A stretch of DNA of 38,395 nt from Nitrosopumilales archaeon. Its GTDB lineage: Archaea; Thermoproteota; Nitrososphaeria; Nitrososphaerales; Nitrosopumilaceae. The first letter of the stretch is position 1, and the number at the start of each line of letters is the position of its first letter. Below are positions 1-38,395 of the stretch, one piece after another. Location of the stretch: positions 1 to 38,395 of the forward strand of contig JADNRU010000008.1 in assembly GCA_016276965.1 (NCBI GenBank), given 5' to 3'. The notes beneath the pieces are model-generated. The model was not told the DNA's origin. It saw nothing but the letters and a program-made list of their open reading frames with translations, and did not search any database. Both the position numbers and the translations under genes were made by a program.

Positions 1-407
1 CCAGTGGTATTGGTATGAGAGTCGCCCCCTACATACACCTCTCCAGGTAAAACCAAAGCTTCTTCATGGGATAGAGTATGGCAAATTCCATACTGACCCA
101 TTCCATATTTAAAATGACGTTCTATTCCGTATTGTTTTGTAAAGTTTGATAGTTTTACAATGTTTTCTGCTGATACTTTTTCAGCTGAAGGAACAAAATG
201 ATCCTCAGCTACCCAAACCTTGGAAGGATCATGAAGCTTCTCAACACTGATTTCTCCTTCTTTTTTTAGTTTATCAAATACCTTGATTACACCAGGACCT
301 GACACATCATGAAGCATTATCTTATCTACTTTAGCAAATATTATCTCACCTGGCTCTAGCTTTGACTTGCCTGAACCTCGTGCAAGAATCTTTTCTGTTA
401 TGTTCAT
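1..407 (-). CDS. leuC: 3-isopropylmalate dehydratase / homoaconitase-type large subunit, 3'-truncated by window edge
   Basis: The first 135 codons of an aconitase-superfamily large subunit are present; the rest lies beyond base 1. The N-terminus reads MNITEKILARGSGK, which is typical of archaeal LeuC/HacA-type proteins. A GGDSHTNTTG motif, the aconitase-family active-site loop (usually G[GT]DSHT), sits just before the window edge. The family isomerises 2-hydroxyacids such as isopropylmalate, homocitrate or citrate, using a [4Fe-4S] cluster whose cysteines would lie in the missing part. A TATA-like box at 430-438 is about 26 nt upstream of the ATG at 407, so the mRNA is probably leaderless. 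The gene is divergent from cofE. Substrate cannot be decided from this fragment; leucine biosynthesis is the most likely role. Confidence 0.8.
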   Translation of the reverse strand, partial: MNITEKILARGSGKSKLEPGEIIFAKVDKIMLHDVSGPGVIKVFDKLKKEGEISVEKLHDPSKVWVAEDHFVPSAEKVSAENIVKLSNFTKQYGIERHFKYGMGQYGICHTLSHEEALVLPGEVYVGGDSHTNTT

Positions 408-429
408 AATCAAAATCGCTTTTTCTTAA

Positions 430-458
430 GATTAAAAGCTTTTCAGAAGAATAAATAG
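430..458. promoter_or_regulatory. Divergent promoters for leuC-like gene and cofE
   Basis: Two TATA-like boxes face away from each other in the 75-nt gap. On the minus strand TTTTAATC (430-438) is about 26 nt upstream of the ATG at 407. On the plus strand ATAAATAG (451-458) is about 28 nt upstream of the GTG at 483. Both spacings suit leaderless or near-leaderless archaeal transcripts. Confidence 0.5.
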
Positions 459-482
459 AGAGATTAAACATTTGGCAATAAA

Positions 483-1253
483 GTGTCCTTAACAGTATCT
501 GCAATTTCATCAGAAAGAAAAGAAGGCAGCTTTGACCTATTCGAAGAAATTGTAAAAACACTTGATAAAAACAAATTCAGAGTTGAAAACGGTGACATTT
601 TAGTAGTATCAAGCAAGTACATTTCAAATTCACAAGGAAGACTAGTTGATATGAAAAACGTTCAAGCTTCAAAAGATAGTTCTGCTATTTCAAACAAATT
701 TCAAATTAAACCACAAATAGCCGAAGTCATTTTGCGCGAATCAGATGTAGTTTTTGGTGGAATTTCAGGATTTGTTATCACTTCATCTGATAACATTTTA
801 GCACCTAATGCGGGAATTGACAAATCAAACACAAAGAAAGGAAGACTGATTCTTTATCCAGATGATTCGTATCTTATTGCAGAACAACTACGTCGAAAGT
901 TTTTCTTAAAATTTTTCGTAAACGTTGGCATTATCATTGTAGATAGTAGATTGATGCCCTCAAGAGTTGGAACAACAGGAGTTGCAATTGCATGTGCAGG
1001 AATGGAACCAATTAAAGACATGCGAGCACAAAAGGATCTTAATGGCAATCCACTAAAGGTTACATTTCAAGCAGTAGCTGATAATTTAGCATCAATTGCA
1101 AATCACAAAATGGGTGAAGGCTCTGAATCAAAACCATTTGCCATAGTCAGAAATTCAGGAGCAAAGCTAACTAACAGAAAAATAAATCCAAATGAGATGG
1201 CAATTTCTCATGACCTGTGCGTGTATGTTCGCGGTTTGAAAAATTCTAATTAA
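483..1253 (+). CDS. cofE: Coenzyme F420-0:L-glutamate ligase
   Basis: CofE adds glutamate residues to coenzyme F420-0 in a GTP-dependent reaction to make polyglutamylated F420, a deazaflavin redox cofactor. The 256-aa length fits the single-domain archaeal enzyme. Family signatures are VVSSKYIS (41-48) followed by QGR, NAGIDKSN (109-116), and DSR...RVGTTGVAIACAG (154-173), which form the nucleotide and metal site. The start is a GTG; no better ATG lies upstream before the opposing leuC-like gene, and the TATA at 451-458 fits it. The gene stands alone, with unknown proteins following, so there is no visible F420 operon here. Confidence 0.92.
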   Translation: MSLTVSAISSERKEGSFDLFEEIVKTLDKNKFRVENGDILVVSSKYISNSQGRLVDMKNVQASKDSSAISNKFQIKPQIAEVILRESDVVFGGISGFVITSSDNILAPNAGIDKSNTKKGRLILYPDDSYLIAEQLRRKFFLKFFVNVGIIIVDSRLMPSRVGTTGVAIACAGMEPIKDMRAQKDLNGNPLKVTFQAVADNLASIANHKMGEGSESKPFAIVRNSGAKLTNRKINPNEMAISHDLCVYVRGLKNSN

Positions 1254-1338
1254 TATATAAAAAAAGAAAAGTGCAGACTTGGATTGTTAAAGAAAAAGTT
1301 GCACCCATTTAAATAGAAGGTTTCAAAAGCTCATTTTC

Positions 1339-1890
1339 ATGGAGTATCTGACAAGCTACCCAAAAACAATATCATTCTTTGATGGCCTCAGAGATAAAAT
1401 AACTGCAGATAGTAAGGAGGGAGTAGAGCAGCTCACCCTAGTAGTAAAAAAGAATGTAGATGAGCTAATGAAAATATTTTCAAAAGAAGGTTTTACTAAA
1501 GTAAAGTTTGAGCACAAACATCCATTTCAGATTGGAAACGGATTATCACTAAAGCTAAAAAAACCATGGGAGATGCACGTCAGACTAGTCGATATGAAAA
1601 AAGGACTAATTGCCATTCAAGCCGAAGTCGAAGTATCAAGAGACTATCTACAGCATCTATTCTGTCAAAGGACTCCGGTAATTTACGAAATGGAATCACT
1701 ATTAAAAAAGCATCAAATTGATTACAAAATTTGGAATAATAGAATCAAAAAGTATATCAATTCCGTATTAGATAACTACAAAATTAAGCTAGCTACCCCA
1801 AATATTCCAGTTTTTGCATGGAAGCCTATGGTATATGTGATAGCAACAGTTAGCACAATTTATCTTTGGAAGTACATCCAAACAATTTAG
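1339..1890 (+). CDS. Unknown protein with C-terminal membrane anchor
   Basis: I do not recognise the family. The 183-aa protein is mainly basic and soluble, and ends in a single hydrophobic segment (about residues 161-179) followed by only a few residues, so it looks tail-anchored with its bulk in the cytoplasm. The ATG at 1339 is about 27 nt downstream of a TATA-like ATTTAAAT (1307-1314), supporting this start and a leaderless mRNA. Its last four bases overlap the 3' end of the opposing ribbon-helix-helix gene. The hydrophobic tail and clean promoter support a real gene; function is not inferred. Confidence 0.7.
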   Translation: MEYLTSYPKTISFFDGLRDKITADSKEGVEQLTLVVKKNVDELMKIFSKEGFTKVKFEHKHPFQIGNGLSLKLKKPWEMHVRLVDMKKGLIAIQAEVEVSRDYLQHLFCQRTPVIYEMESLLKKHQIDYKIWNNRIKKYINSVLDNYKIKLATPNIPVFAWKPMVYVIATVSTIYLWKYIQTI

Positions 1891-2048
1891 GAATTATAAT
1901 CTCCATTATCTAGTGCAGATTTTAGTAATTGATTTAACACTTGGGAAAAGCTAATTGACTTGTTTTGCTTGGTAATTCTTTGAGCCTGAATGGTTCTAAT
2001 CTTGCTCTCTAGTGTTTCATCAAGTGTGATAGTAATTCGCTTAATCAT
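1887..2048 (-). CDS. Small ribbon-helix-helix DNA-binding protein (53 aa)
   Basis: Translation gives a 53-residue protein starting MIKRITITLDETLESKI. A short beta-strand rich in alternating hydrophobic residues (RITITLD) is followed by two helices, the second being SFSQVLNQLLKSAL. This is the layout of CopG/Arc/MetJ-type repressors, which dimerise and read DNA through the paired strands. It could be a transcription factor or an antitoxin, but no toxin gene adjoins it. No convincing TATA box was seen upstream of 2048. It converges on the tail-anchored protein gene with a 4-nt overlap. Confidence 0.75.
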   Translation of the reverse strand: MIKRITITLDETLESKIRTIQAQRITKQNKSISFSQVLNQLLKSALDNGDYNS

Positions 2049-2200
2049 TTAACATCGTCACCAGTTGTGATGGTACTCGAAATCATTTGTACCTACGTAT
2101 CTCCAAATTGAACAAGCTGTAGCCAGATTCTTTAAAAAAACAACAAAAAAGGACATTATTGCTCGGAGGTTTTAATTACAGTTTTCAAGCTGTAGATTTG

Positions 2201-2737
2201 ATGAGTCAAGAAACACTAGTTACTCATCTCAAATATTATGGAATTTCTCCATGGGAAATTGAGGTAATTTATGGAATATTCAAGGATAGATTCCTAGTTG
2301 AGCAGGAAGAAACAGAACAAACTAATCCTGATTTTGTTAGTTTGCTTGATATTCCCATTCCGCTTTTGTTTAATGAAGAATTTTTCAGATGGTTTGACTA
2401 TAAAAGATGGGATAAGGTAAAATTCATTTTCAAGGAAATGAAAAGAAGACGAGGTAGTGGAAAAGCAATAAAAATTGAAGTAAGTTTTTTGGGAAACCCC
2501 AAAATTAAATTCGTTTTAGATTCTGAAGACAGGACATGGTTTAACAATGCAGTAGAGAAAATTGATTTTGTATTAGAATTGCTTCCGTACCATTTAGATC
2601 CTACAAAATTACCTAGAGATGTATCTGAAGTCATATACAGTTTTGATACAAAGGCTGCTCGTTGGAGAATAAATACTGCACAAGTTAATGATAAAGAATT
2701 TGTATTTTCAAATAATGGTTGGAAAATGATTACTTGA
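2201..2737 (+). CDS. Unknown protein, 178 aa
   Basis: The protein has no motif I recognise. It starts MSQETLVTHLKYYGISPWE and contains a basic stretch KEMKRRRGSGKAIKIEV near residue 80, but no membrane segment or signal peptide. The ATG at 2201 was chosen over an upstream in-frame TTG at 2159 because a TATA-like TTTTAATTA (2170-2178) lies about 26 nt before it. Its 3' end overlaps the opposing gene by 8 nt. It is probably a lineage-specific cytoplasmic protein. Confidence 0.65.
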   Translation: MSQETLVTHLKYYGISPWEIEVIYGIFKDRFLVEQEETEQTNPDFVSLLDIPIPLLFNEEFFRWFDYKRWDKVKFIFKEMKRRRGSGKAIKIEVSFLGNPKIKFVLDSEDRTWFNNAVEKIDFVLELLPYHLDPTKLPRDVSEVIYSFDTKAARWRINTAQVNDKEFVFSNNGWKMIT

Positions 2738-3164
2738 GATCTTTTTCCAAGGGTTCAAGTAAGGCATGTAGTTCTTTGTATTTTGTTTCTATAAATGTTA
2801 GTGAGTCTTGGAGTTTTTTTGATTTACCATACTTGTATCTGATTAATTCACGATGATGCCAAAAGTTTTTTCCTTCTCCAACTGAAATTGTTGTAAAATA
2901 ATCAGCGCCTTTGAGCGAGTCAGGAACTTTAATGGAATAAGGGAATAATAGTTCAACAATAAACCATTCATCTCCATCAGGATAGTCAGAACCAGTATCA
3001 ATATCAAAAAAAATATGCAGTAGTTTAGATTGCATTAAACCGTCATCATGGATGGTAGGATGTTTTACATTTGATTTTTTAAAATCAAGGTTAAGAAGTT
3101 CTGGTTCAAAGTATCCTTTGATAATAGATTTACGAAAAATTTTGTTAACTTCAGTAATATTCAA
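2730..3164 (-). CDS. Unknown protein, 144 aa
   Basis: This is a soluble, mixed-charge protein without signal peptide or membrane segment and with no family that I recognise. The start is a TTG (MNITEVNKIF); the next in-frame Met is about 43 codons in and would remove a well-formed N-terminal region. A TATA-like element (3192-3200) precedes it, and the 8-bp palindrome TTCGCGAA (3179-3186) lies between that element and the start. It converges on the 178-aa gene with an 8-nt overlap. Confidence 0.65.
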   Translation of the reverse strand: MNITEVNKIFRKSIIKGYFEPELLNLDFKKSNVKHPTIHDDGLMQSKLLHIFFDIDTGSDYPDGDEWFIVELLFPYSIKVPDSLKGADYFTTISVGEGKNFWHHRELIRYKYGKSKKLQDSLTFIETKYKELHALLEPLEKDLK

Positions 3165-3178
3165 TGATAACGTTAGCT

Positions 3179-3186
3179 TTCGCGAA
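3179..3186. promoter_or_regulatory. TTCGCGAA palindrome near promoter
   Basis: A perfect 8-bp palindrome rich in CpG in an AT-rich intergenic gap. It sits between the TATA-like CTAATAATC at 3192-3200 and the TTG start of the 144-aa gene, a position where a repressor would block transcription. It may also be chance. Confidence 0.25.
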
Positions 3187-3226
3187 CCTTGCTAATAATC
3201 ATTAGGTCGTAACAGTAGATTTAGTG

Positions 3227-4189
3227 CTATACTTCTAACGAATCTAAAATTTTAGAAACATCTGTGATGGGTTTTCCATTTGCAGAAATTCTCTGTAAGG
3301 CTGGCGGGTTTTCAACATAGTTTGGAATTTTGTCCTTAATCCTGCCTCTATAAGGCGTAATAATCTCGTTTTTGTAAAATACCCCCGTTGGAATTTTGTT
3401 TCCCCATTCAAGCGATTTAATTAATGCTTGAGATAATTTTTCGTCTAATTCGGCTTCATCTTCATAATGTACGACAGGATCAAACCCAGTTTCTTCTAAT
3501 TTGTAAATTCTTGGTCGTGGTTTTTCTGAAGAGTCTGTGCTTTCAACACCAGCATACCAATCTCTTGTGTTAATGTCATTATATGTTGGACATGGTTGTA
3601 AAACATCTAAAAATGCAAGACCATCGTGCTTTATGGCAGCTACTATCAAATCTTTTAGTTGTCGTACATCATAAGAATAAGCACGTGCAACAAAAGTAAA
3701 GCCACTAGCTACTGCTAAACCAATTGGGTTAACATTATAGTTTGTGTTAGGTGTTGGTAAGGATTTTGTTTGTTCACCCAATTTCAGAGTAGGAGAGGCT
3801 TGACCTTTTGTTAGGCCATACACACCGTTATCAAATATGATATAAGTCATGTCTACATTTCTTCTTCCTGCTGCAACAAAGTGGCCTGCTCCAATTCCCA
3901 AGCCATCACCATCGCCACCTGCAGCTACAATTGTTAATTCAGGATTTGCAATCTTTGCTCCTTGTGCAAATGGAAGAACTCTTCCATGTAAAGTGTGAAT
4001 TCCATACACATTGATAAAATGTGATGTTTTTCCAGAACACCCAATTCCTGAAAAGATTGCAGCTTTGTGTCTTGGTATTTGCATTTCAGCTAGTGCCATT
4101 TGAATTGCATTTTCTATACCAAAATCTCCACATCCAGGACACCAATCATTATGAAATTCTGTTTTGTAATCAGAAAGCTTAAGCGCCAT
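3227..4189 (-). CDS. 2-oxoacid:ferredoxin oxidoreductase, beta subunit (TPP-binding)
   Basis: This is the thiamine-diphosphate subunit of an enzyme that oxidatively decarboxylates a 2-oxoacid to acyl-CoA and passes electrons to ferredoxin, or runs in reverse as a carboxylase. The CPGCGDFG near the N-terminus, GIGCSGK and the later QPCPTY supply four cysteines for one [4Fe-4S] cluster, as in two-subunit archaeal enzymes. [10 protein letters not shown] followed by a downstream [12 protein letters not shown] forms the TPP/Mg site. Length (320 aa) is normal. It overlaps the alpha gene by 11 nt, so the two are translated together. Substrate (pyruvate or 2-oxoglutarate) cannot be settled by sequence reading alone. 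Confidence 0.93.
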
Positions 4190-6098
4190 GAGTTAATACC
4201 TCTCTTTTGTCAGCTTTGTTTTCTAAAATTTTTTTCAATGAATCATAAATTTCTGTACTAGTCATTGCTCTTCCAGTGTATTTCAAAATATAGTAATCAA
4301 CATCTTTTCCAGTATTTTGTTTGAACAAAGAACCAAGCTGACCCGTATGATTTGCTTCTACATCTATGATTGTTTTTGCATCCTTTAGAAGAGATTTTAC
4401 TAATTCAGATGGAAACGGATGAAGTAATTTTAACTGCAGAAACCCAACATTGAGGTTCTCTTTTTTTAGCATTTCAATTGCATCTAAAATGGGTCCTTTT
4501 GTTGAACCCCAGCTAATGATACAATGCTCATAAACACCGTATGATACCACTTGGTCTTCTTGTGGAATATTTTTGAGAATGTATTCTAGTCTAGATAGTC
4601 GTTTATCCATCATTTGGACTCGGCATACTGGGTCTTCTGAGATATGCCCGTATTCGTCTCTTTCATCACCAGTATTCCAAAAGATTCCTTTTTCTAAACC
4701 AAGTTTTGATCTAGGAGATATTCCATCTTCTGTTTGCTCAAATCTTTTGTAATCTTCGGTTTCGATTCTGTCAAGTAACTTACCTCTATCAATTGTAACT
4801 TTCTCAGGATCAAATCTTTTGCAGGTAATAACAGAGCTTGCAATGAACTTGTCAAGCATGTGAATTACAGGAACTTGGTAAACATCAGAATAATTGAAAC
4901 AATTTGCTGTATCATAAAAGCTCTCTTCAATATCACCTGATGCATAAACTATTCGTGGAAATTCTCCGTGACCTGCATTTATTGCAAACAAAAGATCATC
5001 TTGTCCATGTCGTGTTGGAAGACCAGTAGAAGGACCACTTCTCTGATATAGTGTAATTACAATTGGGACTTCATTAATTCCTGCCCATCCCAAGGTTTCA
5101 GCCATCAAAGAAAAACCTGGACCAGAGGTACAAGTAGATGAACGTGTCCCTGTAAGAGCGCCACCTATAGTCATTCCCAAGGCAGAAATTTCGTCTTCTG
5201 TCTGAATAACTACGGTAGAGCCAGGTCTGTCTTCTTTAATTTCCAATATTTCATTTGATTCTAAATAAACGCACTCATCAGATGCAGGTGTTATAGGATA
5301 ATATGGTTGGAATCTACAACCAGACACCATTTTACCAATAGCTGTTCCTTGATGTCCTTGCACTAAGATGGTGTGTGGTTCTTTTTTACCACCGTTAAGT
5401 GAAAACTTGGTTTTTTCAAATTTTGCTGTTGCATAATTGTATGCATAGGTAGCCGCTTGCTTGTTGATTTCAGCAATTTTTGGTTTTTTAGAAAAAATTG
5501 ATTCTATTGAATTTAAAAGTGATTCAGGAGGCATGCCTAAAAATCCTAAAGACAAAGAAACGCCAAGCACGTTAAACATCCTAATCATTCCTTTTAGTTT
5601 TGGATTGTTAGTTTCTTCAGCTACGCTTGATAGTATTCCTCTAAATGATACAGGGTATAGCTTTACGCCTTTTTCTTTAACGTATTCCAATACTCCAGAA
5701 ATTGAAAATTCTTTGTTCTTGGATTCAAGTAATTTTTCTAATCTTGATTTAAAGTAATTATCTAAAGAAGGAACTTCGTCAGTTTTTGTCTTGGAAAGAT
5801 CAGAATCATAAATTATTGCCCCGCCTTTGGTTACTTCATCTGCATGCCTAAAAATTGTTTCAGCGTCGTATGATACCATTACTGAAACATCGTTTACATT
5901 GGATCTGATTGTTTTATCTGAAACTCTAACTACAAAATAGCTGTGTTCTCCTTTGATATTTGAATAAAATTCTCTTTTCCCAAAAACTTGATAACCCATT
6001 GCTGCACAAACACGCGAAAAAATATTTGCGCCAGATTCAACACCGCTACCTTGTGGTCCTCCTATTAACCAACTAAGATCAACTGTTTCCACAAACAA
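4179..6098 (-). CDS. 2-oxoacid:ferredoxin oxidoreductase, alpha subunit (fused gamma-alpha)
   Basis: The 639-aa subunit carries an N-terminal gamma domain (about 1-200, with [15 protein letters not shown]) fused to the alpha pyrimidine-binding domain. The substrate/CoA loop YPITPASDE is the hallmark of this family, and the C-terminal domain II follows. It pairs with the beta subunit as a heterodimer. Two starts are possible: TTG at 6098 (MFVETVDL, preceded by AAAGG about 4 nt upstream) and GTG at 6092. A 44-nt gap separates it from an upstream 8-cysteine microprotein on the same strand, so all three are likely one transcript. Confidence 0.93.
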
Positions 6099-6142
6099 TC
6101 TGCCTTTCTATTGGTTATTAATAATGTGTTTGCCAAATAATA

Positions 6143-6292
6143 CTAACCACCAGTTGCAGCATCAAATAACGCGCATTCACATTTGTCACGCTCTCCACAA
6201 TAAGGACAAACACAAACACATTTTTCAAGAGGATTTGCACAATCTACACAAATGGCAAATTCCTCAGTGTTATTTAGATCGTCTGAACCCAT
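6143..6292 (-). CDS. Cysteine-rich microprotein (49 aa) upstream of the oxidoreductase operon
   Basis: Direct translation gives a 49-residue protein, MGSDDLNNTEEF followed by eight cysteines in 26 residues: CVDC, then KCVCVCPYC, then KCEC. The spacing suits two zinc sites or an iron-sulfur site; sequence alone does not decide. The ATG at 6292 lies about 26 nt from the centre of TTTATAAG, supporting a leaderless mRNA. Its stop is 44 nt before the oxidoreductase alpha gene, so the products are probably co-expressed. It may be a small metal-binding accessory or simply a co-transcribed zinc protein. I do not recognise a named family. Confidence 0.75.
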   Translation of the reverse strand: MGSDDLNNTEEFAICVDCANPLEKCVCVCPYCGERDKCECALFDAATGG

Positions 6293-6314
6293 CCATTTTT
6301 CCTAGAATAAAATC

Positions 6315-6322
6315 TTATAAAT
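6315..6322. promoter_or_regulatory. TATA box apparently shared by two divergent genes
   Basis: TTATAAAT reads as ATTTATAA on the other strand. Its centre (about 6318) is 26-30 nt from the ATG of the Cys-rich gene at 6292 (minus) and the ATG of the 2-hydroxyacid dehydrogenase at 6348 (plus). No comparably placed second TATA box was found for either gene in the 55-nt gap. Confidence 0.5.
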
Positions 6323-6347
6323 GGTTTGGTGTTGATGCGTAATTTTG

Positions 6348-7328
6348 ATGTCCAAAATCAAACCTAGAAGGATGAAGGTTTTCCTTACAAGAAAACTGCA
6401 TGATTTTTGTATGAAAGAGCTTCAAAGGCATTTTGATATTGAAACCCATTCGGGTCCATTTCCTATACCTAAGAAAAAACTAGTTACCAAAATTAAAGAC
6501 AAAGACGGTTTGATTAGTTTTCCTTACGATACTATAGATAAAGAAGTAATAGAATCAGGAAAGAAACTAAAAACAATTAGTGCATTTAGCGTAGGATACG
6601 ATCACATTGATATAAAATCTGCAAAGAGAAGAAAAATCATCATTGGGTATACTCCTGAAGTTTTAACAATTGCAACAGCTGATCTCACGATTACTTTAAT
6701 TCTTGATATGCTGCGCAGGGTTACTGAAGGAGATAGACTTGTTCGTGCTGGAGGATGGAAGGAGGTTTTTGGTCCAGATACCTATGTTGGGGAAGAAATT
6801 GCTGGAAAAACCTTGGGAATTTTAGGACTAGGTAGAATAGGTAAAATGGTTGCAAAAAAGGCTAAAGTATTTGATATTAAGGTGATTTACCATAACAGAA
6901 AAAAGATTCCACACAAAGACGAGAAAAGCCTTGGTGTAAGATTTGTCTCACTTGATTCGTTGTTTAAAAAAAGCGATATTATTTCAATTCATGTTCCATA
7001 TTCAAAAGAAACTCATGAGTTTGTTAACAAGAAATTAATCAAAAAAATGAAAAAGACTGCATTTTTAGTCAATACAGCTCGTGGAAAAATAATAAAGGAA
7101 AATGATTTGGTTTTAGCTCTAAAGCAAAAAAAAATAGCAGGTGCAGCTTTGGATGTTTTTTATAATGAACCAATTTCAAATAAACATCCTTTAACCAAAC
7201 TCCAAAATGTTGTTTTAGCACCACATATTGGTAGCTCCTCTGTTAAAACAAGAGCCAAGATGGCAGAGCTTACAGTAGATAATCTAAAGCTTGGCATTTT
7301 AGGTAAAAAACCTATTTATTCAGTTTGA
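6348..7328 (+). CDS. D-isomer-specific 2-hydroxyacid dehydrogenase
   Basis: This is an NAD(P)-dependent reductase of a 2-oxoacid to a D-2-hydroxyacid (glyoxylate/hydroxypyruvate reductase or phosphoglycerate dehydrogenase type). The nucleotide fold is marked by LGILGLGRIGKMV. The catalytic Arg is in VNTARGK, the Glu in FYNEP, and the His in APHIGS. After the second beta strand the sequence is YHNRKK rather than an acidic residue, which hints at NADPH preference. There is no C-terminal ACT domain, arguing against a regulated SerA. The ATG at 6348 fits the TATA at 6315-6322; an internal ATG at 6372 (MKVFLTRK) is the alternative. The 3' end overlaps the opposing gene by 9 nt. Confidence 0.9.
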   Translation: MSKIKPRRMKVFLTRKLHDFCMKELQRHFDIETHSGPFPIPKKKLVTKIKDKDGLISFPYDTIDKEVIESGKKLKTISAFSVGYDHIDIKSAKRRKIIIGYTPEVLTIATADLTITLILDMLRRVTEGDRLVRAGGWKEVFGPDTYVGEEIAGKTLGILGLGRIGKMVAKKAKVFDIKVIYHNRKKIPHKDEKSLGVRFVSLDSLFKKSDIISIHVPYSKETHEFVNKKLIKKMKKTAFLVNTARGKIIKENDLVLALKQKKIAGAALDVFYNEPISNKHPLTKLQNVVLAPHIGSSSVKTRAKMAELTVDNLKLGILGKKPIYSV

Positions 7329-7718
7329 TAACTCTTGAACAAATTTTATTGTTTGTTGAGAACCATACTTTTCAAATAAATCGTCGTAAAGTTTTTTTCT
7401 TTGAGGATTGAGATTTAATTTTTCATCGTACATCTTTGCAAATACTGTAGAGAATCGTTTTTCTCCTTCTTTATCGAAAAATCTAATACTGTAACTAGTT
7501 CTATCAGTTCGTTTTTCTTGTACAAATCGTGCTTCTGTAATCAAGCTAGAATCAATATGCATATGACATGGTCCATCATTATCACCAATTGTAATCCATT
7601 TTTCTTTTTGACGAATATTCAAAGAATTACTTCTCATCTCAATTATTGCTCCATCACTTCTAACAATAATTAAAATGTCGTCGATTTTGATTATGTCAGA
7701 AAGAAGATCTTTTAGCAT
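7320..7718 (-). CDS. HutX/ChuX-like (HemS-fold) protein, tentative
   Basis: The 132-aa protein resembles the single-domain heme-carrier proteins HutX/ChuX. It has CHMHID, then ITEARFVQEKRTDRTSYS, a predicted strand IRFFDKEGEKRFSTVF, and a helix with NPQRKKLYDDLFEKYG that matches the 'QFFn.dGea.fkif...L.p.Q...f..L' pattern I know from that family. Members bind heme in the cytoplasm or hand it on. No heme transporter or oxygenase genes adjoin it, so function here is open. The ATG at 7718 follows an AT-rich TATA-like element around 7742-7750. It converges with the dehydrogenase gene. Confidence 0.6.
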   Translation of the reverse strand: MLKDLLSDIIKIDDILIIVRSDGAIIEMRSNSLNIRQKEKWITIGDNDGPCHMHIDSSLITEARFVQEKRTDRTSYSIRFFDKEGEKRFSTVFAKMYDEKLNLNPQRKKLYDDLFEKYGSQQTIKFVQELSN

Positions 7719-7753
7719 GGAAATTATTCTTAAATTAGATAAATAAACTAATG

Positions 7754-8017
7754 CTAAAGTTGAATCAAGTCATCTGGGCTTGATTTTACGCAAGCAGTTC
7801 CAACAGATTTTAGTTCAGTGAATTTTATTTTTCCTTTAGGGATTTTGGCTTCATTTTGGAGAATTTGCAATTTTTCAGATACCCTGTCTTTGTGTTTTAG
7901 GCAGGTAACACCTACCATATATTCATCATTTTCTTCAAGAACTGATATCACAAATTCTGGTGGGTTTACACAATCTTTTCCTTTTTCCTTTACAGAACAA
8001 CGATCCGGTAGCAACAT
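7754..8017 (-). CDS. Unknown small Cys/His protein (87 aa)
   Basis: The protein has no recognised family. It contains RCSVKEKGKDC near the N-terminus and TCLKHKD around residue 60, together a plausible metal-binding set (C-x8-C and C-x2-H), and a short basic helix after it. The ATG at 8017 is preferred to a GTG one codon upstream. It lies 23 nt downstream of the lhgO stop on the same strand, so it may be co-transcribed. Zinc binding is an inference from spacing only. Confidence 0.6.
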   Translation of the reverse strand: MLLPDRCSVKEKGKDCVNPPEFVISVLEENDEYMVGVTCLKHKDRVSEKLQILQNEAKIPKGKIKFTELKSVGTACVKSSPDDLIQL

Positions 8018-8040
8018 CACAAATCAAATTTTAGATGATA

Positions 8041-9339
8041 TTAAGCTTGGTCAATTACCTTATCAAAATTCCAAATTGATTTTTTGATCTTTTTTGGATA
8101 ATCAAGATAACCTGATTCTTGTAATTTTTGTACTACAAAAGCCGAATATGCAGGAGCTCCCGTAGCTCCAGGCGAATTGTAATTAATTATGTGGTAGGAA
8201 TAAGAATTTTGTAGCTCCAATACATCTGGCAAAAATTTTCCTTTAGGGGTTATTACAGGCGATCTAATTCCTGCAGTTCCACGTTCTGAAAAGTAATCAG
8301 GTTTTATCTTTGGAATGAATTTTTGCACTCGTTTAATCATAGCGGTTTTTGAAATTGAGCTAAGCCATTCTTTAGAAATTAACGATAAAAATTCCGGATC
8401 AGAAAGTAGCTTGAGGGCATTGCCAGTAACAATTTCTTTTAATTTTGAAATGGATGTTGTGATGTCACCCAAATATCCCGAATAAGTTTCCGGACTGGGA
8501 ATTGGTACAGCGTTAGGACCAACCTCACTTTGTCCATTTGCTTTTTTGATCCAATGTGGATCTAAAAATGGATATCCCTTAAATTCTGCTACAGTGTAAA
8601 TTGTAGTTTTAACCAAGTCACTGTATTTCTTATCAGCAATCCAATATTCACCTCTAAAATGAAGATCAGAATATTCTTTTGCTAAATCGCATAGCTGTGC
8701 AACATCAAGAGAATTTCCTCCAGCACAATTAATTATAAAATTAGATGAAAACTTTATGTCATTTTCTAGAAATATAGTGACTTCGTTTCCGTCATTTTTA
8801 ATGGAATGAACCTTATGTCCTAACAAAAATTGTGTTCCGTTCTTTTCAGAATATTTTTTAATTTCTCTAGTGAATGCACCAAAATCAGAAGAAACCTCTT
8901 TAGGACAAAATAATGCTGAATGACCTTTCACGTTTGGTTCTTTTTTTGAAACTTCCTTACTATCTAAAAGAGTAAGATCATCTTCTGACAAACCATTTTG
9001 AATTCCCCATTTCATAAATTCTTCAAGACTTTTGTGTTGTTCTTCATTTAGTGCTAATTCTAAAACTCCAGTTTTGTTCCAAGGTATGTTTCTCTCTAGG
9101 GCAAGATTCTGCCACATTTCATATGAAATTAAAGATGCTTTTGCCAAGTGTTTCTGAGTTTTTGGATTTAGATAAAATGGAGAATGAATGACTCCAGTAT
9201 TGCGGCTGCTTGCATGCATTGCCACATCAGATTCTTTTTCAATCAAACAGATTTTTAGATCATATTGAGATGAAATCCAATAAGAAATTGTAGTACCAAG
9301 AATTCCACCGCCTATAATTGCTATATCAAATTTAGCCAA
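8041..9339 (-). CDS. lhgO: L-2-hydroxyglutarate oxidase-like FAD-dependent oxidoreductase
   Basis: This is a member of the DAO/FAD oxidoreductase fold and most similar in motifs to LhgO, which oxidises L-2-hydroxyglutarate to 2-oxoglutarate. IAIIGGGILGTT near the N-terminus is the FAD dinucleotide-binding motif. ASSRNTGVIHSPFY, then HFRGEYW and VGPNAVP later, are LhgO-type signatures, and the C-terminus has NYNSPGATGAPAYS for flavin contacts. The 432-aa length is near the family norm. No transmembrane anchor is apparent. A role in recycling a by-product of 2-oxoglutarate metabolism is plausible but substrate is not proven by sequence. Confidence 0.85.
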   Translation of the reverse strand: MAKFDIAIIGGGILGTTISYWISSQYDLKICLIEKESDVAMHASSRNTGVIHSPFYLNPKTQKHLAKASLISYEMWQNLALERNIPWNKTGVLELALNEEQHKSLEEFMKWGIQNGLSEDDLTLLDSKEVSKKEPNVKGHSALFCPKEVSSDFGAFTREIKKYSEKNGTQFLLGHKVHSIKNDGNEVTIFLENDIKFSSNFIINCAGGNSLDVAQLCDLAKEYSDLHFRGEYWIADKKYSDLVKTTIYTVAEFKGYPFLDPHWIKKANGQSEVGPNAVPIPSPETYSGYLGDITTSISKLKEIVTGNALKLLSDPEFLSLISKEWLSSISKTAMIKRVQKFIPKIKPDYFSERGTAGIRSPVITPKGKFLPDVLELQNSYSYHIINYNSPGATGAPAYSAFVVQKLQESGYLDYPKKIKKSIWNFDKVIDQA

Positions 9340-9384
9340 CGATTAGTTAGTTTATGATTTACACATTAATTGATTTTGAAAAGG

Positions 9385-9481
9385 CGCCGGGAGAGAGATT
9401 TGAACTCTCGTACCCTTGCGAGTACGCGCTTTATGGTAATTATTTCCAGGCGCGCGCCCTACCAGGCTAGGCGACCCCGGC
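9385..9481 (-). tRNA. tRNA-Ser(GGA) with a 13-nt intron
   Basis: The minus strand folds as a class II tRNA. The acceptor stem GCCGGGG pairs with TCCCGGC (one G-U), with discriminator G at 9385 and no encoded CCA. The D-arm is GCCT/GGGC with GG in the loop. The anticodon stem CGCGC/GCGCG encloses a 20-nt loop. The variable arm is a 5-bp stem with loop GCAA, and the T-arm is GAGAG/CTCTC with TTCAAAT. Taking CTGGAA as positions 32-37 gives anticodon GGA (9447-9445). The extra 13 nt (9443-9431) sit between 37 and 38, the canonical archaeal intron site. The long variable arm supports serine. Mature length is 84 nt without CCA. Confidence 0.9.
9431..9443 (-). other. tRNA-Ser intron (13 nt)
   Basis: ATAATTACCATAA on the minus strand interrupts the anticodon loop after position 37. 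An ACC/CCA stretch in it can pair with TGG of the anticodon loop, as in bulge-helix-bulge introns cut by the archaeal splicing endonuclease. The flanking A residues make the exact boundary ambiguous by one or two bases. Confidence 0.7.
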
Positions 9482-9543
9482 ACTTTGTTCGCCAGAATAA
9501 TTCCAGTAATGCTGATTATATAATACGTTATACTGGAGAAAAA

Positions 9544-9987
9544 TTATTTGAAAATATTAATTGTAATAGATTTTTTTACAGTTTGGTCATCATCAATTGC
9601 AATTGATGTTATTTTGTAAGTTCCCTGTTTTAGAGGATCTCCATCTGATTTTATTTGATCCCAGACAAATGTAATTTCCTGTTTTGGCTCAAGTGTTGAT
9701 ATGACCTGAGCAGAAATGGGAGAATAAAGCTCTCTTCCATCTAGTCCTGTAATTTTTAATCCATAGGATGCATCTGAAAATGTCAAGGGGACAGTTCCTG
9801 AATTTATTATTTTTATGGTAATTTCTTCTCCTTTATCAAAATCGGTTTTTTCAGTTACAATTGAAAGTGAAGATCCCTCCACAAATTCCAATTGAGTGTT
9901 ATTATCAATTTTCACAAAAAATAAACCAAATGCGCCTCCTGCCACAACTCCGAGTATAATTGCAATGACTAATCCGCGTGGAACCAT
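9544..9987 (-). CDS. Membrane-anchored extracytoplasmic protein with a BsuPI/Ig-like domain
   Basis: The 147-aa protein begins with one N-terminal hydrophobic segment (about residues 5-25, GLVIAIILGVVAGGAFGLFF), a signal anchor, followed by an all-beta domain outside the membrane. The pattern 'F-V-W-D-Q ... G-D-P-L-K-Q-G-T-Y-K-I' resembles the intracellular proteinase inhibitor (BsuPI) / Ig-like fold found in many cell-surface proteins. The ATG at 9987 is preferred to a TTG two codons upstream. It stands downstream of the cbf5 operon in the same direction, with a gap of 27 nt, so it may be read through. Its partner is unknown. Confidence 0.65.
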   Translation of the reverse strand: MVPRGLVIAIILGVVAGGAFGLFFVKIDNNTQLEFVEGSSLSIVTEKTDFDKGEEITIKIINSGTVPLTFSDASYGLKITGLDGRELYSPISAQVISTLEPKQEITFVWDQIKSDGDPLKQGTYKITSIAIDDDQTVKKSITINIFK

Positions 9988-10014
9988 TTTCAAGAATCCA
10001 TTCTAAAATACTTC

Positions 10015-11025
10015 TTAATTGTGTTGTTTTGATGTCAAAGTTTGTTTTGTTTTCCAGCTTTTAGGATATGTGTTTGGGGGCATGATGATTCGTTTAGTTT
10101 CAAAAGAGTATCCTTTGATATTTTCCTTTATCTCTAATTCGGATAATAATGCCACAGCCAAGGCAACGATTTCTCCTTTTAGAGTGTAAATTCCCACAAG
10201 ATCACCCTTTTTTAGATTTGGTGAAACTTGTAATACTCCAGGAATTGCAAGTTGTGCTCCATGACACAAGGCATCAACTGCAGAATCCCTAATCACTACT
10301 GATTTTATTTCACTGAGTGCATATTCAATTGGTTTAATTTGTTCAAGCAGTTTTGAATCATCTTTTTTTTCTTCCCATAAAGCGTACGCGTTGGCAAGCT
10401 CATGCATCGTAACTAATGGAAAGTCTTCTTTAAATTGATGAACTCTGGTTCTACGAAGCTCAATCATCGTAGCACCAGGTCCTAAAATTTCTCCAATGTC
10501 ATAGATTAGCTTTCTAATGTAGGTTCCAGCTTCGCACAAAACCCTAATTAAAAAAAGTCGGTCTTTTTGTTCCAATAATTCCAATTCGTAGATGTTTCTG
10601 ATTCTAGTCCTCCTAAGAACTGAAGAACGTTGGGGTGGCTTTTGATAAATTTCTCCAGTAAATTGATTCAAAACCTCGTCGAGTTTTTCCTTTGAGGGCA
10701 TGGAATGTAGTCTTCCTAAAGCATGATACTCCTTTGGTCCATAAAGTAAAACCTCTAGTGCTTTGGTGCCTTCTCCTAATCCCAGTGGTAAGACTCCAGA
10801 AACTTGTGGGTCCAGCGTTCCGCTGTGGCCAGCCTTTGGAATTTTTAAAATTCGTTTTGTCCAGGCTACTGTTTCATGGCTCGTAGGACCAGGTGGCTTG
10901 TTCAAAATGATTAAACCATAGTTTAGAAGTTGTTTTACAGTTCTTTTATCATAATAGGTTCCATATTCATCATTTGTTAAATCCTGATCAATTGTGACCA
11001 AATTCTGTAGTTGTTTTAGTGTCAT
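10015..11025 (-). CDS. cbf5: H/ACA RNP pseudouridine synthase Cbf5 (TruB family)
   Basis: Cbf5 is the catalytic subunit of archaeal H/ACA guide ribonucleoproteins, converting uridine to pseudouridine in rRNA, and it can act on tRNA position 55. The TruB domain shows LNKPPGPTSHE and AGHSGTLDPQVSGVLPLGLG, the latter with the catalytic Asp in GTLDP. A C-terminal PUA domain (about 250-325) includes VLQVSPNLKKGDLVGIYTL. The 336-aa length is right for the archaeal protein. ATG at 11025 overlaps the cmk stop by 4 nt (ATGA), so translation is coupled. It is the last clear gene of the spc-type operon. Confidence 0.95.
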   Translation of the reverse strand: MTLKQLQNLVTIDQDLTNDEYGTYYDKRTVKQLLNYGLIILNKPPGPTSHETVAWTKRILKIPKAGHSGTLDPQVSGVLPLGLGEGTKALEVLLYGPKEYHALGRLHSMPSKEKLDEVLNQFTGEIYQKPPQRSSVLRRTRIRNIYELELLEQKDRLFLIRVLCEAGTYIRKLIYDIGEILGPGATMIELRRTRVHQFKEDFPLVTMHELANAYALWEEKKDDSKLLEQIKPIEYALSEIKSVVIRDSAVDALCHGAQLAIPGVLQVSPNLKKGDLVGIYTLKGEIVALAVALLSELEIKENIKGYSFETKRIIMPPNTYPKSWKTKQTLTSKQHN

Positions 11026-11582
11026 AGTAATTCACTTACTGTTTTTTTTGCAATTTCTAATACTTGGTTTGCATCAAGTTCATCAGTATCAATAATTTTA
11101 TCAAAGAAAGATAGGTTTTCACCAAAATCAAAGTTGTACAACTTTTTGTAAAGTTTCTTATTCTCATCGTATCTATGCTTTACAATTTCTAAAGCATCCT
11201 CTAGAGGAACATTATCTCTTGCCTTCATTCTATTTGCACTATTTTTGTGTGAGCCTGCCAACCAAATTTTAATACCGTCATCAACAAGCCATGGTAAAGT
11301 GTAGCTGGTGATTACAACGTTTCCTTTCATAAATAATTCCTTTAATTTTTCGTCTACCTTTATGTCAAATTTGGAGTTATCTGCACGCTGATTCAAAAAC
11401 TTCATGCCTTCTGGTGTATCCCACCAATCATCCCCCTGAGTTTGAAAACCCAGTTCTTTGGCTAATTCTTTTAAAATGTCACCTCCACTAAGGTATGTTA
11501 AACCAAATTCTTTTGCCAAACCTTTTGCCACAGTTGTTTTGCCAACTGCTGGTGGACCAGTAATGATTATTGATTTTATCAA
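11022..11582 (-). CDS. cmk: Cytidylate kinase (archaeal CMP kinase)
   Basis: This enzyme phosphorylates CMP/dCMP with ATP. The Walker A loop is GPPAVGKTT (residues 9-17), followed by LSGGDILKELAKELG, which is typical of the short archaeal CMK, and RMKARDNVPLEDALEIV forms the lid region. The start is a TTG whose last two bases lie in the DUF106 stop codon (TTGA), which supports the unusual start. In many archaea eL14 or eL34 genes sit beside cmk in this operon; none is present here. Confidence 0.9.
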   Translation of the reverse strand: MIKSIIITGPPAVGKTTVAKGLAKEFGLTYLSGGDILKELAKELGFQTQGDDWWDTPEGMKFLNQRADNSKFDIKVDEKLKELFMKGNVVITSYTLPWLVDDGIKIWLAGSHKNSANRMKARDNVPLEDALEIVKHRYDENKKLYKKLYNFDFGENLSFFDKIIDTDELDANQVLEIAKKTVSELL

Positions 11583-12211
11583 GAAAGACCCATGGAAGTT
11601 TTTGTTATCTTCATAATAATCCCACTAAACGCAATTGATGACAGAAAGTACCAAGCCCAAAGATAAAGTGCGTTTTCTTGTTCACATACATTTTCAGGAT
11701 CAAAAACTTTTTCTGCAGTACAAGTAAGTTGGAAAAAGTCACCGGGTATTACGTTTAGTGGAATTGGGGAAAGAGCTACAGTATACGAAAAGAGGGTTGG
11801 TAACACAAAATAAAAAATCATCAATAATGGGATAATTGTTATCAGCATTGGTCTCATGTTCATTTGCATCATCTCCATGTTCATTTTGTTCATATAGGGA
11901 GATTTTTTGTTCATTTCTGCAATCTTTTCTTGATCTTTTGACCTAAAGGCGGCCATTCGCTCTTTTTGCCAAGCTCTGGTTTCTTTCATAATTCTTTTTA
12001 GCTTTACTTGGTCAACTAGCTTTTTTCTTACTCCCGAATTGAACAAGTTAAGAAGCAATGCAAAACCAATCATTACAAAAGCTGATGGCAGCATTCCCTT
12101 AATTATTGGGTCATCGCTTCCAAAGCCTTTATCTCCGGCTATACCAAACAAATCACCCTGTAAAAAAACAGAATCTAGAATCTGGAATATGAAACTAATT
12201 TCAATGGTCAT
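11579..12211 (-). CDS. DUF106 / YidC-Oxa1-EMC3-like membrane protein insertase
   Basis: DUF106 proteins are archaeal relatives of YidC, Oxa1 and EMC3/TMCO1 that help insert membrane proteins beside SecY. About three hydrophobic segments are visible: residues about 42-60, about 121-145 and about 185-203. Between the first two lies a charged coiled-coil-like stretch (roughly 60-115) rich in Lys, Arg and Met that ends in MNMEMMQMNMRPM, the ribosome- or substrate-facing methionine-rich region. The gene is flanked by 4-nt overlaps on both sides and lies in the secY-adkA operon, as in other archaea. Confidence 0.88.
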   Translation of the reverse strand: MTIEISFIFQILDSVFLQGDLFGIAGDKGFGSDDPIIKGMLPSAFVMIGFALLLNLFNSGVRKKLVDQVKLKRIMKETRAWQKERMAAFRSKDQEKIAEMNKKSPYMNKMNMEMMQMNMRPMLITIIPLLMIFYFVLPTLFSYTVALSPIPLNVIPGDFFQLTCTAEKVFDPENVCEQENALYLWAWYFLSSIAFSGIIMKITKTSMGLS

Positions 12212-12786
12212 ATCTCTATTGCCTCTATTACTGCTTGGGCTGCTTCATCAACCTTTCCTTCAGCATTAAGAAGGGGTTTCATTGGAGAACCAGATAGTAC
12301 CGAACAGCTCGAAACCATTGCATCCTGAACTGCAAGCTCCTTTTTGATTGATTCTATTGAAACTAAATCTCGATTTCGAGTTTTATCTTTCATTCTTCTG
12401 TTGTAAATTTCCTCTGGTCTAGCAGAAACTGAGATAAAGTTGGCAGGTTTAATTATATCCAAAACATGTGTTGGGAGTCCCGGATAAAACCCTGCTTTAG
12501 TTGCTATGAATGCATGTGTATCAATTATTACTAAATCATCTTCAAGTTTCGAAATTTTTTCTGCTGCCAATTTTTGAAATTTCTTTTGTTCAGGCATGGA
12601 TAGTCTTCGTAATTCGTCTCTATCACTAATTCCATTCTTTTTTGCTTCCTCCAACATTACAGTTCCAAAGCTTTGTACGATAACACTCGTTTGTTTTGCT
12701 TTTAGTTTTTCTACAATTTTTGCAACAAGAGTTGACTTTCCAACACCTGGAATTCCAACAATTATTACTTTCTTACTTTCTGCCAA
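12208..12786 (-). CDS. adkA: Adenylate kinase (archaeal AdkA)
   Basis: AdkA interconverts ATP and AMP with two ADP. The P-loop is VGIPGVGKST, and the AMP and lid segments include SARPEEIYNRRMKDKTRNRD with the conserved arginines. Candidate starts are TTG at 12786 (MAESKKVIIVG), GTG at 12795 and TTG at 12798; the nearest one gives the usual short N-terminus of archaeal AdkA and is used here. The gene overlaps the end of secY by 14 nt and the DUF106 start by 4 nt (ATGA). Confidence 0.88.
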   Translation of the reverse strand: MAESKKVIIVGIPGVGKSTLVAKIVEKLKAKQTSVIVQSFGTVMLEEAKKNGISDRDELRRLSMPEQKKFQKLAAEKISKLEDDLVIIDTHAFIATKAGFYPGLPTHVLDIIKPANFISVSARPEEIYNRRMKDKTRNRDLVSIESIKKELAVQDAMVSSCSVLSGSPMKPLLNAEGKVDEAAQAVIEAIEI

Positions 12787-14203
12787 GCAAAGCACCAAGA
12801 CGGGGCATTACAACCTCTACTTGTTCTCTTATCAATTGGTTGTAATAGTTAATCAAAATATCAACCATCAACAGTAAACCAATTCCTGAACCAAATACTC
12901 CCAATACATCAGAGACTCCAGCTAACAGACCAAGGATAAATGAACCAATTAGAGTAACGGATGGAATGTATTTGTTAAGTAATGCTTCTATTGGCTGGTT
13001 TGAGCGTCTAAAGCCAGGTACTTGTACATCTGCATCTAGCAGATTTTTTGCAGCACTTTTTGGTGAAAGGCCACCAAGTTCTACCCATAGTTTTCCAAAA
13101 ATCACAACTATAATTATCATAAATATAACATAGCCAACCGCTCGCATAGGATCTAATACAGCAATATCGAGTCCTCGTGGTGGAGTCATATAGTAGACTA
13201 GTCCCCCAATTGGAGTAGAGGGACTAGTTGGATCAAACTGGACCAAAAAATTCATGATGGTACTATTGTTCTGCGGGTTGAGGTTAGCCCAAAGCATTTG
13301 TCCCATAAAAACAACATTGGCAGTAAGGGCTGATGCTAAAATTACTGGAATGTTTGAAACATACATCATTTTGATTGGATAAACTGCAGAGAATCCTCGA
13401 TATTTTGTGGAGACAATAGGAATTTCTATCTTAACTCCTTGAGTAAACACTAGAATTAGCATTATTCCTGCAGTTAGTAACAGACCAAAAATGCTTGGAA
13501 GCTGATTATACCTAAAGAATATGTCACTGAGATCTCCTGCCATTACTGACTCTGTAACAAAGGGAATCACACCAATGGCAAAGCCATCACCAGCCGGTAG
13601 AGGACTAAGTAAGCTCCAAAGAATTTGTTGAGCAACACCTGCCATAATGAAAAGACTAATTCCGCTTCCTAATCCCCATCCTTTCTGAATAGTTTCATCT
13701 AAGAACATGATTATTACAGATGCCCCCATCAGCTGACCAATCAGAATGTAGAGTACATGTGGTTCTGTAATTCCTGGACCATATACTGCAAATCCATAAA
13801 CAGCCGACTCTGCTACAATGACAATGTAGGTAACTAGCTTAGTTGCTGTCTGAAATATTCCTCTTTCTTCTGGTTTTTTGAAATCAAATTTTAGAATTTC
13901 AGATCCTCGTAATAATTGCATTAATAGTCCAGCAGTAACTATCGGACCTATTCCAAGCTCAACTAGTGTTCCTTGTTGTGATGCAAAAATTACTCTTGCA
14001 AATGCAAGAAAGTCAAATTCTGGAGTCGTTGCACCAAAAAGTGGTGTTTGACCCATTATCATGTAAATTAATAATATTCCACCACACCAAAGCAATTTAG
14101 TCTGTAATGAGAGTTTCTTTTTTGGTTTTGGTACCTGAGGAAGATAAGGTTCTAACCTTCCAACTACTTTCCTAACAAATAGAGTTGCTGATCCTTCAGC
14201 CAT
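12773..14203 (-). CDS. secY: Protein translocase subunit SecY
   Basis: SecY is the pore of the Sec translocon. The 476-aa protein has ten hydrophobic segments. The plug-region start TPLFGATTPEF follows TM1, and the conserved TM2 region contains GIGPIVTAGLLMQLL. The archaeal-type loop after TM8 (ELGGLSPKSAAKNLLDADVQ) and the basic C-terminus are intact. It sits between uL15 (8-nt overlap) and adkA, the standard archaeal spc order. Its small partner SecE is encoded separately at 25.7 kb. Confidence 0.97.
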   Translation of the reverse strand: MAEGSATLFVRKVVGRLEPYLPQVPKPKKKLSLQTKLLWCGGILLIYMIMGQTPLFGATTPEFDFLAFARVIFASQQGTLVELGIGPIVTAGLLMQLLRGSEILKFDFKKPEERGIFQTATKLVTYIVIVAESAVYGFAVYGPGITEPHVLYILIGQLMGASVIIMFLDETIQKGWGLGSGISLFIMAGVAQQILWSLLSPLPAGDGFAIGVIPFVTESVMAGDLSDIFFRYNQLPSIFGLLLTAGIMLILVFTQGVKIEIPIVSTKYRGFSAVYPIKMMYVSNIPVILASALTANVVFMGQMLWANLNPQNNSTIMNFLVQFDPTSPSTPIGGLVYYMTPPRGLDIAVLDPMRAVGYVIFMIIIVVIFGKLWVELGGLSPKSAAKNLLDADVQVPGFRRSNQPIEALLNKYIPSVTLIGSFILGLLAGVSDVLGVFGSGIGLLLMVDILINYYNQLIREQVEVVMPRLGALLGRK

Positions 14204-14621
14204 TATTTTTTAACACCTCGCCCCCAGCTTGTTTGACCTTTTCTTCTGCTGATTTTGTGAACTGCTTGATTTTCACAGTATAGCCATTTTTTATTTGGCC
14301 TCCTCCCAGGAGTTTATCATACCCTAGGATATTGAGATCTATAATCTTTTTGTCTCCTTCCTGTTTTCCAGATTTTGCAAACAAGTCATCAAGATCGCGG
14401 ACACTAGTCCATTTTTTTGTAATGTTTGGGTGAGGTGGATGAGTAGAATCATGACCAAAATGATCTGGATAATATTTTAACATTGTACTAAAATGATGCT
14501 TTAGCATTCCAGATTTTCCCAGACCGCCTTTGTGCCCACTGGCTCTATGTTGTGCTACTTGGCCCCAGCCATGAGTTCTGGAGCCCCGGAGTTTTCTGGT
14601 TTTTCTATATCTAGTTGGCAT
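14196..14621 (-). CDS. rpl15: Ribosomal protein uL15
   Basis: uL15 is a large-subunit protein that binds 23S rRNA early in assembly. The N-terminal basic arm begins MPTRYRKTRKLRGSRTHGWG with the archaeal/eukaryotic glycine-rich segment HRASGHKGGLGKSG. The C-terminal globular domain is short (141 aa overall). It overlaps secY by 8 nt and follows uL30 by one base, so translation is coupled along the operon. Confidence 0.96.
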   Translation of the reverse strand: MPTRYRKTRKLRGSRTHGWGQVAQHRASGHKGGLGKSGMLKHHFSTMLKYYPDHFGHDSTHPPHPNITKKWTSVRDLDDLFAKSGKQEGDKKIIDLNILGYDKLLGGGQIKNGYTVKIKQFTKSAEEKVKQAGGEVLKNNG

Positions 14622-14622
14622 T

Positions 14623-15090
14623 TCAAATCATATTCCTAATCAGAGTAACTAGTTCTTTATTGTATCCAAGTATTCCTTTTTGTCCGTACAATTTCTTTGT
14701 ACTGCGCTTAAAGCCGTGCCTTGGAGGAGATAAAGCAAACCAAGGTTTTAGAGGAGATAGTTTTGATAATGATGTTTTTCCTTCTGCCAACGAAGTGGCA
14801 AGTTCGTCAATGCTTTTGAATCCAATATCTGAGATATCTTTTGAAGTGATTTTTTTGTATCCTGATTTACGACCTCGCTTATCTAGCAAATCCTTCGTGG
14901 TTGGAATATCGATTTCTTGCCAAGAAACATAATGCTTAATTTTGTTTAACATTCCCAACGTATTTTCTTTAGCTGGAACTATTGTTGCTCGGAATTTTTT
15001 TTCGAGTTTTAAAAGCCTAAGAGTAGTGGTTGCCCAATGAGGAACATCGGCTTGGCCTTTTATTCTTAAAACCAAGAAAGCTTTTGCCAT
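14623..15090 (-). CDS. rpl30: Ribosomal protein uL30
   Basis: This is the archaeal/eukaryotic long form (155 aa), beginning MAKAFLVLRIKGQADVP, with a C-terminal extension containing SPPRHGFKRSTKK. The ATG at 15090 is preferred to an in-frame GTG at 15099, which would overlap the uS5 stop. It lies in the canonical uL18-uS5-uL30-uL15 order. Confidence 0.96.
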   Translation of the reverse strand: MAKAFLVLRIKGQADVPHWATTTLRLLKLEKKFRATIVPAKENTLGMLNKIKHYVSWQEIDIPTTKDLLDKRGRKSGYKKITSKDISDIGFKSIDELATSLAEGKTSLSKLSPLKPWFALSPPRHGFKRSTKKLYGQKGILGYNKELVTLIRNMI

Positions 15091-15095
15091 TTTTT

Positions 15096-15749
15096 TCACC
15101 CTTGACTAAATGTTTGAATAAGACATTGTAAAACAGCCTTTGATGTAGAGTTCATTGTTGGAGTAGATCCTTTTGCCGTAGTCCATGCATCTTTTAATCC
15201 TGCAAGTCTCAATAAATTTCTAATTTTTCCACCTGCTACTAGTCCTAGTCCTCTAGGTGCTGGCAAAATTTCAATTGTGACACTTCCTCCTCTACCTCTA
15301 ACTTTGAATGGAACAGAGTGCTTTTGATCACATCTACACTCCCAGCTTCCACATCCTAACTTTACAGGGCTAACATTAAGGTAAGATGCGGTTGTTGCTT
15401 TTTCAATTGCAATTCTCATCTGTCGTGATTTTCCGCGACCAATTCCTAACCAACCATTTTCGTTTCCAGCTGCAACCAGAGCCTTGAATCTTGTTGATTG
15501 CCCATTTGCAGTCATTTTTTGAATAATTCCTACATCAATTACTTCTGTCTTCAAATCTGGGAGAAGTTTTTTTATTATTCCGGCTTCTTGGATTCTATAA
15601 CCATTTTCTAAAATTTCTTCCATTGATGTAATTTGGCCTGCTGCAACCTTTTTTCCAAGACTAGTTTTTGGAATCCATGGTGCTTCCTCTCTGGGTTTTC
15701 GTTCTCTTCGTTGAAATTTCCTTTCTGGTCTTTTTTGTACTTGACTCAT
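15096..15749 (-). CDS. rps5: Ribosomal protein uS5
   Basis: uS5 is a small-subunit protein at the mRNA entry channel. The double-stranded RNA-binding-like S5 domain contains ALVAAGNENGWLGIGRGKS, and the C-terminal S5 domain has RGGSVTIEILPAPRGLGLV. The N-terminal basic tail (about residues 1-25, rich in Arg and Lys) precedes it. The CGSWECRCDQKHSVPF insert is the archaeal form. The ATG overlaps the uL18 stop by 4 nt (ATGA). Confidence 0.97.
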   Translation of the reverse strand: MSQVQKRPERKFQRRERKPREEAPWIPKTSLGKKVAAGQITSMEEILENGYRIQEAGIIKKLLPDLKTEVIDVGIIQKMTANGQSTRFKALVAAGNENGWLGIGRGKSRQMRIAIEKATTASYLNVSPVKLGCGSWECRCDQKHSVPFKVRGRGGSVTIEILPAPRGLGLVAGGKIRNLLRLAGLKDAWTTAKGSTPTMNSTSKAVLQCLIQTFSQG

Positions 15750-16234
15750 GCCGACTTTACCTCACTATCTATTGTAGACTTTACTTTTTCAATATCATTT
15801 TTAACAGAAAGATGTTCGCCTTTAATTCTGTCTTCGGATGGAAAGGCTTCTGGATCAGCTGGAATTTGAAGACCGGCATCAATTGCACCTTTTAGTGCTG
15901 CACCAATTCTTTGTGTGTATCTACTAGTACCAGTGTACAATATTGCATCCTTTACACCATTTAGCGATGCTTTTTTCCCTGCAAAGTAGCCTGTTAAATA
16001 AGCAGCAGAAATACTTTTTCTTGAACCCTTCCAGCCTTTACCAAGTAAAAATCTGGAATGAGCTGATGCAAGTACTTTGTCCCCAGCAAGTTCAGGTTTA
16101 TGAATTTGAACCTGAGTGTTTTCGTTTGAAATTTTAACAGTAACAAAATTTCTTTTGCCCATAAGCATTGCTTTACGTCTTCTATAGTTTGTCTTCTTCT
16201 CTCTTAATCTCCTCAATATTTTTGAATAGGCCAT
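15746..16234 (-). CDS. rpl18: Ribosomal protein uL18
   Basis: uL18 binds 5S rRNA. The protein starts MAYSKILRRLREKKTNYRRR, with the archaeal 162-aa length and the conserved YLTGYFAGKKA segment. It is the first gene of the minus-strand operon in this window; the upstream neighbours usual in archaea (eL32, eL19) are absent here and lie at 23.7 kb. TTTATAAG at 16261-16268 is placed for a near-leaderless transcript at the ATG 16234. Confidence 0.96.
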   Translation of the reverse strand: MAYSKILRRLREKKTNYRRRKAMLMGKRNFVTVKISNENTQVQIHKPELAGDKVLASAHSRFLLGKGWKGSRKSISAAYLTGYFAGKKASLNGVKDAILYTGTSRYTQRIGAALKGAIDAGLQIPADPEAFPSEDRIKGEHLSVKNDIEKVKSTIDSEVKSA

Positions 16235-16510
16235 CTATAAAGCAAAAATTTGAATATGCTCTTATAAACTTAAGTCGCGTAGAAAGCCAATTCGTTAATT
16301 ATTTGTACAATTATCTTTGCCTGTCAATTCCCATCAGGGTAAGAGTGCCTTTTACCATCTCAAGGTTACGAATTTTATTAGTTATTACACTGCTTAGCTC
16401 ATATTCCTAGTATTTTTGATTTGAAAAACATTACTTTAGATGGTATGAATTTTTTCTTATTTTATTCAAATTCTCTCGAATTAAATGGTAGAAAAGTTCC
16501 ATACTAAACA
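16235..16510. other. Intergenic region: uL18 operon promoter and an unexplained AT-rich stretch
   Basis: This gap lies upstream of the uL18 operon. The TATA box TTTATAAG (16261-16268, minus) is the probable main promoter. No credible gene was found. Two features remain unexplained: an inverted repeat TACCATCT (16353-16360) / AGATGGTA (16438-16445), and a short hairpin GGTAA/TTACC (16338-16356) that overlaps the first arm. No tRNA, C/D-box pair or other known RNA was recognised. Confidence 0.4.
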
Positions 16511-17422
16511 TTAGATACTCATTGAGAGTAACAAAGCTTTTTCAGTATGCAACCTGTTTTCTGCCTCATCCCAGACTACTGACTTTGGACCATCAATAAC
16601 AGAACTTGTTACCTCGTTGCCTCTTTTTGCTGGAAGACAATGCAAAAATATTGCATTGTTTTTTGCTGTTTTCATAACAGATGGATTGACTTGAAATTTT
16701 GGAAAAAATCTTTTTATCCTTTTTGGATCACGGTTGTGAATCGAAGAAAAGGTATCAGTCATCACTACATCAGCATTTTTGGCAGATGTTAAGGGATGAG
16801 TTGTAATTTCAATTTTTATGCTTTTCTTGGCTTGTTTTACTACTTTGGAATCTGGTTCGTAACCTCTTGGAGTAGCTACAGAAATGTTAATTCCTGATTT
16901 AGAACACCCGTAGATTAAAGAATTGCAAACATTGTTACCGTCTCCTATCCATGCAATTTTTAGACCACTTAACTTTCGTTTTTTTTCTTTAATGGTCATA
17001 AGATCTGCTAATGTTTGACAGGGATGAAAGGAATTAGATAGTCCGTTAATTACAGGAACTGATGAATTTTTTGCCAACGTTTCTATTGTTTTGTGGTCAT
17101 AGACTCGTGCCATAATTACATCCACATATCGTGAAAGAGCTTTTGCAGTATCTTCTATTGATTCACCACGAGATAGTTGTAGATCATCTGAAGAAAGGTT
17201 AAGAGCATGTCCTCCTAACTGAAACATTCCGACTTCGAAGCTAACACGAGTTCGGGTGGAAGGCTTTTGAAAAATCATTGCCAGGGTTTTGTTTTTTAGA
17301 AGAGGTTGGTTTTTTCCCTTTTTGAGATCTTTTTTTAATTTTATTGCTAAATCGATTATTTTTGATAGTTCATCTTTAGTTAATTCGTCAAGTGTCAGTA
17401 GATCTTTTGTTTTGATTTTCAT
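16511..17422 (-). CDS. argF: Ornithine carbamoyltransferase
   Basis: ArgF makes citrulline from ornithine and carbamoyl phosphate in arginine biosynthesis. The carbamoyl-phosphate loop is STRTR (55-59), followed by FEVGMFQLGG. HPCQTLADL lies mid-protein and HCLPAKRGNEV near the C-terminus provides the catalytic Cys. At 303 aa it is full length. The ATG overlaps the ftsY stop (ATGA), so it is the third gene of pfdA-ftsY-argF. The pairing of an arginine gene with export genes looks like operon convenience rather than function. Confidence 0.95.
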   Translation of the reverse strand: MKIKTKDLLTLDELTKDELSKIIDLAIKLKKDLKKGKNQPLLKNKTLAMIFQKPSTRTRVSFEVGMFQLGGHALNLSSDDLQLSRGESIEDTAKALSRYVDVIMARVYDHKTIETLAKNSSVPVINGLSNSFHPCQTLADLMTIKEKKRKLSGLKIAWIGDGNNVCNSLIYGCSKSGINISVATPRGYEPDSKVVKQAKKSIKIEITTHPLTSAKNADVVMTDTFSSIHNRDPKRIKRFFPKFQVNPSVMKTAKNNAIFLHCLPAKRGNEVTSSVIDGPKSVVWDEAENRLHTEKALLLSMSI

Positions 17423-18648
17423 TTTTTAAAGCCTCCAAAAAGTGAACGCTTCTTTTGAGTTTTTTCATTAGGTGATGGACGTCCATCAGAAATCCATTTT
17501 TTTATCTTTACAGACAATTCGGCAGCTTGAGAGTGGGTTTCTGGAGCAGACTCTCCATAAAGTTCTGCATAGTGGTTTATGTCTTCAGTAGCTATTCCCT
17601 CAAATGGATCAGATTCACGAGTTGCCGATTCAATTTGTTTTTGTTCTGTAATTATTTGAGACTCTGATTTTTCTTCTGTTTGTATTGGTTCTTCAGTTTT
17701 CAATTCTTGTTTTTCAGTAGATGTTGTTGACTCGATTGGTCCAGATTCACCAAATACCGTTTTCAAAAATGATTCTTTATCAAAAGTTTTTAGATCTTGG
17801 TATTCTTGTCCCACACCAACATAAAGAATTGGAGTTGATGTAACCTTTACGATTGACAAAGCTGCACCACCACGCGCATCTGCATCACTTTTTGTAAGAA
17901 TGGATCCGTCAAAATGTACGTGCGCATAAAATTCTCTTGCTTGGCTTACAGCATCATTTCCTGCTAATGAATCTCCAACAAAAATTTTGAGATCAGGATT
18001 TACTACCTTTGTGATTTTAGCTATTTGGTCCATCAAATTTTTACTAGTTTGCATTCTTCCTGCAGTATCGATTAATACACAGTCTATTTTATGAGATTTG
18101 GCGTATAGAACCGCATCTTTTGCAACTGCTGCAGGATCTGAACCATAGTTTTGTGAAACTAATTTCAAGTTTAGTCGTTTAGTATGCTCTTTTAGCTGTT
18201 CAATGGCTCCAGCCCTGTATGTATCAGCTGCTGCAACTACAATAGAAAATTTTGAATTCATTAAAAGGTATGCAAGTTTGGCAAGTGTAGTAGTTTTTCC
18301 TGTTCCATTAATTCCTACAAATAGTATAAGGTATGGTTCGCCTGAATTTTTTTTATCTGAAATTTTTGATTTAATGTCGATTTTCCCAACCGAATCAAAT
18401 AGGCTCGAAATGCTCTGAATTAAACTATTTTTTACAAAAGCTTCGATTTCTTTTTTATCCACTTTGGTTCCTATCAGTTTTTCTTTAAGATCGGATTTTA
18501 TCGAGTCTATTACTTCAATGGCAACATCGGATTCCAATAAGGAAATTTCCAATTGAGATAAAATCTCATCGATGTCTTTTTCTTTGAGTTCTTTTTCACT
18601 GAAACTCTTAGCTGCGCTTGAAAAAGCATTACGGAGGCTATCAAACAT
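17419..18648 (-). CDS. ftsY: Signal recognition particle receptor FtsY with a C-terminal acidic tail
   Basis: FtsY is the SRP-receptor GTPase that docks ribosome-nascent chains at SecY. The N domain (about 1-95) and G domain (about 100-300) are complete: GINGTGKTT (113-121), DTYRAGA (142-148), DTAGR (194-198) and TKSDADARGGAALS (252-265), with GVGQEYQDL after. The conserved TK[LVM]D carries Ser at position 254. Residues 301-409 form a Glu/Ser/Thr-rich low-complexity tail, then KIKKWISDGRPSP (381-393), and end in a basic KKRSLFGGFKK (399-409). In most FtsY proteins the acidic A domain is at the N-terminus. The ATG follows pfdA by 11 nt. Confidence 0.95.
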   Translation of the reverse strand: MFDSLRNAFSSAAKSFSEKELKEKDIDEILSQLEISLLESDVAIEVIDSIKSDLKEKLIGTKVDKKEIEAFVKNSLIQSISSLFDSVGKIDIKSKISDKKNSGEPYLILFVGINGTGKTTTLAKLAYLLMNSKFSIVVAAADTYRAGAIEQLKEHTKRLNLKLVSQNYGSDPAAVAKDAVLYAKSHKIDCVLIDTAGRMQTSKNLMDQIAKITKVVNPDLKIFVGDSLAGNDAVSQAREFYAHVHFDGSILTKSDADARGGAALSIVKVTSTPILYVGVGQEYQDLKTFDKESFLKTVFGESGPIESTTSTEKQELKTEEPIQTEEKSESQIITEQKQIESATRESDPFEGIATEDINHYAELYGESAPETHSQAAELSVKIKKWISDGRPSPNEKTQKKRSLFGGFKK

Positions 18649-18659
18649 GATGTTGACCT

Positions 18660-19082
18660 CTACTGTTTTTGACTAGGTGAAGGTTGCATAAGGCGATTCA
18701 TTTCTTGTTTTCCTTGTTCCAAGCGAGCAACCACTTGTTGCTTTTGTGCTGAATTATCTTTTAATGCAACTTCCATTTCCTTGATTCTGGATTCAATATA
18801 GTTGATTGTTGAATCCCTGTCTTTCTCTATTGCAGTCCCTGAACCTACATTTAAGATAACCTTATCTTTGTTAGTGATTTTTGCCTTCATGAAAGTTCCC
18901 ATTCCCATTGGAATTAATGTTTCAGATTCTGGTTTTTCGTTAATTGTCTTGATTGATTCAATTGCAGAAGCTGCTTCCCTTAGGATGTTAAACAAAGTAC
19001 TTTCCTTTTGTGTCAAATCTGCCAAGTAAGTTTCTAGCATTTGCATTTGATACAATAATTGTTGTGCTTTTTCTTCACTCAT
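18660..19082 (-). CDS. pfdA: Prefoldin subunit alpha
   Basis: The protein is a 140-aa coiled-coil/beta-hairpin chaperone subunit that joins beta subunits in a hexamer to hand unfolded proteins to the thermosome. Long heptad-rich helices at both ends flank the central hairpins containing LIPMGMGTFMKAKI, typical of the alpha subunit. It heads pfdA-ftsY-argF. A TATA-like CCTATAAATG (19106-19115, read from the minus strand as CATTTATAGG) is about 27-28 nt upstream of the ATG, supporting a leaderless start. Confidence 0.94.
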   Translation of the reverse strand: MSEEKAQQLLYQMQMLETYLADLTQKESTLFNILREAASAIESIKTINEKPESETLIPMGMGTFMKAKITNKDKVILNVGSGTAIEKDRDSTINYIESRIKEMEVALKDNSAQKQQVVARLEQGKQEMNRLMQPSPSQKQ

Positions 19083-19206
19083 TTATGACAAAGTTGCTGT
19101 AGATGCCTATAAATGCATTCTTACATAATTTGTGTTGCACTGAAAAAAAATTAAAGATAGAATCAAATTTTACAAATTGTTGAACCCACAGATGATAGTT
19201 AATTTA

Positions 19207-19247
19207 AACAAATATGAAAAGAAAAATAAAGAAAAAAGAAAATTAGT
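19207..19247 (-). terminator. T-rich archaeal terminator downstream of sod
   Basis: Immediately 3' of the sod stop the minus strand runs through several T tracts (five to six Ts each) interspersed with C and A. Archaeal RNA polymerase ends transcripts at such oligo-T runs, without a hairpin. Confidence 0.5.
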
Positions 19248-19249
19248 TT

Positions 19250-19870
19250 TTACTTTGCTTTTGAAAGCCTAGAATCAACTTCGTCCCAATTTACTACGTT
19301 CCACCAAGCAGCAATGTAGTCAGGTCGCTTATTTTGATATTTTAGGTAGTATGCGTGTTCCCATACGTCGAGTCCCATTAATGGAACCATACCTTTTGTT
19401 CTAGGACTGGTCTGATTTGACATTGCAATGTATTCTACTTTACTGGAACTAGGATTGTACACTAACCAACCCCAACCACTCCCTTGTATGGGGGCAGTCT
19501 TGGACGAAAATTGTTCCTTAAAGTCAGCGAAACTTCCAAAAGATGCTTTAATTGCGTCAGCTAAAGCACCTCCAGGTTCACCACCACCGTTTGGTTTCAT
19601 GTTGTTCCAAAATAATTCGTGATTGTCATATCCTCCGCCGTTGAAGTTTATAGCACCTTTCACTTCAGCTGGAACTTGACTTAGGTCAGATAGGATTTCT
19701 TTGATGTCTTTATTTTGAATATCGTTGCTGCATTTTTCTAAAGCGACATTCATCATATCGGTGTATTTTTGGTGATGTTTGGTGTGATGAATTTCCATTG
19801 TTCTTGCGTCAATATGAGGTTCTAATGCATCGTATGCATATGGCATTTTAGGAAGAGTATATTTTCCCAT
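19250..19870 (-). CDS. sod: Iron/manganese superoxide dismutase
   Basis: The enzyme dismutates superoxide to oxygen and hydrogen peroxide. Metal ligands are His28 in MEIHHTKHHQKY, the His of NHELFWNN, and Asp and His of DVWEHAYY. GSGWGWLVY is the conserved core. The metal (Fe or Mn) cannot be assigned by sight. The ATG at 19870 (MGKYTLPKMP) is chosen because TATA-like AATAAATTA (19891-19899, minus) is about 26 nt upstream and would yield a leaderless mRNA; an ATG at 19885 is the alternative and would add five residues. The gene is divergent from the subtilase. Confidence 0.96.
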   Translation of the reverse strand: MGKYTLPKMPYAYDALEPHIDARTMEIHHTKHHQKYTDMMNVALEKCSNDIQNKDIKEILSDLSQVPAEVKGAINFNGGGYDNHELFWNNMKPNGGGEPGGALADAIKASFGSFADFKEQFSSKTAPIQGSGWGWLVYNPSSSKVEYIAMSNQTSPRTKGMVPLMGLDVWEHAYYLKYQNKRPDYIAAWWNVVNWDEVDSRLSKAK

Positions 19871-19944
19871 GTCCGCTTTTTGCATCCAGATAATTTATTG
19901 GTTTAGTAAGGGATGATTATTACAGATCAATACAGGTGAAAGTA

Positions 19945-21981
19945 ATGAAATTTCAAAAATTCATAATTTTATTTTCTGTGCTAGTCATCAATATGATTAT
20001 TGGAGTACAATTCTTTGAAAACCAAAGTGATTTTCAGACTTACTTAGATAAGAGTGGGCCATACATTGGTACTAAAACCGCAATTGAATCTGGTTTTGAT
20101 GGAACTGGAATTACAATTGCAGTAATTGATACAGGTGTAGATTATAATCATCCTGATTTGTTTGGGTTAGGTGATCAGGGAAAAGTCATTGGAGGTTATG
20201 ACTATATCGATAAAGACAGCACCCCAATTGATACTAGCGGGCATGGAACCGAAGTGGCCGGCATTATTGCAGCTGATGGCCAACTAAAAGGGATTGCACC
20301 AAAATCGAAAATTTTAGCATATAGAGTTTCTGACGATGGTAATTCTGTTTCTTCTGATTTGATCATCAAAGCCATTGAGCAGGCAATTGTTGACGGTGCA
20401 GATATTATTAACATAAGTTTGGGAATAAATCGAACCAACCAGAAAATTGACAATGCCGTTAACAAAGCAATTGATCAAGGAATTCTCGTAGTCACTGCTG
20501 CTGGAAATAACGGACCCGAATTGGGAACTATTGGAAGTCCAGGATTAAATCCAAATGCGATAACGGTTGGTGCAACTTACAATAATATTAGTTCTAGTTT
20601 GGTTTCTACCCTCGAGGTAGGTGATCAACGATTTCAGGTTTTACCGATGGTTGGAACCAAAGCCCTTGATGAGCCCATAATAGCTGAAATCCTTTTTGGA
20701 AAATACAGTAGGGAGCGAGACCTTGAAGGAACTAATGTAGAAAATTCCATCTTACTTGTAGAACGTGGAAGCGATGTTGAAGACGAAATTGTTTATTTTT
20801 CAGACAAAGAGCATAATGCTGCCACTGCAGGAGCACAAGCTATTGTAGTTTACAATAGTAAGCCAGGAATATTTTTGGGTGAGCTTACCCATGAACTTGC
20901 AGGTCCCAATTATCAACCATCAATTCCTGCATTGTCAATGAGTAACAAAGATGGTTTGATGTTAAGAGAATTATTAAAAGAAAAAACAATTGGGACTCTA
21001 AATGTTTTTTATAATCCAGATTTTGTTGCATTTTTTAGTTCAAGAGGCCCTGTATCTCCATTTTACATAAAACCGGATCTTGTTGCACCTGGGGTGTTTG
21101 TTAATACCACATTAAATGATGGAAAATACAACTTTACTAGCGGGACAAGTTTTGCTGCACCTCATGTAACAGGTGCTGCTGCTTTGTTATTACAAAAGGA
21201 GCCGGATTTAGAACCTAATGACATCAAATCTATACTTGTAACAACATCAGATTCAGTTTCTGATGCATACGGAAACAAATTTCCTTTTGAATTTGCTGGA
21301 ACAGGAAGATTGAATTTGACAAAGGCTTTTAATGCAAATTTAATCATTTACCCAACTTATTTGACTTTTAATTTGTCCCAAGAAAAACAAAGTCAAACCC
21401 AAATGTTGGAAATAAAAAGTCTGGAAAAAACTACACCTATTACGGTTAGTTTTGAAGGAGATGAAAATATTCATTTCGAGCAAATTTTTGAAAATGAAGA
21501 TGTTCTAATCACTGCTTCATTAAATGATGACAAATTAGGAAAGTTTGTTGGAAGAGTAATCTTAGAAAATGATGGCGTCACATACACTGTACCTATTTTG
21601 GTATACGTAACAAAGGGCATCATTATAGTAAATGATGAAGAAGGAAAATTAAATTTCCAAATCTCATATCCTGAAGATTGGTCTTATGCGAGGATTTCAG
21701 TAATTAACAAAGAAACTGGAAAAATTGATACTACTTCTGTTACTCCAAAAAAGGATTCAAGTATTACAGTTTTTGAACCTGGAGAATATTGGATCGAATC
21801 AAAGATTAGTTCTGATGGTAATACAATTGATGTTTATGAAACCATTCAAGTAAAAACAGCAAGCACTTCAAAGGAATTTAGTTTCTTTGATTCTTTAGAT
21901 ATTCCAGAAAGGCCAATTCTAATTATTTTTGCTTTCATTGTAGTAATAGCATTGGTTGGATTAAAAATCAGAAACAGATGA
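19945..21981 (+). CDS. Membrane-anchored subtilisin-like serine protease (S8) with PA-like insert
   Basis: The 678-aa protein is a secreted protease fixed in the membrane at its C-terminus. A hydrophobic signal segment (about 5-23) is followed by the S8 catalytic domain: Asp62 in VIDTGVD, His100 in SGHGTEVAG, Asn188 in AAGNNG and Ser402 in SGTSFAAPH. Between Asn188 and Ser402 lies an insert of about 120 residues resembling a protease-associated (PA) domain. A beta-rich region leads to a final transmembrane helix (about 655-673) and RNR tail. The ATG at 19945 is preferred because AGGTGA (19934-19939), a Shine-Dalgarno-like site, precedes it by five bases; a GTG at 19936 falls inside that site. 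It likely processes surface proteins. Confidence 0.92.
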   Translation: MKFQKFIILFSVLVINMIIGVQFFENQSDFQTYLDKSGPYIGTKTAIESGFDGTGITIAVIDTGVDYNHPDLFGLGDQGKVIGGYDYIDKDSTPIDTSGHGTEVAGIIAADGQLKGIAPKSKILAYRVSDDGNSVSSDLIIKAIEQAIVDGADIINISLGINRTNQKIDNAVNKAIDQGILVVTAAGNNGPELGTIGSPGLNPNAITVGATYNNISSSLVSTLEVGDQRFQVLPMVGTKALDEPIIAEILFGKYSRERDLEGTNVENSILLVERGSDVEDEIVYFSDKEHNAATAGAQAIVVYNSKPGIFLGELTHELAGPNYQPSIPALSMSNKDGLMLRELLKEKTIGTLNVFYNPDFVAFFSSRGPVSPFYIKPDLVAPGVFVNTTLNDGKYNFTSGTSFAAPHVTGAAALLLQKEPDLEPNDIKSILVTTSDSVSDAYGNKFPFEFAGTGRLNLTKAFNANLIIYPTYLTFNLSQEKQSQTQMLEIKSLEKTTPITVSFEGDENIHFEQIFENEDVLITASLNDDKLGKFVGRVILENDGVTYTVPILVYVTKGIIIVNDEEGKLNFQISYPEDWSYARISVINKETGKIDTTSVTPKKDSSITVFEPGEYWIESKISSDGNTIDVYETIQVKTASTSKEFSFFDSLDIPERPILIIFAFIVVIALVGLKIRNR

Positions 21982-21990
21982 TTTTTTTTT
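21982..21990 (+). terminator. Oligo-T run after the subtilase gene
   Basis: Nine consecutive T residues follow the TGA stop directly and run into the end of the convergent pckA gene. It is the only termination signal in the 8-nt gap. Confidence 0.5.
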
Positions 21991-23597
21991 CAGGAAAGTG
22001 TAGGTCCGGCTTTGCGAATTTCTTCTGATACATTATTGAATTTTCTAAAATTGTCTAAAAACATCTGTGCAAGTTTCTTTGCTGAAAGATCGTATGAATC
22101 CTTATCAACCCAAGTATTTTTTGGATCTAAGATTTCTGGTGGAACATCGGGACACTCGGTGGGGATATCCAAGTTGAATAGATCATTATGTTGAAACTTT
22201 ACGATGTCAAGCGCACCTGTCAAAGCTGCAGTTACCATTGCTCTGCTATATTTTATTTTGATTCTTTTTCCAACTCCGTATCCTCCACTAGACCATCCGG
22301 TGTTGATTAGATATACCACAGTACTATGATTTTTTATTTTTTCTCCAAGCATTTTTGCATAAACAGAAGCTAGTCTAGGCATAAAGGGAGCAGCAAAACA
22401 TTCAGAAAAAACTGCCTTGGGTTCTTTTATTCCTCTTTCGGTTCCTGCAAGTTTACTTGTGTATCCAGACATAAAATGAAACATAGCTCCCTCCTTAGTC
22501 AGCTTCGATATTGGTGGCAATACTCCAAGTGCATCAGCAGTGAGAAAAAGTATTACTTTAGGATGCCCTCCAACACTAGGAAAGATAGCTCCGGGAATGT
22601 AATCAAGTGGATAAGCTGCCCTTGTGTTTTCTGTTAGAGTATTATCATCAAAATCTGGTTTCATTGATTGCTTATCAATGACTACATTTTCCAAAACTGC
22701 ACCGGATTTTATTGCATTCCAAATTTGTGGTTCAGCCTCTTCGCTTAGATTAATACACTTTGCATAACAGCCACCTTCAAAGTTGAAGATTCCCTTGTCT
22801 GACCATCCATGCTCATCGTCTCCTATCAACATCCTGTTTGGGTCTGCAGACAATGCTGTTTTTCCCGTTCCAGACAAACCAAAGAATAGTGCTGCATCTC
22901 CATTTTTTCCAATATTTGCAGAGCAATGCATTGGAAAAATCCCCTTTGAAGGAAGAATATAGTTCATTACAGAAAATATTGATTTTTTTATTTCGCCAGC
23001 ATAACTTGTTCCGCCAATCAATACCAATTTTTTGGACAAATTAATTAAGATGAATATGTTGGAGTTTGTTCCATCTACTTTGGGAATTGCCTCAAAGTCA
23101 TTAAGGCACATTACGGTAAATTGGGGTTCATGTGATTCTAACTCAGCTTTAGAAGGTCTGACGAAAAGTTGTCTTGCAAAAAGGCTTTGCCAAGCATGAT
23201 CATTAATTATGCGTATAGACATTCTGGATCCTGGATCAGCTCCTGCAAATCCATCAAAAACGAATAATTCCTTTCCATCTACGAATTTTTTCATTTTATC
23301 AAAAATTTTGTCAAATTTTCCTGTAGGAAATTGGTGATTTATTTTTCCCCAGTCTACATTTTCATGAGTTTCATCATCATATACAATGTAACGGTCATCA
23401 GGTGATCTTCCAGTATATTTTCCTGTTTTTACAGAAAAAGAACCAGTACTTGTAACGATTCCTTCGTTTTTTTTAATTGCAATTTCGACTAGATCTTTTA
23501 CTGGAAGATTTCTGTGAACAACTGATGGATTAATTCCAAACTCTACTAGTTGTGAATTGAACTTTGTAGTTTTAGACGTATCTTGACTATCAGTCAT
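21990..23597 (-). CDS. pckA: ATP-dependent phosphoenolpyruvate carboxykinase
   Basis: PckA interconverts oxaloacetate and PEP, feeding gluconeogenesis. The ATP-type kinase P-loop is GLSGTGKTALSAD, and the metal site is LIGDDEHGWSD. The oxaloacetate/PEP contact RSPDDRY lies near residue 75 and the family-specific VILFLTADALGVLPPI follows the P-loop region. At 535 aa it is full length. In an autotroph that fixes carbon by the 3-hydroxypropionate/4-hydroxybutyrate route, this is a natural entry to sugar synthesis. The gene stands alone, converging on the subtilase. Confidence 0.96.
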   Translation of the reverse strand: MTDSQDTSKTTKFNSQLVEFGINPSVVHRNLPVKDLVEIAIKKNEGIVTSTGSFSVKTGKYTGRSPDDRYIVYDDETHENVDWGKINHQFPTGKFDKIFDKMKKFVDGKELFVFDGFAGADPGSRMSIRIINDHAWQSLFARQLFVRPSKAELESHEPQFTVMCLNDFEAIPKVDGTNSNIFILINLSKKLVLIGGTSYAGEIKKSIFSVMNYILPSKGIFPMHCSANIGKNGDAALFFGLSGTGKTALSADPNRMLIGDDEHGWSDKGIFNFEGGCYAKCINLSEEAEPQIWNAIKSGAVLENVVIDKQSMKPDFDDNTLTENTRAAYPLDYIPGAIFPSVGGHPKVILFLTADALGVLPPISKLTKEGAMFHFMSGYTSKLAGTERGIKEPKAVFSECFAAPFMPRLASVYAKMLGEKIKNHSTVVYLINTGWSSGGYGVGKRIKIKYSRAMVTAALTGALDIVKFQHNDLFNLDIPTECPDVPPEILDPKNTWVDKDSYDLSAKKLAQMFLDNFRKFNNVSEEIRKAGPTLS

Positions 23598-23722
23598 GAT
23601 TTGAACCTTCTAAAAAAGCAGACAATTTCGAATAAACCAATTTAATCATAGATAAATCGATTCGACTTTATTTTCCTTATTATCTTTTTCTACATTATTT
23701 GGTTGCAGTTCGCTGAGGAACC

Positions 23723-23730
23723 TATTTATT
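23723..23730 (+). promoter_or_regulatory. TATA box for the eL32-eL19 operon
   Basis: TATTTATT is centred about 26-27 nt upstream of the ATG at 23753, predicting a leaderless transcript and favouring that start over the TTG at 23729 (which would lie inside the TATA box). Confidence 0.5.
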
Positions 23731-23752
23731 GAAAAATTCTAGATTCACTCTC

Positions 23753-24157
23753 ATGCCGATCAATAAAGAACAGTTAGAAGTTAGAGATAAAGTAAAAAAT
23801 CACAAGCCAACTTTCAAAAGACCAGAAAGTTGGCGCTACAAGAGATTAGACACCACATGGCGAAAACCAAAAGGTATTGACAGTCATCAACGAAAACAAA
23901 AAAGTAGAGGCCGACCTGGCTTGGTTAAAATCGGATATGGTGGTCCCAAAATTGCACGTGGTCTACATCCTTCCGGTTATACTGATAATTTGGTTTACAA
24001 TTTACAAGATTTAGAAAAATTAAATCCAAAGACAGATGGTGTAAGAATTGCTCACGGGGTAGGAACAAAAAAGAGAACCCAAATCATTGTTAAGGCAATA
24101 GAAAATAAATTTAAAATATTTAATGCGAGAGTGTCTCCAAGTGGTAGTAAATCTTAG
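23753..24157 (+). CDS. rpl32e: Ribosomal protein eL32
   Basis: eL32 is a large-subunit protein shared with eukaryotes but absent in bacteria. The 134-aa protein has FKRPESWRYKRLDTTWRKPKG and SRGRPGLVKIGYGGPKIARG, with a typical C-terminus ending in NARVSPSGSKS. Its usual neighbours uS8, uL6 and uL18 are not adjacent. It overlaps eL19 by 17 nt, so the two are translated together. Confidence 0.95.
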   Translation: MPINKEQLEVRDKVKNHKPTFKRPESWRYKRLDTTWRKPKGIDSHQRKQKSRGRPGLVKIGYGGPKIARGLHPSGYTDNLVYNLQDLEKLNPKTDGVRIAHGVGTKKRTQIIVKAIENKFKIFNARVSPSGSKS

Positions 24158-24596
24158 AACAAAAAAAAGACTAGTCTCAAGAGTTGTTGGGGTTGGAATA
24201 CATAGGGTAAGATTTGACTCTGATCACCTCGATGATATAGCCGATGCAATTACAAGAGACAGTATACGTAGTTTAATGACAGCTAACACAATCACAATTA
24301 AAAAAATTGTTGGAACTTCTAGAGGCAGGGCACAACGAAAAAGAATTCAGAAAAAAAAACGTGGAACAAAACAAGGATCTAAAAAAGGACGTAAAGGTGC
24401 AAGGATTGGAAAAAAACGTGTTCATGTAATCAAAGTTCGTGCATTACGTTATAGACTAAAAGTTGCAAAAGACAGGAAAGAAATTACAAATCCTGAGTTT
24501 TGGAAACTTTACAAAATGATTGGTGGTAACGTTATACGAAATAGTGCACACCTAAGAAGCTTAATCGAGGAAATAAAGACTAATCGAAAATCCTAG
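24141..24596 (+). CDS. rpl19e: Ribosomal protein eL19
   Basis: The protein begins NLRTKKRLVSRVVGVGIHR after the initiating GTG (MVV) and is rich in Lys and Arg, with the basic linker KRIQKKKRGTKQGSKKGRKG followed by a helix-rich C-terminus. This GTG at 24141 places the start at the conserved NLR motif; an ATG at 24123 in frame would add six residues (MRECLQ) not seen in the family. Its end overlaps the opposing ogt gene by 4 nt. Confidence 0.94.
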   Translation: MVVNLRTKKRLVSRVVGVGIHRVRFDSDHLDDIADAITRDSIRSLMTANTITIKKIVGTSRGRAQRKRIQKKKRGTKQGSKKGRKGARIGKKRVHVIKVRALRYRLKVAKDRKEITNPEFWKLYKMIGGNVIRNSAHLRSLIEEIKTNRKS

Positions 24597-24892
24597 AATC
24601 TGTAAATTCTTTTTTCCCAGTCCAAAATTTTTCCTTGTTGAATTTTAATTCCTTCTATTTGCAACATATTTGTTTTAACTTCCTTGCCATATGCATATCC
24701 ACCAATTTTTCCATTGGCCTGAATTACTCTATGGCAGGGAATTATTACGGGAAATTCGTTTTTATTCATTATTCGTCCAATGGCTCTCTGTCCATTCTTC
24801 AAGCCAACAGCTTTTGCCAGTTCACCATAAGTTGTGACTTTACCCTTTGGAACCTCTAAGAGTTTTTTGTAAACTTTTTTTTCAAGATTCAA
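24593..24892 (-). CDS. ogt: O6-methylguanine-DNA methyltransferase, minimal single-domain form
   Basis: The protein moves an alkyl group from O6-methylguanine in DNA onto its own cysteine. The active site is IIPCHRVI. The recognition helix has NGQRAIGRIMNKN, with the arginine finger. Only the C-terminal DNA-binding/active domain is present (99 aa); the usual N-terminal domain is missing. The Cys distinguishes it from alkyltransferase-like proteins, where it is Trp. The TTG start overlaps the dtdA stop as TTGA, which supports coupling. Confidence 0.9.
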   Translation of the reverse strand: MNLEKKVYKKLLEVPKGKVTTYGELAKAVGLKNGQRAIGRIMNKNEFPVIIPCHRVIQANGKIGGYAYGKEVKTNMLQIEGIKIQQGKILDWEKRIYRF

Positions 24893-25665
24893 AGTTTTAT
24901 TATCTCCAAGTCAGTATTGTTTAGCAAATCCATAACCTTATTCTTGTTATGTCCCAAACCTGCCCAATCCAATAAAACGGTTTTTGCCATATCATTTCTT
25001 TTTAGAATATGAGAAAAAAGATCCTCATCTAAAAAATCAATGGAGTGTCGAGGAATTACTGTTCCCAAAGCATGTTTTCCTTCTAAAAGCTCTTTAGTGA
25101 ATTTTTCTGGGTAATGAGTACCTCCAATACCAATGGCAACTGGAAAGATTTTTTGTTCATTATTTACCACATTAACGATTATTTGTGCAATAGAATTACA
25201 CAGATTCACGTCATTCCATTGTTTTTCTGTAGTTCCAATTTCAATAAACAATGCAGGTTTGTTTAGAGCCGACGGCCCATGATGCGTAGCTTCAATTGTA
25301 ATCTGAAATTCCGAAAAATCATTTCTTTTTTGCCAAAGCTGTTGAATGTATGATTTTTGAAGGTGTGGGTGAGGAATAGCAACCTGTCGTTTATTTCCAC
25401 CAAAATTTGCATCAGAAAAATTTCCTGTACAATGACACGTAAGAGCTAAGACTCCTGTTTCTGCTGCATGTTTAGATAAAAAAACAAATCCATCGTAACT
25501 GTACTTTTCTTCTAACCAGTCAGCTGAAATTGCAGGAGTTGGAATTATTACTAGGTCGAAATTTTTTCCGCGGAAAATATCTCCATCTTCTTTCAAGTTT
25601 CTTGAAATGAATTTGGCCATGTTATGCCCTGCAGGATCTTTCTGGTATGCTACGAGTAGTTGCAT
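24889..25665 (-). CDS. dtdA: D-aminoacyl-tRNA deacylase (DtdA/GEK1 type)
   Basis: DtdA removes D-amino acids mis-attached to tRNAs, the archaeal/plant answer to DTD1. ATHHGPSALNKPALFIEIG and GIGGTHYPEKFT are the characteristic family motifs, with metal-binding histidines in them. The ATG at 25665 (MQLLVAYQKDPAGHNMA) is preferred to an upstream in-frame start at 25686, and TATA-like sequence near 25691 gives leaderless spacing. At 258 aa it is a typical length. It is divergent from secE with a 38-nt gap. Confidence 0.9.
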   Translation of the reverse strand: MQLLVAYQKDPAGHNMAKFISRNLKEDGDIFRGKNFDLVIIPTPAISADWLEEKYSYDGFVFLSKHAAETGVLALTCHCTGNFSDANFGGNKRQVAIPHPHLQKSYIQQLWQKRNDFSEFQITIEATHHGPSALNKPALFIEIGTTEKQWNDVNLCNSIAQIIVNVVNNEQKIFPVAIGIGGTHYPEKFTKELLEGKHALGTVIPRHSIDFLDEDLFSHILKRNDMAKTVLLDWAGLGHNKNKVMDLLNNTDLEIIKL

Positions 25666-25703
25666 GAATAAAAGATATAAGGACACCTTATTAATCTCAG
25701 GCA

Positions 25704-25877
25704 GTGAACCTAAAAACTACATTTAGAAATTGTGCAAATACAATAAAGCTTGCAAAAAAGCCAGACAGGGATGAGTATACGCAACATCTTAGATTGGTGT
25801 TATTGGGTGTTGCTTCAATCGGAACTATAGGTTTTATTATTCAATTTGTATTTTCTGTAGCCACATTTGGACAGTAG
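25704..25877 (+). CDS. secE: Protein translocase subunit SecE (Sec61-gamma)
   Basis: The 57-aa protein was found by translating the gap before spt5. It begins at GTG (MNLKTTFRNC) and has an amphipathic segment (about 10-27, ANTIKLAKKPDRDEY) followed by one transmembrane helix (about 31-53, LVLLGVASIGTIGFIIQF). This is the archaeal SecE layout that clamps SecY. The adjacent spt5 gene is the expected archaeal neighbour, and the TAG stop abuts its ATG at 25878. Confidence 0.9.
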   Translation: MNLKTTFRNCANTIKLAKKPDRDEYTQHLRLVLLGVASIGTIGFIIQFVFSVATFGQ

Positions 25878-26492
25878 ATGAGATTGGCAGAGGAAAGATC
25901 AGACGTGGAACAACAACCAGAGGAACAAACTCCAGAGCAGCAACCAGCGGAACAAACTCCAGAGCAGCAACCAGCGGAACAAACTCCAGAGCAGCAACCA
26001 GCGGAACAAACTCCAGAGAAATCAAAGGCTGAACCACAAAAAGAGGACTCCGAATCACATTTCTTTGCAATCAGAACCACGGGAGGACAAGAAAAGATAG
26101 TTTTGAGAGTTTTAGAAAATAGAGTTAAACAAGAAAATATCAACATACAATCTGTGTTATTAGTTGATAATCTGAAAGGATATGTCGTAATAGAAGCTCT
26201 TGGTGCAAGTGAAGCTTTTAATGCAATTCAAGGAGTAAGACATATTCGCGGACAGTTAAGAGGGGAACTAGATTTCAAAGATATTGAAGGTTATCTTGTC
26301 AAGGTATCTACTGTTACAGAACTTGCTGTTGATAAAATAGTTGAAATTATTGGAGGTCCATTCAAAGGCATGAAAGCCACTGTCACAAGGGTAGATTTTG
26401 ATAAAGAAGAGGCAACTGTGATTTTACTTGACGCACCATATCAGTTACCAGTAACTGTTGATGCAAATTATCTAAAACTCTCCACTGCGTAG
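25878..26492 (+). CDS. spt5: Transcription elongation factor Spt5 (NusG family) with repeat-extended N-terminus
   Basis: Spt5 binds the RNA polymerase clamp with Spt4 to raise processivity. The NGN domain starts about residue 58 (HFFAIRTTGGQEKIV) and the KOW domain is near the end with IIGGPFKGMKATV and VDFDKEEATV. Residues about 13-47 are four copies of a 9-residue Gln/Glu/Pro/Thr unit (PAEQTPEQQ or close), encoded by a 27-bp tandem repeat at 25914-26018. Archaeal Spt5 usually starts directly at the NGN domain, so this acidic tail is an addition. It follows secE without gap. Confidence 0.95.
   Translation: MRLAEERSDVEQQPEEQTPEQQPAEQTPEQQPAEQTPEQQPAEQTPEKSKAEPQKEDSESHFFAIRTTGGQEKIVLRVLENRVKQENINIQSVLLVDNLKGYVVIEALGASEAFNAIQGVRHIRGQLRGELDFKDIEGYLVKVSTVTELAVDKIVEIIGGPFKGMKATVTRVDFDKEEATVILLDAPYQLPVTVDANYLKLSTA
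25914..26018 (+). repeat. 27-bp tandem repeat within spt5
   Basis: Three full and one near-complete copy (25914-25940, 25941-25967, 25968-25994, 25995-26018). The unit starts CAACCAGCGGAACAAACTCC; copy 1 has A in place of C at position 8 of the unit. The other copies are identical over their aligned bases, indicating recent expansion. No spacers of unique sequence separate the units. Confidence 0.9.
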
Positions 26493-26497
26493 CAACG

Positions 26498-26506
26498 AAT
26501 AAATTT
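26498..26506 (+). promoter_or_regulatory. TATA box for uL11
   Basis: GAATAAATT is about 26 nt upstream of the ATG at 26527, so uL11 has its own promoter inside the secE-spt5 run and the ATG, not the GTG at 26521, is the likely start. Confidence 0.5.
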
Positions 26507-26526
26507 TCATTACCAAAAGCGTGACT

Positions 26527-27009
26527 ATGGCAGAAGCACAGAAAATATCAGCTTTGGTTACCGGAGGACAAGCAACTGCGGGTCCACCATTAGGTCCTGC
26601 ACTTGGTCCAATGGGAATAAACATCACGGAAGTAATTAAGGAAATAAACGAAAAGACCAAAGACTTTGATGGAATGAAAGTTCCAATTACTGTTTCTGTA
26701 GATCCAGATACTAAGAAATGGGATATAGAGGTAGGAATTCCATCTGCTGCAGCTTTAGTTTTGAAAGAAGCTGGCATTCAAAAAGGCTCAGGCACTTCAG
26801 GTACTGATTGGGTTGGAGATGTTGGAATAGATGCAATTCTCAAAGTAGCTAAAACTAAACTAGACTTGTCCTATGCAAGTTCAATAAAATCAGTTGCAAA
26901 AGAAATTATTGGAACATGTCTGTGCTTGGGCATTAAAATTGAAGGAAAAACTCCCAAAGAGCTTACTGCAGAAATTAATGAAGGTAAATGGGACGAAAAA
27001 TTCAAGTAA
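26527..27009 (+). CDS. rpl11: Ribosomal protein uL11
   Basis: uL11 forms the base of the stalk at the GTPase centre. The N-terminal domain contains GGQATAGPPLGPALGPMGIN, and the C-terminal RNA-binding domain has KAGIDAILKVAKTKL-like sequence (GIDAILKVAKTKLDLSYAS). The ATG at 26527 is preferred (see TATA at 26498). The following gene is on the opposite strand, so uL11 is not co-transcribed with uL1-uL10. Confidence 0.95.
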   Translation: MAEAQKISALVTGGQATAGPPLGPALGPMGINITEVIKEINEKTKDFDGMKVPITVSVDPDTKKWDIEVGIPSAAALVLKEAGIQKGSGTSGTDWVGDVGIDAILKVAKTKLDLSYASSIKSVAKEIIGTCLCLGIKIEGKTPKELTAEINEGKWDEKFK

Positions 27010-27010
27010 A

Positions 27011-27469
27011 TTATTTTGTGTTAAGATATACGGGATCTTTATCAGTTTTTTGTAACTCTACAAAAGTTTCAGTGTTTTGAATTCCATCAATTTTTCCAAC
27101 CTTTTCAATTACTACAGTATGTAAAGACTCTAGATTCTTAGCAAACACTCTGATAATAATGTCAAATCTGCCGGTTACTTCTGAAATAGAGGCAATTAGA
27201 GGAATTTCCATCAGAGATTTGTTTATGGCGTCCTTGTATTTTGGATCTCGATTAATTCCAACCGAGGCTTTTACTTCATATCCAAGTAATGATTCATCAA
27301 TTACAATTGTGAATTTTTTGATTAGTTTTTTCCTAATCAGTCTTTTGATTCTGCTGTAAAGAACAGATGCATTAATTCCTAATTTTTTAGACAAGTTTGG
27401 AACAGAAATACTTGCGTCCATTGTTAGCTCATAAAGTAATTTCATATCCAATTCGTCAAATTTCTGCAA
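27011..27469 (-). CDS. Lrp/AsnC-family transcriptional regulator
   Basis: The protein has an N-terminal winged helix (about 1-55; DELDMKLLYELTMDASISVP, then a recognition helix near 30-45) and a C-terminal RAM/effector domain (about 65-150) with the glycine-bearing SEVTGRFDIIIRV turn. Such proteins bind amino acids and octamerise on DNA. The TTG start gives the conserved LDE..D opening. It lies inverted between uL11 and uL1. Its target is unknown. Confidence 0.88.
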   Translation of the reverse strand: MQKFDELDMKLLYELTMDASISVPNLSKKLGINASVLYSRIKRLIRKKLIKKFTIVIDESLLGYEVKASVGINRDPKYKDAINKSLMEIPLIASISEVTGRFDIIIRVFAKNLESLHTVVIEKVGKIDGIQNTETFVELQKTDKDPVYLNTK

Positions 27470-27570
27470 GACTTACGAAATAATTTCATGCAAGGTAATA
27501 AATGTAAGTTTTGAAAAATTGAAATTTTTTAAAATCCATTGTTATTTGTTCATGCCTTCTGCACTAAAGG

Positions 27571-27580
27571 ATTTTAAGTA
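27571..27580 (+). promoter_or_regulatory. TATA box for uL1-uL10
   Basis: ATTTTAAGTA is centred about 28 nt upstream of the ATG at 27604. Confidence 0.45.
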
Positions 27581-27603
27581 GGATTTCTTGAAAAGTTGGC
27601 GTA

Positions 27604-28257
27604 ATGATTAATGAGACTCAGTTAACCGAAATGATAAAGGACGCTAAAAAAAGCGAAAAGCAGCGCAAATTCAAACAGTCTTTAGAAATGATAATGGTTT
27701 TCAAAGACATTGATGTAAAAAAGGGATTTGCCTTAAACGAAGTAGTCCAACTCCCAAAAACCAGCTCTCCTTCTACAGTTTGTGTTTTGGCATCTGGAGA
27801 TATGGGACTAAAGGCAAAGAATGCAAAGGCAGACAGAGTCATTGACGGTGATGAATTAAACAAATTAGGAGCAAACAAAAGAGAGTCACGTAAATTTATC
27901 AATAGTTTTGATTTCTTTTTGGCAGATACCAAACTAATGCCAGCTGTTGGTAAGGCACTTGGTCAGCTTTTAGGTCCAAGAGGTAAAATGCCTACCCCTG
28001 TTCCATTTAATGCCCCAATTGAATCATTTCTTGAAAGATTTAGAACTTCAATTAGAGTAAGATCCAAAAATTCGCTGGCAACTTCCTGCAAGATTGGTGA
28101 TGAATCCATGGAAGACTCAGTTTTGGCTGCAAATGCACATGCAGTATTATCAGCAATTGAGAAAAAATTGCCTAATGGAGACAAAAACATCAAAAAAGTT
28201 ATGATAAAAACGACAATGGGTAAGCTAGTCAAACAACCTGCACAGGCAAAGAAGTAA
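27604..28257 (+). CDS. rpl1: Ribosomal protein uL1
   Basis: uL1 builds the flexible L1 stalk around the exit tRNA. The 217-aa archaeal protein has GKALGQLLGPRGKMPTPVPF, the signature loop. The stop and the uL10 start are separated by one base. Archaeal uL1 often autoregulates its operon through an mRNA mimic of its rRNA site; the 5' leader here is too short for that, but a site inside the coding region cannot be excluded. Confidence 0.96.
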   Translation: MINETQLTEMIKDAKKSEKQRKFKQSLEMIMVFKDIDVKKGFALNEVVQLPKTSSPSTVCVLASGDMGLKAKNAKADRVIDGDELNKLGANKRESRKFINSFDFFLADTKLMPAVGKALGQLLGPRGKMPTPVPFNAPIESFLERFRTSIRVRSKNSLATSCKIGDESMEDSVLAANAHAVLSAIEKKLPNGDKNIKKVMIKTTMGKLVKQPAQAKK

Positions 28258-28258
28258 A

Positions 28259-29125
28259 ATGCACGAAAACAGAACAAATTATCCCAAAAGAAAAACTCAG
28301 CTGTATCAGCAGCTGCAAGAGTTGCCAAAAAAATATAGTGTTTTAGCTCTTGTACGAATGGAAAAGGTACGCGCATCTCAGTTATTACCACTTAGGAAAA
28401 AGTTCAAGGGCGAAGTTGAGATCATTAGCATCAAAGACAAGGTTGCAAAAAAGGCATTTGAAACACTAGACATTCCTGGCATTAAAAATATGATAGACAA
28501 TCTCACAGGCCAATGTCTTTTCATGTTCACAAACATGTCTCCATTCAAACTCAATGTTTTGCTTGGCAAAAACAAGATAATGCTTCTAGCTCGTAGTGGC
28601 GATAAAGCAAGTATTGATGTAGTGATTGGTGCAAAAAATACAGCAATTGCACCTGGACCTATTCTAACTGACTTTAAAGAAGCAGGAATTCCAACTAAAA
28701 TTGATCAAGGAACAATTTGGATTATTAAAGACACAACTCCAGTAGAAAAAGGTGGAGTAATTTCTGCAAAGCTTGCCTCCATACTAGGAAAGCTGGACAT
28801 TAAAACAATTGAAGCAGGAATTGCACTCGGGGCTGCTTTAGAAAAAGGAGTAATCTATTCTAAAGATGAACTTGTAATTGATGTTGAAAAAATTAGAAAC
28901 GAATTTGGTCAGGCTCACCAACAAGCCATTTCACTATCAATTGAAGCTGCGTACATTACACCTGACAACATAAAGCAGATTCTTGCAAAGGCAGCCCAGT
29001 CATCAATATCCGTTTCTGTAGAGGCAGGATATCTTACTGATGAGAATAAAGAGCAGATTCTACAAAAAGGAGATTCTCAAGCAAGAGGTCTGGCCTCTAA
29101 AGCCAAAGATTACAAGCCAGCATAA
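28259..29125 (+). CDS. rpl10: Ribosomal protein uL10 (P0) without the acidic C-terminal tail
   Basis: uL10 anchors P1 dimers to the ribosome. It begins MHENRTNYPKRKTQLYQQ and contains the domain-II segment VEKGGVISAKLASILGKLDI. The C-terminal helix spine has two related segments, QAISLSIEAAYITPDNIKQI and SSISVSVEAGYLTDENKEQI, each likely a P1 dimer site. The protein then ends at KAKDYKPA (288 aa). The acidic tail ending in a GLxxLFG-type motif, found in many archaeal P0 proteins, is absent. No frameshift is obvious: the stop is followed at once by the next gene's 3' end. Confidence 0.93.
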   Translation: MHENRTNYPKRKTQLYQQLQELPKKYSVLALVRMEKVRASQLLPLRKKFKGEVEIISIKDKVAKKAFETLDIPGIKNMIDNLTGQCLFMFTNMSPFKLNVLLGKNKIMLLARSGDKASIDVVIGAKNTAIAPGPILTDFKEAGIPTKIDQGTIWIIKDTTPVEKGGVISAKLASILGKLDIKTIEAGIALGAALEKGVIYSKDELVIDVEKIRNEFGQAHQQAISLSIEAAYITPDNIKQILAKAAQSSISVSVEAGYLTDENKEQILQKGDSQARGLASKAKDYKPA

Positions 29126-29127
29126 AT

Positions 29128-29766
29128 TTAATCAAAATTTCCTTTAACTTTTGGCAAATTCCATTTTAATTTCATGGCAACCAATCTCAGACCTGTTGCA
29201 ACTAAAAGTCCAATAATTGTTGCTACATGCAAATCAGCTCCAGCACTTAGAATAAAGTAAAAAACTATAATTCCAACCAAGCTTGCAACTGCATAAACTT
29301 CCTTTACAAATACAATTGGAATCTCTTGAACAAAAATATCTCGCAGTATTCCTCCGCCAATGGCAGTAATCATTCCCCCGAAAAGTATTGGGAGGAAGCT
29401 TAATCCTGAAATTTCGTAAGCAATTGTTGCCCCGACCACTGAGAAAACTCCCAATCCAACTGCATCAAAAACCAGCCATACGTTGAGGCGTTTTCTAAAG
29501 TGTGAAAATAAAAAGAATATGGCAATACCTACTGATATTGTGATTCCAATATAGATAGGATCTTGGAGAGAGTTTGGAAATTTTCCAAAAATTACGTCTC
29601 TAGTGACTCCGCCTGCAATTCCAACAACTGTTGCCAAAACAATTATTCCAAAAATGTCAGCCTTGTGTTCGACTGCCTTTAATGCTCCAGTTACTGCAAA
29701 GGCTGCAGTTCCTATCAAGTCTAAGATGTAGATGTAAACCTCAAGAGGTGCAGAAAAATCTACCAA
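29128..29766 (-). CDS. UPF0126 / TRIC-like membrane protein
   Basis: The 212-aa protein has seven hydrophobic segments and two repeated signature stretches, AVTGALKAVEHKADIFG with GIAGGVTRDVIFG, and later GGMITAIGGGILRDIFV. This two-repeat pattern is that of the UPF0126 (YicG) family, related to trimeric intracellular cation channels. The start is a TTG, as no ATG is in frame nearby. It is inverted between uL10 and P1, and its role here is unknown. Confidence 0.85.
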   Translation of the reverse strand: MVDFSAPLEVYIYILDLIGTAAFAVTGALKAVEHKADIFGIIVLATVVGIAGGVTRDVIFGKFPNSLQDPIYIGITISVGIAIFFLFSHFRKRLNVWLVFDAVGLGVFSVVGATIAYEISGLSFLPILFGGMITAIGGGILRDIFVQEIPIVFVKEVYAVASLVGIIVFYFILSAGADLHVATIIGLLVATGLRLVAMKLKWNLPKVKGNFD

Positions 29767-29818
29767 TTCATGGTTTAGTAATATTTGGTTGTAAATAACA
29801 GTAGGAAATTAAATTAAT

Positions 29819-30127
29819 TTATCCAAATAAGGACGAAAGTCCTTCCAATGCCTTCTCTTCGGACTTCCCACTTGGAGCCTCTTTTTCTTTCTTTTCTCCT
29901 TTCTTTTCTTCGCCACCTTTAGCTTCTGCTGCTGGTGCTGCCGCAGCTGCTACTGGGGCTGCCTTGATTGCCTCTTCAATGTTTACATCAGCTAATGCTG
30001 CTACTAGCGCCTTTACTTGAGCTTCTTTAACTTCAGATCCTGAAGCCTTTACGATATTGGTAATGTTTTCTTCATTGATGTCTTTTTTTAGTTTGTGTAG
30101 CATCAATGCGGCGTAAACGTATTCCAT
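29819..30127 (-). CDS. rpl12: Ribosomal protein P1 (archaeal L12)
   Basis: P1 dimers bind uL10 and recruit elongation factors. The N-terminal dimerisation domain is [20 protein letters not shown], then an Ala-rich hinge (about 60-75) and a charged Lys/Glu region, and the factor-binding tail ends LEGLSSLFG. At 102 aa it is standard. It is transcribed opposite to uL10 with its own promoter (TATA-like 30151-30160, minus). Confidence 0.95.
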
Positions 30128-30150
30128 TGTTCGGGTTTTTCCTCCGGGCT

Positions 30151-30197
30151 TAATATAAAACTATGGAGAAATTGTGCCTAAATTTTGTGAAAATTTA
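30151..30197 (-). promoter_or_regulatory. P1 promoter with upstream palindrome
   Basis: The TATA-like TTTTATATTA (30151-30160) is about 27 nt upstream of the P1 ATG at 30127. A perfect 8-bp-arm inverted repeat TAAATTTTGTGAAAATTTA (30179-30197) sits 18 bp further upstream and spans the stop codon of the preceding gene. It could be an operator, or part of the upstream gene's terminator. Confidence 0.4.
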
Positions 30198-30704
30198 ATA
30201 GAGAATTTTGAGACTCCGGCAAACCGCGTACAAGTTTCTTTTGAGGTTCTTATCATACAGTGTGTCCATCTTATGTTTGAGGACTCGTTTGGCTTCGTCT
30301 TTTTCAGAACCAGCTTTAAGTGAGAGAACTTTATTTAGTAACTCTGAAAGAGATTCACGAATCCAACCATCAAGCATCTGGTGTACTTGGGGAGAAATTT
30401 CAATTATTCTGTCTTGAGTGGTGTCTATTACTTCGGTAAAATTATCTTGCTCTACTCGGTAGATAAATGCATGAATGCAGTTTTCTGGAGTGGGATTTTG
30501 TAAAATTTCTGTAGCACGTATGCCGGCTTTGCCTTGTGAGACTTTGTTTTTTAGACCAACAGGATCTATTATCAATCCGTTTACACCAATTTTAGTTCCG
30601 TCAACTCCCGTAACTGTTCCGAAAATGATTTTGCTAAACTCGCCACCAGGTTTTGAAGAAAAAATGTAATCTCCTTCTTTTAATCCCTTTTTCTTTCCAA
30701 ACAC
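30195..30704 (-). CDS. Unknown protein, 169 aa
   Basis: This is a soluble protein beginning MFGKKKGLKEGDYIF, with a beta-rich N-terminal half (about 8-100; SH3/PRC-barrel-like in alternation, but unproven) and a helical C-terminal half with LLNKVLSLKAGSEKDEAKRV. No family is recognised. The ATG at 30704 lies about 24-26 nt from TATA-like sequence at 30724-30733, divergent from alaS. It may be transcribed into P1. Confidence 0.65.
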   Translation of the reverse strand: MFGKKKGLKEGDYIFSSKPGGEFSKIIFGTVTGVDGTKIGVNGLIIDPVGLKNKVSQGKAGIRATEILQNPTPENCIHAFIYRVEQDNFTEVIDTTQDRIIEISPQVHQMLDGWIRESLSELLNKVLSLKAGSEKDEAKRVLKHKMDTLYDKNLKRNLYAVCRSLKILY

Positions 30705-30751
30705 GAAATAATTTTTGGCAGTATTGTATTTAATTCATCGGATAGACAATT

Positions 30752-30759
30752 CTTAATAT
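30752..30759 (+). promoter_or_regulatory. TATA box for alaS
   Basis: CTTAATAT is centred about 27 nt upstream of the ATG at 30783. Confidence 0.45.
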
Positions 30760-30782
30760 CGGTCGATTGGAGTCAATCTCAG

Positions 30783-33485
30783 ATGAATAAAGAAGATATT
30801 CTAAAGAAGTTTTCTGCAGACCCAGAAAAATATTACAAAGTAAAACTATTCGATGAACAAGGATTCACAAGAAAATCTTGTGCAAAATGTGGGAAATTTT
30901 TCTGGACAATAGATACTAACAGGAACAATTGTCCTGAAGATTCTGAAGACACTTACTCGTTTATTGGAAATCCTCCAACTTCAAAAAGATTTGATTATAC
31001 ACAGTCTTGGAAGGAAATAGAGTCGTTTTTTGTAAAAAATGGTCATACTTCAGTTAGCAGGTATCCTGTAGTTTGTAGATGGCGTGATGACTTGTATTTT
31101 ACAATTGCATCTGTGGTTGATTTTCAAAGGGTAATGGGCTCCAAAGTTATCTTTGAGTTTCCTGCAAACCCGTTAATTGTTCCACAACCTTGTCTTCGAT
31201 TCAAAGATTTGGAAAATGTCGGAGTAACAGGACGACATTTTTCTAGCTTTTGCATGATAGGACAGCTAAGCATTCCAAACTCACAAGGATATTGGAAGGA
31301 CGAATGCATTGACTTGGATTATAGATTACTAACTGAACGATTTGGTATTTCCAAAAAAGAAATTGTTTTTGTAGAAGATGTTTGGGAGGGAGGCGGCTCG
31401 TTTGGTTCTAGTTTAGAATTTTATGTTAGGGGACTAGAGCTTGGAAACGCAGTATTTACTGAATTTCAAGGGGAGCTTGGAAATCACACAGAACTTGAAC
31501 AAAAGGTAATTGACATGGGTGCAGGCCTTGAGCGATTTGCATGGATTACCATGGGAACTCCAACTGCGTATGATTGCTGTTTTGGTCCAATCACTGGAAA
31601 ATTAATCGACAAAGTCGGAATTGATTTTGATACTGGATTGCTAACAAAGTATTTTACCGAAATTGCAAAGAATCAAGGAAAGTATTCAAATCTATTGGAG
31701 GTAAGAGCTCATGCAATTAGTAATGCAGGAGTGAGTCCTGAACAGGTAAGTAAAATCATCAATCCTTTGGAAGGAATTTACTTGATTGTAGACCATCTTC
31801 GTACTTTGATTTTTGCAATTTCTGATGGTGCACTACCAAGTAACGTTGGTGGAGGATATAATTTGCGAATTGTTCTAAGAAGAATCATCGGAACGATGCA
31901 GCGACTGGGACTAAATCTAGACCTGAATGAAATGATTGACTGGCACATTGATTATTTGAAGACAACTTATTCCGAACTAGAAGAAAGGCGAGCTGATGTA
32001 AAAACAATCATTGATGTAGAGTCAAAAAGATACGAGGAATCTAAAATCCGAATGCAAAAAATTGCAACCACTCTAAAATCCAAAGACCAAATTCCTACAG
32101 TTGATGATCTAATTACAATGTACGAGTCTGACGGAATTACGCCTGATTATCTCAAAGAATTAGAGGTGATTCCTGAGATTCCAGATACATTCTATTCTAG
32201 ATTAGCTGACTTGCACCAGTCTGCTGCAAAGAAAACTGAAACCAAACTACCGTTGGAAGGACTGCCAGAGACTGATTTGTTATTTTACAAAGAAGATCCT
32301 CGAGAGTTTCCTGCCAAGGTTCTAAAATCATTTGATAAATTCGTTGTACTAGATAGGACGTCATTTTATGCAAGAGGTGGAGGACAAGAGCCAGACCATG
32401 GAAAAATTGCAGGGTTTGATGTTGTTGATGTAAACAAACATGGAAACATCGTAATACATGAGCTAAAAGGAGGAATTCCAAAGGAAGGTGATATGGTTTC
32501 GTGTGTTGTGGATTCAACTAGAAGAGACGGAATTACAAAACACCACACCAGTACGCATATTCTTAATTCATCTTCACGAAATGTTTTAGGTTCTTGGGTT
32601 TGGCAAAACTCTGCTTTCAAAGAAGTAGACCACGCAAGACTAGACATTACACATCATTCAGCTTTAACAGAAGAAGAAACCAGAAAAATTGAAGAGCTTG
32701 CCAACGCAAAAGTTAAGGAAGACATTCCTGTAACTATTGAAAATTTCTATAGGGGAAAAGCTGAGCAAAAATACGGATTTCGCATATACCAGGGAGGAGT
32801 CGTTCCTGTAAAATCTGTCCGAATCGTTTCAATTGAGGATTTTGATGTGGAAGCTTGTGGAGGAACGCACGTTAAAAAAACAAAAGAAATTGATTTAATC
32901 AAAATAACTAGAACAAAAAGAATCCAAGATGGTGTTGTAAGACTAGAGTTTGTTGCAGGACAAGCTGCACATGACTATCTCAAGGAACATGAGGTAGAAT
33001 TGGCAAAGAAATCAGCAGAAGATGCTGCAAAAGAAAAGCGAGACAAGCTACGAGACCAAAAGAAACTAGAATCAAGAGAAAAGATTCCAGCTATTCTAGA
33101 GCAGATTTCTGTAAAGCAAGGTCCGTATGATCAAGGTCCTCGTATTCAGGTGGATGAAATTTTTGGTGAATTAAAAACTGGGTGGTTTTATTGGACAACA
33201 AGCGAACAATATGACGAATATTTTCACATTAATTTTGGAGAGAAACTAATCAAAAAGGATCCAAAGGCAGTGTATTGTGGATTATTTGAAGCAGGAGAAA
33301 CGCTTCGAGCCATAATTTACGCAGGAGAGGCCTCAAACAAAAATGCAGGAGAGATTGCAAAGGCAGTTTCTGAAATTTTAGGTGGTTCTGGAGGCGGAAA
33401 TCCACGTTTTGCCCAAGGCGGAGGAAAAAATAAAGCTAAAAAAGATGATGCAGTCGAAAAAGCAAAAACGATAGCTTTAGGATAG
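30783..33485 (+). CDS. alaS: Alanine--tRNA ligase (archaeal type)
   Basis: AlaRS charges tRNA-Ala and edits mischarged Ser and Gly. The archaeal N-terminal extension has SCAKCGKFFWTID and a further Cys50. The catalytic domain includes GGGSFGSSLEFYVRGLELG. The editing domain carries HHTSTH (about 587-592) and the CGGTH motif (about 692-696) that complete its zinc site. A C-terminal coiled coil (about 740-790; KKSAEDAAKEKRDKLRDQKK) leads to a Gly-rich C-Ala region GGSGGGNPRFAQGGG. At 900 aa it is full length. leuS follows after 8 nt. Confidence 0.97.
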   Translation: MNKEDILKKFSADPEKYYKVKLFDEQGFTRKSCAKCGKFFWTIDTNRNNCPEDSEDTYSFIGNPPTSKRFDYTQSWKEIESFFVKNGHTSVSRYPVVCRWRDDLYFTIASVVDFQRVMGSKVIFEFPANPLIVPQPCLRFKDLENVGVTGRHFSSFCMIGQLSIPNSQGYWKDECIDLDYRLLTERFGISKKEIVFVEDVWEGGGSFGSSLEFYVRGLELGNAVFTEFQGELGNHTELEQKVIDMGAGLERFAWITMGTPTAYDCCFGPITGKLIDKVGIDFDTGLLTKYFTEIAKNQGKYSNLLEVRAHAISNAGVSPEQVSKIINPLEGIYLIVDHLRTLIFAISDGALPSNVGGGYNLRIVLRRIIGTMQRLGLNLDLNEMIDWHIDYLKTTYSELEERRADVKTIIDVESKRYEESKIRMQKIATTLKSKDQIPTVDDLITMYESDGITPDYLKELEVIPEIPDTFYSRLADLHQSAAKKTETKLPLEGLPETDLLFYKEDPREFPAKVLKSFDKFVVLDRTSFYARGGGQEPDHGKIAGFDVVDVNKHGNIVIHELKGGIPKEGDMVSCVVDSTRRDGITKHHTSTHILNSSSRNVLGSWVWQNSAFKEVDHARLDITHHSALTEEETRKIEELANAKVKEDIPVTIENFYRGKAEQKYGFRIYQGGVVPVKSVRIVSIEDFDVEACGGTHVKKTKEIDLIKITRTKRIQDGVVRLEFVAGQAAHDYLKEHEVELAKKSAEDAAKEKRDKLRDQKKLESREKIPAILEQISVKQGPYDQGPRIQVDEIFGELKTGWFYWTTSEQYDEYFHINFGEKLIKKDPKAVYCGLFEAGETLRAIIYAGEASNKNAGEIAKAVSEILGGSGGGNPRFAQGGGKNKAKKDDAVEKAKTIALG

Positions 33486-33493
33486 TGAAGTAA

Positions 33494-36349
33494 ATGGGAA
33501 TAGATTGGTCTGGAATTGAAGCAAAGTGGAGAAAAAAATGGGATGAAGTAAAAGACTTTGAGGCAAATCCAAATGAAAAGGAAAAAAAATTCATTACAGT
33601 AGCATATCCATATCCTAATTCACCACAACACATCGGACACGGTAGAACATACACGCTAGCTGATGTTCATGCACGATACTACAGAATGAAAGGATACAAT
33701 GTTTTGTTTCCAATGGGATTCCATTATACTGGAACGCCAATACTTGGGATGGCAAAAAGGGTAGAAGCTGGGGATTCAGAAATAATTGATGGATTGAAGA
33801 ATATCTATCATGTTCCTGAGAACGATATCAAAACGTTTGTAGAGCCAATTAAGATTGCTGACTATTTTCATGAAGAGATAAAATCTGGAATGATTGAGAT
33901 GGGTTATTCTATAGATTGGCGTCGAGAATTTACAACAATAGATCCAGTGTACCAGAAATTCATAGAATGGCAAATTACTACTTTAAAAGAAAAAAATCTA
34001 ATCATTCAAGGGAGTCATCCTGTTGGGTGGTGTCCTAAAGATCAAAATCCAGTATCCCAACATGATACTATGGGTGATGTAGAGCCAGACTTTACTGAAT
34101 ACATTTTGATAAAGTTCAAGTTTGATGATTATATCATTCCAACTGCAACATTACGCCCTGAAACTTTGTTTGGTGTTACAAATCTGTGGGTTAATCCTGG
34201 TACTAAATACAAAAAGGTAACTGTTGATGGAGAAAAATGGATTGTAAGTGCTGAATGTGCACGCAAGCTAGAGTTTTTGGAAAGAAAGGTTACTTATGAT
34301 GGAGAAATTTCTGGAGCGGAGCTAGTTGGAAAACTAGTTGAAGTACCACACAGAAAAGAAAAGATTCTGATACTCGAAGCTAGCTTTGTGGAATCTCACA
34401 CTGGAACTGGTTTGGTAATGTCAGTTCCTGCTCATGCTCCATTTGACTATCAGGCCCTAGTTGATTTTAAGAAAAATCAGCCTCTAGGCTCAGAATTGCA
34501 GCTAATTCGGCCTATTTCTATTATTCAAACTGAGGGGTATGGGGAAATTCCAGCAAAAGAGGCTGTTGAAAAACTAGGAATCTCAGACCAAAATGATCCA
34601 AAGCTGGAGCAAGCCACTGAAGAAATCTATGGAAAAGAGTTCTACGGTGGAATACTAAAACAAAACACAGAACAGTTTGCCGGAAAAAAAGTCTCTGAAG
34701 CTAAAGAATCTATTAAAGAATGGTTAGCTAAAGAAAAATATTCAGATGTTTTGTTAGAGCTTACCAATTCTCCAGTGAAATGTCGTTGTGGAGCTGAATG
34801 TGTTGTTAAAATTCTCACCAACCAATGGTTTCTAAACTATGGCGATAACAACTGGAAGGAAAAAGCAAATCGATGTCTTGATAAAATGAGCATTCTTCCT
34901 CAAGAAATTCGTGGTGAATTTAATTATGTAATCGGTTGGTTGCACGAACGTGCCTGTGCTCGCCAACATGGTATGGGAACCAAATTGCCATGGGATCAAG
35001 CTTGGATCGTTGAAAGTTTATCGGATTCGGTAATCTATATGGCATATTATATTCTAGCAAAATTTGTAAATTCTGGTAAATTATCAGCTGATGGTTTATC
35101 AAAAGAATTTTTTGATTATGTGTTTTTGGGGAAGGGTAGCTCGGATGGAATAAAGCTCCCAAAAGATATAGTTGAGGAAATTAGAAAAGAGTTTTCTTAC
35201 TTTTATCCAGTTGATTCAAGACATTCCGGGCGAGATTTGGTTCCAAACCACTTGACATTTTTTGTATTAAATCATGTAGCAATATTTCCTGAAAAGGACT
35301 GGCCTCGTCAAATTGTTGTTAATGGTTCTGTTCTGATGGATGGTAAAAAGATGTCAAAAAGTATGGGAAATATCATTCCACTACGACAAGCTATTCGGGA
35401 TCATGGTGCAGATCCAATCAGATTAGCTATAATCATATCAGCTGAGCTACTCCAAGACGCTGATTTTAATTTAGAATCAGTAAATGGAATAAAAAACAAG
35501 CTTGTAGCTTTATTGGATGAATGTTCCAAGCTAAAAGCTGAAAAGCTTGGAAACTTGCAAGCTGAAGACAAATGGATCTTAAGCAAGCTGCAATCTATGA
35601 TTTCTGGTGTTAGCTCCAGTATAGAGAAAATGAGGCTACGAGAGGCCCTTCATGGGAATTTGTTCTCATTTGAGGCCGATTTGAATTGGTTTTTGAAGCG
35701 AGCCCGGGCAAAAGGGAGAAATGACTATTCTGGAATATTGCACGAAATAACAACTAAAAGAATAGCAATGCTTTCTCCATTTGCGCCTCATATAGCTGAA
35801 GAGATGTGGGAAAAGCTTGGAAACTCTGGTTTGGTGTCACAAAGTGGTTGGCCAACAGTTTCAGCTAAAATTGATGCAAAAGCTGTTCTGTCTGAAGACT
35901 TGTTAAAATCTGTCATGGATGATGTAGCAAATATAATTAAAATTACGAAGATTACGCCAAAAAAAATTATAATTTACACAGCTGATTCCTTCAAATCAAA
36001 AGCATATCATGCAATATTAGACAAAGTAATGTCAGGTGAAACAAACATGGGAGCTATAATGAAAGATTTGATTGCAAATCCAGAGACTGCTGATATTAAG
36101 AAGAATCCGGATTTTGTTCAAAAAACTATCAAGGATATTTTGTCTGAACCAGTTGAAATTAGAAAGACTAAACTAGAAACTGTAGAGTTTGATGAAAAGG
36201 GCTTGATTTCTGATGAGCTAATTAGTCTTGCAAAGGCTGACTATGGAGTTGATGTGCAGATTTATTCTGAGAGTGATTCAGGAATTTATGATCCGAAAGG
36301 AAAAGCTAGACATTCCAGGCCTTTCAAGCCAGCTATTTTGATTGAATAA
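33494..36349 (+). CDS. leuS: Leucine--tRNA ligase (archaeal type)
   Basis: LeuRS charges tRNA-Leu. The class I signatures are HIGH (46-49, PQHIGHGRTY) and KMSKS (619-623, GKKMSKSMGN). The CP1 editing domain is inserted in the middle, with TATLRPETLFG at its start. The anticodon-binding helices follow and the C-terminus is the archaeal extended form. At 951 aa it is complete. It probably shares a transcript with alaS. A downstream hairpin (36373-36388) might mark the 3' end. Confidence 0.97.
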   Translation: MGIDWSGIEAKWRKKWDEVKDFEANPNEKEKKFITVAYPYPNSPQHIGHGRTYTLADVHARYYRMKGYNVLFPMGFHYTGTPILGMAKRVEAGDSEIIDGLKNIYHVPENDIKTFVEPIKIADYFHEEIKSGMIEMGYSIDWRREFTTIDPVYQKFIEWQITTLKEKNLIIQGSHPVGWCPKDQNPVSQHDTMGDVEPDFTEYILIKFKFDDYIIPTATLRPETLFGVTNLWVNPGTKYKKVTVDGEKWIVSAECARKLEFLERKVTYDGEISGAELVGKLVEVPHRKEKILILEASFVESHTGTGLVMSVPAHAPFDYQALVDFKKNQPLGSELQLIRPISIIQTEGYGEIPAKEAVEKLGISDQNDPKLEQATEEIYGKEFYGGILKQNTEQFAGKKVSEAKESIKEWLAKEKYSDVLLELTNSPVKCRCGAECVVKILTNQWFLNYGDNNWKEKANRCLDKMSILPQEIRGEFNYVIGWLHERACARQHGMGTKLPWDQAWIVESLSDSVIYMAYYILAKFVNSGKLSADGLSKEFFDYVFLGKGSSDGIKLPKDIVEEIRKEFSYFYPVDSRHSGRDLVPNHLTFFVLNHVAIFPEKDWPRQIVVNGSVLMDGKKMSKSMGNIIPLRQAIRDHGADPIRLAIIISAELLQDADFNLESVNGIKNKLVALLDECSKLKAEKLGNLQAEDKWILSKLQSMISGVSSSIEKMRLREALHGNLFSFEADLNWFLKRARAKGRNDYSGILHEITTKRIAMLSPFAPHIAEEMWEKLGNSGLVSQSGWPTVSAKIDAKAVLSEDLLKSVMDDVANIIKITKITPKKIIIYTADSFKSKAYHAILDKVMSGETNMGAIMKDLIANPETADIKKNPDFVQKTIKDILSEPVEIRKTKLETVEFDEKGLISDELISLAKADYGVDVQIYSESDSGIYDPKGKARHSRPFKPAILIE

Positions 36350-36372
36350 AGAATTGTAAATTAGTTTGAATT

Positions 36373-36397
36373 TCCATAAAAATATGGAGGTTTCTCC
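36373..36397 (+). other. Two overlapping hairpins after leuS
   Basis: TCCATA-AAAA-TATGGA (36373-36388) and GGAG-GTTT-CTCC (36386-36397) share the bases GGA, so only one can form at a time. They lie 24-48 nt after the leuS stop. No T run follows. The meaning is unclear: they could be a terminator, a processing signal or chance. Confidence 0.3.
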
Positions 36398-36516
36398 AAA
36401 ACAACATCACACGCAGTATAACAGTAATCATCTAAATTCTAAAACTCAGTATTAACCATTGGTGTTTAAAATTGCACTACAATGGTTTTTATCCACCCAG
36501 AAAATCGCTAATTTTG

Positions 36517-36753
36517 ATGACAGAAATAAAAGTTAAAGAAAAGAAAACACAGTTGAAAACACGACCAGCATTCAAAGCTGGCGAGGTAGTAAGAATAGTA
36601 GATTCAGAAAAAAATACTACTCTAGTCTATACCATTAAAAAATTAAAAAAATCCTATGATGGAACGATTCTATATCTACTTGAAACAGCATCTAATCCAA
36701 TTAAAATTCTATTTTATGAAAGCAAAAAATCTCATCTAGAAATAGTTAATTAG
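36517..36753 (+). CDS. Unknown small basic protein (78 aa)
   Basis: The protein starts MTEIKVKEKKTQLKTRPAFK and is rich in Lys, with a beta-rich body (GEVVRIVDS, then TLVYTIKKLK) resembling a small SH3-like or KOW-like barrel, but no family is recognised. The ATG at 36517 is about 26 nt downstream of TATA-like TTTTTATCC (36486-36494), and an upstream in-frame start at 36472 lacks such support. It converges on the PII gene. Confidence 0.6.
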   Translation: MTEIKVKEKKTQLKTRPAFKAGEVVRIVDSEKNTTLVYTIKKLKKSYDGTILYLLETASNPIKILFYESKKSHLEIVN

Positions 36754-36766
36754 ACCAGTTTAATTT

Positions 36767-36794
36767 TCAAATCTCAAAATGATTTTGCGAAATT
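36767..36794 (+). repeat. 28-bp direct repeat, copy 1 (downstream of the PII gene)
   Basis: This copy differs at two of 28 positions from the copy at 37155-37182. It contains ATTTTGCGAAAT (36782-36793), a near-palindrome. It lies between the convergent 78-aa and PII genes. Confidence 0.75.
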
Positions 36795-36808
36795 GAAAAA
36801 GAAAAAGG

Positions 36809-37111
36809 CTAGAGATATTTTCCGCCTTGTTCTTTGGTAGAAATATCCGTAACATTTTCTACTGGGGAAACAAAGATTTTTCCGTCTCCGGAAGTGCTCA
36901 TATGAGCAGCCTCAACAATTGCCGCAACAACTTTGTTCACATTGGAATCTTCGACTACGGTACAAACTGTCTCAATATTGGTAAAATCCTTGGAACTTCC
37001 TCCACATCCTCTGCCTTCGCTTATGGAAAATCCTCCAAGTTTCATTTTGCATAATGCCTCCACAACATCGTCTTCACGTACTGACTGAATTACAGCCTCA
37101 ATTTTCTTCAT
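36809..37111 (-). CDS. glnK: PII-like signalling protein with a shortened T-loop
   Basis: PII proteins are trimers that sense 2-oxoglutarate and ATP/ADP and control ammonium transport and assimilation. The opening MKKIEAVIQSVREDDVVEAL and the B-loop/C-region SGDGKIFVSPVENV (74-87), with ISTKEQGG (90-97), are PII hallmarks. The T-loop region after GRG (residues 33-35), usually about 30 residues up to the next strand, is only about 20 here (CGGSSKDFTNIETVC...), about 10 fewer, and the tyrosine that is often uridylylated is missing. Two or three cysteines are added. The ATG at 37111 lies 24-26 nt from TATA-like TTTTAAAG (37131-37140). Confidence 0.8.
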   Translation of the reverse strand: MKKIEAVIQSVREDDVVEALCKMKLGGFSISEGRGCGGSSKDFTNIETVCTVVEDSNVNKVVAAIVEAAHMSTSGDGKIFVSPVENVTDISTKEQGGKYL

Positions 37112-37130
37112 AGGATTTATGAAAAAAAAC

Positions 37131-37140
37131 TCTTTAAAAT
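37131..37140 (-). promoter_or_regulatory. TATA box for the PII gene
   Basis: ATTTTAAAGA on the minus strand is centred about 25 nt from the ATG at 37111. Confidence 0.5.
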
Positions 37141-37154
37141 TGTTACATTTTTAC

Positions 37155-37182
37155 TCAAATCTCAAAGTAATTTTGCGAAATT
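37155..37182 (-). repeat. 28-bp direct repeat, copy 2 (upstream of the PII promoter)
   Basis: The 28-bp copy matches 36767-36794 at 26 positions and holds the palindrome AATTTTGCGAAATT (37169-37182; arms AATTT/AAATT). It lies just upstream of the TATA box, where an activator or repressor would bind. A shorter form ATTTAGCGAAAT occurs at 37626-37637. Confidence 0.7.
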
Positions 37183-37236
37183 AGAACGGATTCACTAAGG
37201 TCCATAACTATAGCGTCCTAATTTTGGTTTCAGAAA

Positions 37237-37545
37237 CTAATCCGAGGACTTTTCTTCTAAATAGGCTGCTACTTGTTTCTGGATTTGTTGTTTTTGATGA
37301 GTAATTTCTTGATGTATTCTATAAAGTAATTCTTGACCCAATCTTTGATTATTTTTATGATAATATGCTGTTGAATATTCTTGTTCCTTGCTTCCAAGTA
37401 ACCAACCAATAATAAAATCTGACTCGTTTTGTGGATTCCATGAAGATCTCAACATTGGATAATAAACTTCTAGAAAACCCTTCAAATCACTTTCAATTCC
37501 CTTAAGATCGTGTTTTACGAATTCAAAAAATTCTTCATCTTTCAT
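37237..37545 (-). CDS. Unknown protein, 102 aa
   Basis: This soluble, helix-rich protein begins MKDEEFFEFVKHDLKGIESD and ends in a Gln/Lys-rich helix (HQKQQIQKQVAAYLEEKSSD). No family is recognised. TATA-like TTTATGAGG near 37567-37575 (minus) fits the ATG at 37545. It follows the four Cys/His microproteins after a 119-nt gap. Confidence 0.6.
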   Translation of the reverse strand: MKDEEFFEFVKHDLKGIESDLKGFLEVYYPMLRSSWNPQNESDFIIGWLLGSKEQEYSTAYYHKNNQRLGQELLYRIHQEITHQKQQIQKQVAAYLEEKSSD

Positions 37546-37625
37546 AATTTTATCCTATAACGTATCCTCATAAATTGACTATCTTTCTATATTCAATCGA
37601 AAATTTGTGTTAAAATTATTATTTT

Positions 37626-37637
37626 ATTTAGCGAAAT
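37626..37637. promoter_or_regulatory. ATTTAGCGAAAT palindrome, third copy
   Basis: A near-palindrome matching ATTTTGCGAAAT at 36782 and 37170 except for one base. It lies between the 102-aa gene and the 42-aa Cys-rich gene, upstream of the former's promoter. Confidence 0.4.
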
Positions 37638-37664
37638 TGACCTGTAACAGTTCGTATCAAATGT

Positions 37665-37793
37665 TTATGAAGAATTGATTGCATCCCAGCAACAGCACTC
37701 ATCCCATGTGCAGTTGGGACATTCTTTTTTAGATTTGCTGTTTTTGCATTCATCTGGAAGACATTCACAATCAGCACATTTGATTTGAAACAT
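37665..37793 (-). CDS. Cysteine-rich microprotein (42 aa)
   Basis: The 42-residue protein has nine cysteines: MFQIKCADCECLPDEC, then KECPNCTWDECCC. The ATG at 37793 is preferred to an ATG at 37853, which overlaps the preceding gene by 22 nt. The pattern CxDC ... ExC ... CPxC ... DxCxC resembles the microprotein at 6143-6292. It probably binds metal. No family name is claimed. Confidence 0.6.
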   Translation of the reverse strand: MFQIKCADCECLPDECKNSKSKKECPNCTWDECCCWDAINSS

Positions 37794-37831
37794 ATTCCAA
37801 GTCTCCACAGCCGCTAGACGTTTTATGAGCT

Positions 37832-38011
37832 TCAAGAAAATGTCCCCATGCAATTACAGCCTAAAGCCATACATGGTTTTCGTACCCCGTTTCTATCTCG
37901 TGGGAACTTTTCTTGTTGGTGTAGTTCTTTGTTATGTCCACAATCAGGGCAGTTATGTTCTTCGATGAAGGGTAATCCATAGCTGGTCTTTTTTATTTTA
38001 AAACTTCTCAT
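37832..38011 (-). CDS. Small zinc-ribbon-like protein (59 aa)
   Basis: The 59-aa protein starts MRSFKIKKTSYG and has CPDC (21-24) with a later Cys47 and GCNC (51-54), a probable four-cysteine zinc ribbon. The linker is basic, including KFPRDRNGVRK, as in nucleic-acid-binding ribbons. It starts 12 nt after the preceding 64-aa gene and is probably translated from one mRNA with it. Confidence 0.65.
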   Translation of the reverse strand: MRSFKIKKTSYGLPFIEEHNCPDCGHNKELHQQEKFPRDRNGVRKPCMALGCNCMGTFS

Positions 38012-38023
38012 TATGGTACATTC

Positions 38024-38218
38024 CTATGAATGATCATCACTTGTATTGTGTGCGTAAGCATGCCTAGTTTGCTTGTTAACTACTTTTATCCCTAGATCCT
38101 TGTATTTGGTGATACACCCATCACAGAGAAAGATATGAAGATTATCAAATACTATTACTGATTTCTTAGGTTTGTTATGATTACATTCTAATTCTTTGAG
38201 TAGTTCTGATTTTTTCAT
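38024..38218 (-). CDS. Small Cys/His protein (64 aa)
   Basis: The protein begins MKKSELLKELECNHNKPKKS and has LCDGCITKYKDLG around residue 31-43. The C-x-H and C-x2-C pairs could form one zinc site (CNH...CDGC). It is otherwise unrecognised. The ATG at 38218 lies 4 nt after the stop of the C2H2 gene, so the two are likely coupled. Confidence 0.6.
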   Translation of the reverse strand: MKKSELLKELECNHNKPKKSVIVFDNLHIFLCDGCITKYKDLGIKVVNKQTRHAYAHNTSDDHS

Positions 38219-38222
38219 TCTA

Positions 38223-38360
38223 TTAGTTATCCCAATACCATTTCTGTTTATAATGTTCTGGTTTTGATGTATGAGCTTTTTTGTAATGTCGTAACAATCT
38301 AATCTCTTCTGTAAAAGCCATTTTGCATTTTTTACATTTATGTGGTTTGAGTATTTTCAT
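38223..38360 (-). CDS. C2H2 zinc-finger protein (45 aa, or the end of a longer one)
   Basis: The translated frame holds HKCKKCKMAFTEEIRLLRHY followed by KKAH: C-x2-C-x12-H-x4-H, the classical TFIIIA-type finger, with a Phe and Leu at the hydrophobic-core positions. The ATG at 38360 gives 45 residues. The frame stays open to the window edge (about 11 more codons), so the gene could begin upstream of the window. It leads a run of Cys/His microproteins. A DNA- or RNA-binding role is inferred from the fold. Confidence 0.7.
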   Translation of the reverse strand: MKILKPHKCKKCKMAFTEEIRLLRHYKKAHTSKPEHYKQKWYWDN

Positions 38361-38395
38361 TTTCTTTTTCTCTTGGATAAAAGGCTCATAAGTCT

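Follow-up and report, generated by a model that had tools for sequence, protein, structure and literature searches.

The four small Cys/His open reading frames (ORFs) that close this contig are best explained, at a probability of roughly 55%, as a chromosomal cluster encoding predicted metal-binding microproteins of an ammonia-oxidizing archaeon. Two of the four, a nine-cysteine (nine-Cys) protein and a single-finger C2H2 protein, are well supported as genes because their protein sequences are conserved, dN being far lower than dS, and judged from sequence they apparently belong to conserved protein families of these archaea that are new to description. Our best reading is that members of the cluster have been recombined between neighborhoods and that the run does not represent a fixed machine of four parts but a local assortment near a conserved 102-aa gene.

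Anatomy and setting of the four-gene run

The window, i.e., the whole stretch of DNA analyzed, is a complete contig (C8) of 38,395 bp from a 1.17-Mb genome that is assembled in 83 contigs and 85% complete. Its genes include those for ribosomal proteins, LeuRS, AlaRS, NusG, and P-II; because of this gene content and of the named carriers of the nine-Cys family (Nitrosopumilales, Nitrosotalea, Nitrosotenuis, and archaeon MnTg01, among others), we place the host among ammonia-oxidizing archaea of the Nitrosopumilaceae type. The four ORFs lie on the minus strand and span 38360 to 37665, followed by the 102-aa gene:

38223..38360, minus strand: C2H2 protein (P4), 45 aa, predicted single C2H2 zinc finger and C-terminal KWYWDN tail
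38024..38218, minus strand: CNH/CDGC protein (P3), 64 aa, CxH...LCxxC, probable single CHCC metal site
37832..38011, minus strand: CPDC protein (P2), 59 aa, CPDCGH...CxxxxCxC, open frame only
37665..37793, minus strand: nine-Cys protein, 42 aa, CxxCxC-x4-C-x8-CxxC-x4-CCC, start at ATG 37793
37237..37545, minus strand: conserved 102-aa protein after the run, found in each of the four genomes searched in the genus

As the run sits at the contig end (38395), the sequence upstream of it is missing from the assembly. The initial annotation had described four minus-strand frames separated by gaps of 4, 12, and 38 nt, and the ORF anatomy bears this out. The 38-nt gap follows from placing the nine-Cys start at ATG 37793, where relatives begin or just after which they begin; a GGAG lies a few nucleotides upstream of this ATG. 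A 62-aa form beginning at a TTG was rejected, as it would start inside the CPDC gene and overlap it. The same annotation saw small Cys/His proteins in a probable operon; the anatomy supports this, strong conservation under purifying selection can now be added for two of the four, and metal binding stays a prediction.

Chance is a very poor explanation for the four-gene run. When the region was dinucleotide-shuffled 2,000 times and the window shuffled 100 times, no shuffle placed four small Cys/His ORFs in a row on the same strand (largest run, 2 in each case). Such a run is also absent from 773 kb of non-redundant related loci (largest run, 2), which are not a random sample because most were fetched as carriers of the nine-Cys, P4, or 102-aa gene. 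The relative closest in content is a locus from a second genus (L040), where one strand carries two pairs of small Cys/His ORFs in a stretch of about 1 kb; this locus combines P4 with a nine-Cys gene, the 102-aa gene, and other small Cys/His genes.

P4 matches the classical C-x2-C-x12-H-x3-5-H pattern (CKKCKMAFTEEIRLLRHYKKAH), and its residues 5 to 32 are similar to solved C2H2 proteins in the PDB, with E values down to 1e-23; the Pfam C2H2 models score it below their cutoffs. The finger is followed by KWYW[D/E]N, and the C, C, H, and H ligands and KWYW are invariant in the family alignment (A8). The copy in L040 is 93% identical (dN, 0.027; dS, 0.28). Single-finger proteins with the KWYW tail are found in many genomes of the host's family, each encoded by a lone small gene in varied contexts, and P4 probably binds nucleic acid.

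Other small ORFs in the window were noted as well. A 49-aa ORF with eight cysteines (CVDCANPLEKCVCVCPYCGERDKCEC; 6143-6292, minus strand), which may be another small metal protein, lies directly upstream of a 2-oxoacid:ferredoxin oxidoreductase-like gene. The NusG/Spt5-like protein (25878-26492, plus strand) has an N-terminal EQQPAEQTPEQQP repeat, and the Cys-rich ORF antisense to this repeat (25841-26146) is probably not a gene.

The nine-Cys family and its neighborhoods

Relatives of the nine-Cys protein were found in 48 of 151 genomes of the host's family, including a second copy in the same genome on contig C41, and in 26 of 398 genomes across the phylum, which belong to the home family and a few others. 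Eight cysteines are invariant and the ninth nearly so in an alignment of 27 members, giving the scaffold CxxCxC-x4-C-x8-CxxC-x4-CxC. Comparison of the window copy with six others yielded dN of 0.13 to 0.22 and dS from 1.0 to saturated, and the protein is therefore under purifying selection; LeuRS comparisons for L239, L235, and L236 were left out, as only fragments aligned. Searches against Pfam, NCBIfam, and PHROGs returned no match up to an E value of 1, so that no known metallothionein family model in Pfam or NCBIfam was matched, and there was no credible match in the PDB. As the AlphaFold2 model reached a pLDDT of only 60, we make no structural claim for this protein.

Nine-Cys genes are typically the 3' gene of their strand group: a simple ORF picker placed a same-strand gene within 100 nt on the upstream side of 31 of 54 copies, compared with 12 of 55 on the downstream side. 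In other loci the gene is often the last one behind Met-rich or DUF7482 envelope proteins, and in the second copy of the same genome (L035) the ATG overlaps the stop codon of a DUF7482 protein that is rich in Met. Counts of ORFs within 3 kb of nine-Cys genes were 8 for DUF7482 versus 0 in the larger control set (one-sided binomial P = 0.0004), 14 for Met-rich ORFs versus 6 in controls (P = 0.003), and 8 for a 160-aa membrane family versus 2 in controls (P = 0.008); these enrichments are suggestive only, because the tests treat related loci as independent and part of the query families were picked after the neighbors had been viewed. Met-rich extracytoplasmic proteins often bind copper, and as the sole pointer to copper here, the Met-rich neighbors are what directs attention to this metal. 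No metal genes lie near the nine-Cys copy within the window. P-type ATPase and YHS domains were not significantly enriched within 3 kb relative to controls, and that association was dropped. Adjacency to F510_1955 was likewise rejected, since a nine-Cys gene is present at just 4 of 30 such loci, all of them from one genus.

Further, the nine-Cys motif forms the N terminus of a membrane protein of 225 to 253 aa in four loci:

L061:6569-7246, L062:5886-6557, L063:5522-6283, L064:4264-4962: nine-Cys/membrane fusions

In these fusions, further cysteines and acidic residues are conserved, and a CC pair lies within the sequence. The L061 protein had no Pfam match above the cutoff, and the fused membrane protein, when used for a profile search of the PDB, had weak matches only (best, RNase kappa; E = 0.25). 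A possible, tentative reading is that the nine-Cys protein is a new metal-thiolate protein of Nitrososphaeria for copper (or zinc) handling, made both as a free protein and as the part of a membrane transporter that senses or delivers the metal.

Origin of the run and competing explanations

The initial annotation had likened the run to small zinc-finger genes of archaeal viruses and plasmids. Small C2H2-type proteins are indeed found in viruses of hyperthermophilic archaea, AFV1p06 being an example (PMC3541406), and the chromosomal location of the 102-aa gene varies within the genus, both of which would fit a remnant of an integrated virus or plasmid. However, the resemblance did not hold up in the searches: no relative of any of the four proteins was found in IMG/VR or in 50,697 phage records, and no relative of the nine-Cys protein, the one query used there, was found in 72,556 plasmid records. 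The families of the run occur instead in many cellular genomes, the neighbors on its known side are housekeeping genes, like the rest of the contig, and neither an integrase nor a viral hallmark gene is present on the contig as far as the assembly extends (38395). We thus regard a viral or plasmid remnant as very improbable, and the best reading, judged from these sequences, is that the run is cellular and chromosomal. Some doubt also attaches to the middle frames. P2, for which no convincing relative was found in the 151 family genomes or in viral contigs, is an apparent orphan and the weakest of the four as a gene, and P3 is absent from three genomes of the same genus, so that P2 and P3, or P2 alone, might not be genes, with only the nine-Cys and C2H2 proteins being made. 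Yet both frames carry paired Cys/His motifs and occupy the stretch from one conserved gene to the next with gaps of 4 to 38 nt, and P3 has relatives: a five-sequence profile retrieved proteins keeping the C, H, C, and C residues from about 10 genomes in two further genera (g18 and g20). We therefore consider it quite unlikely that these frames are noncoding.

It seems to us unlikely that the nine-Cys protein, instead of buffering metal, acts as a redox switch or in thiol stress, with disulfide formation releasing zinc. Genes for thioredoxin-like, DsbA-like, OsmC, and HxlR proteins are among the immediate neighbors of nine-Cys genes, and in L040 a thioredoxin gene lies two genes upstream. Nevertheless, an enrichment of redox genes is not established among the top 25 control families listed, and the thioredoxin query was found near nine-Cys genes once versus once in controls.

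For the chromosomal cluster that we favor, comparison with L040 bears on how its members are inherited. The nine-Cys copies of the window and L040 have saturated dS and are not close orthologues, whereas dS is only 0.28 for P4 and 0.38 for the 102-aa gene; the four genes therefore do not travel as one unit. In L040 the 102-aa gene is found linked to P4, and in a third genus (L232) a P3 relative is located within 3 kb of it. In another genome (G012), it adjoins the gene pair found at 0.5 to 1.9 kb of the window and is not near LeuRS, and its chromosomal place thus differs within the genus. In three relatives the 102-aa gene is flanked by zinc-ribbon microproteins (type DUF5679 or zf_Tbcl_2), and in three genomes of the genus a GIY-YIG gene is close to it and to zinc-ribbon microprotein genes:

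L227:3414-3719, L228:6692-6997, L229:8726-9031: GIY-YIG domain protein, 101 aa

A GIY-YIG nuclease was rejected as the mobility agent of this locus, as the window contains no GIY-YIG gene. The repeats at 36.8 to 37.6 kb, which had been taken to add to an accessory look, do exist, as a 26-nt intergenic sequence in two full copies (36769-36794 and 37157-37182, the only ones in the genome) flanking the P-II gene and a 13-nt partial match at 37626, but show no sign of a mobile element. A search of defense and RNA families gave nothing useful.

Proposed roles and relation to known microproteins

We propose that the four genes are probably carried on one transcript starting near or beyond the contig end. 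The nine-Cys protein would fold around one or two metal ions (Zn2+ or Cu+) through its thiolates and could serve as a cytoplasmic metal buffer or as a hand-off partner for metal or thiol proteins of the envelope, the C2H2 protein would be a small regulator binding nucleic acid, and the CNH and CPDC proteins may be single-site zinc proteins.

Zinc-finger microproteins of Haloferax volcanii are likewise archaeal, shorter than 70 aa, and equipped with paired Cys motifs; they are mostly uncharacterized, and their deletion mutants have condition-dependent phenotypes (PMC6562870, PMC11241148). Some of them bind zinc, some another metal, and some none (PMC11241148), which is the main reason to view metal binding by the four proteins described here with caution. 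Compared by description, the Haloferax proteins have two C(P)xCG motifs, whereas the four proteins here have other Cys/His arrangements: there is a single such motif, CPDCG in P2, and CDGC, CPNC, and CKKC elsewhere lack the following glycine. Like AFV1p06, P4 is small and consists of one C2H2-type finger extended at both termini (PMC3541406), but AFV1p06 is viral and lacks the fourth His, whereas P4 has all four ligands and the KWYWxN tail, and the relatives found for it are all cellular. Ammonia-oxidizing archaea rely heavily on copper enzymes, and a Csp with 18 cysteines that resembles MtCsp1 has been reported in Nitrososphaera viennensis (PMC7785015). The nine-Cys protein is similar to metallothioneins and Csp in being Cys-rich and possibly binding metal through thiolates, but unlike the N. 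viennensis Csp, it packs a fixed scaffold of eight to nine cysteines into about 40 residues, and neither Pfam nor NCBIfam has a model that it matches.

Single-domain metal-binding microproteins are thus already a known kind in archaea, of which the nine-Cys and C2H2 families appear to be new members. Our literature searches found nothing on the nine-Cys family, which does not prove it undescribed; standard annotation misses it because of its very small size and the lack of a family model. To our knowledge, how ammonia-oxidizing archaea buffer and route metals inside the cell is poorly known. The nine-Cys family, with its roughly 42 residues, fixed scaffold, ties to envelope proteins, and occurrence as a fused domain, offers a concrete and easily tested candidate for metal handling in these archaea.
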